In this document: positions 1 through 64,000 of the stretch, piece by piece
Numbering within the stretch: the stretch's first letter is position 1
How the letters are laid out: each line of letters starts with the position of its first letter
From: Thereva unica
Lineage: Eukaryota; Arthropoda; Insecta; Diptera; Therevidae
Length of the DNA: 64,000 bases
Direction of reading: 5' to 3'
NCBI GenBank assembly: GCA_949987705.1
Contig: OX465283.1
Coordinates: 164,501,850 to 164,565,849 of the forward strand
Made by a program: the position numbers and the translations under genes
Notes under the pieces: model-generated
Databases searched by the model: none
The model's input: the letters and a program-made list of their open reading frames with translations, nothing else
What the model was told of the DNA's origin: nothing

Positions 1-89
1 CTTTAACTATATTCCTATTCTTTTCGCTAGCGCCCCACGGTTTTTTACTATGGACAGGTAGGAGGTTTTCATATACTGGATGGAGCAAT

Positions 90-560
90 AAAAACTGCCA
101 TTTTGAATTTGGAAGGACGCCACACAGCTAATATTATTCTACTTGTCGCACCCTTTCATTTGATATCCATACCGAGGGCGGTATAAAGAAAAAGAAAGTC
201 CGCCATTTTGTGCTGGCCGCCATTTTGAATTTGGAAGGACGCCACACAGCTAATATTATTCTACTCGTCGCACCCTTTCATTTGACACCCAGACCGAGGG
301 CGTTGTAAAGAAAAAGAAAATCCGCCATTTTGTACTGGCCGCCATTTTGAATTTGGAAGGATGCCATACAGCTAAACGCATTCTACTTGTCACACTATTT
401 CGTTTGATACCTATACCGAGTAGGTTGTAGAGGAAAATGCAATGCGCCATTTTATGTTGGCCGCCATTTTGAATTTGTAATAACGCCACACAGCTAATAG
501 GATTCTACTTGTCATACCCTTTCGTTTGGCACCCATCACCATGTAAAGAAAAAGCTTATC
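90..560. repeat. Tandem array, about four copies of a ~120-bp unit
   Basis: The phrase GCCATTTTGAATTTGGAAGG recurs near 97, 217, 340 and (changed) 461, so the period is about 120 bp. Each unit also carries CACACAGCTAAT, CATTTGATACC and a TAAAGAAAAAG block. The same unit reappears near 13.3-14.0 kb and 24.8-25.1 kb, so it belongs to a dispersed element and not to a local satellite. Small frames crossing it, such as 256-489 on the minus strand, are repeat-derived and not genes. Confidence 0.8.
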
Positions 561-1556
561 CGCCATTTTGTGCACATTTGTTTTCATACAACAAACAAAA
601 TACAGGTGTAGGTAATATAAAGCATATATAACGAACTAAGACAACTTAAAATTGCTTACTTTTCCTGTCCTGGCTGCTCCTTTTTTTGTTCTTTTCTCCT
701 TCCATTTCTTTTTCTGCGTTGTCGGCTCGATATCCTCTTGTTTTTTTCAATTTAACAACAATGGCTTCCCACCTTTCACTCAGTTTTTTAAACGTCATCT
801 CAGTTTCGTTAATTTTTTTCGTCTAGTTTGAGTTCGTTCGTTGTTTTCGTTTAGTTCTAGCTTCGTCCGTTGCGTTGTGCAGTGTTTGTGCGTTATTTTC
901 GTTTAGTTTTTTTGGACTCGTCCGTTACGTTTTAGTCTCGTTTCCAAACAACGGTAAACTTGAAAACAGCTGATACATCACTTGACAGTCAGCTGATCTT
1001 AGACAAAACTACAGACTGCATTATTTTTCTAAAAGATAATTTACTAAAGTCTCAACTTATTTAAGCCACATACAGGGTACAAAGCATATTTCTATCGTAT
1101 CTTGTCATCAACTGAACAAGTGACCTCCCCCCGACTTGGCACAAGAAAGCTCCTAATGCCCCGACATCACCCACAGGATTAAACTGTCACAAGGAGAAGC
1201 CGTTTCAGTTAACTTTCCCATCACGTAAAACAAACTTGATTTTGGCAGAGTATCAAAATTCCAAACCATTTACCAAAAAGCCCCGTCGATAATATTAATC
1301 ATGCATAAAAACACTCTGAATATGGGGAATGACACAGAGCCGGAGCAGAAAGGCCTTCTCTCTCCTGCATATGTCGATAAGTCGATAAAGGAGTGCATAA
1401 CTCTCGTTCTTACGGCGCTGCTGTAGCCTTTTATCTTTTTTTCCAGATAGGGAAGGGGGAATGTTGTTAAACTTTTCAAATGCACGAAATGAACGGCCGA
1501 GAAGTTATCAACATTTTTTTTTTGTTTATTAATAATATTTAAATTTATTATTTCAG
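561..1556. other. Non-coding, probably intron of the + strand gene
   Basis: No credible frame. The tail carries a T-rich stretch followed by TTATTTCAG at 1548-1556, a good 3' splice site for the exon that follows. Confidence 0.5.
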
Positions 1557-1744
1557 GGCAAGATGGCGTGAGAATCGTACTATTTTTAACACACCAAATC
1601 CACGGTTAATGAACGTGTCCTTGTTGCGTGATAGCAAGCTCCTGCACGGCCAAGAACGCCGCGGCTCAAGGATGTCGGTTAGGGCTCCATCCCGGCAGCC
1701 GAGTATGGCATCGCTGCGTCCGCACTCCCCTAACCCGTCGTTAG
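1557..1744 (+). CDS. Internal exon of an unidentified gene (basic, Ser/Arg-rich tail segment)
   Basis: The exon is bounded by TTATTTCAG and by a GTAAGA donor. Its first base closes a split codon, then 62 codons are open (1558-1743), and the last G is phase 1. The peptide begins ARWRENRTIFNTPNPRL and continues through RRGSRMSVRAPSRQPSMAS to SPNPSL. This is a hydrophilic, basic, Ser-rich sequence like the cytoplasmic tail of a membrane or signalling protein. I do not recognise the gene. Upstream exons lie outside the window. The phase-1 donor fits both candidate last exons at 8607 and 11504, which is the main reason to trust it. If translation reads through the donor, the frame continues to a stop at about 1860, which would be a third possible end. 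No Pfam-type domain is visible in the exon. Confidence 0.6.
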
Positions 1745-1973
1745 GTAAGACAGGTTTGTATTCTCCACCTGCACAATATTATACAATATTTTTTATACAA
1801 GGATTTATTTATTTATTTTGGGTTTTTCGCCTTTGTTTTTTTAGACCATTTATTATATAATTTCACTTGTGTTGGTTCTTTATTTTCTCTAAGTGAGGGG
1901 AATTTCCGCGTGATTAATGGCAGGACAACCAGTAACAAGGTAAAAGAGTGAAGTGAATGGCTTTTTCGTTTAA

Positions 1974-2372
1974 TGCTGTAAACATGCTAAGGGCGACCGA
2001 CGAATCGCTTTGCTCAGCGACTGTCAAAAACGAATAGAAGACACCGCTTTTGTATGAAGCTGCACAATCTGCAGACCACTGCGATAACTACGCCGTCGAG
2101 CTCGGCGACCGAATCAATCTAAGTTCTATTTCGTAGCCGTCGCCTGTCAAAGTTGCATGTGCGCTGTGGCATGGCGTTGTGTTGCTATTCTCGTGTGCTC
2201 TAGTGTGCTTGTGCAGCATACTCGGTTGTGCAAGATGATTATTCCGGTGTGTGTTTTTTAATAATTTGTGTCGTCATCGCTCTTAGCGTGTGCTCACAAA
2301 AAATTTCGTCGGACCATTCGCCGTGGCCGAGGAAAATAGTTTCGCCGCGTCGCCCTTAGCATGTTTACAGCA
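1974..2372. mobile_element. MITE, PIF/Harbinger-type (TAA target duplication)
   Basis: Terminal inverted repeats of about 24 bp start TGCTGTAAACATGCTAAGGG at the left and end with the complement, CCCTTAGCATGTTTACAGCA. TAA directly flanks both ends (1971-1973 and 2373-2375). No coding capacity is seen. It lies in the intron between exon 1557-1744 and exon 8607. Confidence 0.75.
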
Positions 2373-2375
2373 TAA

Positions 2376-4378
2376 GAAAACCGTTTCTGTAGTTTCTCAG
2401 TAAATTAAATAAACAAACGAACGAACTCGTCGCAGGCATGCTTTCAGGGAATGTAATTGGCTTTAATTGAGTCAAACTACGCGCGTACCTTTTCCTTGCA
2501 AGCCAGCCAGCTAACCCCCATCGTGTAATCCTTTTCGGCGCGGGATTTTCCATAGATTTCAGCTTGAGTCATATAATTAAGGTGTACGTCTGAAACAGAA
2601 ACCAAAACAATGATAAGATGAAAGATAACAGCCGCCTTTAGAAAGCGCGCGGTAATTAATTTATTCAAAACGAACTTCTGACAAGCAGAGAGCAGCACAA
2701 GCTGCAAAAGTTAAAGCTAATTTGTTTACCATGGAACTCGCGGCCAGATTTCGCAGATCAGCAGAGAATAATTAATTTCGTGTTCCTGTTGTGTTCCCTT
2801 CAGGTTATTGTTTGGCTGCCAGACTTAATATAATGATTTATGCCAAACAATTTCTGTGCGCCATTTTCCAATTGTTAACGACTCCGAGATTCCCCGTTAG
2901 AACTGTCATATTTAAGTGAAAAGGAAAACTACTTACTCATCATAATGTGCAAGCTTCACAAAAGTTGTGAGGTTTGTGTTAGCAGATAAACATTGATCAA
3001 AGTGTATTTTTGTAACATTTTTCCTGTTGAAAGACAATAAAACGAAATCAATATTCCGGGCGTATGCAGATTAGACAAGTCAAATGACATTAATCTACTT
3101 CTGATGGTTATAAGGATGGCGCTATTGTGACGGAAAATGACGACTCGTCTGTGTGCTTTTATTTGGGCCTTTATCTGGCAATCGCAGCTGTCAGTTTATC
3201 CAAATGACAACTGTACTAAATTGAATTAATCGTTTCATCTTAGCTTATAGGTATATAGACTATATGGAAAATGTGAATCCAGACTCCCTCCTTAGGGATT
3301 TTGGTCCCGGACGCCATTGCTTGTCTACTAGGTTTTATGGTTTTTAAAATTAGATATATAAATAAAGGTTATTCTTCAGAAGATGACTGCGATGTTACAA
3401 AAAGTCACGAAGAAGGAAATCACGACATAGATCTATTACATCACTCAATAAGTTCGTCGGATGACTTACAGGTGGTGCCTCTATAAGCAATTACAGTGGT
3501 TTTTTAGTCACACTCCTTTCCAAGCAAAGAAAAATCTGATTTCGTGTGTTGATACAGCATTTCTTTTTAATAGGAAAAATACCGGTCAAGTAAAGCTGGC
3601 TTACTGCTTTTAAACACGTCCACACAAACGCCGAGTTCCAGATAAAAAGAGTGCACAAAATCGTTCTGGAAGACCGTAAAGTGAAGTTCACTATTTTGCA
3701 TGAACATTTGTCCATAACAAAACTCTCTTTGAAGTGGCTACGGGGTTTGCGCACTGTTGACCAAAAACAACGACGTGTTGATAATTTTGAGCGCTGTTCT
3801 GAGCTGTTAATAAAAAAGGATTTTGCATGCGATGTGACAATAGACGAAACATGAATCCATCACTACACTCCAGGGTCAATTCGGCAGTCAGCTGAGTGGA
3901 CAGCAACTGTAGAAAGCAGTCAAAAGTGACCAAAAAGTGCGTCGGTATTTCTCGGTTCGACTATTTTAAAAAGAAAAAAAGGTTCAATAGTGAATATTAC
4001 ATATGTAGCTAAGGGCGAAATCGCGAAACACGGCCCAAATGAAGAAGAAAAAAGACAATGCATTGTGCGACAAGTTGATTGCATTGCAAATTCGCCCGAA
4101 TTGTACTCCGAATTGCTTCCAGATCCATCGACTTCTCCCCTCGTCCTTTTCTCAAGTCTCAAAAAGTGCTCATCGAAAAGAAATATTACTCCAATTAGGA
4201 CGTATCACCGAAACTGAAACTTTTGGTTTTATGTACATAGCTTCACATCGTATATTTGTTTATATCTTTGCGTCAAATCTTGCGACAGCTTTTTCAATTA
4301 CCGATTCTTATGAAACTTTGTACACACATTGTGAGTTACCGTGACAATGCAATCTGAGAATTTTGTAAAAAAAAAATA
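2376..4378. other. Intron/intergenic, no gene seen
   Basis: Only short random frames are present (for example 3301-3486 + and 3491-3754 -), without motifs or splice context. A cluster of overlapping 60-100 codon frames at 3.6-4.3 kb lies on both strands; none has a recognisable sequence. Confidence 0.4.
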
Positions 4379-4708
4379 GGGGGCCTCGGTAGCCTAGGGA
4401 GTAAGGCGTCTGGCTACTATCCCAGAGGTCCCGGGTTCGAATCCCGGCCAGCCCCACGGTCCTTCGCCTTTTCCACCTTCCCGCCTACATAACTTTCCTT
4501 CTTTCTTCTTCCCTCTTTACATTCCTGATTCCTTCTGTCATAGCCTTCCTTAGCCCTTCCCCGCTTCACCAAAAGCGCATGTCATCGGTTGGTTGATGAG
4601 ATTCAACTCGTTTCAGGAGGCATAACACTCCAGCGAGTTGTTTCTCGATGCCCCGATGACAAAGTCGCCAGTAATGGTTGGGAGTAGGTGGACTGCAAAA
4701 AAAAAAAA
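4379..4708 (+). mobile_element. tRNA-derived SINE
   Basis: The head at 4379-4455 is tRNA-like: a box A-like segment TAGCCTAGGGAGTAAGGCG, an anticodon-like hairpin TCTGG/CCAGA, a perfect T-arm CCGGG-TTCGAAT-CCCGG holding box B GGTTCGAATCC, and CCCC pairing with the 5' GGGG. The acceptor stem pairs poorly and no intact anticodon loop is evident, so it is not a functional tRNA gene. A pyrimidine-rich body follows, ending in a 13-base A run (4696-4708). A second, longer A run (4841-4862) could instead be the true tail. Confidence 0.6.
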
Positions 4709-5843
4709 ATATCGCTGGTAGGTTGTGACAGTTCCTTTCTTCCCCGACTAGAGCTGCTGTTCGACATTGCACTCTATATGAAGAAAATAGATTGTCGACA
4801 CAGTATAAAGGGCGTTTCCTGTGACTCTAGTCTTTCACATAAAAAAAAAAAAAAAAAAAAAAGATGGCGGACGAACTTCGCTTGACGATTCCAATGAAAA
4901 ACGGTATCAGGGGGTTTTTATAAGCAAAATTTGAAAATTCAAAATTACGGCGCCAATATGACGGTACGATTTCGCCAATTACAATTCGATTTCACTAAAA
5001 ATCGCTATTTGGGCTTTGGGGGTGTTTAAGGTTGAAAATCAGCATCCATGACCCTATTCGAATTTGCAATGTTATTCGAGCCACACTACGCCAAGCCAGA
5101 AGCTTACTATTAAGGCTTGCGCACATTATGGCGGGTCAACCCGCACGACATCGGATAACAAAAATTATCCTACATCACTTTCGTACATTTTATATTAACT
5201 ATCGCAGCGCACTGACGGATCGCTTCCTAGCAATATTTTTGCGGCGATGTTGTGTTGCGATGCGGCCCGCCTCAGTGTGTTTTGGAAGGCGCAGTTAACG
5301 GACGTTGTTGCTTGTGATTTTACTTTAACTATCGACTCGATGTTCAACAACAGAAACTTAGGTAACGGCTGACTGATTCAATTATTGTCTTGACGCACTC
5401 CCTATGTGCTTTGGCGCAATTTTGCAATGTGACGCACTGCGTCCAGGAAACTTCTCCTGCAATAAAGCCAAAACAGGTCGTATTGTGTGGCATGTGGCGC
5501 CGTCAAACTAGATATAGCTTAGATTAAGACTTACAAGTTTGAGATAAAAAAAGTGATTGATCAAGGAGCTATAGCGCTGAGAATTGACGGTAACGGTGAC
5601 ACCATCGTCATTTTCGAAGAAAAACAGCCTAATGACACCTCTCGACCACAATTCACACCAAACAATCACTTTTGCGGATTCCGCAGATTTCCGCAGTCAC
5701 GGCAATTCTGCTTATTGTGCGCCCCGAGTAATCGACAAATTCGGTTCTTCGTCAACATTCTCACTCAAAGCGGCAATGTTTTCGGTCGAACGGGCAAAAC
5801 GATGATTCACAGGCCTTACAACATCGGAAACCGATCCAGTTTC
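4709..5843. other. No gene recognised
   Basis: It contains a 22-base A run (4841-4862) followed by GATGGCGGACG, then ordinary mixed sequence. The open frames at 5032-5298 and 5553-5846 show no domain and no splice signals that would link them. Confidence 0.4.
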
Positions 5844-5846
5844 TAA

Positions 5847-6800
5847 GGGTGAAGACACAAAGAAAGCAGGTACCTGTTTTCAGATTTCCTGCTCGCGGAT
5901 GCCTGCGTTGATCGGCGCTGATCTGCGCCGGTTCATGGCCTTAACAAACGCATGTAAAAGCAGGCAAAATTACCAGCCACCATGTCTAGCTCATCAGATG
6001 ATGAATTATTTCTTTTTGAAAGTTCGGCCTTAAAATTAGAAAATAAAATTACAAGTATCCATGCTATAAATGAGTCGCTCAGAGGCCAATGCGGTTAAGT
6101 CCATTTTTGATACTTCCAGATTTTTGCAAATTTTAATGCAATAAATGGGTTTCTTCATTGTTATTAAAGGATTCACTTGTTACTACTTTTTTTCAGTGTC
6201 AAGTAGTAACAAGTGAATCCTTAATTAACAATGAAGAATACCATTTATTGCATTTAATTTTGCAAAAATCTGGAAATATCAAAAAATGGACTTAACCGCA
6301 TTGGCTTCTGAGTGACTCAAATAAGGATCGAAAACTACATGGCGAATATCATCATTTGTTTATACAGCTAAAGAAAGACAAAGATAATTTTTCCAATATA
6401 CCACTTTCAATTATATACTAAATAAAGTAGAATGCCGTTTAATCAGAACGTGGTGTAATTGGCATCGCCAGCCTATTTTACCAGAAGAGAGACTTGTTTT
6501 GACTATTGCTATGCAATTTAGTTTTTTATCCCATATGGGAGTTTTCACGAACACTGCGGAAATTAAAGTTTCGATGTCCATAATCTTTGGTTCCTGTAGC
6601 CTGACTGAACCTGCGCGAAAAGAATTCTAGATTCATTCCGGTAAACTTGTCGGCGCCGGCAGCCCGCACCGATAAGCGCGTTCCTGCTTTTATTATGCAC
6701 ATACTCATTCAATTGCATGGAAACATTCTTTGTGCCGATCATCGCCGGTAGGCGCTGGTAATAGGAAAGCAGGCAACCTGCTTTCTTTGTGTCTTCACCC
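5847..6800 (+). mobile_element. Deletion derivative of a PIF/Harbinger transposon
   Basis: The ends are inverted repeats of 24 bp starting GGGTGAAGACACAAAGAAAG, flanked on both sides by the 3-bp duplication TAA (5844-5846 and 6801-6803). Inside are pieces of a Harbinger-like transposase on the plus strand: MSSSSDDELFLFE starting at about 5981, then after the palindrome DRKLHGEYHHLFIQLKKD at about 6327-6385, and QPILPEERLVLTIA near 6470. The GEYHHL..L..D and PEERL phrases are typical of the family's N-terminal half. The DDE catalytic core is missing and the reading frame is broken, so it cannot move by itself. Confidence 0.75.
6072..6318. repeat. Near-perfect 247-bp palindrome inside the Harbinger remnant
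   Basis: Left arm from GAGTCGCTCAGAGGCCAATG to TTCACTTGTTACTACTT, and right arm the same in reverse complement, about 120 bp each with a handful of mismatches and only a few bases between them. It interrupts the transposase-like frame (the frame runs into a stop shortly after entering the left arm), so it arose by insertion or by fold-back duplication after the element landed. Confidence 0.8.
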
Positions 6801-7244
6801 TAAAAGTTTCCGCTTTGTGTTGGTTATTACTTGCTGGGTAGACCGATTATGACCACCATGTGGCCACTGCAAATTCACCATTTTGATAAAACAGTTTAAC
6901 AATTTTAACGCGGTGTTCGATGGTCAAACGATCCAGCACTTTTGACAGTAGCAAAGCATACTTTCCAAAACACGAAATGGATAACCCTATATGTATCCTA
7001 TCGAGTATGTTCTAAGACTACCTTGCAATAGTTGTAAGAATACGCATGTCCATCTTAATGTTAGACTTTCACCTTAAATAATAATGAACGTTATTTAAGA
7101 GCTTCGGCACACGGTAATCAAAATATAACGAAAACCCGTAATTTATGACAAACGCTTTTAGGGGTGAAAGATGAAAGTAGTGACAATAGTGAATAGTGTC
7201 AGAGAATTTTTTAATTTGGAAGCAAGTAGATTTTTGATTAATTA

Positions 7245-7605
7245 TCCCAGGTTCAACTTGGGTTCAACCCAGTCATAAATGGATGTCCATTAAAAGCTGA
7301 GTCCACTGAACCCAACTCAGCTTTCCTACCTGAATGGAGTTGATATTTCGCCCCATATACGCGGGTTGAGTTGAAATTGGGTTGAAGTGACATTTGTTTT
7401 GTTTGTTTACCATCCGTGATGTCACTTTCGGTCTACAAATGAGAATTTCACGCAAATATTTGAGTTTATGTTTTGATATCAATTCAACTCTATTTCAACC
7501 CAAAGTGAACTCAACTGATCTCTCCAAAGTGAACTCTCATCATATACGGTGGTCGAAATTTCAACTCAACCTCGGCTCAACTTTTCAACCTAGTCATAAA
7601 CGGGG
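7245..7605. mobile_element. MITE related to the copy at 36468-36686
   Basis: The right end is CCTAGTCATAAACGGGG followed by TA. The interior shares long stretches with the 36.5-kb copy, for example TTTGATATCA followed by TTCAACTCTATTTCAACCCA, and ATCATATACGGTGGTCGAA. The left end is altered (CCCAGGTTCAACTTGGG) and lacks the clean CCCCGTTTATGAC terminus, so this copy is older or rearranged. Confidence 0.65.
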
Positions 7606-7621
7606 TATCAAAATTAGCTGA

Positions 7622-8606
7622 TATCTTAAGATTCTGGAAAAACGCCTAAAAGCGGGCCTTTTACAATAATATATTGATAAACAGATGGCACTCTTTTGAG
7701 ATTTTGTAATCGATTAACTAAAATTTGCCGAATCGATTTTCTTAATTGTAATTTATTTGTAATTAATGCTGAAATTTCGTCATGAATACGTGCGTGTGCC
7801 GTGGATATACGTTATTGCTGTATTTTTCCGCAATTGAAATTCAGAAACAGTCTGCACATGTGCAAGGAATCTTAAAGGGTGACTTAGTTACCATGTTACT
7901 GATTCAATTAAAATTCCTATTTTCAAAGAATTTCGACAAAACGCAAATTCATTTATATCCGAAAATGTTGTTAATCACAATTGGGTTTTTTTTTGGTAGT
8001 CATCAGCTTTATTTCGCACCTATCAAAATTTATACACGAATTTGTCTGCATTTATTAATGATGAAATTAAATATTTATGCCAAAAGAACCTTCGTGTCCG
8101 AAATACAAAATTTTATTCATGCAATGCTAATTTCAAGCACTTGTGATTTAGGTTTTAGCTTACCAGTAGGTGACTTCACAGTCTCCTAAACATGAAAAAG
8201 GAAAAGTAAATTTAAAATAAGATCCAAAGATAGCAGGATCTCAATTTGAACTTTGACTGCCAACTAATCCAAAATGGAGTAAGACTTGTTGAGGATATCT
8301 TGTATTTTCCTGTAAATTAGGTTTGGTCTGAATAAACAAATCTACATACTTCCCTGGTATGCTTTTAAAATTTTTATGCTTTTATTCGTGTGCTCAAATT
8401 TGTCTCCTTCAACGGGGATAACCTTAGAATTCCAGCTACAAAAGGAATTATTAATATTTTTTAAAGCGAAACCAATTTATTATTTTTTATTTAAATTTCA
8501 CATTTAAAAATTGTTTTCTTACTTTTGTAATAAAAAAAGAACAAAAAAAGATGTTATAAAATTCCAAAAAAATCAAAAAATTCACTTAAACCAAAAACTC
8601 TTATAG
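7622..8606. other. Intron sequence, no gene supported
   Basis: A 135-codon frame at 7782-8189 is open but A/T rich, has no recognisable motif and no good splice or promoter context. It most likely opens by chance. Confidence 0.4.
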
Positions 8607-8758
8607 GTAACGAACGTAGAATGACACGATCGAAAAGTAACACAAGATCTAGTGATTCTAAATCCAGTGAATTGTCAAATACAAAATTAATAGATAATAA
8701 TCCGAGTACATCCGGTGCTCCAACCGCATCGAATCACGTTAAAACAAATAAATTTTGA
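8607..8758 (+). CDS. Alternative last exon 1 of the unidentified + strand gene
   Basis: TTATAG at 8601-8606 is the acceptor. The first two bases complete a Gly codon with the phase-1 donor at 1744, then 49 codons run to TGA at 8756-8758. The joined C-terminus reads SLG-NERRMTRSKSNTRSS and ends HVKTNKF. It is rich in Ser, Asn, Thr and Arg like the exon before it, and its codons are more balanced than the A/T-rich surroundings. I infer that it is an alternative to the exon at 11504, because both fit the same donor phase and both carry a stop. No domain is visible. Transcript evidence is needed to know which form dominates. Confidence 0.55.
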
Positions 8759-11503
8759 AATAACGAAACTAACTAATTACAAAATACAATTAACAAAAAG
8801 GTATTCCGAGAAAAATAACTTAAAATGGATTTTGTTTTGTTTTTATTGATTTTTGAGAGCCTTCAAGACCATTTATAGAAAACAAAATTAATTAATTAAA
8901 TCATTACTGAATTGTTTGATGATTAACTATAAATAGACACGTTTCATATACGTCCAAAGTAGTGAGGACGATAATATTGTTTTGTTTTAATTTTGTTTAG
9001 TTTTTTTGGTTTTTTGTTGTTAAAATCTAGAGATTTGTTTCTTTTGTGCAATCGGGCTTTCATGTACAAAACAAAATTTTATGTAGAATCGTGAAACTAT
9101 CTAGATAATGGAGCAGCAATTGAATTTTGTTTGTGTTTTTGCCTTATTTGTTGATTTTTTTTAAATTTAAGAGGTATCTAACCTAGTTTAAAATTGATGA
9201 CCAACATCAACTACAAATAAACCAATTTGTCGTCTATATAGCTGTGTTTATAAAGCGATCATATTTCTCTAATAAATAAAGTGCCTTAAAATCGTACGTA
9301 AATCGAAATTTAAAGGTATATCATTCATTGATTTCAGTAGGTATGGGTGCACTTGAGCCTGGGAAGAAAAAGCGGGTAAAGCGATTGCGACCAAGGTCAA
9401 TTGAGGTCAACATTGTAAGCGTTGTTAAAATTCATCGAAGCTGAACAACCTTTAAACAAGAGCGGCGAATTAATTTATATTCGTATTATTGTTCCCCCGT
9501 TTGCCTACATTAAAGTCGAGTCGTGTTTCGTGACAAGTCATTTAAGTTGAAGAAAGTGACTTGTCAATCGAATTACGACTTTCAGCACAGGGGCCTAGAG
9601 TGGAAATGCTAAGTTGAGTTAAGGCTCTTGTACTGAAAGTATTGATTCGAGGAAACGTTACTTTCGTCAAATTAAAGCGACTTGTCACGAAACACGACTT
9701 GACTTTCAGCACAGGGGTCATAGGCTCGTCGTAAGACCTCATTGATTGCATGACAATATAGCGTGCTCCTCTGAATGAAAGACAGTAGACTAAGCATAAC
9801 CAGAGTCTTTCGCCTCATTTGCCATACCATACCCATACCAATGTCTGTCTAGTGGGCCGCAGTGAACCATACGAGCCCACGCTGTGATATTCTAAGGAAA
9901 ATTGAGGATTGACTTTCTTGTATGTTAAAAAAAGGAGCCTACACATTTCAGCTTATGACATCTCTTCCATAATACTTAGACGGCTTTAGACGGTTTAAAC
10001 TTTTCAATCTCTCATTGGATCCGATTGTACAGTGTTTGCGTGAGATACTGGGTCCAAATTGACTGCGTCAACATCAATCACTTCCGCCTTTTGATCGCCA
10101 ATAGCAGGGACCATTGTCATTGAGCTACAGGACAAGTACCTGACCACCATTTCGATGAATGTGGGGTCAAAATTGGCTTTCGACAAAATTCAGCTCTTTT
10201 GGAACAAGCCACGTTCGTAGACCAATGTCTTGTTGCTAGTTATGATGCGTTCAATTAATGTGGGACGAGAATTCGTGTGATCTAGCAAAATCTACGACCT
10301 TTATCAGCTTTTGACGAACTTTCCTTGGCGATTTAGCCGTCTTTTATTTTGGCCGACGCAATGAACCCTGACCCGGCACGGCCCTGGCTGAAAGTAAACC
10401 CAACAGTCGTGCACATCCTCGTCTGCAGGCCTTGATCTGCTGCAAATAAACGTGGCCCCTAGCTTCCATTTCGGGCCAAAAAAAAATCAGTTAACACCGT
10501 TCAGTATAGCAAGCCATTTAGTATAACGACATTTCGAAAAGAACCGCACCAAACTGTCACTTGTCGTACTTGGAGAGGCTATTCGATTATTTCTCTTAGG
10601 CTTTCGGAGCACCAGATGCGACAGTTTTACTTATATATGTACCCTGGCAGATGAAAATTAAATTTATTAATTAAAGTCATCATACCTGTGCAATAGGTCC
10701 CTTGATGATGGTCACAAGCAGTTTACGAACCATTTCCATGATATTTTCACCATTTTTGTAGTGAATTTTTACTATTTTAACGTGTTTATTAGTCTGTATC
10801 GATCCATATCTGAAAACGTTCTAGTTTTTACTTGTCAAATGTCATCGATATGGCAGTTCTATTTTGACAGTTCAAAAATTACGGGAAATTTAAAATTGCG
10901 CCTCTTGTTGAAAGACCCGATTGAAAGGATACTTCTTGAAATATAGTATGTATATATTCCACTTCATAACATATTAAAAAAAACTAGAATTAAATCATAT
11001 TAATAATAATAAATTCAATTGCTGACAAAAAAATTACTCTTTTTTTTATATAGGAACTCTGTAATAATTTTTTATAAATCTACAAGTAAACATCTATCCC
11101 ATAAAATAATAGTAGCGATTTTTAGAGAGTGTTTCGCCAATCTTATTTTTTTCGGAATCTCTCCATTCTATTGTATAAATATTTCAACAAACTAGATAAA
11201 AAAAAACATTATAAATAAAAAAAAATATTAAATTAATTAAACAATATTAATTTGTAGAATTTGTTTTTTTGTTCTGTTAATACAAAAATAAACAAAATTT
11301 TCATTTGAGTTTTTTTTTTACAAAAAAAATATAGTTTTTCCAAAATTTTACTGCACCAAAAATTGCGTAGAATGTAGAATGTAGTGATAATAAAAAAAAA
11401 GAGCTTAAAAATTAATATTTATAAATATAATTAATAATATATATCTTTCTTTATTTATTTTTCTGGGATAACGCAAATATAATAAAATAACGAAACAAAA
11501 AAG
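8759..11503. other. Intron or 3' UTR between the two alternative last exons
   Basis: No credible gene. From 8759 to 9350 the sequence is A/T rich with many short repeats, consistent with a 3' UTR of the 8607 exon. It holds one MITE remnant (9513-9719). From 11.0 to 11.5 kb it is very A/T rich up to the next acceptor. Confidence 0.45.
9513..9719. mobile_element. MITE fragment, same family as 25163-25385
   Basis: Begins GTCGAGTCGTGTTTCGTGAC and ends CGACTTGACTTTCAGCACAG. Shared internal phrases with the 25.2-kb copy include AGTTGAAGAAAGTGAC, AATCGAATTACGA and GGCCTAGAGTGGAA. The left terminus (GGCCCCTGTGCTGAA in the other copy) is missing here. Confidence 0.65.
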
Positions 11504-11727
11504 GATCACGTCCAGGCTCCCGTAATAGTAGCACTAATGGATCTGGCACGTCGCTCCGGTCAAATCGTAGCAATAATGTACCAACAGTACCATCGCAACA
11601 CAATCACGAACGAAAGAATTCCAATCAAATCAATCAGAATCCAGCACAGCAGCCATTAATGACCAACATTACTTCGAATCCTGTTGCTGAAAGCGTTACC
11701 GTTGAAATAATTGAACCAAAATCGTAA
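11504..11727 (+). CDS. Alternative last exon 2 of the unidentified + strand gene
   Basis: The splice acceptor is AAAAAAG, with a weak pyrimidine tract further upstream. The first two bases complete a Gly codon in the phase left by the donor at 1744. Then 73 codons run to TAA at 11725-11727. The joined sequence reads SPNPSLG-SRPGSRNSSTNGSG and the C-terminus is VAESVTVEIIEPKS. The SRPGSR motif continues the style of the upstream exon, which supports the join. This island of normal codon use stands out within DNA that is otherwise almost only A and T. Product unknown. A cytoplasmic tail of a neuronal membrane or signalling protein is my guess from composition only. Confidence 0.6.
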
Positions 11728-12438
11728 ATTAAAATTAAAAAAAAATAAAAAAAGAAGAAGAAAGTAAAACGAAAGACAAATTAATTAATTATATTAAAAA
11801 AAAAAGAAAAGTGAAACATTAAAAACAAAACAAACAAAATGCATAGAATATGAAATTATTAATAATACTTACTTAGTGACAGATGTCAAAAAATAGAATA
11901 AAATATTTCTTTTTTTCATATTATTTTCATTTCCAAGATGGCGCTTATATTATGAATTTCCTTCAATTGCTTAAATAATAATTAATAATAGAAAAATAAA
12001 TTTAGTGTAAATACATATTGTGTACAAACATCCTTTTATTTTTTTTTGTTATATTTTTTAGTTTATTTCGTATTTTTTCAAAAAAATATATAAATCAGCA
12101 TAGTGATCATCTAAAAATGCACATGGCTCACCTTTATCCCCTCTTATTATTAATATATTTACTATTTTTAAATAAATAAATTTTATGTTTAGTTTTTATA
12201 CAATTTCCATTATTAATTAAATAATTTGCTTGCTTTTTTTTTATTAATTAATCTTATAAATTGCATTTATCACAAAATTTGGCAAGTCTGCATTAACAAG
12301 TAACAGCGGCCATTTTCTTTAGGTTATGTCACCTGTACGATTTTAATTTTCATACAAGCGCGTTATTCAAATTATTCTAAAAACGCTATTTAGAGCAGTG
12401 CTATCCCCAAAGCTATAATTTGGTTAATAGTAATAGTA
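11728..12438 (+). other. A-rich 3' UTR-like tract
   Basis: Directly after the stop codon the plus strand is dominated by A runs with scattered AATAAA-like hexamers and no open frame. It reads as the start of a 3' UTR. Confidence 0.45.
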
Positions 12439-12934
12439 GGGCCTTTTTCATAATTGCATAATTGCTTGCCTGCTTGCATGCATGTTTGCAAAAGAGCAAC
12501 TGTCAGGTAAATCAGTTGCTCAATCGAGAAACTTTGCATTTTTTGAATGAAAGCAATCAGCTGTCAAAAATATGTATATGTCAGATATTTGACGTTTCAA
12601 GCATAAACCTTTTTTCCTTCATATTCTGAATCTCTCTTCTTCATTATTTTCGCTATAGAATACGTATGTAACATTAATTTCAATAATAATTTAAATTAAA
12701 ATAAAACACACCTAATAATATCGGAAAACTGAAAATCTTCTGCGAACGACATTTCATTTTTGATACTTTTCTTCTTCTTTAATCAGATATGCATTTGTAC
12801 AAAAATAGTTGCAAGATTTGCGCAAAATTGCGCCAAGCAGGTTGCAGTTTTGAAAAAATGATGGTTGCACATTTGATTTTTTGAATACCATGCAAATGAT
12901 CGATTTGCGCAACCATGCGATTATGAAAAGGGCG
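12439..12934. mobile_element. Inverted-repeat element (MITE-like)
   Basis: Left end GGCCTTTTTCATAATTGCAT and right end ATGCGATTATGAAAAGGGCG are imperfect inverted repeats. The interior has GCAA/TTGC-rich stretches at both sides. TAG flanks both ends, which may be a 3-bp target duplication. No coding capacity. Confidence 0.45.
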
Positions 12935-12984
12935 TAGAGTTTTCACTTTTTTAATTCAAGTTGGACGTTACGAAAATTTAACGA

Positions 12985-13320
12985 AAGAACGAACTTTCAT
13001 CCATCAATTTCCACGTTGGTTCTCCTCCACGTTGTTCTAGGTTTTCCGACTCGACGGGATCCTTGCGGATTCCAGTCAAGAGCCTGTTTGGCTAGATTTT
13101 CGTTTTCGCGTCGCAAGGTGTGGCCAGCCCAATTCCGTTTTCTTTGCATGATTTGGTCGTTCATCCTTGTTTGGCCGGCACAGCGCCATAGTTCTTCGTT
13201 TGAAATTCGATCTTGCGGATTTTTAGGATACGACCCGGGCATCTGTTGATGAAGACTTGTAGGCGCCCTGTGATTAATTGGGTGACTTTCCATGTTTCGC
13301 AATCCTACAAAAGTGACCGC
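12985..13320 (-). mobile_element. LINE fragment: C-terminal part of a reverse transcriptase ORF
   Basis: The minus-strand frame contains DRISNEELWRCAGQTRM, RNWAGHTLRRENENLAKQAL and DWNPQGSRRVGKPRTTWRR. This is the conserved C-terminal end of a family of non-LTR retrotransposons. The same segment occurs at 48.1-48.5 kb. The RT core is absent, and the fragment abuts the dispersed repeat unit at 13321. Confidence 0.75.
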
Positions 13321-13584
13321 CATATTTGATTAAAAATGACGTCACACAGCTTACTGTACTATACTCGTCATAGAATTTCCTTTGATAAAAATACCGAGGG
13401 CGTTGTACAAAAGAGGTTAACCGGCCATTTTGTGTTGGACGCCATTTTGAATTTGGAATGACGCGACACAGATATAGAACTCGACTTGTTACACCCTTTC
13501 ATTTAATGCCTTTACATATCATGTTGTAAAGAAAAAGGTAATCCTCCATTTTTTGTTGGCCACCATTTTGCGTTTGCCGCCATT

Positions 13585-13952
13585 GGCCAGTTTCACACGA
13601 GCCAACAGCCAGCCAACAAAAATCGACTGAAAACCTCGTTTGTCGACAAGAGGTGAGAGAGAACGAAGGGGTGAGCGGATTTTTTGGGCCAACTCTTTCA
13701 CTGGATTCTCGAGTCCACTTTTTGACAGCGGTGTGGTTGTTGTTGTTGTTTCTGCTTGAAAGAAAAGAGAGAGAAATAGCAGGAAGTATAATTACGATTA
13801 AAACAACAATAAGCTAAAGTATTTTGACATGCAGTTGGTTGGAAAATTTGACTCGTGCTGAAGCCCATACGACTTTTCAGCGAACTTCAAAAGGGAATGA
13901 ACGATGACAGCAGATTTTTGTTGGTTGGCTGTTGGCTCGTGTGAAACTGGCC
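13585..13952. mobile_element. MITE with 3-bp ATT target duplication, inserted in a repeat unit
   Basis: Inverted repeats begin GGCCAGTTTCACACGAGCCA and end with the complement, extending about 38 bp with few mismatches. ATT flanks both sides (13582-13584 and 13953-13955). Removing the element restores the flanking repeat phrase GCCGCCATTGTGAATTTGGA, very close to the unit in other copies, so the insertion point is proved by comparison inside the window. The 151-codon frame at 13798-14253 runs across two different elements and is not a gene. Confidence 0.8.
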
Positions 13953-14010
13953 ATTGTGAATTTGGAATGACCCCACACTTTCTTTTCTTCTTCTTTGATC
14001 CGTTAAGCCC

Positions 14011-14429
14011 AAAACAGAATGAATGCAGAAACTTCGACTTCAATTTGCATTTTGACAGTTTCATACATTTTCTATAGTATTCACGTTCAGTTAACATACT
14101 CAATGCAGTAAGCGTTGCAGTAAACTTTGCGCCGACTTCGACTTTGAGAATTTTTAAAGTTACTACAAAAGTTGCAGAACTACCAACGCAACATTTCAAT
14201 TTTGTCACATAATATACATAAAGGCCACACACAATAAAAATAAATTGGTCCATTTATTCAAAATTTATAATTTCTGTTAAGTTATTAAATGGTGATCGCA
14301 ATTGTAAATACTATCTGTCAAATTATCGACTTTGAAGTTACTGAAATGAATGTGTTAGCGCTGTGCGGCAAAGTCGACTTTACTGCAACGAGGAAGTCAA
14401 AGTCGAAGTTTCTGCATTCATTCTGTTTT
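14011..14429. mobile_element. Inverted-repeat element (MITE)
   Basis: Left AAAACAGAATGAATGCAGAA is matched at the right by its complement ending CATTCATTCTGTTTT, with about 33 bp of inverted repeat continuing into AACTTCGACTT. TTAAGC occurs next to both ends but the exact target duplication is unclear. No coding capacity. Confidence 0.6.
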
Positions 14430-14759
14430 AAGCTTTAGCTGGCGGTCCAAACGGGACTTCCCTGCAAGGATACGCTGATATCGGTCACGCGGAGGTTTCT
14501 CAATTCTGGTCAATTCGGCAGGTCGACCACCACTCTCCTTTCACACCTTGGACTTGGGACCAGACGATGGCGGACCGACGCGGCAGCCTCACACAGGTAA
14601 TTATATTCTATTTGTCATATGCTTTAATTTGCTATCCACACCTGTGGTCGAGGAACACAACAATTCGGCCGCCATCTTGGAACCGCCATCTTGATTCTTT
14701 TACAAAATGGTGCGATTGCACAACAACTACAACAAAAAAATGTAAACTAGCCAAATTTT

Positions 14760-17200
14760 TGATTTGTATTTTTACTATTCACAATAATATTATTAAATAA
14801 TTTTTTGTTATTCTTTATGTGTATTAAAAATGTAAACCCACACTTCAACTGCCTTTCAAAAAGCGTTCAGTAAATTTTGTTGAATCTATTAAGAAAGGCT
14901 TCCTTACCCCTAAAGCTTTGAGCCCAAACAAAATCCCTATTTTATAATAAAAAACCCTTTTAGCCAATTTAAAAAAAAAAAACATTTTCAATTCCTGCAA
15001 TCATTTACTACAAAAAAAAAAAACATTTTAATAATTTAAAATCTGTTGTTAAAAGAAAACAAAAAAAAATACAGGATGATCATCGCTACCAAAAATCTTA
15101 ATCAAAAAACAATTTTCTTTATTTCTTAAATCACTTAAATAAAATAAACGCAACCTAGAAATTCTGCCTCTTTAAATAAATAAATAATAAAAAAAACATT
15201 AAAAACAAAATGAATCTTATTTTTTTTTTTCCAAAAAAAAACTAAAAAAAATCAAAATTAAAAAAAAAATAAATAAATATAAAAATTAGTAAAGCAACTA
15301 TTTTTTGCGACTTTCTCTAGGGACCATATTTTCGCAAAAATATGCGTTTCAAAATGGACTTTTTTTAATAAACAAAAACAAACAAACCAAAAAAAAAACT
15401 AAAATCTAATCGATAGTCTTAAGTAAAACAAAAAATAAATAAATTAATAATAATTAGTGCAAAAGTAGCTTGAACTAAAAAACAAAATATAAAAAAAAAA
15501 ATTTAGATAAAAATCGTCCTATTATGATTTTTATATTACGTCGTAATGCAATTGTAGTTGTAGATTTATATTATTATTATTATAAACATTTCTTATTATA
15601 TAAATAAAATACATATACTTGTATATGTATTTAATTCGCTTCACAACGATTATTTAAAAAAACTAAGTTTATAATTTCTCTTCTTCTTCAATTACAATTT
15701 TCCGTAGTATGTAGTAGTGGCAAAAAATGCTTTTAGAATATTGAAACAAACAAAAAAAAAGAAAATTTATTATTATAAAAAAAACCAAATTAAAAATTAT
15801 TAATTTTAATTGTTTCACTGTTTGGATGTCAAAAGCAAACGTGATATTTTTAAATAAAAAACAAAAAACAAAATATATTAAATATTAAAAAATAAATATA
15901 TATATAGAAATTAAATATAAAAAAAAATGAACAAAGAATTTTTTTATCTGTTAAAAAAATAAAAAACAAAAAAAAGAAACAAAATGGAAATGGAACAAAG
16001 AAAAATTATTGTGAACATAATTAGTGTGAATGCGCCTCATTAAATAAAATATTTGAGAAATATATAAGACTGGTTCTACACATTCAACTTTGCATTCAAC
16101 TTTTTGACGTTTAATTCTGTCGCTCTCGAGTCTACACATTTTCAACTTTTCAAGAAGAAGAACGAAAGGCTCGGCTATCTGCTGTCGCTGCTATCCGTGT
16201 ACACTCATATTCATACATATTCGCACACTCATCAAAAATATTGAACGAAAACACAAAAGTTGAACGCAAATTTCCATTCCATTCTGAGCTGTTTTCCATT
16301 TTCCTTTCAACTCTAGTCTGTTTCATTCAAACTTTGCATTGGAGTGAAAGAGAAAAAAAAGTTGAACGTCAAAAAGTTGAATGTAAAGTTGAATGTGTAG
16401 AACCGGTCTAACAAAACTTTTAGTATAAACACCAAAAAAACAACAAAATGAAAGGATAAAAATCTCCTATAAACTTATACGCAAAAATAAAACGGTCTTA
16501 AACGAAATTATAATAATAACACAAAAAATATAGCAATTACATTTTTACTTGTAATATTGGAACAATCCATTGTGTGCTAATCAAAAAAAAAAAAAAAACT
16601 ATTATTAATAATTAAAAGTGTGGAATGGAAATTTGAAAACAAACAAAAATTAACTACAAATAAATAAAAAAACAACAATTCAAATGGGAACGCAGCTTCA
16701 GGAAATAGAAACAATATACAAAATGGTGTACTTGGAAGAGTTAACTTAAAAACAAGATGAAATTTAAAAAAATAATGTTTATATTTAAGCCTGCAATGTG
16801 TAATAATATTAATGATTAAAAACAAAAACAAAATAGTAAGTAAAATTCTATTTAAAAAAAAATATAATTGATCAGACTTTACATTTTCCCCTTTCTCCAA
16901 GATTTTTCTTAAATATTATTAATATTAATATTGTAAAAATTATTTTTTAATGTTTAATTGATGATAAAAGTTGCACTATTAAATAATAACAATAAACAAA
17001 AAATCAATATACATACATTCCACGCTCAAAGTAAATCCTTAAAAAACTTACAACCTGCAAAAGTTTCAATTTATTTCTCTTTTCTTCAGTTATTTATTTT
17101 TTTCATTAAATTCGGTTGCGTTCAGAAACAGAAACAGAATGGCCCCAACAAAATATTCTACATCAGCGCAGACGCATCAGATCAAACTTTTTGAGAAACG
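14760..17200 (+). other. A-rich low-complexity tract, no gene
   Basis: Long A runs on the plus strand dominate. Every open frame is a run of Lys/Asn or Phe/Leu codons. I read it as part of the long 3' UTR-like tract that starts at 11728. It contains one MITE (16068-16408). Confidence 0.45.
16068..16408. mobile_element. MITE, PIF/Harbinger-type (TAA target duplication)
   Basis: Left end GACTGGTTCTACACATTCAA and right end the complement (TTGAATGTGTAGAACCGGTC), with inverted repeats of about 45 bp. TAA flanks both ends (16065-16067 and 16409-16411). The interior repeats TTCAACTTT motifs. Inserted into the A-rich tract. Confidence 0.75.
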
Positions 17201-17426
17201 TCAGAAGCAGAGACAGCAGCAGAATTATGCGTGCTGAATGAGATCCAAGTAAAACAGAGGCAGACTTTTTATTTGACAGCTAACGTCAAATTAAATTATT
17301 TTGCGAATATAATAATTTTTACCAAGTATAATGCAAGAGGATTTTAATCCATTTTGATTTTACGCGGCAACTTCTCATTTAAAAATAACTTGCAAAAGTG
17401 ACAGATTTTTCAAATGTAAAAAAATT

Positions 17427-17913
17427 CTGTAGTGGGATTCTGTATCGATTTAGAGTAAATGGTATTCTCTAACCAAAAATATCGTAAATTTACTCCCGTA
17501 TTCTAAAAGCAGTCATAAGTCACAACGCAATCATAAGTGTTTGGTGATATCAACTTGAGGGCTTTTACTAAATGAAAAGTAACGTAGAAGCGAAGTAGAT
17601 ATGAAGTAAACGTAACTTCTGTTAGCATTGACATGGGTAAAAACCAAAATTACAATGTCATAAGACTTAAGCTCGAACCATCAAACCTTGTGACTCATGA
17701 CTGGTCACAATTTTAGAATAGGGGGGCTAGATTAGACTTGAGAACTCTAAGTTAGAAAGAATGGGTTTTGTGGAGCCATCTAGTAGATATCAAAAATACA
17801 CATATTTGTAATAAACTTTTTTAAATGTTTCGATTCTGTGATGCTTTTATCCTCTAACTTAGAGTTTGATTTTACTCACAAGTGAAATGTTGGACCACGG
17901 AATCCCACTACTG
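17427..17913. mobile_element. Inverted-repeat element, type uncertain
   Basis: Left CTGTAGTGGGATTC and right GAATCCCACTACTG form a 14-bp inverted repeat with one mismatch. The interior holds a second pair, CTAACTTAGAG versus CTCTAAGTTAG. No clean target duplication is visible, and no transposase frame. Confidence 0.4.
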
Positions 17914-19479
17914 CTTTGCAACGCAGCAAAATTAGGATTTGAGATAAAAAAGCAGCGGCAGAACGCTCTGCTGCTTCTTTTGTCACGTGACCAACGTAAG
18001 CCAATAGAAACAATTCTCTGCTGACGGTTCTGCTTTGCTGCTTTGGATCTGATACAGCATGAAAAAGATCAATAAAACGAATAAGCAGCAAAACATTACA
18101 AACCTTACATTAGGAGTGTCCTTTCGATAATGTTGTATAAAACAGTTTTAAAACACCTGCATCGTCGCGTTAAACTAACAAAATCAAAGTTAAAATATGA
18201 ATTTTATTATCAAAATATTAGATTTCTTGCGCTAACTCTACTATGGCGTAATTTCAACAACCTTTTCTGTTCATTAGAAACACGCAAATGCTGCAAAAGC
18301 AACAGCAAATCCGTAGGTAGATGATTGTTTAAACAACACAGCAGGCGGTTATTGAGGATATTGAGGCCCCGTTATAAAAAATTTAGTTTTGATTTTTGTA
18401 ACATCCGATTCATGTGAAGTTATTCTCTCTCTTCTTCTTCTTCTTTTATAAATATGCTCGATCAATTTTGGCCTCATAGTGCTAACTTTCATGTGACGTA
18501 GGTTCAGCGACCTTTTTTGTTATCATAAAAATACCAAATACTACAAAATGTTCGACAATAAAGACTTAGGGTAGATAGTATGTTATTAACCAATCAATCC
18601 AACGTTGTCTTATTATCTGTTCAGCCCCAGCTCCAAGATTGTTTTGTACAGATCCACGTCAACATTGTCGCTAAAGAACATCGGTCAAGGTACCGTTTTT
18701 TGAGAGAGTTTTTTTCTTCCATCTACCTAGAGTCGTCCCAGAGAGAAGGCGAAAGATCGCCTCTATTATAGTTATATCGATTTGCTTTTTGAAATAGCCT
18801 GCCTCATGTTCTTCCAACCAAAGGAGTCACGTACGCATCACAACGATAGTTATCGCCCGACCCGGATAGTAATATTTAATGTGAATGGCTGTCTCAGATC
18901 CCTCTATCAGGCACAGTCGACAAGTACATATATTCAAGAATTCTCACTTTTTGTTCAGTTGATAACTAAAGCTTCCGTGTTTTGCTGTTAGAGTCAGAGG
19001 ACATAAGAAGGATCCTCGCTATATGCTTAGGATCTCTTGTCTTGTTCCTGCACTCGGCAGCTTAGATTGCCTACACCCAATCACATCACCCCATCGTATC
19101 TAGTATTCCTCGACGACGTCTTAACGTGATCTGTTACCATCCATTTAACAATGGCAGAGTAAGGTTCCGAATGGCATCAAAATTATAATGTCGATCCCGT
19201 TAAAACACCCATGCTTTTTGGCTGTTCTATGATAACTCTCGATCACCCTAACTATCAGAATCTCCTCCATATGTACCATGACCCCCCTGATCCCTTTAAC
19301 GTGATGCAGGATCTTCATATGACTATATTGGGATCCCTTTAGATGGCATACAGAATCCAAAGTTTGATCTAAAGTGTCATGGTTATCGAGTGGCAATACG
19401 TTCAGCAACACTTCAAACTCTGCAGCAGTGGTACTATTAAATGCAACCCTAATACTAATGGCATTCTTCACATCCGGTC
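17914..19479. other. No gene recognised
   Basis: Frames at 18580-18771 (+), 18782-18991 (+) and 19145-19471 (-) are open but have no motif I recognise. G+C is more balanced here than in the A-rich neighbours, which fits decayed transposon sequence inserted in the tract. Confidence 0.35.
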
Positions 19480-19935
19480 AAAGTGTCTCCTAAGTGTTTT
19501 CTATTCTGTGTAGACTACATCGCATACATTTTTTCGCTATCGATGCTGTCGTATGGCTGTTTGAAGTCGATGTTTTATTGCCAGCAGGATTTTGCCTTAT
19601 CGAAAAAATTTCGCAGAATTTGCTTTGTTGAAAAAATTGGTCCATTGTTGAGCTATTTCTTCTGAATCCATTTTGTTATTCACTTATTGCGGCTTCTGCA
19701 CAACGTTCCAGTCTGGCTTTAATTATGTTTGTCATTATTTTATATACTGTGCTTAAAAGCGATATACCTTACAGTTGAATTTGTCACCTTTCTTGTGTAT
19801 TGGGCAGATAATATTTTGTCTCCAATCTTCAGGCATTTTTTCGTTCCTCCATATTATTTTTGTATAGCTGCTAAAAGCGATTCGTCTCTTTGTTTGATCA
19901 ATTCCTGCTACCTCAACTGTGCTTAACGATCGCAT
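19480..19935 (-). mobile_element. LINE fragment: reverse transcriptase fingers/palm
   Basis: The minus strand reads IIWRNEKMPEDWRQNIICPI then HKKGDKFNCKVYR, followed with a frame change by ISLLSTVYKI, LERCAEAAIS and GFRRNSSTMDQ. These are conserved RT fingers motifs of a non-LTR element (W...I..I.KKGD...C..YRGISLL). A stop and frameshifts make it dead. Confidence 0.7.
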
Positions 19936-20117
19936 AAAACAAAAACCTTTATCTAATTCTCACAGGTAAGTATCGAATCAATAAATGACATTAACCAAAT
20001 TAATAATTTCAATCGAGGTTCCAAGTCTTTAATAAAACCAGTAAACCAAACACCGTTCTGTGATGCTCTTGTGACGATCACGTCCGATGATTCAAGAATC
20101 AGCTATCAAAATAAAAA

Positions 20118-20338
20118 TGAACTAACTATTTTTTATAATTAGGACCTTAGTTTTATTATTTCACAATTGCGTTCTATATTCAGAGCAATTCACATACGCA
20201 ATATCGAACTGTCATTCAATTCCAAAATGGCGATGCCATAAACATAAAAGAATACTAACGAATATTAAGCAATATGTCACATATAATAAGAGTGCTGCCA
20301 TAGGTGAAAGAATGTTTACGAATATTATAGTTAGTTCC
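20118..20338. mobile_element. Possible short inverted-repeat element
   Basis: GAACTAACTAT at the left and ATAGTTAGTTCC at the right are complementary. No target duplication is clear. The inside includes CCAAAATGGCG, as in the dispersed repeats. Confidence 0.35.
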
Positions 20339-20399
20339 TTGTTTCCCATACATCATCTAACCCAATAAAGATCTTCTAAGTAAGTTTTATATAATTTTT

Positions 20400-23300
20400 A
20401 TCAAAAAATTAAAAGAAAATTCTAAAATAATTTCATGCGAATCGTGTAAGCCGTAATCATTGATAAATAAAAAAACAGATGCAGGTCTTATCTAGATTTT
20501 AGCACAGTTTTTTATTTCTTTTTCCAATTTTTACTACTAGGAACAATATAAATTTCAAATTATAAGTGCGCAGTCGGCAACAATTAAAATCTTATATTAT
20601 TTTTTCAAACGCTTTTCATTTCAATACCAATGCAGGCTATAAATAAAAAAATGAAAAAAAACAAACAGAAATTCATTATGTAAACATTAAATAAGATCAT
20701 GTAAATGCTTTACTTACTACTAACAAAATACTCGTATAGCAAAGTTGTAATTAAAAAAAACTAAAAACAAATAAAAAAAAACATCTTCACATAATACATA
20801 ATATGTAAAAGCAACAACAACACATAACACATAACTACAAAAAACAAACAACACATAACTACAAAAACTAAAACACAATCTTCAATCGATACAAAAAAAT
20901 GTAATCAAACATCGAATTACACACAAAAACACACACATAATAATAATAATGAAAAAACAAAATGAGTATACATAGCGATGTCTATTTTGTAAATATATAT
21001 ATAAATAAATAAATAAATATTATTAAAAAAAAAATAAATGCTTAAATAAATTTGCATTTCTTATAAATATTATAGAATCAACACCGAAAAAATAAATAAC
21101 TTTCGTCCAATAATTTCTAAGTATAAATATCATTTCACAAAAATAAATAAAAAATAAAAAAAAATACAAAAATTTCTAGAATTATTTCGGTTTTCTATAA
21201 AAACACAAAAAAAAAATAAACAAACAAATTGTACAATTCTCTTTTTTCAGCAAAGTAAAATAAATACTTGATTCAAAACAAAAAAAACTATATATAAATA
21301 TATAATTAATAATTAAAATAATAAAAAAAGTAATTAAATAAATATATAATAACAGCCCTTCTTAAATTATTATTATTCAAAATATTAATTATAATTAACA
21401 CAATATATTTTAGAATATTCTCTCATAATAATGAAAAGAGTTATAAAACACTTTAAACTTAAGAAAACAAAACACACACAAACACACATTTATTTTATTT
21501 TTCACAATTATTATTAATCACTTTACTTTTTACTTTTTTTAATAAAAATAAATAAATAAAAATAAATGAAATAGTAAATAATATAATTAGAATTGAAATT
21601 AACTAATTAATTAATTGATAATTACTGCGCCCATGAAATGTATAAAACAAATATAAATAAATTAAAAAAAAGAGTTTAATAAATAAATAAAAAAATATAT
21701 AAAAATTTTATAAATACTTAAACAAAATTTACAAAACACACACAAATATATAAAAAACAAATACATATGAAAATAATAAATAAATATTTTTCTAAAAATA
21801 TGGGAAGATTTTTAGTGAAATATTTAGTTAATAATTTAAATATAAAAAATCAAAAAAAAAACTCATGTAGAAATATATAAAAAAATAGATACAAAATTAC
21901 ATATATATATGTACATATGCTTTGTTTGTGCTCAATGAATAAAGCTTAACTGTGAAAATAAATAAAAACAAAACAAAAAAGTAAATGAGGCCCAATAATA
22001 ATAATATATTGTGCTTTTCTTTAAACAAAAATAAACACAAAAAAATAATTTTGAGTGTAAGTTTATTAAAAATAAAAAAAATAGACCAGAAAAATAAAGA
22101 AAATATTAATTACTATAAACATTTCTGCCGCAAAATCTTTTTTTTTTTAATTTTTTCATTTATTAATATGTCATTAATTAATATAGACTATTTAGTATTA
22201 TTATTAACAAACTTAAAAAAAAGAGTTTAAATAAAATAAAGCGAATGTTATTAGAGATCTGTTTTAAAACCAAAAAAAATCTTAACCTGAAAAAAAAATT
22301 ATATTTATAAATCTTAAATTTATTATTATAAAAAAACTTTAATATTAGTGTCATAGTTAATAAGAACGCATCGAAAACAAAAAAAAAAACAAATAAATAT
22401 ATATATCAAATAAAAAAAAGCGTAAGTTATATTTTTTCATTAATAAATAAAAAATATTTAATAATAATAAATTGTAAATTGACTTATTAAATTATTACAC
22501 ACAAAAAAAAACAAAAAACATTAATATAAATAAAAAAACGCGGTCAATTTTGAAATTTGGGGAAGAATTTCAAAATTATTGCGTTTAATCAACACCTGCA
22601 ATTATTTTTGTCTATTTTTTTCTATTTTTTAAATTATTTTCTAATTTTTTTTATAGTTTTAACTTCAAAATTATTTTTTAATATAAATGTAGTTTTCACT
22701 TCAAAATTATTTTTTTAAATATAGATATTAAATATATAAAATATATATATAAATAAAATATAAAAAAAAGAAATATATAAAACTTCTTTTTATTCAAAAA
22801 AAAAACAAATAAAAAAAAACTAAAAAAAAACAAATAAGAATAAAAAATTTTGTGTGGTTTTTTAAAAAAAAATTATTTAAGAGAGTGCGACGAAATCTAT
22901 ATATATTTTTTTCCCAAAAAAAAAGCAAATCACTTTTAATATATCTAAAAACTAAGCTGTAAAAGATTAAATAAAAATTAATAAACGCCTATAAATAAAA
23001 TATAAAAAAATGCTAAAAAATGAATTTAAACAAAAAAAAATCATCCTAAAACAAGAAAAAAACTGACTTATACTATATTAAAATTAAAAAACAAAGAAAA
23101 AAAACAAATAATATTCGCAAAATATTAATAAAAATTTATTATATAATTAGTATATATATATTTTACATAAACACTTTCAGCGTAAGAACATATAAGTAGA
23201 AATCTAAAAAGAAAAAACAAACAAAGAATTATGTCTTACTACATCTAAAATAATAATAAAAATAAATGAATTTCGCTTTAAATAAATAATTTTATATAAC

Positions 23301-24050
23301 AACAAACAAAAAACAAACCGAAACGCAAGAAACTCTTTAATAAGGCACAATTGAGAACACACATTAAAGAAAAATTACTTTGTATAACATTATATATTAT
23401 ATATAAATAATTAAAAAACAAAATATTCTTCGCGAATTATGTACTTTAACTTTATTTCTAAGAACAAAAAAAATATTATATACATACATATATATAATAA
23501 AACCTTAGTCTTATATAACTTCTATATTCTGTATATATATATACTAAAATATGTATATATAGATATATATGTATTATATATATGTATATAAATATATGTA
23601 TAAAATTATATATATTTATATAAACATACATATATATAATATATATTGTGCTACTTACCTTAATCTTGGGAGAAATAATTTATTTTATTAATAAAAAGTC
23701 GTATTTATTACACTACAAAAAAAATGAAAAATGACGTCTTTATCTACAATTTAAATTTAACAAGAAAAAAAACAAAAACTGAAATCATACTAGCGCAAAA
23801 GAATGATGATCAATTAGGAATGGAAAATTGTAACACTTTACAAAAAACAAAAAAAAAATTATACTTGAAATTTTAATAAATATATTATACTACATTCAAT
23901 AAATGCATTTTTAATATATACATATATAATCAAAAGGTAATATGTAGAAGGGTTTTGGATCTGTAGTATTTCATTTCATTTTATTAACACTGTTAGCGCT
24001 CCACGCTTTTTTACATTTTGAAAGGTAATTTTCTAAAAACTTTACATTCA
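20400..24050 (+). other. Extremely A-rich tract, probable long 3' UTR
   Basis: About 3.6 kb in which the plus strand is made of A runs separated by T, TA and CA stretches, with many AATAAA hexamers. It also has alternating TA/GTATA repeats near 23.5-23.64 kb. The strand bias (A far above T) is unlike the rest of the window. No frame carries meaningful protein. The tract ends at the element starting near 24.1 kb. Confidence 0.5.
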
Positions 24051-24110
24051 AAATTATTTTTTTATTTTTTAGTTTGTTTTAAAATTAAAAGCGTATATTT
24101 TTATTTTCTG

Positions 24111-24779
24111 CCCGAGTAAAAATAAAAAATGGGCTTATGAGGGGCGAATCACGGCTGCTTGGCTTTTTCAGGGGGATATGACGGCCGTAGAATTTTTACC
24201 CATTTTTAATGGGGGCACATTCGGCCTTTCGACGACCAAACTTGACCAAAAGATTAAAATGTCCAAGAACCAAGCTGTACACACGGACATTCCACGGGCA
24301 AATTTGGGCCAAAAAAGAATATGTCCCAAATGCATTGTTAAACTTGGTTTCTAGGAACTTGAACATTTTCGTTATGTACAATGAATGGCCCTTTCGATTT
24401 ATCCTACAAGATTATCGATAAGAGCTCGTCAGTGGCTCCAGTCGGTTTGTTGTAAGGGAAGTGTGTAGTGCGTGTTGATTGGTGTTCGCCCGTTGAAAGA
24501 CCTTATTTTATTTTTACTCGGGCTAGGATATTTTCTTATAGTAGAGCGAATATCCACATCGCTGCCACTGTACCACCGTCGTATGTCCTTAATAGCAACC
24601 ATACAGCCGCCGTTCCACCGTCGTATGGCCGTTATTGGTACTGCAAGGGCGTCATTCCACCGTCAGTCGCCCTCTGCATGGCTGCACTGTCCTGCAACGG
24701 GTCTTCAGATGACCCTCCATATGGTCGAGAGCTATAAAAATCACGCCCTTTGTAAGGCCATAATTTATTTTTACTCGGG
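24111..24779. mobile_element. Inverted-repeat element with CCCGAGTAAAAATAAA termini
   Basis: CCCGAGTAAAAATAAA at 24111-24126 is matched by TTTATTTTTACTCGGG at the right end (24779). A third copy of the terminus lies inside at about 24505-24522, so a smaller element (24111-24522) may be nested or the end was duplicated. The motif CCACCGTCGTATG occurs twice in the right half (about 24571 and 24617) with a degraded third copy near 24656. The overlapping 60-100 codon frames have no known domain. Confidence 0.55.
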
Positions 24780-25520
24780 TGTCTAGGCCATTTTGTGGTA
24801 AACTCCATATTTGATTTCATTTGACGTCACACAGCTTACTTTCTTACTTACTGTCATACACTTTTACTTGATATCCATAACGAGAGCGAAGCAAAGAAAC
24901 AGGTAACCCGCAATTTGTGTTGGCCGCAATTTTTAATTTAGAATGACGAGACACAGATAATTGCAAATTGTATTTAATTTGCTATACCCTTTCATTTGAT
25001 ACCCATATCGATCGAGTTATAAATCTCGACTTATAAAGAAAAATGTAATCCGCCATTTTTTTAGCTGCCATTTTTAATTTGGAATAACGCTGCACAGCTA
25101 ATGGTATTTTACTTGCCACACCTTCGCTGCGTCAGAGGATTAAGGGTGGGTGCCAAGATACAGGCCCCTGTGCTGAATGTCGAGTCTTGATTTGTGACGA
25201 AGTTTTTTGAGTTGAAGAAAGTGACGTTTTAATCGAATTACGATTTTCAGCATAGTGGCCTAGAGTGGAAGTGCTAAGTGCGAGTTTAGCCCCCTATGCT
25301 GAAAGTCGCAATTCGTCTGAAACGCCACTTTCATCAACTCAAAAAACTTGTCACAAATCACGACTCGACATTCAGCACAGGGGCCACAGTCTTGCTACTT
25401 TCACCACGGAATTCGTCAGTTCGAAACCGCCATCTTGAATTGTTACAAAATTGTCAGATTGCATTGTTACAAGAACTCAATGTGTGTGCAAAGTTTCATT
25501 ACAACGAGTTTTAGTAGAAA
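24780..25520. repeat. Copy of the dispersed GCCATTTTGAATTTGGAA element
   Basis: Matches 13321-14750 in order: CATATTTGATT, GACGTCACACAGCTTACT, GTGTTGGCCGC, then the 120-bp type unit, then AACCGCCATCTTGAATTG and TTACAAAATTGTCAGATTGC. A MITE (25163-25385) is inserted in it. Confidence 0.65.
25163..25385. mobile_element. MITE with GGCCCCTGTGCTGAA termini
   Basis: Left GGCCCCTGTGCTGAATGTCG and right CGACATTCAGCACAGGGGCC are a perfect inverted repeat over 20 bp, followed by further complementary sequence (GAGTCNTGATTTGTGAC). ACA flanks both ends (25160-25162 and 25386-25388), a likely 3-bp target duplication. A second, truncated copy is at 9513-9719. Confidence 0.75.
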
Positions 25521-25643
25521 TAGATGAAAAAGCTCCCATTTATAGATTGCTTGTGTAATTTGAGCCTTCCCTTCGGACGGTTACAGCCTGTGAAGATTCT
25601 AAATTAACTAAAAGCTGAAAAAAGTGTTATTGTGTAAACAATT

Positions 25644-25649
25644 TTTATT
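25644..25649 (-). terminator. Likely poly(A) signal of ABCC gene 1
   Basis: AATAAA on the minus strand, 210 bp after the stop codon. The surrounding 3' sequence (GTAAACAATCGTTAAGTACG region) is shared with gene 3, where the matching AATAAA lies at 49974-49979. Confidence 0.6.
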
Positions 25650-25858
25650 GCTTGTCTGATCAAATATTGTCGTAAACAATCGTTAAGTACGATACGTAAA
25701 AGTCGTTAAGATTAAAATATTGTTGACAAGAAATTGGTGTAAAACTTAATAATGGCTTAAAACAAAAATTTACAAAAGAAACGTCTTAAACAATAGGGAG
25801 GATTCTTATTACATAATACTTTTGTGGCTTAAAGTGCATCAAAAAATAGATAACCTTA

Positions 25859-28800
25859 TCAGTTTTGTAAAAGTAACTTTAATTGAAAACTTTTCAGGGC
25901 TGTTTCGTCTAAAATGGCTGCTGTTGAAGGTCCCGTTTGGTCAACCAGTTTCCTTAAGTACCCATCGCGACTCTGTAGCAGCGCATGCGGATGAGCCATC
26001 TCCACCACACGTCCAGAATCCATCACTAGAACTTGATCGCTATCCATGATCGTATGAAGACGATGAGCGATTGTTAAAACAGTACAATCCGCGAACCGAG
26101 TCCTTATGGTTTTCTGAATTAGTTTATCCGTTCTGAAATTGATAAGAAAGATTAATATAGTCAGATAAATTCAATTTGTAGCAAGAAATTCAGATATACT
26201 CACTCGGGATCCACATTGGCTGTTGCTTCATCCAAAATCAAAATTCTATTATTCCGCAAAATTGCTCGCGCCAAGCACACCAGTTGTCGTTGGCCCACAC
26301 TGAAATTAGAGCCGCCGTCCGACATTTTGCAGTTCAGTCCTCCAGCTAGAGTTGAGACGTGCGTTTTTAGCTCAACTTCTTCCAGTGCCTTCCACATTTC
26401 GTCATCTTTCTTCGTTTCGAACGGATCCAAATTGTACCGAAGTGTGCCGGAAAACAGAACTGGATCTTGGGGAATAATGGAAATGTTGCTTCGGAGGTCA
26501 TGGAGCCCGAGTTTTGCTATATCAACGCCGTCAATCTTAATCACGCCCTTGTTAATAGCCAATCTGAATAATGCTTGAATGATCGACGATTTCCCAGCTC
26601 CCGTTCTTCCAACGATGCCGATTTTTTCGTTGGGTCTAATGACGAAATTCAAGTCTTTCAGAACGAACTCCCCATCTTTGGAATACCTCAGCGACAGACG
26701 TTCAAATCCTACCTTTCCTTCCCTTGGCCAGTCAGGACTCGGACGATTTGCTGGTGAAGTTTCCAAAGCTCCTTCTGCTGGAAGCTCCGCATATTCCAAA
26801 ACTCTTTCAACGCTGGTCATTTGATTTTCGAGTTCTGCTGTTGATCGCATTCCCCAACCGATCATTCCCATCATGGTCATACATTGTAGAATGGCTAATC
26901 CCACATCACCGCTGTAGAATGTATCGTTCAATATCAAGAAGCTGAAGGTTACTGCACCAAAATACACTATGCAGACGAGATCAAGCCAAAGCGCAAAGGC
27001 CCTAGTTGTGGCCAAATACATAAACCACGCGCGTGTATTTGCGTTTTGGTGATCGTGGAAATCTTGCTCCAACTGCTTTTGCGCATTGAGCGCTCGAATG
27101 GTCGTCAATCCTTGAAAGGTTTGGTTTGTGTGCGAGTAAATCGGACTTCGTGCTAAAAGAGAAATATTCAATAAAAATGGGATTATTTGAAAATTTAAAA
27201 TTTTTACTCATTGCGTCCAATCGCTTGACACTGCGGCTGGTATTTACGTAAATATACCGAAGTCCGTAGAAGAATACTGAAATTATCAATGCCGGAACAA
27301 GAAGATAGTAGTTGGTTATTGCTACCACTATGAGAACTGCTGATGTTTCTGTAAAAAACTGAAAAGACATACTTCATTAACATGCGGGCCTATAACTATG
27401 CAATTAAAAAAACCTGGTATACCTTGCTGCACACATAAGCCAATAGTATGGCGTGCGCCAAAACAATTGGAAATCTCAAAATCGCTTTTCCATTGGCAGT
27501 GAGGGTCCCAAATACCACAGCGAAAGTACATTCGAAAAGAAAAGTGTCACCCCAATTGTTTTGGCGCACGCCATACTATTGACATATGTGTGCAGCAAGG
27601 TATACCGGGTTCCAGCTAGTGATATATAATGTAGAAGTACTTAATTTTCAAACGGGTGAATTTGATTCGCAAAAGAATTAATTTGATTTTCAAATGGGTG
27701 AATTTAATGCGAAAAAACTATAGTTTAAGAACTAAGAGAGTTTACAATTAAAGGGACAATATACTAACCGAAAGACATGCGATTAAAGCTCCTGGTAACA
27801 CTGCATCGACAGAATGAATATCCTTCGAAAATCGATTCAAAATTCGTCCTGAAGCGTTCGTGTTGAAGAAGTACATGCTGGCGCGAGTGATTCCCCTGAA
27901 AAGTTGATCGTGGAGTCTGCGCGATATACGAAGGCACATTCTGAAGAAGCCGTAAGTACGTATCATGTACAAAATAAAGACCACTCCCAGAACTATCCCG
28001 AATGTTTTTACAATGTTCTGACGAGCAGCTGCAACAACTGAACTATCCTCGTTTACAGCACTTTCTTCCCAAATTACCCTGGAAGAAGAATTTTTGTTAA
28101 TATTGCCATAATCGAAAGGAAAAGTCTTACCATCTCGAGATATAGTAGTCAACACCAGTAAGCATGGCTCGACAAACCAGGAACAGAAATATTATGATCA
28201 TAAAGAAGTAGCAGTTGCCCAAAGCCTTGAAATATGACTTATACACTCCAAACTTGACAGATCCGACTGCTTGCAGCTCCTTTCTGTCGTCGCCTTTATC
28301 CTCGGTTGGGCTATCTGTAACCGACTCTGATCGCTTTAGGTTTTCCTTTTGTTTTTCTAACGAATCGCCGCCCTCATCGTGAGTTTGTCCCAAAAACGTG
28401 AACTCTTTGGACATCTGCAACGTCTTGTAGCTGCCCTGGGCTTCTATCTGGCCTGCATTTATCAGAATCAAGTGTTCGACGTCCTTCAAGTACTGCAGTT
28501 GATGTGTCACCAGAATCCGAATTTTACCCTGTAAAAACTCCTTGATGCATTTCTCGTAAATATGCTTCCCGACGTGGGCGTCCACCGCAGAGAGAGGATC
28601 GTCCAGGAGGTAAATATCTGCACTTTTGTAAACCGCTCGTGCCAAACTAACCCGAGCCTTCTGCCCACCGCTTAAACTGATTCCGCGCTCACCAACTATT
28701 GTTAGGTCTCTGTGAGGGAAGAGTTCGAGGTCCTTTTCCAAGGCGCACACGTGAAGAACGTTTTTGTAACGACGCGAATCGAACTCCTCGATGAATACTA

Positions 28801-31800
28801 TATTGTCTTTAATTGTTCCTTCGAACACCCACGGCTCTTGCGGAGCATAACTCAAAGATCCATTGATTTCTACGCGGCCCGCGTCCAGCTCCAACTCGCC
28901 GAGGATGACGTTCAATAGAGTTGATTTACCCGCGCCTACAGGGCCCACCACGGCAGTCAGGGAAGCGTCTTTTATTTCGAAATTGAAGTTGTCAATGGCG
29001 ATGTTATCATTTTCCTCCATATCTTCGCCCCAGGCAGCTGAGGCCTTCTCGAACACGATCTTCTTTTCCTTTGCATTGGGATTGCTGATTCTCTTGGGCA
29101 TTGCTTTGGATTGATCAACCAACAAGTCTTTACCTCGTTCACTTGTGTAGACATCACGTATAATCTTTGGGGATGTTTTTGAATACTTATCAGTCGATGG
29201 TTGCACTTTTCCTTCACTCTCTAACAAAAACTCTGTAACTCGCTTTGTTGAAACGTATGCTTCAGCACAATACGTGATAGCCAGCGGCCAAAAGTTCATC
29301 ATAGACTGGTTGAGTATATTAAAATAAGACGACACCGTAAACACCTTTTGAGCCGTCATAAGGTCCCCTAAATATACATAAGCGACCAAGCTGATAAAAA
29401 TAGAAAACTTCGATATCATAAGCGTCGTCTGGAAGGCCGCATAAATGGATACTGTGCCACGAATAGCCTTGATTTCCCTTTGCCGAACCTTATCGATAAC
29501 AGTAGCAAACGATTTCTCCCAAGCGTACATCTTTATCACTTGTATGCCTTGGATGATCTCGTTCATTAGTTTAACTCGAGTATCTGTTCTCTTTGCTGTT
29601 CTTTGTCTAAAACTGGCGGCTTTTTTGGCACACCAAGCCTGAATGGGGATAAAACTTAACATGAAGGCAATTCCTATCACGGCTGAAATTCCAATCTCTT
29701 GGTACGTGAAATAACATACTATCAAAGTCTCCAGCGGTCCTCGCCACAATTCGTGAAAGAAAGTTAAAGCTACGTCGAATTTTCCCACATCACTTGACAA
29801 TATATTGATGGCCCGTCCAGTAAGTCCTTCGTTTAGGGCCGCTGTTGAGACTCGTAAGCCTTTACGGTATATAAGTCCTGAGCAGGATAGTCTTATCTTA
29901 GTGGCTACTTCGGAAATATAGAATAGGAATGGATGGAATGCGAGACTAGGCACCAGAGAACAAAGAACTATTCCCGCTGCATACAAATAAGCTGAGTCTT
30001 TGCTGATCTCGGTTTGATTTACGGCAAAGTACGAAACAAGTCGACCAAGGCATAATGGTTGAAGAATCCTGAAAGGAAATCATAATTAGCTGAAGGGAAA
30101 AGGATTTTAATTATATTTTATACCGTGCCACTGTCTCTACAAGGCAAAATGCTAGACCTGGAACAATAAAGGCAGCGCCGTAGCCACGAAACAACATTCG
30201 TAAAGAGCTGGGTTTAGGCCTCTTCAGCTCATCTTCCCACAATAATGAGAGCTTCTCTGTAACTTTTGAACTATCTAATGCTGGTTTGTACTCGTACAGT
30301 TCTTCTTCTTTTAATGGGCGATGTAAGCCCTCTTTGAACAGGTCTTTTACCCACCTAAAAGATAGAAAATATACAGTTATTGTTGTGAATAGAAGTAGCA
30401 AATATAAGTTCGAATTTTGAAAATATATAAACATTCTTGAAATACTTGTACTAACGGCCATGGTCCGTACTACCTTCCAAACCTCAACTTGTTTCAAAAC
30501 CCTGCCATTTGTGTGATGTGTAAAACCATGTCATATTCGATCATTTCATTAAAAATAATGGCACTTGTGGGAAATAGTAAAATTAAAACTCACCAATCTT
30601 CTTCTAGTTATATACAACGTTTCCATAACAGCTTGAGTACTCGAAGGCTTGAAAATCTCAAGAACTCGAGCGCGTATATGTTCTGCCTACTTGAAGCGGC
30701 ATATTAGCTTAAACTGAGCTTGAGTTCTTTAGCTGTCATTTGAAGTTACTATTATATTTCTTTTATTTCTTCCTTTTATCGTGCTTTTATTTCTTCATTA
30801 ATATTTTTGTCTCCTCATATTCCCACACATTACCTTTAGACACATTTACAGGCCTAACTTTCGCAATTTCGAGCACTCAAGCTTTCAAGCTCGGTTTACA
30901 TGACAAGCACTCGAGCCGATCACAAAAATTTTTTTGATCGACTCCGGTCGAGCTGCTTGCGTTTACATTTGTACTTGAAGTACGCTTCAAGTAAGCTTCA
31001 AGCTGTCATGGAAACGCACTAATATATTTTGATTAATAATGAGATATACCCCGCGATTTTAGATATTAGATCGTTGCCAGATCTGACAACTTGGCTAAAT
31101 ATTTCGAAAAGAGCTTGCGCGTAAAGTTTTCCCCTTGATTTTGGAGACTTTGAATAGTCAGACTTCCCCTTCAGCAGTCCCATGATTGAGGTTAGGTGGT
31201 GCTTGTTCTTGTTTATGTTTGATTGCCAGCTGCCTCGATATTTCAGACCGCACATGTTGCTCCAGAAGTTGTAAAAGCAGCTACAAAACACACAATTTTA
31301 ACCCGCTTTCACTTAATTTCAAACCCCGCACCAAGATGAACTTGAATAGCGAAATCATCAACAAGACCATCACAGCCACTGACATATAGTAATGGACTGC
31401 TGATTGACAATGCTGAATGGCACCATTTTTCTCCAGAAATAGAAAACCTTTTTTAAGCAAACAAAAAAATTTTCTTCGAGTTTAGGAGAAAATAAGTGAT
31501 AAGATGTTTGTTATAATTAACGGAAATAAATTTCCATCACTCATTTTTATTTATTCGCAGTTTTTTCATTAAATAAATGCATTTATTCCAAAACCGTGAC
31601 GGTTATTTCCCCTGTTTAACGAAGTTTTCAAAATAGCTCAAGAGTGAGACAGAAAAACGAAAACTATACCTGTCTATTTTTTTCTAATTATGTTTATATC
31701 GCTGACATGCGCTGACGATTACAGTTCATTGGGATTTAACGTGGGTGCGAGTCAGGAATAGTTTTTGGTGCCATTTTTTTGTATGGGATTTTGCTCATTT

Positions 31801-34452
31801 AGCAGTCCATTACTATATGTCAGTGATCACAGCCAGCTCGTGAGTCGAGTTGTCAGATTTCTCCATTTCTTAGATTATCCTGACTGAATACCACATCCCC
31901 TCTTTTTCTGACAAAAGCGCATAGTTGGGTGAATTCAAAAATTCAGCACTGCCTCAACACTGCAGAATTCAGCTGCAGACTTCTAATTGCTGAATTCTGC
32001 AGGCAGTGTTGAGTTTTTGCGCCTGTTTAGACGGTTCGCTTCCAGGAGCGTTCCTCACGAACTTTGTGGGTAAAGGGGGGAAGTGGGGATGATAAGAGGT
32101 ACCACCTCACTTCTCCCCTCATCCACAAAGTTCATGAGGAACGCTCCTGAGAGCGAACCGTCTAAACAGGCCCTTTGAATTCACCCGACTTCACCGAAGG
32201 AGCAAGAGCTTTGAGCGTTTCCCCGTTTTCGGACTATAGTCAGATTTCTGTGATCTAGAATCGCGGGGATAGTTATACCTTGTTCGCACTGAGCCGATTT
32301 TAGGTGATCGCTTGGAAAGTGATTTCGAAATTATGTAGAACCGTTCGCACGTACTGGAATAACGTTGCGGCCGACATGGAAGGAGCGGCATCGAGGCACG
32401 AGTACCGGACGCTGTACCAGACGATTCGCCGGTTAGGCGGCAAAACAACATCAACAAACGACAACATCAAAACATCGGATGGAACTTTTGTGACTTCTCC
32501 CCATGAACGCCTGCAGCGGTGGAGAGAATTCTTCCACCAAGCTGTACAACCACGATCCGCCGCCAAGTCCAGCACCCGAACCGCCGATTATCGAACAGCC
32601 GACGAATCAGTTTCTGAATACCGAACCGATAATTGGAGATGAAGATGACAATAAAATCGCTGAAAAATGGAAAAGCGCCGGGAATAGTTCAAGTAACCAC
32701 CGAGATGATCAAAGCGGAGGTGATGTCTTATCACAACGACTTCATGTCCTCATAACATACACATATGGCATTCGGATCGTGTCGCTTCGGCGTGGAAGAA
32801 AACGATCGTTGTGCCAATTTTGAAGAAAGGCGATAGTCAGGAATGCAAGAACTATCGCGGTAAGCCTCCTTTCGATCGTCGGAAAAGTATTTACGAAAAT
32901 CATACAATCGAGGCGACAGAAACATCGAGAGCAAACGAGCCGGAAGGAACAAGCGGGATTTAGACCACATCGAGGATGCATTGATCAAATATTCGCACTC
33001 CTTCAGCTAATGGAAGAAAGAATTCGTTGCGGCGAACGAACTGTCGTCGTTTTCATCGATTTCAAATCGCCCAGTCATACGGGTTGAAAATCAATGCGAA
33101 AAAGACCAAAGTGCTCACAACGGACAGATCAAGGGCCAGTGTTCACTTCGATTGAACCCAAATCCAACAGGTTCCGAGGTTCAAATATTTGGGATTATTC
33201 GTTGAGGAAACGAAAGTAGCATCGACGTCCGACGTTCACAGCCGCATCGGCCAGGCAACAGCAACCTTCGCTTCGCGCAATTGGTGCATATGGAAACGAA
33301 CAAATATTTCCATCAAAACAAAAGTACGCCTTTACCAAACGTTGATCCTTCCGATTCTTCTTTACGGATCTGAAACGTGGACACTGCTCAAACTGGACGT
33401 TAAGAAGCTCGAGGTCTTCCAAAAACGATGCTTGAGGCAGATCCTCGGTGTCTCACTACCCGATCGCCTTCGAAACGAGACAGTCTGACAAAAATGCGAT
33501 CAGCAGACACTGATCGAAGAAGACGTCGCCAAAAACCGGCAAGAGTGGAAACGAATTGTGAATAGAGTTCAAGACCCAGCGGCACCGACAGCAGCGTATC
33601 CGTTACGGGGACGACCCGCTCGGACCACCAGCTAACGGATCAAAGAAGAAGAGCTATAATGGTTTTACGCTGTCTTAAGACAGCTTGAAAATTCTGAAAA
33701 AGGAACCCGGTAGGGCTGTGCAAAGATTGAAAACCACCCTTAAGGACACCTGGATTTTCATGGCACCACAGGAATGCGCAAATCGATTCGCCACAATGGC
33801 ACAGATGATGTCTGATGTTATCAAGTCGAAGGGCGAAGTTACAAAGTGGTGAAAACTGCAGTGGGCGAACTATTATGATATGGAAGTTAATTTGTTTTTT
33901 TTTTTCTTTTTTATTATTTTATTAGTGCTAAACATTTTCGAACTGAATAGAGAATATTTAATTTGTTATATAATAAATATTAATTTTGATTCAAAAAAGT
34001 ACCCAACAACCATTCAGATAACTTTCAAAATTTTTTTTTTCATCGTTCAAAAACGTTTAGGCGAACTATTCTGGTAATTGCTGGCAAAAGCCTATTTCTA
34101 AATACTCTTACACTAATATTTATCTAAAGCTTATCACGGGCAACGCTGTACGGATCTTCCTAGTAATAAATATAACAAGCGGATTGTATGTATTTCCCCA
34201 TTATTAACTACGTACATAATATTCAAAAAGAAATTTCATGCAAATCACTATTTTTTTACAGAAAAGTAAATTTAGCCATCATTCAACATTAATTAATCAC
34301 AACACCACAACAAGTGGCCTTCAACAAACACATGAAAGACCAACTTCAAACAATTAAAAAGCAAGTGCTTACCAAAAGCTCCACTTAGAAAATAAATTGG
34401 CACTAATAACCGGATTTTGTGGCCTAATAATTTTCTTCTTAGTCCGATTCAT
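25859..34452 (-). CDS. ABCC4/MRP4-type ABC transporter, copy 1 (complete, 7 exons, 1310 aa)
   Basis: Exons on the minus strand, 5' to 3': 34373-34452, 30124-30354, 28131-30068, 27769-28078, 27208-27358, 26204-27152, 25859-26132. All borders are GT..AG, phases agree, and no stop occurs before TGA. Layout is TMD1-NBD1-TMD2-NBD2 with no TMD0, and 1310 residues is normal for ABCC4-like proteins. NBD1: Walker [10 protein letters not shown] near residue 479, signature LSGGQ near 569, Walker B IYLLDD near 589; an Asp stands where Glu is usual, as in ABCC NBD1. NBD2: Walker [10 protein letters not shown] at 1085, signature FSVGQ at 1187, Walker B ILILDE near 1207 with catalytic Glu, H-loop IAHRLHTI. 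Closest named fly protein by style is lethal(2)03659. Expected role is ATP-driven export of organic anions, conjugates or cyclic nucleotides across the plasma membrane; the substrate is unknown. Intron 1 (4 kb) and intron 4 hold transposons. Confidence 0.92.
27411..27611. mobile_element. MITE in intron 4 of ABCC copy 1
   Basis: About 57 bp at each end are inverted repeats: GGTATACCTTGCTGCACACA and then CAATAGTATGGCGTGCGCCA on the left, complement on the right, with only a few mismatches. It lies between exons 27208-27358 and 27769-28078. The same intron in copy 3 is only 130 bp, so the insertion is specific to copy 1. Just after it, 27640-27720 has a short tandem repeat with AAATGGGTGAATTT. 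Confidence 0.75.
30615..31019. mobile_element. Inverted-repeat element in intron 1 of ABCC copy 1
   Basis: Left CAACGTTTCCATAACAGCTT and right complement (AAGCTGTCATGGAAACGCAC) are imperfect inverted repeats, with CTTGA/TCAAG motifs repeated inside. TA flanks both ends. No coding frame. Confidence 0.5.
31923..32190. repeat. Nested double palindrome (fold-back element)
   Basis: Outer inverted repeat AGTTGGGTGAATTCAAA / TTTGAATTCACCCGACT. Inside it are two separate hairpins side by side: 31935-32015 (TTCAGCACTGCCTCAACACT against AGTGTTGAG-type complement) and 32022-32175 (CCTGTTTAGACGGTTCGCT, GGAGCGTTCCTCA and GAACTTTGTGG with their complements). Almost every base can pair. No coding capacity. 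Confidence 0.8.
32280..33645 (+). mobile_element. Internally deleted LINE (RT remnant)
   Basis: Plus-strand pieces in order: connector region [20 protein letters not shown] and [15 protein letters not shown], then RT fingers [17 protein letters not shown], a frame change, [24 protein letters not shown], an abrupt jump to [15 protein letters not shown], then [10 protein letters not shown] and the C-terminal [20 protein letters not shown] and [20 protein letters not shown]. The catalytic YADD block is deleted. A short AAGAAGAAG tail ends it. It sits in intron 1 of ABCC copy 1, antisense to the gene. A related C-terminal piece lies inverted at 35540-35930. Confidence 0.75.
33712..33852 (+). pseudogene. 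Possible Tc1/mariner-type transposase C-terminus
   Basis: Open frame [14 protein letters not shown] then [20 protein letters not shown] and EVTKW to a TGA. The pattern L...W......C......M..R/M...VIK.KG..TK* resembles the last 45 residues of Tc1-like transposases. Only this tail remains; no DDE residues are seen nearby. Confidence 0.4.
34373..34452 (-). CDS. First coding exon of ABCC copy 1
   Basis: 80 bp encoding [20 protein letters not shown] followed by FSKWSF, then TG of a split Trp codon and a GTAAGC donor. It joins the exon at 30354 in phase to give FSKWSFW-WVKDLF, the usual start of ABCC4-like proteins. It is easily missed because it lies 4 kb from the rest, but the same exon occurs at 38705-38784 and 61115-61194. 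Confidence 0.88.
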
Positions 34453-34800
34453 ATTTCTTTTATTTTTTTGCTAATTTTTGCTAGTTTTGCTCTTCTATGA
34501 AACTTTCGCTTAAAACTCCAAACAAAATTTCACTATGCACATTCACAATTTCTGATTCCCAATTAAATTTCACTAAATGCGTTGAAACGTTCTTAAACGT
34601 TCTTTAATTTCACACGAAACTAAAAAGCACTTCCGTTCGTCACATTGATTTTTACTAGATTGGCACCTACCCGGCCTTGTATCTACTGTACAGCCCACCT
34701 TCGACTATCACTAAAAGATAGGAGGAATAGTACCCAAATTCACTAACGAATAAATACGCCGAAAAAGCTCTTATTCGGAGAAAGAGAAAAAACCATAACA

Positions 34801-34857
34801 TTACATCACAAGAGATAAGACCAAACGCAATTTCGCAATATTATGTTGGAGCACGTG
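34801..34857 (-). promoter_or_regulatory. Conserved upstream cassette of ABCC copy 1
   Basis: Contains TTACATCACA-AGAGATA, TTTCGCAAT (C/EBP-like) and CACGTG (34852-34857), about 350-405 bp upstream of the ATG. The same three elements in the same order and similar spacing lie upstream of copies 2 (38304-38370) and 3 (61591-61654). Sequence similarity between copies 1 and 2 continues to about 35281. Confidence 0.6.
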
Positions 34858-35539
34858 CCGACGTACGGAATTTCACAATGTTTATTCGCACATAGGTCAA
34901 AAGCCTAGACGCCAAAACACGATCAATCTGGATTTAAAACGGGCATCTTCAGACTTTCTTGGAAGACAGCTTTTGACGCGTGCGCGGAGCGCAGCACTAA
35001 AAACAAAACAAACAGACAAACTGAATTGTTAGAAGATAGCCAAGGTCACTTCAAGATTTTTGTATGAAGAGATCGATTGAAACAACTTAGGTGCAACCAC
35101 CCCTGAGCTTTGGCGGGCGTCGAATCCCAACACGAGTCAAGCTCTACCGAAGACTGAATTTGGAAACCGATCGTTTTTGCGGTCAGTCGGACTTCAATGT
35201 CTAGGTTGGATGTGCTTCAAGAGAGCTTCCGGACTGTTTGTGTTCGAAGCAATCTTACGACATAGATAAACCTTATCTTATTTAAAAATTTTATGGTATG
35301 GCAACACTGTTTATGGTATGTTTTAACCCCTCTAAAATCCTTTTACGACACCTCACTATGTCTTTGTAGAGAACAATATAAAAACAATTGTAGAAGATAC
35401 TAATTTTTGTTTGGTCTATTTGATCGGACGAACACAACCCGTTTTGATTCCACCTATCGACCCAAGCTCGACGTTTATTCCATTCAATGAACATTACCTA
35501 ACTTCAATTATAAACCTGCAAAAAAAAAACTGTTTTTGT

Positions 35540-35930
35540 GTAATTTTTTTACGCTGGGTCTCGAACTCTATTCACGATTCGTTTCCATTCTTGCCGGTTT
35601 TTGGCGACGACGTCTCGAGTCTCGGTAACTGATAACCGTTGATTCTTTAGTTCACCTTCGAAATTCTTTAGCCAGGTTTTCTTCGGTGCCGATCACTGGA
35701 CTCTCCAGCCTGCGGGACGATCTTGCCAGATAAGTTTATTTGGCAAGCGATCATCATCCATTCGGCAAACATGCCCAAACCCCCGTAGTCGACGTTTTTG
35801 CATTTCTTCTTTGATCAGTGTCTGCTGATCGCATTTTTGTCTGACTGTCTCGTTTCGAAGGCGATCGCGTAGTGAGACACCGAGGATATGCCTCAAGCAT
35901 CGCATGTGGAAGCCTATACCAAATATGACA
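35540..35930 (-). mobile_element. LINE fragment (RT C-terminal region)
   Basis: Minus strand: [40 protein letters not shown] and FGHVCRMDDDRLPNKLIWQD, followed after a stop by KNFEGELKNQRLSV and [15 protein letters not shown]. It is the same family as 32280-33645 but in inverted orientation, and truncated upstream. Confidence 0.7.
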
Positions 35931-36467
35931 TGCCATACCGTAGTCGTACGTAGCCTAACGCACGAGCATGAGTGTTCATATGGCACCGAACTAAATGGAC
36001 TTAATGAACTTGTATATGTTCGTTCGTTAGGATACGTACGGTTACGGTACTGCACGTCATATTTTGTTCAGGTTAAAGAGCACTGGATCTCAGACACAAT
36101 CCTGGACAAAAAATAGAACTCACGAGCATTCCTGTGTATAGCCTTCAGCTTCGTTTCCACTTTCCTCCATCCATCCACGTTCTTCACTATGTATCCTAGG
36201 AAGTTTTTCGGTATTAGTTTTGCTTCGGTCATTGCCTCGTTTCTCCCTAAATTCGTTGAATCTCACACCATAAAAAAAGACATGATCTACGTTATTCATA
36301 ACTCACTTCCTCACACTGCTTTGTAAACCATCTCTCCACGTTTGGATAAGTCTAACCAGACTTAACAGACCCTTCGTCCTACCCTTGCTAATCCGTTACC
36401 AACTCGCAGTGGGTTATCTGCGCCGCACTGTATTTGGCTCACCTCCAACATAATGCTTGGTTTTATA

Positions 36468-36686
36468 CCCCGTTTATGACTAGGTTCAACCCAGGTTCAA
36501 CCTAGTCATAAACGGATGTCGAGTCTGGATCCACTCAACCCAACTCAGCTCTTCTACCTGGAGGTTATGTTTTGATATCAGTTCAACTCTATTTCAACCC
36601 AAAGTAAACTCAGCTCGATATCATATACGGTGGTCGAAGTTTCAACTCAACCTCGACTCAACTTTTCAACCTAGTCATAAATGGGG
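36468..36686. mobile_element. MITE with CCCCGTTTATGACTAGGTT termini
   Basis: Left CCCCGTTTATGACTAGGTT and right AACCTAGTCATAAATGGGG are inverted repeats with one mismatch, and TA flanks both ends (36466-36467 and 36687-36688). A related copy is at 7245-7605. Internally TTCAACCC motifs repeat in both orientations. Confidence 0.75.
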
Positions 36687-36699
36687 TAATAGATAAGCA

Positions 36700-37210
36700 G
36701 GTCTCTTCTCGCCCAGTATGTCTCTGCAGATGATCGCTGCACACGTCGCATCGTTGGACATGATCCTGTATGCACAGCACTACAGCACAGATAATCAACT
36801 TCGCCTTGCAACACCTTCGTATGGTATGTGCTCCGATTTCGATGAGTTTGGCCTTGTTGGAAATGGCGCGCCCTCCTGAATTTAGAAATGTCCAGTTTTT
36901 CTGGATTGTACAGCGTTTCTTGCTTCCGATTTTTGGAGTCCCTGGGCCTCGGCATTTTTTGGCCGTTTTTACGCACTTTTGCTATGGTGCTCCGATTTGG
37001 GTGAATGGAAAGGGCTCACGCTCACGAATTCAGACCAGTTGAGTTTGCCAAAAAATACCAAGGGGTTCGGGAGTTATCGACCTCCTCAGAGGAAAATCTA
37101 CTCACCTCCACTGAATTCAGAAAAAGGATCGATTTGTGGTCTCAAGCTAATTATTTAGCCTCACCCTATATAGCTCTTGACCTGCCTGCACTCCCGCGGA
37201 GGGCATGGTG
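36700..37210. repeat. Dispersed repeat shared with 46660-46920
   Basis: The phrase CCAGTTGAGTTTGC, then CAAGGGGTTCGGGAGTTATC and GACCTCCTCA, recurs in reverse orientation near 46.8 kb. The 101-codon minus frame at 36671-36976 has no recognised domain. Probably debris of a larger element. Confidence 0.5.
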
Positions 37211-37249
37211 AACAGCATGAAAATAAAAAAAAATATACGCCATCTGTAG

Positions 37250-37610
37250 GAAAAATGCCACGACCTTTATTTTAAAGTTGCTATTTATTCAAAATGTCCT
37301 CCAAGTGGGCAAAATTTAGCTTCCGATCGATCATCACTCCTTTTCAGTCCACTCTTTAATCTCCAAGATCGCTTCGTTTGCGCACAATTCGATCATATCG
37401 TGGCGTCGTCCTTTGACCCCTACCCCGATGTGGTCCGCGAACCCAAGCGCGAACTGCTCATTTTGGGATTCGTAGCGTCAACACATCGTTTTACATTGTG
37501 ATCCACCGGACAGGGCCCAGGACAGATCCCTGCGAAACTCCACTTGTTGTCCTGTACACCGTCGACCCATCTTCCGGGAGTGAGTTAGATAAAACAGCTT
37601 TTGGGATCAT
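37250..37610 (-). mobile_element. R1-type LINE fragment (RT palm)
   Basis: Minus strand reads EDGSTVYRTTSGVSQGSVLG then GP..., and later the RT thumb phrase GVMIDRKLNFAHLE. SGVxQGSVLGP and YLGVMID.RLNF are hallmarks of the R1 clade. Stops and a deletion remove the YADD motif. Confidence 0.65.
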
Positions 37611-37691
37611 GTTTGCCAAGCAGCGATATTGAAGAATCCATTAACGTTGACAATAATGTTGCTCCTTGTGCGAATATGACTGAAAAAAAGT

Positions 37692-37913
37692 TATGTTAGA
37701 TGGAAAGTAGACGCTGCCCAATGCAATAATAAGGAAGGAGAAGAACTAGAAGAAGTGGAAGATCAGTTTCAATTGCCAACACTTTGTGACGCTCTTGGTG
37801 CAATAGAGGCTTCGCAAAAATGTCTTCTTTTCAATGAAGGGCTTAATATCAATAATCACGAGTTCCTAAAAGAAATGCGCTGCAAAATGGAAAAATATTT
37901 TGATAGTAATTAG
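37692..37913 (+). pseudogene. Possible pogo/Tigger-type transposase C-terminus
   Basis: An open frame YVRWKVDAAQ, then acidic EGEELEEVEDQFQLPTLCDA, then LGAIEASQKCLLFNEG and EFLKEMRCKMEKYFDSN to TAG. An acidic stretch followed by 'LP T..DAL.A...' and a final helix pair resembles the tail of pogo/Tigger transposases. Catalytic part absent. Confidence 0.4.
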
Positions 37914-38303
37914 GGGAAACTAAAATAATGGACGTTTTTAAACACACGAATAAGATAAGGTTTATCTACGCGTTAAGTTTGTTTTGAACACACACAACCC
38001 GGATGATAGCTTTGACGCACCATGTGCAACCTAGACATTGAAATACGACGAACGTTCGGTTTCCAAAATAATTCGGCTCCCATTCATGGTAGAGATCGAC
38101 TCGTGCTGGGATTTGAAGCCGGCCGAAGCTCTAGCTAGCTTTTGACAGTTTAATCTTCTGATTAGGAGAGGTGTTGTGTTTTGGGTACTCCGCGGTCGTC
38201 TTGGAAGCGCGCACTTCTAAGGAAGTCTTGAGACGGGGGCTTGTTTATGCTTGGGCTTTTGACCTATGCGAAGTCATTCATTGTGAAATTCTGTATACGC
38301 AGG

Positions 38304-38370
38304 CACGTGCTTCCAAATAACATTGCGAAATTGTAGTAACACCTCGAGTCTATCTCTTGTGATGTAATGT
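38304..38370 (+). promoter_or_regulatory. Conserved upstream cassette of ABCC copy 2
   Basis: CACGTG at 38304-38309, ATTGCGAAATTG from 38322, and TATCTCTTGTGATGTAATGT at 38351-38370. These match copies 1 and 3 in order. A TATATAA sequence follows at 38451-38457, about 250 bp before the ATG; copies 1 and 3 have lost this TATA-like motif. Confidence 0.6.
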
Positions 38371-38704
38371 GATTTTTTTGGGGAAAAGAGCTTTTGGGGG
38401 TACTTAGTCGTTGGAGCGTTGGAATTTTTACTATAGTCGAAGGTGGGCTGTATATAACACAAGGCTGAGAAAAAAGGTTCTATTATAGCAAGAATTAAAG
38501 TGGTGGGGAGTTCGTATTATTTTCATGTGAAATTAAAGAACGTTAAAACATGTTTAGTATAATTTAATTGGGAAGTAGGAACATACTGTGTTAGTGTACT
38601 TAGTGAAATTGTTTTTATATAAAAAAGGAGTTGGAGTCGAGTTTTAAGTGACAATAGAACAAACAACGTTCATAATTAGCACAAATTAAAAAAAATTAAA
38701 AGGA

Positions 38705-45572
<6,868 letters not shown>

Positions 45573-45744
45573 TAAATTCTCGAAGGTTACTTATTTTTCG
45601 ATGCACTTTAAGCCACAAAAGTATTATGTACTAAGAATCCTCAATATTGCTTAAGATTTTTTCTTTTGTAAATTTTTGTGTTAAGTAAATATTTTTTGTT
45701 TTTATATGTCAAGCAATGTTGCAAACTTAACTACTTTTACCTAT

Positions 45745-46200
45745 CATTGTCCATCTGCTCCTTTAATTTCTCGTGGGACATCGGGCAGAAGCAGTTGCCC
45801 TCCAGCGGACACTGTTTTGTACGAGAGTTGTCAGCTCCGTCAATAATTTCCCAGTTGTTGATGCCGTTGCTAATAAGAGTCTCCTCGACTTTGTTCTAGG
45901 GCTTCCAGCTCGACAAGTTTCGGGATATGTCCGGTCGGTTGAGAGCGCCGTCGATCTCCTTCATTTTCGCACTGAAGTAGTAATACCCATTTTATGCCAC
46001 CTGTTCTACTATCTAGAGCTCTGACAAGGACCTCGTTTATAACTTTGCATTTGGTACAACAGTTCCTAGAGCTTTTATCAATTCTATTATTTTGTGAGGC
46101 AGTCCACGTCACCCTAGTGCCTGCCATATAAAGCTCCTATTAACCGAGTCTAATGCTTTCTCATAGTCTATAAAAGCAAGGTAAAGGGGGGATCGTAATT
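45745..46200 (-). mobile_element. LINE fragment, same family as 48050-49655
   Basis: Two blocks match the 48-49 kb element: GGGACATCGGGCAGAAGCAG with GCAGTTGCCCTCCAGCGGAC, and CCACCTGTTCTACTATCTAG with AAGCTCCTATTAACCGAGTC. The part between is deleted. It begins inside the 3' untranslated homology of ABCC copy 2. Confidence 0.7.
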
Positions 46201-46209
46201 CAGTAGACT

Positions 46210-46659
46210 GCTCCTAGCCAGACAACCAAACTCCTATCCAAACTCCAAACTACAATCTAACTACATACCATTAAGCCCGTTGAACTGAAGTTCGGCCAAG
46301 CTAGGCTTTGACGTGCCTTTTAACTAGGATACAGGATCTTGGCTTACCTTATTCAGAACGATTGTAAAAGGTGTTTGTTGTTGCCTGGCCGAGAGACCCA
46401 TCATGTTCCATCCTTTGTTTTTTGTGGCCATTTTGGAATGTTGGAAGTTGATGTGCTTGATTTCAAGTCACTGCAGGCACCCCACACCCTCAAACTCAAA
46501 CCCGCCACCAGTTCAGTTCAGACTACGAAACTCCTTCTATGCGGAAAGGCTTTTAAAACTATTCAGTTTAGCTGCATCTTAGCTGCAGATGGCTCTCATT
46601 CTTCTCCAATATCTTGAGGGACTTCTCGCTGATTTAGGAGAAGGAATGTAATGCTCTTC
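46210..46659. other. No gene recognised
   Basis: A 92-codon frame (46339-46617) has no motif I know. The setting between LINE fragments suggests transposon debris. Confidence 0.35.
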
Positions 46660-46920
46660 TTTAGCGGTTCCTTTGCTTTAATGACATCCATAGGAACCGC
46701 AAGATTTTGAGCCTAGAGACACTGGAGAAGCTTTCCCGGCTCAGTAAATTTGCTTTAACCAGACCTAGAGCACTGCTCAGGATATCCGCAGCTGGGATGG
46801 AGGTGAATAGATTTCCCTTTGAGGAGGTCGATAACTCCCGAACCCCTTGGAATTTTTTTTTTGCAAACTCAACTGGTCTGGATTCAGCAGAGCGAGCCCT
46901 TTCCAACGAGGCATCATTGC
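46660..46920. repeat. Dispersed repeat shared with 36700-37210
   Basis: In reverse orientation it carries the same phrases (GGAAAGGGCTC, CCAGTTGAGTTTGC, CAAGGGGTTCGGGAGTTATC, GACCTCCTCA). About 110 bp are clearly shared. Confidence 0.55.
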
Positions 46921-47072
46921 TTAAAATTAATTATTCTATATTACATATTAGGTATTTTGCAGCAATTCCGTTTTCAAATCTTGTTGTTTGGCGTTTATAT
47001 TCAATTTTAGACAATAAAAACCTATTCCCAAAACAAAATAATACTGCCAAATTTTATAAATTACATAAATTC

Positions 47073-47922
47073 ACTTAAATAAACCTTAAATAAGTCAAAT
47101 TAACTACTTAAATTAAAGAAATTCCAAAAAAAATTATAATTTTCAATTCCTGAAATCTCAAAAAAATGCAGAAGAATCATGCTGATAAAAACTCAGTTTT
47201 TAGGCCGTTTTGCGTTATCGTCAATAATCGTTATTAAGCCTATTATTATTAAATAAGTACTATTTACATATTCTATTATATTTTTAATAACTTAAAAACA
47301 TAATTTCACCATTTTTTATTGTTTAATTTAATCAAAATCAATAAAATAAACTTCTGAAATTATTAAACGTGGAAAATTGCATATTTTTAAGAGTTTAATC
47401 TCTAATCATGACTGAAAAATTCACGTTTTTTGATATGCACAGGGATCCTCTATCTAATGGATAAATTTACAATGTCAAGTTTTGCATATTTGTATGAGAA
47501 AACTTCGACACTTCGCATTGTAATTTCTGACATATCATACAGGATCCGCGCGGTTACTGAAAAACACCCTCGTTATTTCAATAAGCAGTAGACTCCTACA
47601 GCTATGCAAGTTTTTACTATTAGTGCTATTTGATAACTTCAGAAGTTTATTTAATTGATTTTGATTAAATTAAACAATAAAAAATGGTGAAATTATGTTT
47701 TTAAGTTATTAAAAATATAATAGAATATGTAAATAGTACTTATTTAATAATAATAGGCTTAATAACGATTATTGACGATAACGCAAAACGGCCTAAAAAC
47801 TGAGTTTTTATCAGCATGATTCTTCTGCATTTTTTTGAGATTTCAGGAATTGAAAATTTTCATTTTTTTGGGAGATCTTTAATTTAATTAGTTAATTTAA
47901 CTTATTTAAGGTTTATTTAAGT
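47073..47922. mobile_element. Fold-back element with ~290-bp inverted arms
   Basis: Left arm 47073-47363 (starting ACTTAAATAAACCTTAAATA) and right arm about 47630-47922 (its reverse complement, ending at TTTAAGT) pair along their whole length, including GCAGAAGAATCATGCTGATA and AACGCAAAACGGCC. Arms differ by only scattered bases and small indels. The 266-bp middle is unpaired and has no frame. It lies between ABCC copies 2 and 3. Confidence 0.85.
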
Positions 47923-48049
47923 CACGTCCACGCCTTCGATGTTATAACGAGCGCGAAAAAGTTATATCCAAGATTAAGGGCACTGAACATGTTCATTTTC
48001 GATGGGCAGAGCTAAATTAGTGGACTCTTGTTTAAGTATTGGTCCAATA

Positions 48050-49655
48050 AATGCTCTTCTTCTTCTTCTTCTCTAAACTCCTTTCATCCCTCATGGGACA
48101 TAGGGCGGAAACAGTCGCCCTCCAGCGGACTCTGTTTTACGCGGACAGCTCTTAGCTCCGACCAGGATCTCCCAGTTGTTGCGGCTTCTGCCAGTAGGGT
48201 TCTCCTCCACGTTGTGTCTAGGTCTTCCTACTCCACGGGATCCTTGCGGATTCCAGTCAAGGGCCTGTTTGGCTAGATTATCGTTTTCGCGTCGCAAAGT
48301 GTGGACAACCCAATTCCATTTCCTTCGCCTGATTTGGTCGTCTATCCTTTCTTGGCCGGCACGGCGCCATAGTTCTTCTTTTGAAATTCGATCTTGCCAG
48401 GGGATTTTTACGATATGACGCAGACACCTGTTGATGAAGGCTTGTAGGCGCCCTATGATGAATTGGATGACATTCCATGTTTCGCAACCGAACAAAAGAA
48501 CTGCCTTAACGTTGGAGTTGAACAGCCGCAATTTAGTGTTAGCGGAGATCTCCGTTGATCTCCATATTCGGGACAGGCATGCTTATGCGCCACGTGCTTT
48601 ATTTTTTCTGTAACTGACGTCTTCTTCTGCCCCACCATTTTCGGTAACGATGCTACCGAGGTATCAGAATTTATCTACCAGTTCCACGTCACGGTTATTC
48701 AGCACTGTCCGTTTAATGGTGTTTGCATTTATCCGCATTTCTTTTGTTTTATTCGGATTTAGCCTTAAGACTGCTGGACTACTTTCTGTTGCCAAATTGT
48801 AAACATGTTTTTGAGGTCCTGGTGTCTGAGGGCCAGCAAGCAGATATCATCGGCGTAGTCGAGATCCTTAAGGCGGTCTAGCAAACCCCATTGTATGCCG
48901 CCTGTTCTACTATCTAGAGCGCCGACAAGGATGTCATTTATTACTATAAGAAATAGTAAAGGCGAGAGTAGGCATCCTTGTCGTACTCCTGAGCTCACCT
49001 CGAAGCTGTCGGATAATTTTCCATTATGGAGAACTCTGCATTTGGAATTGTTATATAGGGCTTTTATCAATTCTATTATTTTCTCAGGCAGTCCACGTCG
49101 CCGTAATGCCTGCCAAATGAAGCTCCTATTAACCGAGTCGAACGCTATCTCATAGTCTACGAAAGCAAGGTAAAGGGCGGATCGGAATTCAGTAGACTGC
49201 TCCACTATTATTCTCAAGGTGTTAATATGATCAATACAGGAGCGGCCCTTCCTGAATCCGGCCTGCTGCCTCCTAAGAGTTCGGTCTACTGACTCACTTA
49301 TCCTAGATGGTAATATATGGGACAAAACTTTGCCCACAGTAGATAGTAAACAGATGCCTCTCCAGTTGTCGCATATTGTTAGGCCCCTCTTTTTTGATAT
49401 TTTGACTATGATACTTTCCGTCCAATTCTCCGGAAAGGTACAGGTGTTCCATGCTATATCTAGGATTGGCTGAAGCGAATCTGCTATGAGGCTTGAGTCG
49501 GCTTTCAACAATTCTGGCGGGATGCCATCTTTCCCAGCTGCTTTACCATTGGCCATCGCATGAATTGCGGTTACTATTTCCGTCTTGGATGGGGCCCGAG
49601 TGGCGATTCTTATTGGTTGCGCATTGATGCTGTTTTCCTGAGGTTCGTGTGTAAG
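48050..49655 (-). mobile_element. LINE, reverse transcriptase half (5'-truncated, frameshifted)
   Basis: The minus-strand frame 48765-49556 (263 codons) carries a nearly complete RT: NGKAAGKDGIPPELLKA, YCP-type fingers altered to NWRGICLLSTVGKV, QAGFRKGRSCIDHI, AFVDYEIAFDSVNR, GVRQGCLLSPLLF and the catalytic LDYADDICLLA. After a frameshift the C-terminal region continues at 48091-48531 (GCETWNV, DRISKEELWRRAGQERIDDQ, ALDWNPQGSRGVGRPR). The 3' end is a GAA/CTT microsatellite (48055-48075), a common tail of some LINE clades. Fragments of the same family are at 12985-13320, 45745-46200 and 57795-57990. Clade (CR1/RTE-like) uncertain. Confidence 0.8.
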
Positions 49656-49973
49656 CGAACCATTCAGGGCGGCGAAGAAGTAGGGGCAAACTCACTTTTG
49701 CATAAATATTTAATAAACGTAAACCGGCTACGAAATATCAACCAGGGGCGCAAACATATATATGTAATAAAACAACTTAAAACATGTTTTGTACATATAT
49801 TCGATATAAAAACAATTTTAGAAAGTTCTAACTTGGTCTTTCCCCGCGGGTGGTTACAACCTGCAATGATTCCTCACCTCTCGACCCAAGCGTTCCATTT
49901 ATTTCATGCAATGAGCATTACTTAATTTTAATTAGCCTAGAGCTGAAAAAAAACCTGTTATTGTGTAAAATTT

Positions 49974-49979
49974 TTTATT
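49974..49979 (-). terminator. Likely poly(A) signal of ABCC copy 3
   Basis: AATAAA on the minus strand about 240 bp after the stop, in sequence homologous to the 3' end of copy 1 (TGTCGTAAACAATCGTTAAG). Confidence 0.6.
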
Positions 49980-50216
49980 GCTTGTCTGATCACATATTGT
50001 CGTAAACAATCGTTAAGTACGATATGTAAAAGTAGTTAAGGTTCCAACATTGCTTGACAAGGAATTGGTGTAAAATTAAGAAAAAGAACTGCTTACTTAA
50101 AGCTTAAAACAAAAATTTACAAAAGAAAACGTTCTTAAACAATAGGGAGGATTCTTATTACATAATACTTTTGTGGCTTAAAGTGCATCGAAAAATAAGT
50201 AACCTTCGAGAATTTA

Positions 50217-61194
<10,978 letters not shown>

Positions 61195-61590
61195 GTCTAG
61201 TTTTTTGATAGTTAAGCTATAAAACTTTAAAGGGGGGCTGTGTGGTCACTTAAAACTATTTAAACTTCTTTCTTTATATATATAAAAACAATTTCACTAA
61301 GCACATTCACAGATCACATGTTATTATCGATTTCAGCGGCAGCAAACAGTGCAAAAGCGTCTCCCATTAAAATTGTACTAAATATGTAGATTGAAACGGG
61401 GCTCCGCAGATGAAGAAAAGAACGGGCACTCGCGTCACGACTTTTCATTAAGATTGATATCGCGGAACCTTTGTCTCGGCTCTGGGGCTCTGTGCTGTGG
61501 AGCCGGCCTTCGTCTATAGGAAAAAATTCCTAACGCACTGACGAATATACCCCGAAAAAGCTCTTCTTCCGAGAAGGAGCACCACAAAAA

Positions 61591-61654
61591 TTACATCACA
61601 GGAGATAGGGGCAAAGTCTTGTCACAATTTCGCAATGTTATTCGGAAGCACGTG
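61591..61654 (-). promoter_or_regulatory. Conserved upstream cassette of ABCC copy 3
   Basis: TTACATCACA-GGAGATA, TTTCGCAATGTTATT and CACGTG (61649-61654), about 400-460 bp upstream of the ATG, same order as in copies 1 and 2. Similarity fades at about 61720, shortly before the LINE to the right. Confidence 0.6.
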
Positions 61655-61803
61655 TTTGCCACAACACAATTTCACAATGGTTCGCCAGGTCAAGAGCCCG
61701 AATTTGTTAGCAATTTTTAGCACGATCCCCGGAGTCTCAGCTAGAACTCCGCCCCAGAGGCGACCGGTTGGCTCTACGGCAAACTACTGAAATCTGACTT
61801 TGA

Positions 61804-64000
61804 CATTTAACAGCTGAGCGTGTATTTTCACAGCGAGAGCGCTGTTTGTATAGCAGCCTGAACTTCCATCGGTGTTCGACCTCCCCTTCCTTCTCTGACC
61901 ACTACACGTTAGAGCTTGAATTTAGTTTCTCTTCCTATGCTCCCTCCTTCTCTGCTTTGCCTAAATACCGTGTCCTGGATAGGGTCGACTGGAAACAGTT
62001 CGGCGTTAATCTTAATGACGCACTCCTCTCCTTCCAACGCCCGGCCTCTTGTAACTGGACTAACGACGACATAGACTCTTCCATCTCGTTTCTAAATTCG
62101 ACCTTCAATTCCCTTTTGGATAGAGTAGCGCCCTTAAAGCCTCTTGGGTTTCGTGACAGACTCCCTCCTGATATTCAGTCTCTTTTCTTAACACGTAAAA
62201 ACTGGCGCAGGAGTCTTAAGCGTCAGCTAGAGAGAAACCTTTTCCAACATAACGCCCAGACGATGGCCCTTGCTAACCAAATAATGTTGCTTAATCGGAT
62301 TGTTGACGCACGTGTTTCGTCCTATATGAACACGTCCTTTCAGAACAAACTCCGTGCTTTGAGACCTGGCCCTTCCCTATATAGGGAGCTTAACAGGATC
62401 ATTGGCAGAAAGTGCCCCCACCCGTTTAACAATCTTAATTCTGGAAACCACCCCCCATCGGACATCCCTGAGGTATTCGCCGACTACTATCGAGACCTTT
62501 TTCAACTCAGACAACCTGGCTATAATCCTGCGAACCGTGACCTGGTCACGCGCTCTGTCGAGGCTCTTCAACTTCAGCTACCGTACTCCCACTTTAATTT
62601 CGAGGAAATCCCTGCCTGTAGCGAGAGCTTGTCTTATCCTTTCTTCAAACCCAGTTCTCTGGACTCCTTGATTCACTCACTTAACGGCAAAAGGTCGGCA
62701 GGCAGTGATAATATCTCCAACTATATTTTAAAAAAGATCGGCCCCCATATATCCTCTCCACTTTCCACCCTTCTTAATAACTGCCTGAACAATTGTTATT
62801 TCCCTACTGCTTGGAAATCGTCTAAATTAATCCCCATCCCTAAAGGAACGCTGCGTACTTTCCCTGCAGATTTTCGTCCTATTTCTTGCCTTTCTAATAT
62901 AGGGAAACTTCTCGAGCGCAAGATTGCCTTTGACCTGGATCATCACTGCCTGCAACATAATCTCATACCGCATGAGCAGTTCGGCTTCAAATCTGCCCAT
63001 TCCACAGAGCATGCTCTCCTAGTTCTGCACAATGCGATTAATCAGGGCCTTAGGTGTAAAAACCCCACCGTTGTCTGCTCCTTGGACATAAAGGCAGCCT
63101 TTGACTCTGTCTGGCATACCGGCCTCCTTTATAAACTCTCCTCAATGGGCTTCGCTCCCTACATACTTAGAATTCTATCTAGCTTCTTGGCTAACAGGTC
63201 TCTGTCGGTCCAAATTGGAGAACTCTCCTCTACTCCGGTCGATGTACTGTCAGGGGTTCCCCAAGGCTCCATCCTAGGCCCCAAATTGTTTAATCTCTAT
63301 CTACATGATCTCCCTCACTCTGTTCCTGGTATTGGTTCGAAAGCTATTCTTTATGCTGACGATACTCTGATTTATGCCTCGGATCCTGATCCTTTGAAAA
63401 GTATGGAGTGGCTGTGCAAGCATGTGGGTCTTGTTAAGCGTTTTTATAGTACTTGGGGACTATCACTTAACGTGAGTAAGACGCAGTTCATTGCATTCCG
63501 GAATGCTTGGGGCAAGGGCCGTAGGGGTCCTACCAAGGTTTGTGGCACCCTTCAATTCCGTCTGGACGATGTCAGTATCATGGCTGGGAGAAAACTTAAA
63601 TACTTAGGTGTTAATTTTAACCATCTCTTGAAATTCAACTCGCATGCTATGGCTACTATCGCTAAAGTTAGAAGCGTTCTCGGCCGCTTAAACCCCGTGC
63701 TAAAATTTAACAGTAATCTTAATCAAAAATCTAAGTTGCTGCTCTACAAGCAAATTATCAGGCCGATTATTAGTTATGGCTTTCCCTGCTGGCACGCTAT
63801 CTCCACCACTTGGGCTCGTAACCTTGAGAAGCTTGAGCGCAGGATCCTTAGGCAATGCCTCTCTATCAAGTTCAAATCCCGTAATAAGATGTACTCGAAT
63901 CGAGAGCTTTACGACAGGGCTAACCTCTCCCCTCTTCTCTCTTTCCTTCAGGAAAAATGGAAGGCTCGTGCTCTCAAACTGGAATTTCATGAGAACCCGT
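61804..64000 (+). CDS. Jockey-like LINE ORF2: reverse transcriptase (open to the window edge)
   Basis: From the codon after TGA at 61801-61803 the frame stays open for 732 codons to the window end. The first residues end in FSDHYTLELEF, which resembles the last motif (SDH) of the apurinic endonuclease domain, so most of that domain is missing here and the copy is 5'-truncated. RT motifs follow in order: GKRSAGSDNISNYILKKIGP (near 62690), LIPIPKG and FRPISCLSNIGKLLE, EQFGFKSAHSTEHALL, VVCSLDIKAAFDSVWH, LSGVPQGSILGPKLFNLYLH, catalytic LYADDTLIYA (about 63350), TQFIAF and LKYLGVNFNHLLKF, then the thumb and tail IIRPIISYGFPCWH. No frameshift is visible, unlike every other LINE in the window. G+C is higher than in neighbours. 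The 3' end lies beyond the window. Confidence 0.85.

What the first reader, a model, noticed from the sequence alone, without database searches (positions are those of the whole stretch)
25859..61194. Three complete ABCC4-like pumps in a head-to-head / tail-to-tail cluster with hidden first exons
All three copies have the same 80-bp first exon 1.3-6.7 kb upstream of the obvious frames. When it is joined, each copy gives a single in-phase protein of 1309-1313 residues. Gene finders that start at the long frames would report truncated genes. Alternating orientation (-,+,-) implies inverted duplication rather than simple tandem duplication.
Basis: partly seen in the sequence, partly recalled or inferred. 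Interest (0 to 1): 0.75.

Follow-up and report, generated by a model that had tools for sequence, protein, structure and literature searches.

The report
Three copies of a fly pump gene
A fly carries three complete copies, arisen in its own lineage, of one known type of ABC membrane-pump gene; this is a common sort of gene-family growth, with the twist that a few residues of the predicted substrate pocket differ between the copies.

Summary
Three seven-exon ABCC4-type genes lie at 25859-34452 (-), 38705-45572 (+) and 50217-61194 (-), each with an 80-nt first coding exon, GT-AG introns and one open frame: 1310, 1309, 1313 residues. The exon-1 peptide is genuine: 115 of 120 listed homologs have it aligned. 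Best hits are dipteran proteins, among them Drosophila CG11897/red dog mine, tied to zinc tolerance; strict orthology is unsettled. The copies form one clade, ((A,B),C); no other close copy was found. Pairwise dN/dS is 0.11-0.17.

Two readings are weaker. 'Hidden' is overstated, since databases mostly include this exon. Alternating orientation does not require inverted duplication; inversion of the middle copy would also give it.

New here: the residue matching pocket residue Q994 of human ABCC4, Q in 116 of 120 homologs, is G in A, E in B, Q in C. C looks conservative; A has the highest dN/dS. This suggests divided substrate ranges, but pocket enrichment is weak (P 0.12 and 0.019). Mostly an ordinary new member of a known kind.

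The parts
34373..34452 (-). Copy A exon 1 (80 nt)
   Evidence: peptide aligned in 115 of 120 homologs
30124..30354 (-). Copy A exon 2
28131..30068 (-). Copy A exon 3 (TMD1, NBD1, start of TMD2)
   Evidence: Pfam ABC_membrane and ABC_tran
27769..28078 (-). Copy A exon 4 (TMD2)
   Evidence: ABC_membrane
27208..27358 (-). Copy A exon 5
26204..27152 (-). Copy A exon 6 (end of TMD2 with TM12 pocket, NBD2)
   Evidence: Pfam
25859..26132 (-). Copy A exon 7 with stop
38705..38784 (+). Copy B exon 1 (80 nt)
40115..40345 (+). Copy B exon 2
40401..42335 (+). Copy B exon 3
   Evidence: Pfam
42388..42697 (+). Copy B exon 4
   Evidence: ABC_membrane
44072..44222 (+). Copy B exon 5
44279..45227 (+). Copy B exon 6
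   Evidence: Pfam
45299..45572 (+). Copy B exon 7 with stop
61115..61194 (-). Copy C exon 1 (80 nt)
54208..54438 (-). Copy C exon 2
52206..54152 (-). Copy C exon 3
   Evidence: Pfam
51845..52154 (-). Copy C exon 4
   Evidence: ABC_membrane
51564..51714 (-). Copy C exon 5
50560..51508 (-). Copy C exon 6
   Evidence: Pfam
50217..50490 (-). Copy C exon 7 with stop
34453..38704 (.). Head-to-head region between A and B; duplicated upstream stretches reach about 0.83 kb (A) and 0.76 kb (B) from the ATG at 67-73% identity
45573..45745 (+). Copy B 3' flank; homology to A and C stops here, next to a LINE-like repeat, and the AATAAA-bearing tail of A and C is missing

Best explanation
A single ancestral dipteran ABCC4-type gene, most similar among named fly genes to rdog/CG11897, was duplicated twice, with introns and upstream sequence, in the lineage of this fly, giving three complete full transporters (two TMDs, two NBDs). 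Shown: gene models, single origin, ongoing purifying selection, intact nucleotide-binding motifs. Inferred: each is an ATP-driven membrane exporter of organic anions or metal-glutathione-type conjugates. C, which keeps the conserved pocket residues, holds the ancestral role; A and B, whose pocket residues changed at positions matching human 367 and 994 (and 363 in A), handle partly different substrates or simply have relaxed specificity. The NBDs are asymmetric as in other ABCC proteins (recalled rule): NBD1 reads LLDDP, NBD2 LILDEA.
For: Gene models. ABC_membrane and ABC_tran in exon 3 and again in exon 6 of all three. With copy B as query, ABCC4/MRP4 is the best solved relative, 1035-1071 bits, ahead of ABCC2 at 793. 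Best database hits are dipteran, 60-63% identity for P0001-P0024; P0020 is named red dog mine and P0021 CG11897, most others l(2)03659-like, MRP4 or ABCC4. One clade at 100 support, A+B at 99. Only three close copies found in the genome. dN/dS 0.165 (AB), 0.163 (AC), 0.113 (BC). Introns kept and upstream homology mean DNA-level duplication, not retrocopies. Walker A, signature and H-loop motifs present in all three. rdog knockdown sensitises fly cells to zinc and zinc induces it (PMC5919732: abstract, outline, passages). Human Q994, L363, L367, W995, R998 contact ligands, and R946, Q994, W995 and R998 mutations most affected methotrexate transport (PMC10202912, PMC11948813: passages). Window residues at 994 are G/E/Q, at 363 Q/D/D, at 367 N/V/H; W995, R998 and R946 unchanged.
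Against: No expression data. The tree does not place the window clade inside the clade that holds P0020 (rdog of Haematobia); nearby supports are only 82-88. Metal-response-like TGCRCNCG is not enriched (5 in the window, 6.45 expected), so a zinc role rests on similarity alone. Pocket change is not enriched at the 2-state level (5/14 vs 117/606, P 0.12) and weakly at the 3-state level (2/14 vs 8/606, P 0.019, uncorrected). The three copies already differ from human in common at 152 and 324 (F, T), and many fly homologs do, so the human pocket map transfers only in part.
Confidence: 0.86

Rival explanations
1. The copies are functionally redundant: dosage amplification only, with the pocket changes neutral drift.
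For: All three are under purifying selection; pocket enrichment is weak; ABCC expansion by duplication is reported for Tribolium (PMC3560195 passages).
Against: A residue that is Q in 116 of 120 homologs changed in two of three copies, to two different residues; copy A has higher dN/dS than B (0.22 vs 0.10; reversed in 0.2% of 2000 bootstraps).
Confidence: 0.45
2. Copies exchange sequence by gene conversion (perhaps helped by inverted orientation), which homogenises the NBD-coding parts and leaves the TMDs to diverge.
For: dS is uneven: 0.02-0.28 in 60-codon windows of exon 2 (31-90), NBD1 (541-600) and NBD2 (1081-1140), 0.5-1.7 in windows 301-390 and 931-990. Silent-site patterns are heterogeneous (P 0.008), with a B=C run of 8 sites at codons 777-815 (P 0.014).
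Against: P values are uncorrected; the longest runs of the other two pairs are not significant (A=C P 0.29, A=B P 0.16); uneven dS can reflect codon constraint; no outgroup DNA was available.
Confidence: 0.3
3. Copy A is on its way to decay (relaxed constraint) rather than gaining a role.
For: A has 82 odd-one-out residue columns against 34 in B and 60 in C, some at sites conserved in at least 94% of 33 top homologs.
Against: Omega 0.22 (CI 0.17-0.30) is well below 1; frame, junctions and motifs are intact.
Confidence: 0.15

Closest known systems
Drosophila rdog (red dog mine, CG11897) and similar dipteran proteins
   Same: 60-63% identity over nearly the full length for the 24 best hits; same N-terminal peptide style MNRT..K..RP.NP..AN..S.WSFWW
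   Different: Three copies here; A and B changed the residue matching human Q994, which is Q in 33 of 33 top-ranked rows examined; tree does not place the window clade inside the rdog clade
Condylostylus longicornis three-copy set (P0003, P0034, P0035)
   Different: Separate duplications; all three keep Q at the 994 site; orientation not seen
Human ABCC4/MRP4 (8bjf and others)
   Same: Same domain order from the N terminus; best PDB match
   Different: Pocket positions 152, 156, 324, 363 and 367 differ from human in all three copies
Tribolium ABCC expansion on chromosome 5
   Same: ABCC growth by local duplication (PMC3560195 passages)
   Different: 35 ABCC genes; the table rows seen are runs of same-strand neighbours

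Membership tests
ABCC4-type full ABC transporter | Two ABC_membrane and two ABC_tran domains in one chain | tested here: met
   Pfam: both in exon 3 of all three and both again in exon 6 of all three; further ABC_membrane in exon 4
ABCC4-type full ABC transporter | No N-terminal TMD0 (short N terminus as in MRP4) | tested here: met
   Copy C residues 11-389 align to human ABCC4 9-394; A and B have the same N terminus
ABCC4-type full ABC transporter | Closest solved relative is ABCC4 | tested here: met
   Copy B: 1035-1071 bits vs 793 for ABCC2; pieces of copy C likewise; A not searched
ABCC4-type full ABC transporter | Degenerate NBD1 (D in place of catalytic E), canonical NBD2 | tested here: met
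   NBD1 IYLLDDP, NBD2 ILILDEA in all three; the rule itself is recalled
rdog (CG11897) ortholog group | Groups with rdog rather than with other fly ABCC4 paralogs | tested here: inconclusive
   Window clade sits in an 18-row group (87) with Condylostylus, mosquito and sand-fly rows among others, outside the 18-row group (88) that holds P0001 and P0020; both are separated at 100 from a nine-row clade of other l(2)03659-like proteins (42 of 120 homologs used, quick method)
rdog (CG11897) ortholog group | Zinc-induced and zinc-protective | not testable with these tools
   No expression data; no enrichment of TGCRCNCG

The most novel reading that the evidence does not exclude
The three copies have divided the substrate range of one ancestral pump: C keeps the ancestral pocket, while A and B acquired distinct pocket chemistry through changes at a near-invariant TM12 position (human 994) and at TM6 positions, with the NBD engines kept alike by purifying selection and perhaps gene conversion.
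Probability: 0.35. Interest if true: 0.45.

Novelty: new member of a known kind. Interest (0 to 1): 0.25.

Why it matters
If the pocket differences are functional, the cluster is a compact natural experiment on how ABCC4-type pumps change specificity: one conservative and two altered copies, about 8-12% different in protein, in one genome. For annotation it confirms that the short N-terminal exon should be sought in genes of this type.

Tried and rejected
Zinc-response elements: no enrichment of TGCRCNCG (5 vs 6.45 expected; the motif is recalled). Assembly duplicate or alleles: rejected by dS 0.31-0.38. Retrocopies: rejected, introns and upstream homology kept. Further copies elsewhere in the genome: none close. 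With exon 3 of copy B as query, the next match by score is 48% identical over 264 residues; short pieces (38-93 residues) reach 50-63% (68 of 78 candidates scored, counts are lower bounds). Gene conversion: only suggestive. Same first-exon split in other ABCC4 paralogs of this genome: four 9.9-kb stretches fetched; L010 has one matching peptide, read straight through with no intron there; one hit in L011 looks like chance; L009 and L012 gave none. Dating and Drosophila intron positions: no fly genome DNA was available. Structure prediction was not run (1200-residue limit for a single protein). Literature: (0 papers); I make no claim of absence in print.

Full report
Repeat search shows three copies, one on the + strand flanked by two on the - strand. 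Exon 1 aligns in all three with the same donor site, and a pattern drawn from it occurs at exactly three places in the window with none in shuffles. Splicing by script gives seven coding exons per copy, 18 of 18 introns GT-AG, and proteins of 1310 (A), 1309 (B) and 1313 (C) residues with no internal stop. Junctions were chosen by homology and GT-AG, so the shared open frame is the stronger evidence. Exons 1, 2, 4, 5, 6 and 7 have equal length in all copies; exon 3 differs by whole codons (1938, 1935, 1947 nt).

The first exon is real coding sequence. Of the 120 homologs listed (of 3057 found), 115 have the exon-1 peptide aligned and 5 do not (P0025, P0029, P0097, P0112, P0116). A stricter motif matched 83 of 120; 32 of its 37 misses still have the peptide in variant spelling. 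One other ABCC4 paralog of this genome reads through the same spot without an intron.

Identity. With copy B as query the best solved relative is ABCC4/MRP4. The best database hits are dipteran proteins, led by Episyrphus balteatus at 63%, and include entries named red dog mine (P0020, P0029) and CG11897 (P0021). A quick maximum-likelihood tree of the three copies with 42 of the 120 homologs puts the three in one clade (100), with A and B as sisters (99). The wider placement is weak (82-88), and the window clade is not inside the group that holds P0020, so strict orthology to rdog is unsettled. Condylostylus has its own three-copy set. In the fly's own genome no other close copy was found. CG11897, CG11898 and CG10505 were placed in one clade in an earlier study (PMC4234516, passages). 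rdog knockdown sensitises fly cells to zinc, and zinc induces rdog (PMC5919732: abstract, outline, passages).

Selection. Pairwise dS is 0.305 (AB), 0.378 (AC) and 0.360 (BC), dN/dS 0.165, 0.163 and 0.113. Split by branch, omega is 0.22 for A, 0.10 for B and 0.12 for C (C includes the stem); A exceeds B in all but 0.2% of 2000 bootstraps. Relative-rate tests against three outgroup rows: A versus C significant in three of three (P 7e-5, 4e-6, 0.03); A versus B in one of three (0.21, 6e-4, 0.16); B versus C in two of three (4e-4, 0.04, 0.29).

Pocket. Fourteen residues that line the human ABCC4 pocket were taken from two papers (PMC10202912, PMC11948813; passages) and mapped through HMMER alignments. 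Nine of 14 are the same in all three copies; seven of these also match human (211, 368, 946, 991, 992, 995, 998). Five vary: 994 is G (A), E (B), Q (C); 363 is Q, D, D; 367 is N, V, H; 990 is M, M, I; 156 is L, L, I. Q at 994 is found in 116 of 120 homologs and in 33 of 33 top-ranked rows. That subset was chosen by hit rank (P0001-P0035 less P0025 and P0029), so it includes Condylostylus rows and leaves out two Calliphora rows (P0043, P0053) that the tree puts with P0020. Against other TMD columns the excess is not significant for any change (5/14 vs 117/606, P 0.12) and weak for three-way difference (2/14 vs 8/606, P 0.019); both uncorrected.

Duplication mode. Upstream homology reaches about 0.83 kb (A) and 0.76 kb (B), and about 0.43 kb (A) and 0.49 kb (C); downstream homology reaches about 0.26-0.29 kb for A and C and about 0.17 kb for B. 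The copies are therefore DNA-level duplications carrying upstream sequence. Orientation alone cannot choose between inverted duplication and tandem duplication with a later inversion. Uneven dS and silent-site patterns hint at gene conversion, but the tests are weak.

Copy B lost the end of its 3' region. Homology to A and C stops about 170 nt after the stop, a few bases before a repeat whose other copy overlaps a reverse-transcriptase frame. The conserved tail is found only at A and C. No AATAAA or ATTAAA lies within 420 nt of the B stop, while A and C have such signals. B may end its transcript elsewhere; untested.

The pocket divergence is the part worth a test.

Noticed in passing
45573-46214: Copy B's 3' flank ends next to a LINE-like repeat whose other copy lies at about 48.1-49.2 kb; B lacks the AATAAA-bearing tail kept by A and C.
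   Followed up: partly
48765-49691 (-): Reverse-transcriptase open frame (PF00078, E 3.4e-27) between B and C, of LINE type by its look.
   Followed up: partly
58525-60448 (-): Open frames in intron 1 of copy C; 58956-59579 matches reverse transcriptase (PF00078, E 4.6e-12), 59825-60448 matches no Pfam family, 58525-59070 was not scanned. An insertion here could explain the 6.7-kb intron.
   Followed up: partly
47123-47873: Inverted repeat with 245-nt arms 98% complementary, 261 nt apart: a fold-back element, by its look recent.
   Followed up: no
27411-27611: Inverted repeat (60-nt arms, 95%) inside intron 4 of copy A, MITE-like.
   Followed up: no
97-536: Tandem array, 122-bp unit, 3.6 copies.
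   Followed up: no
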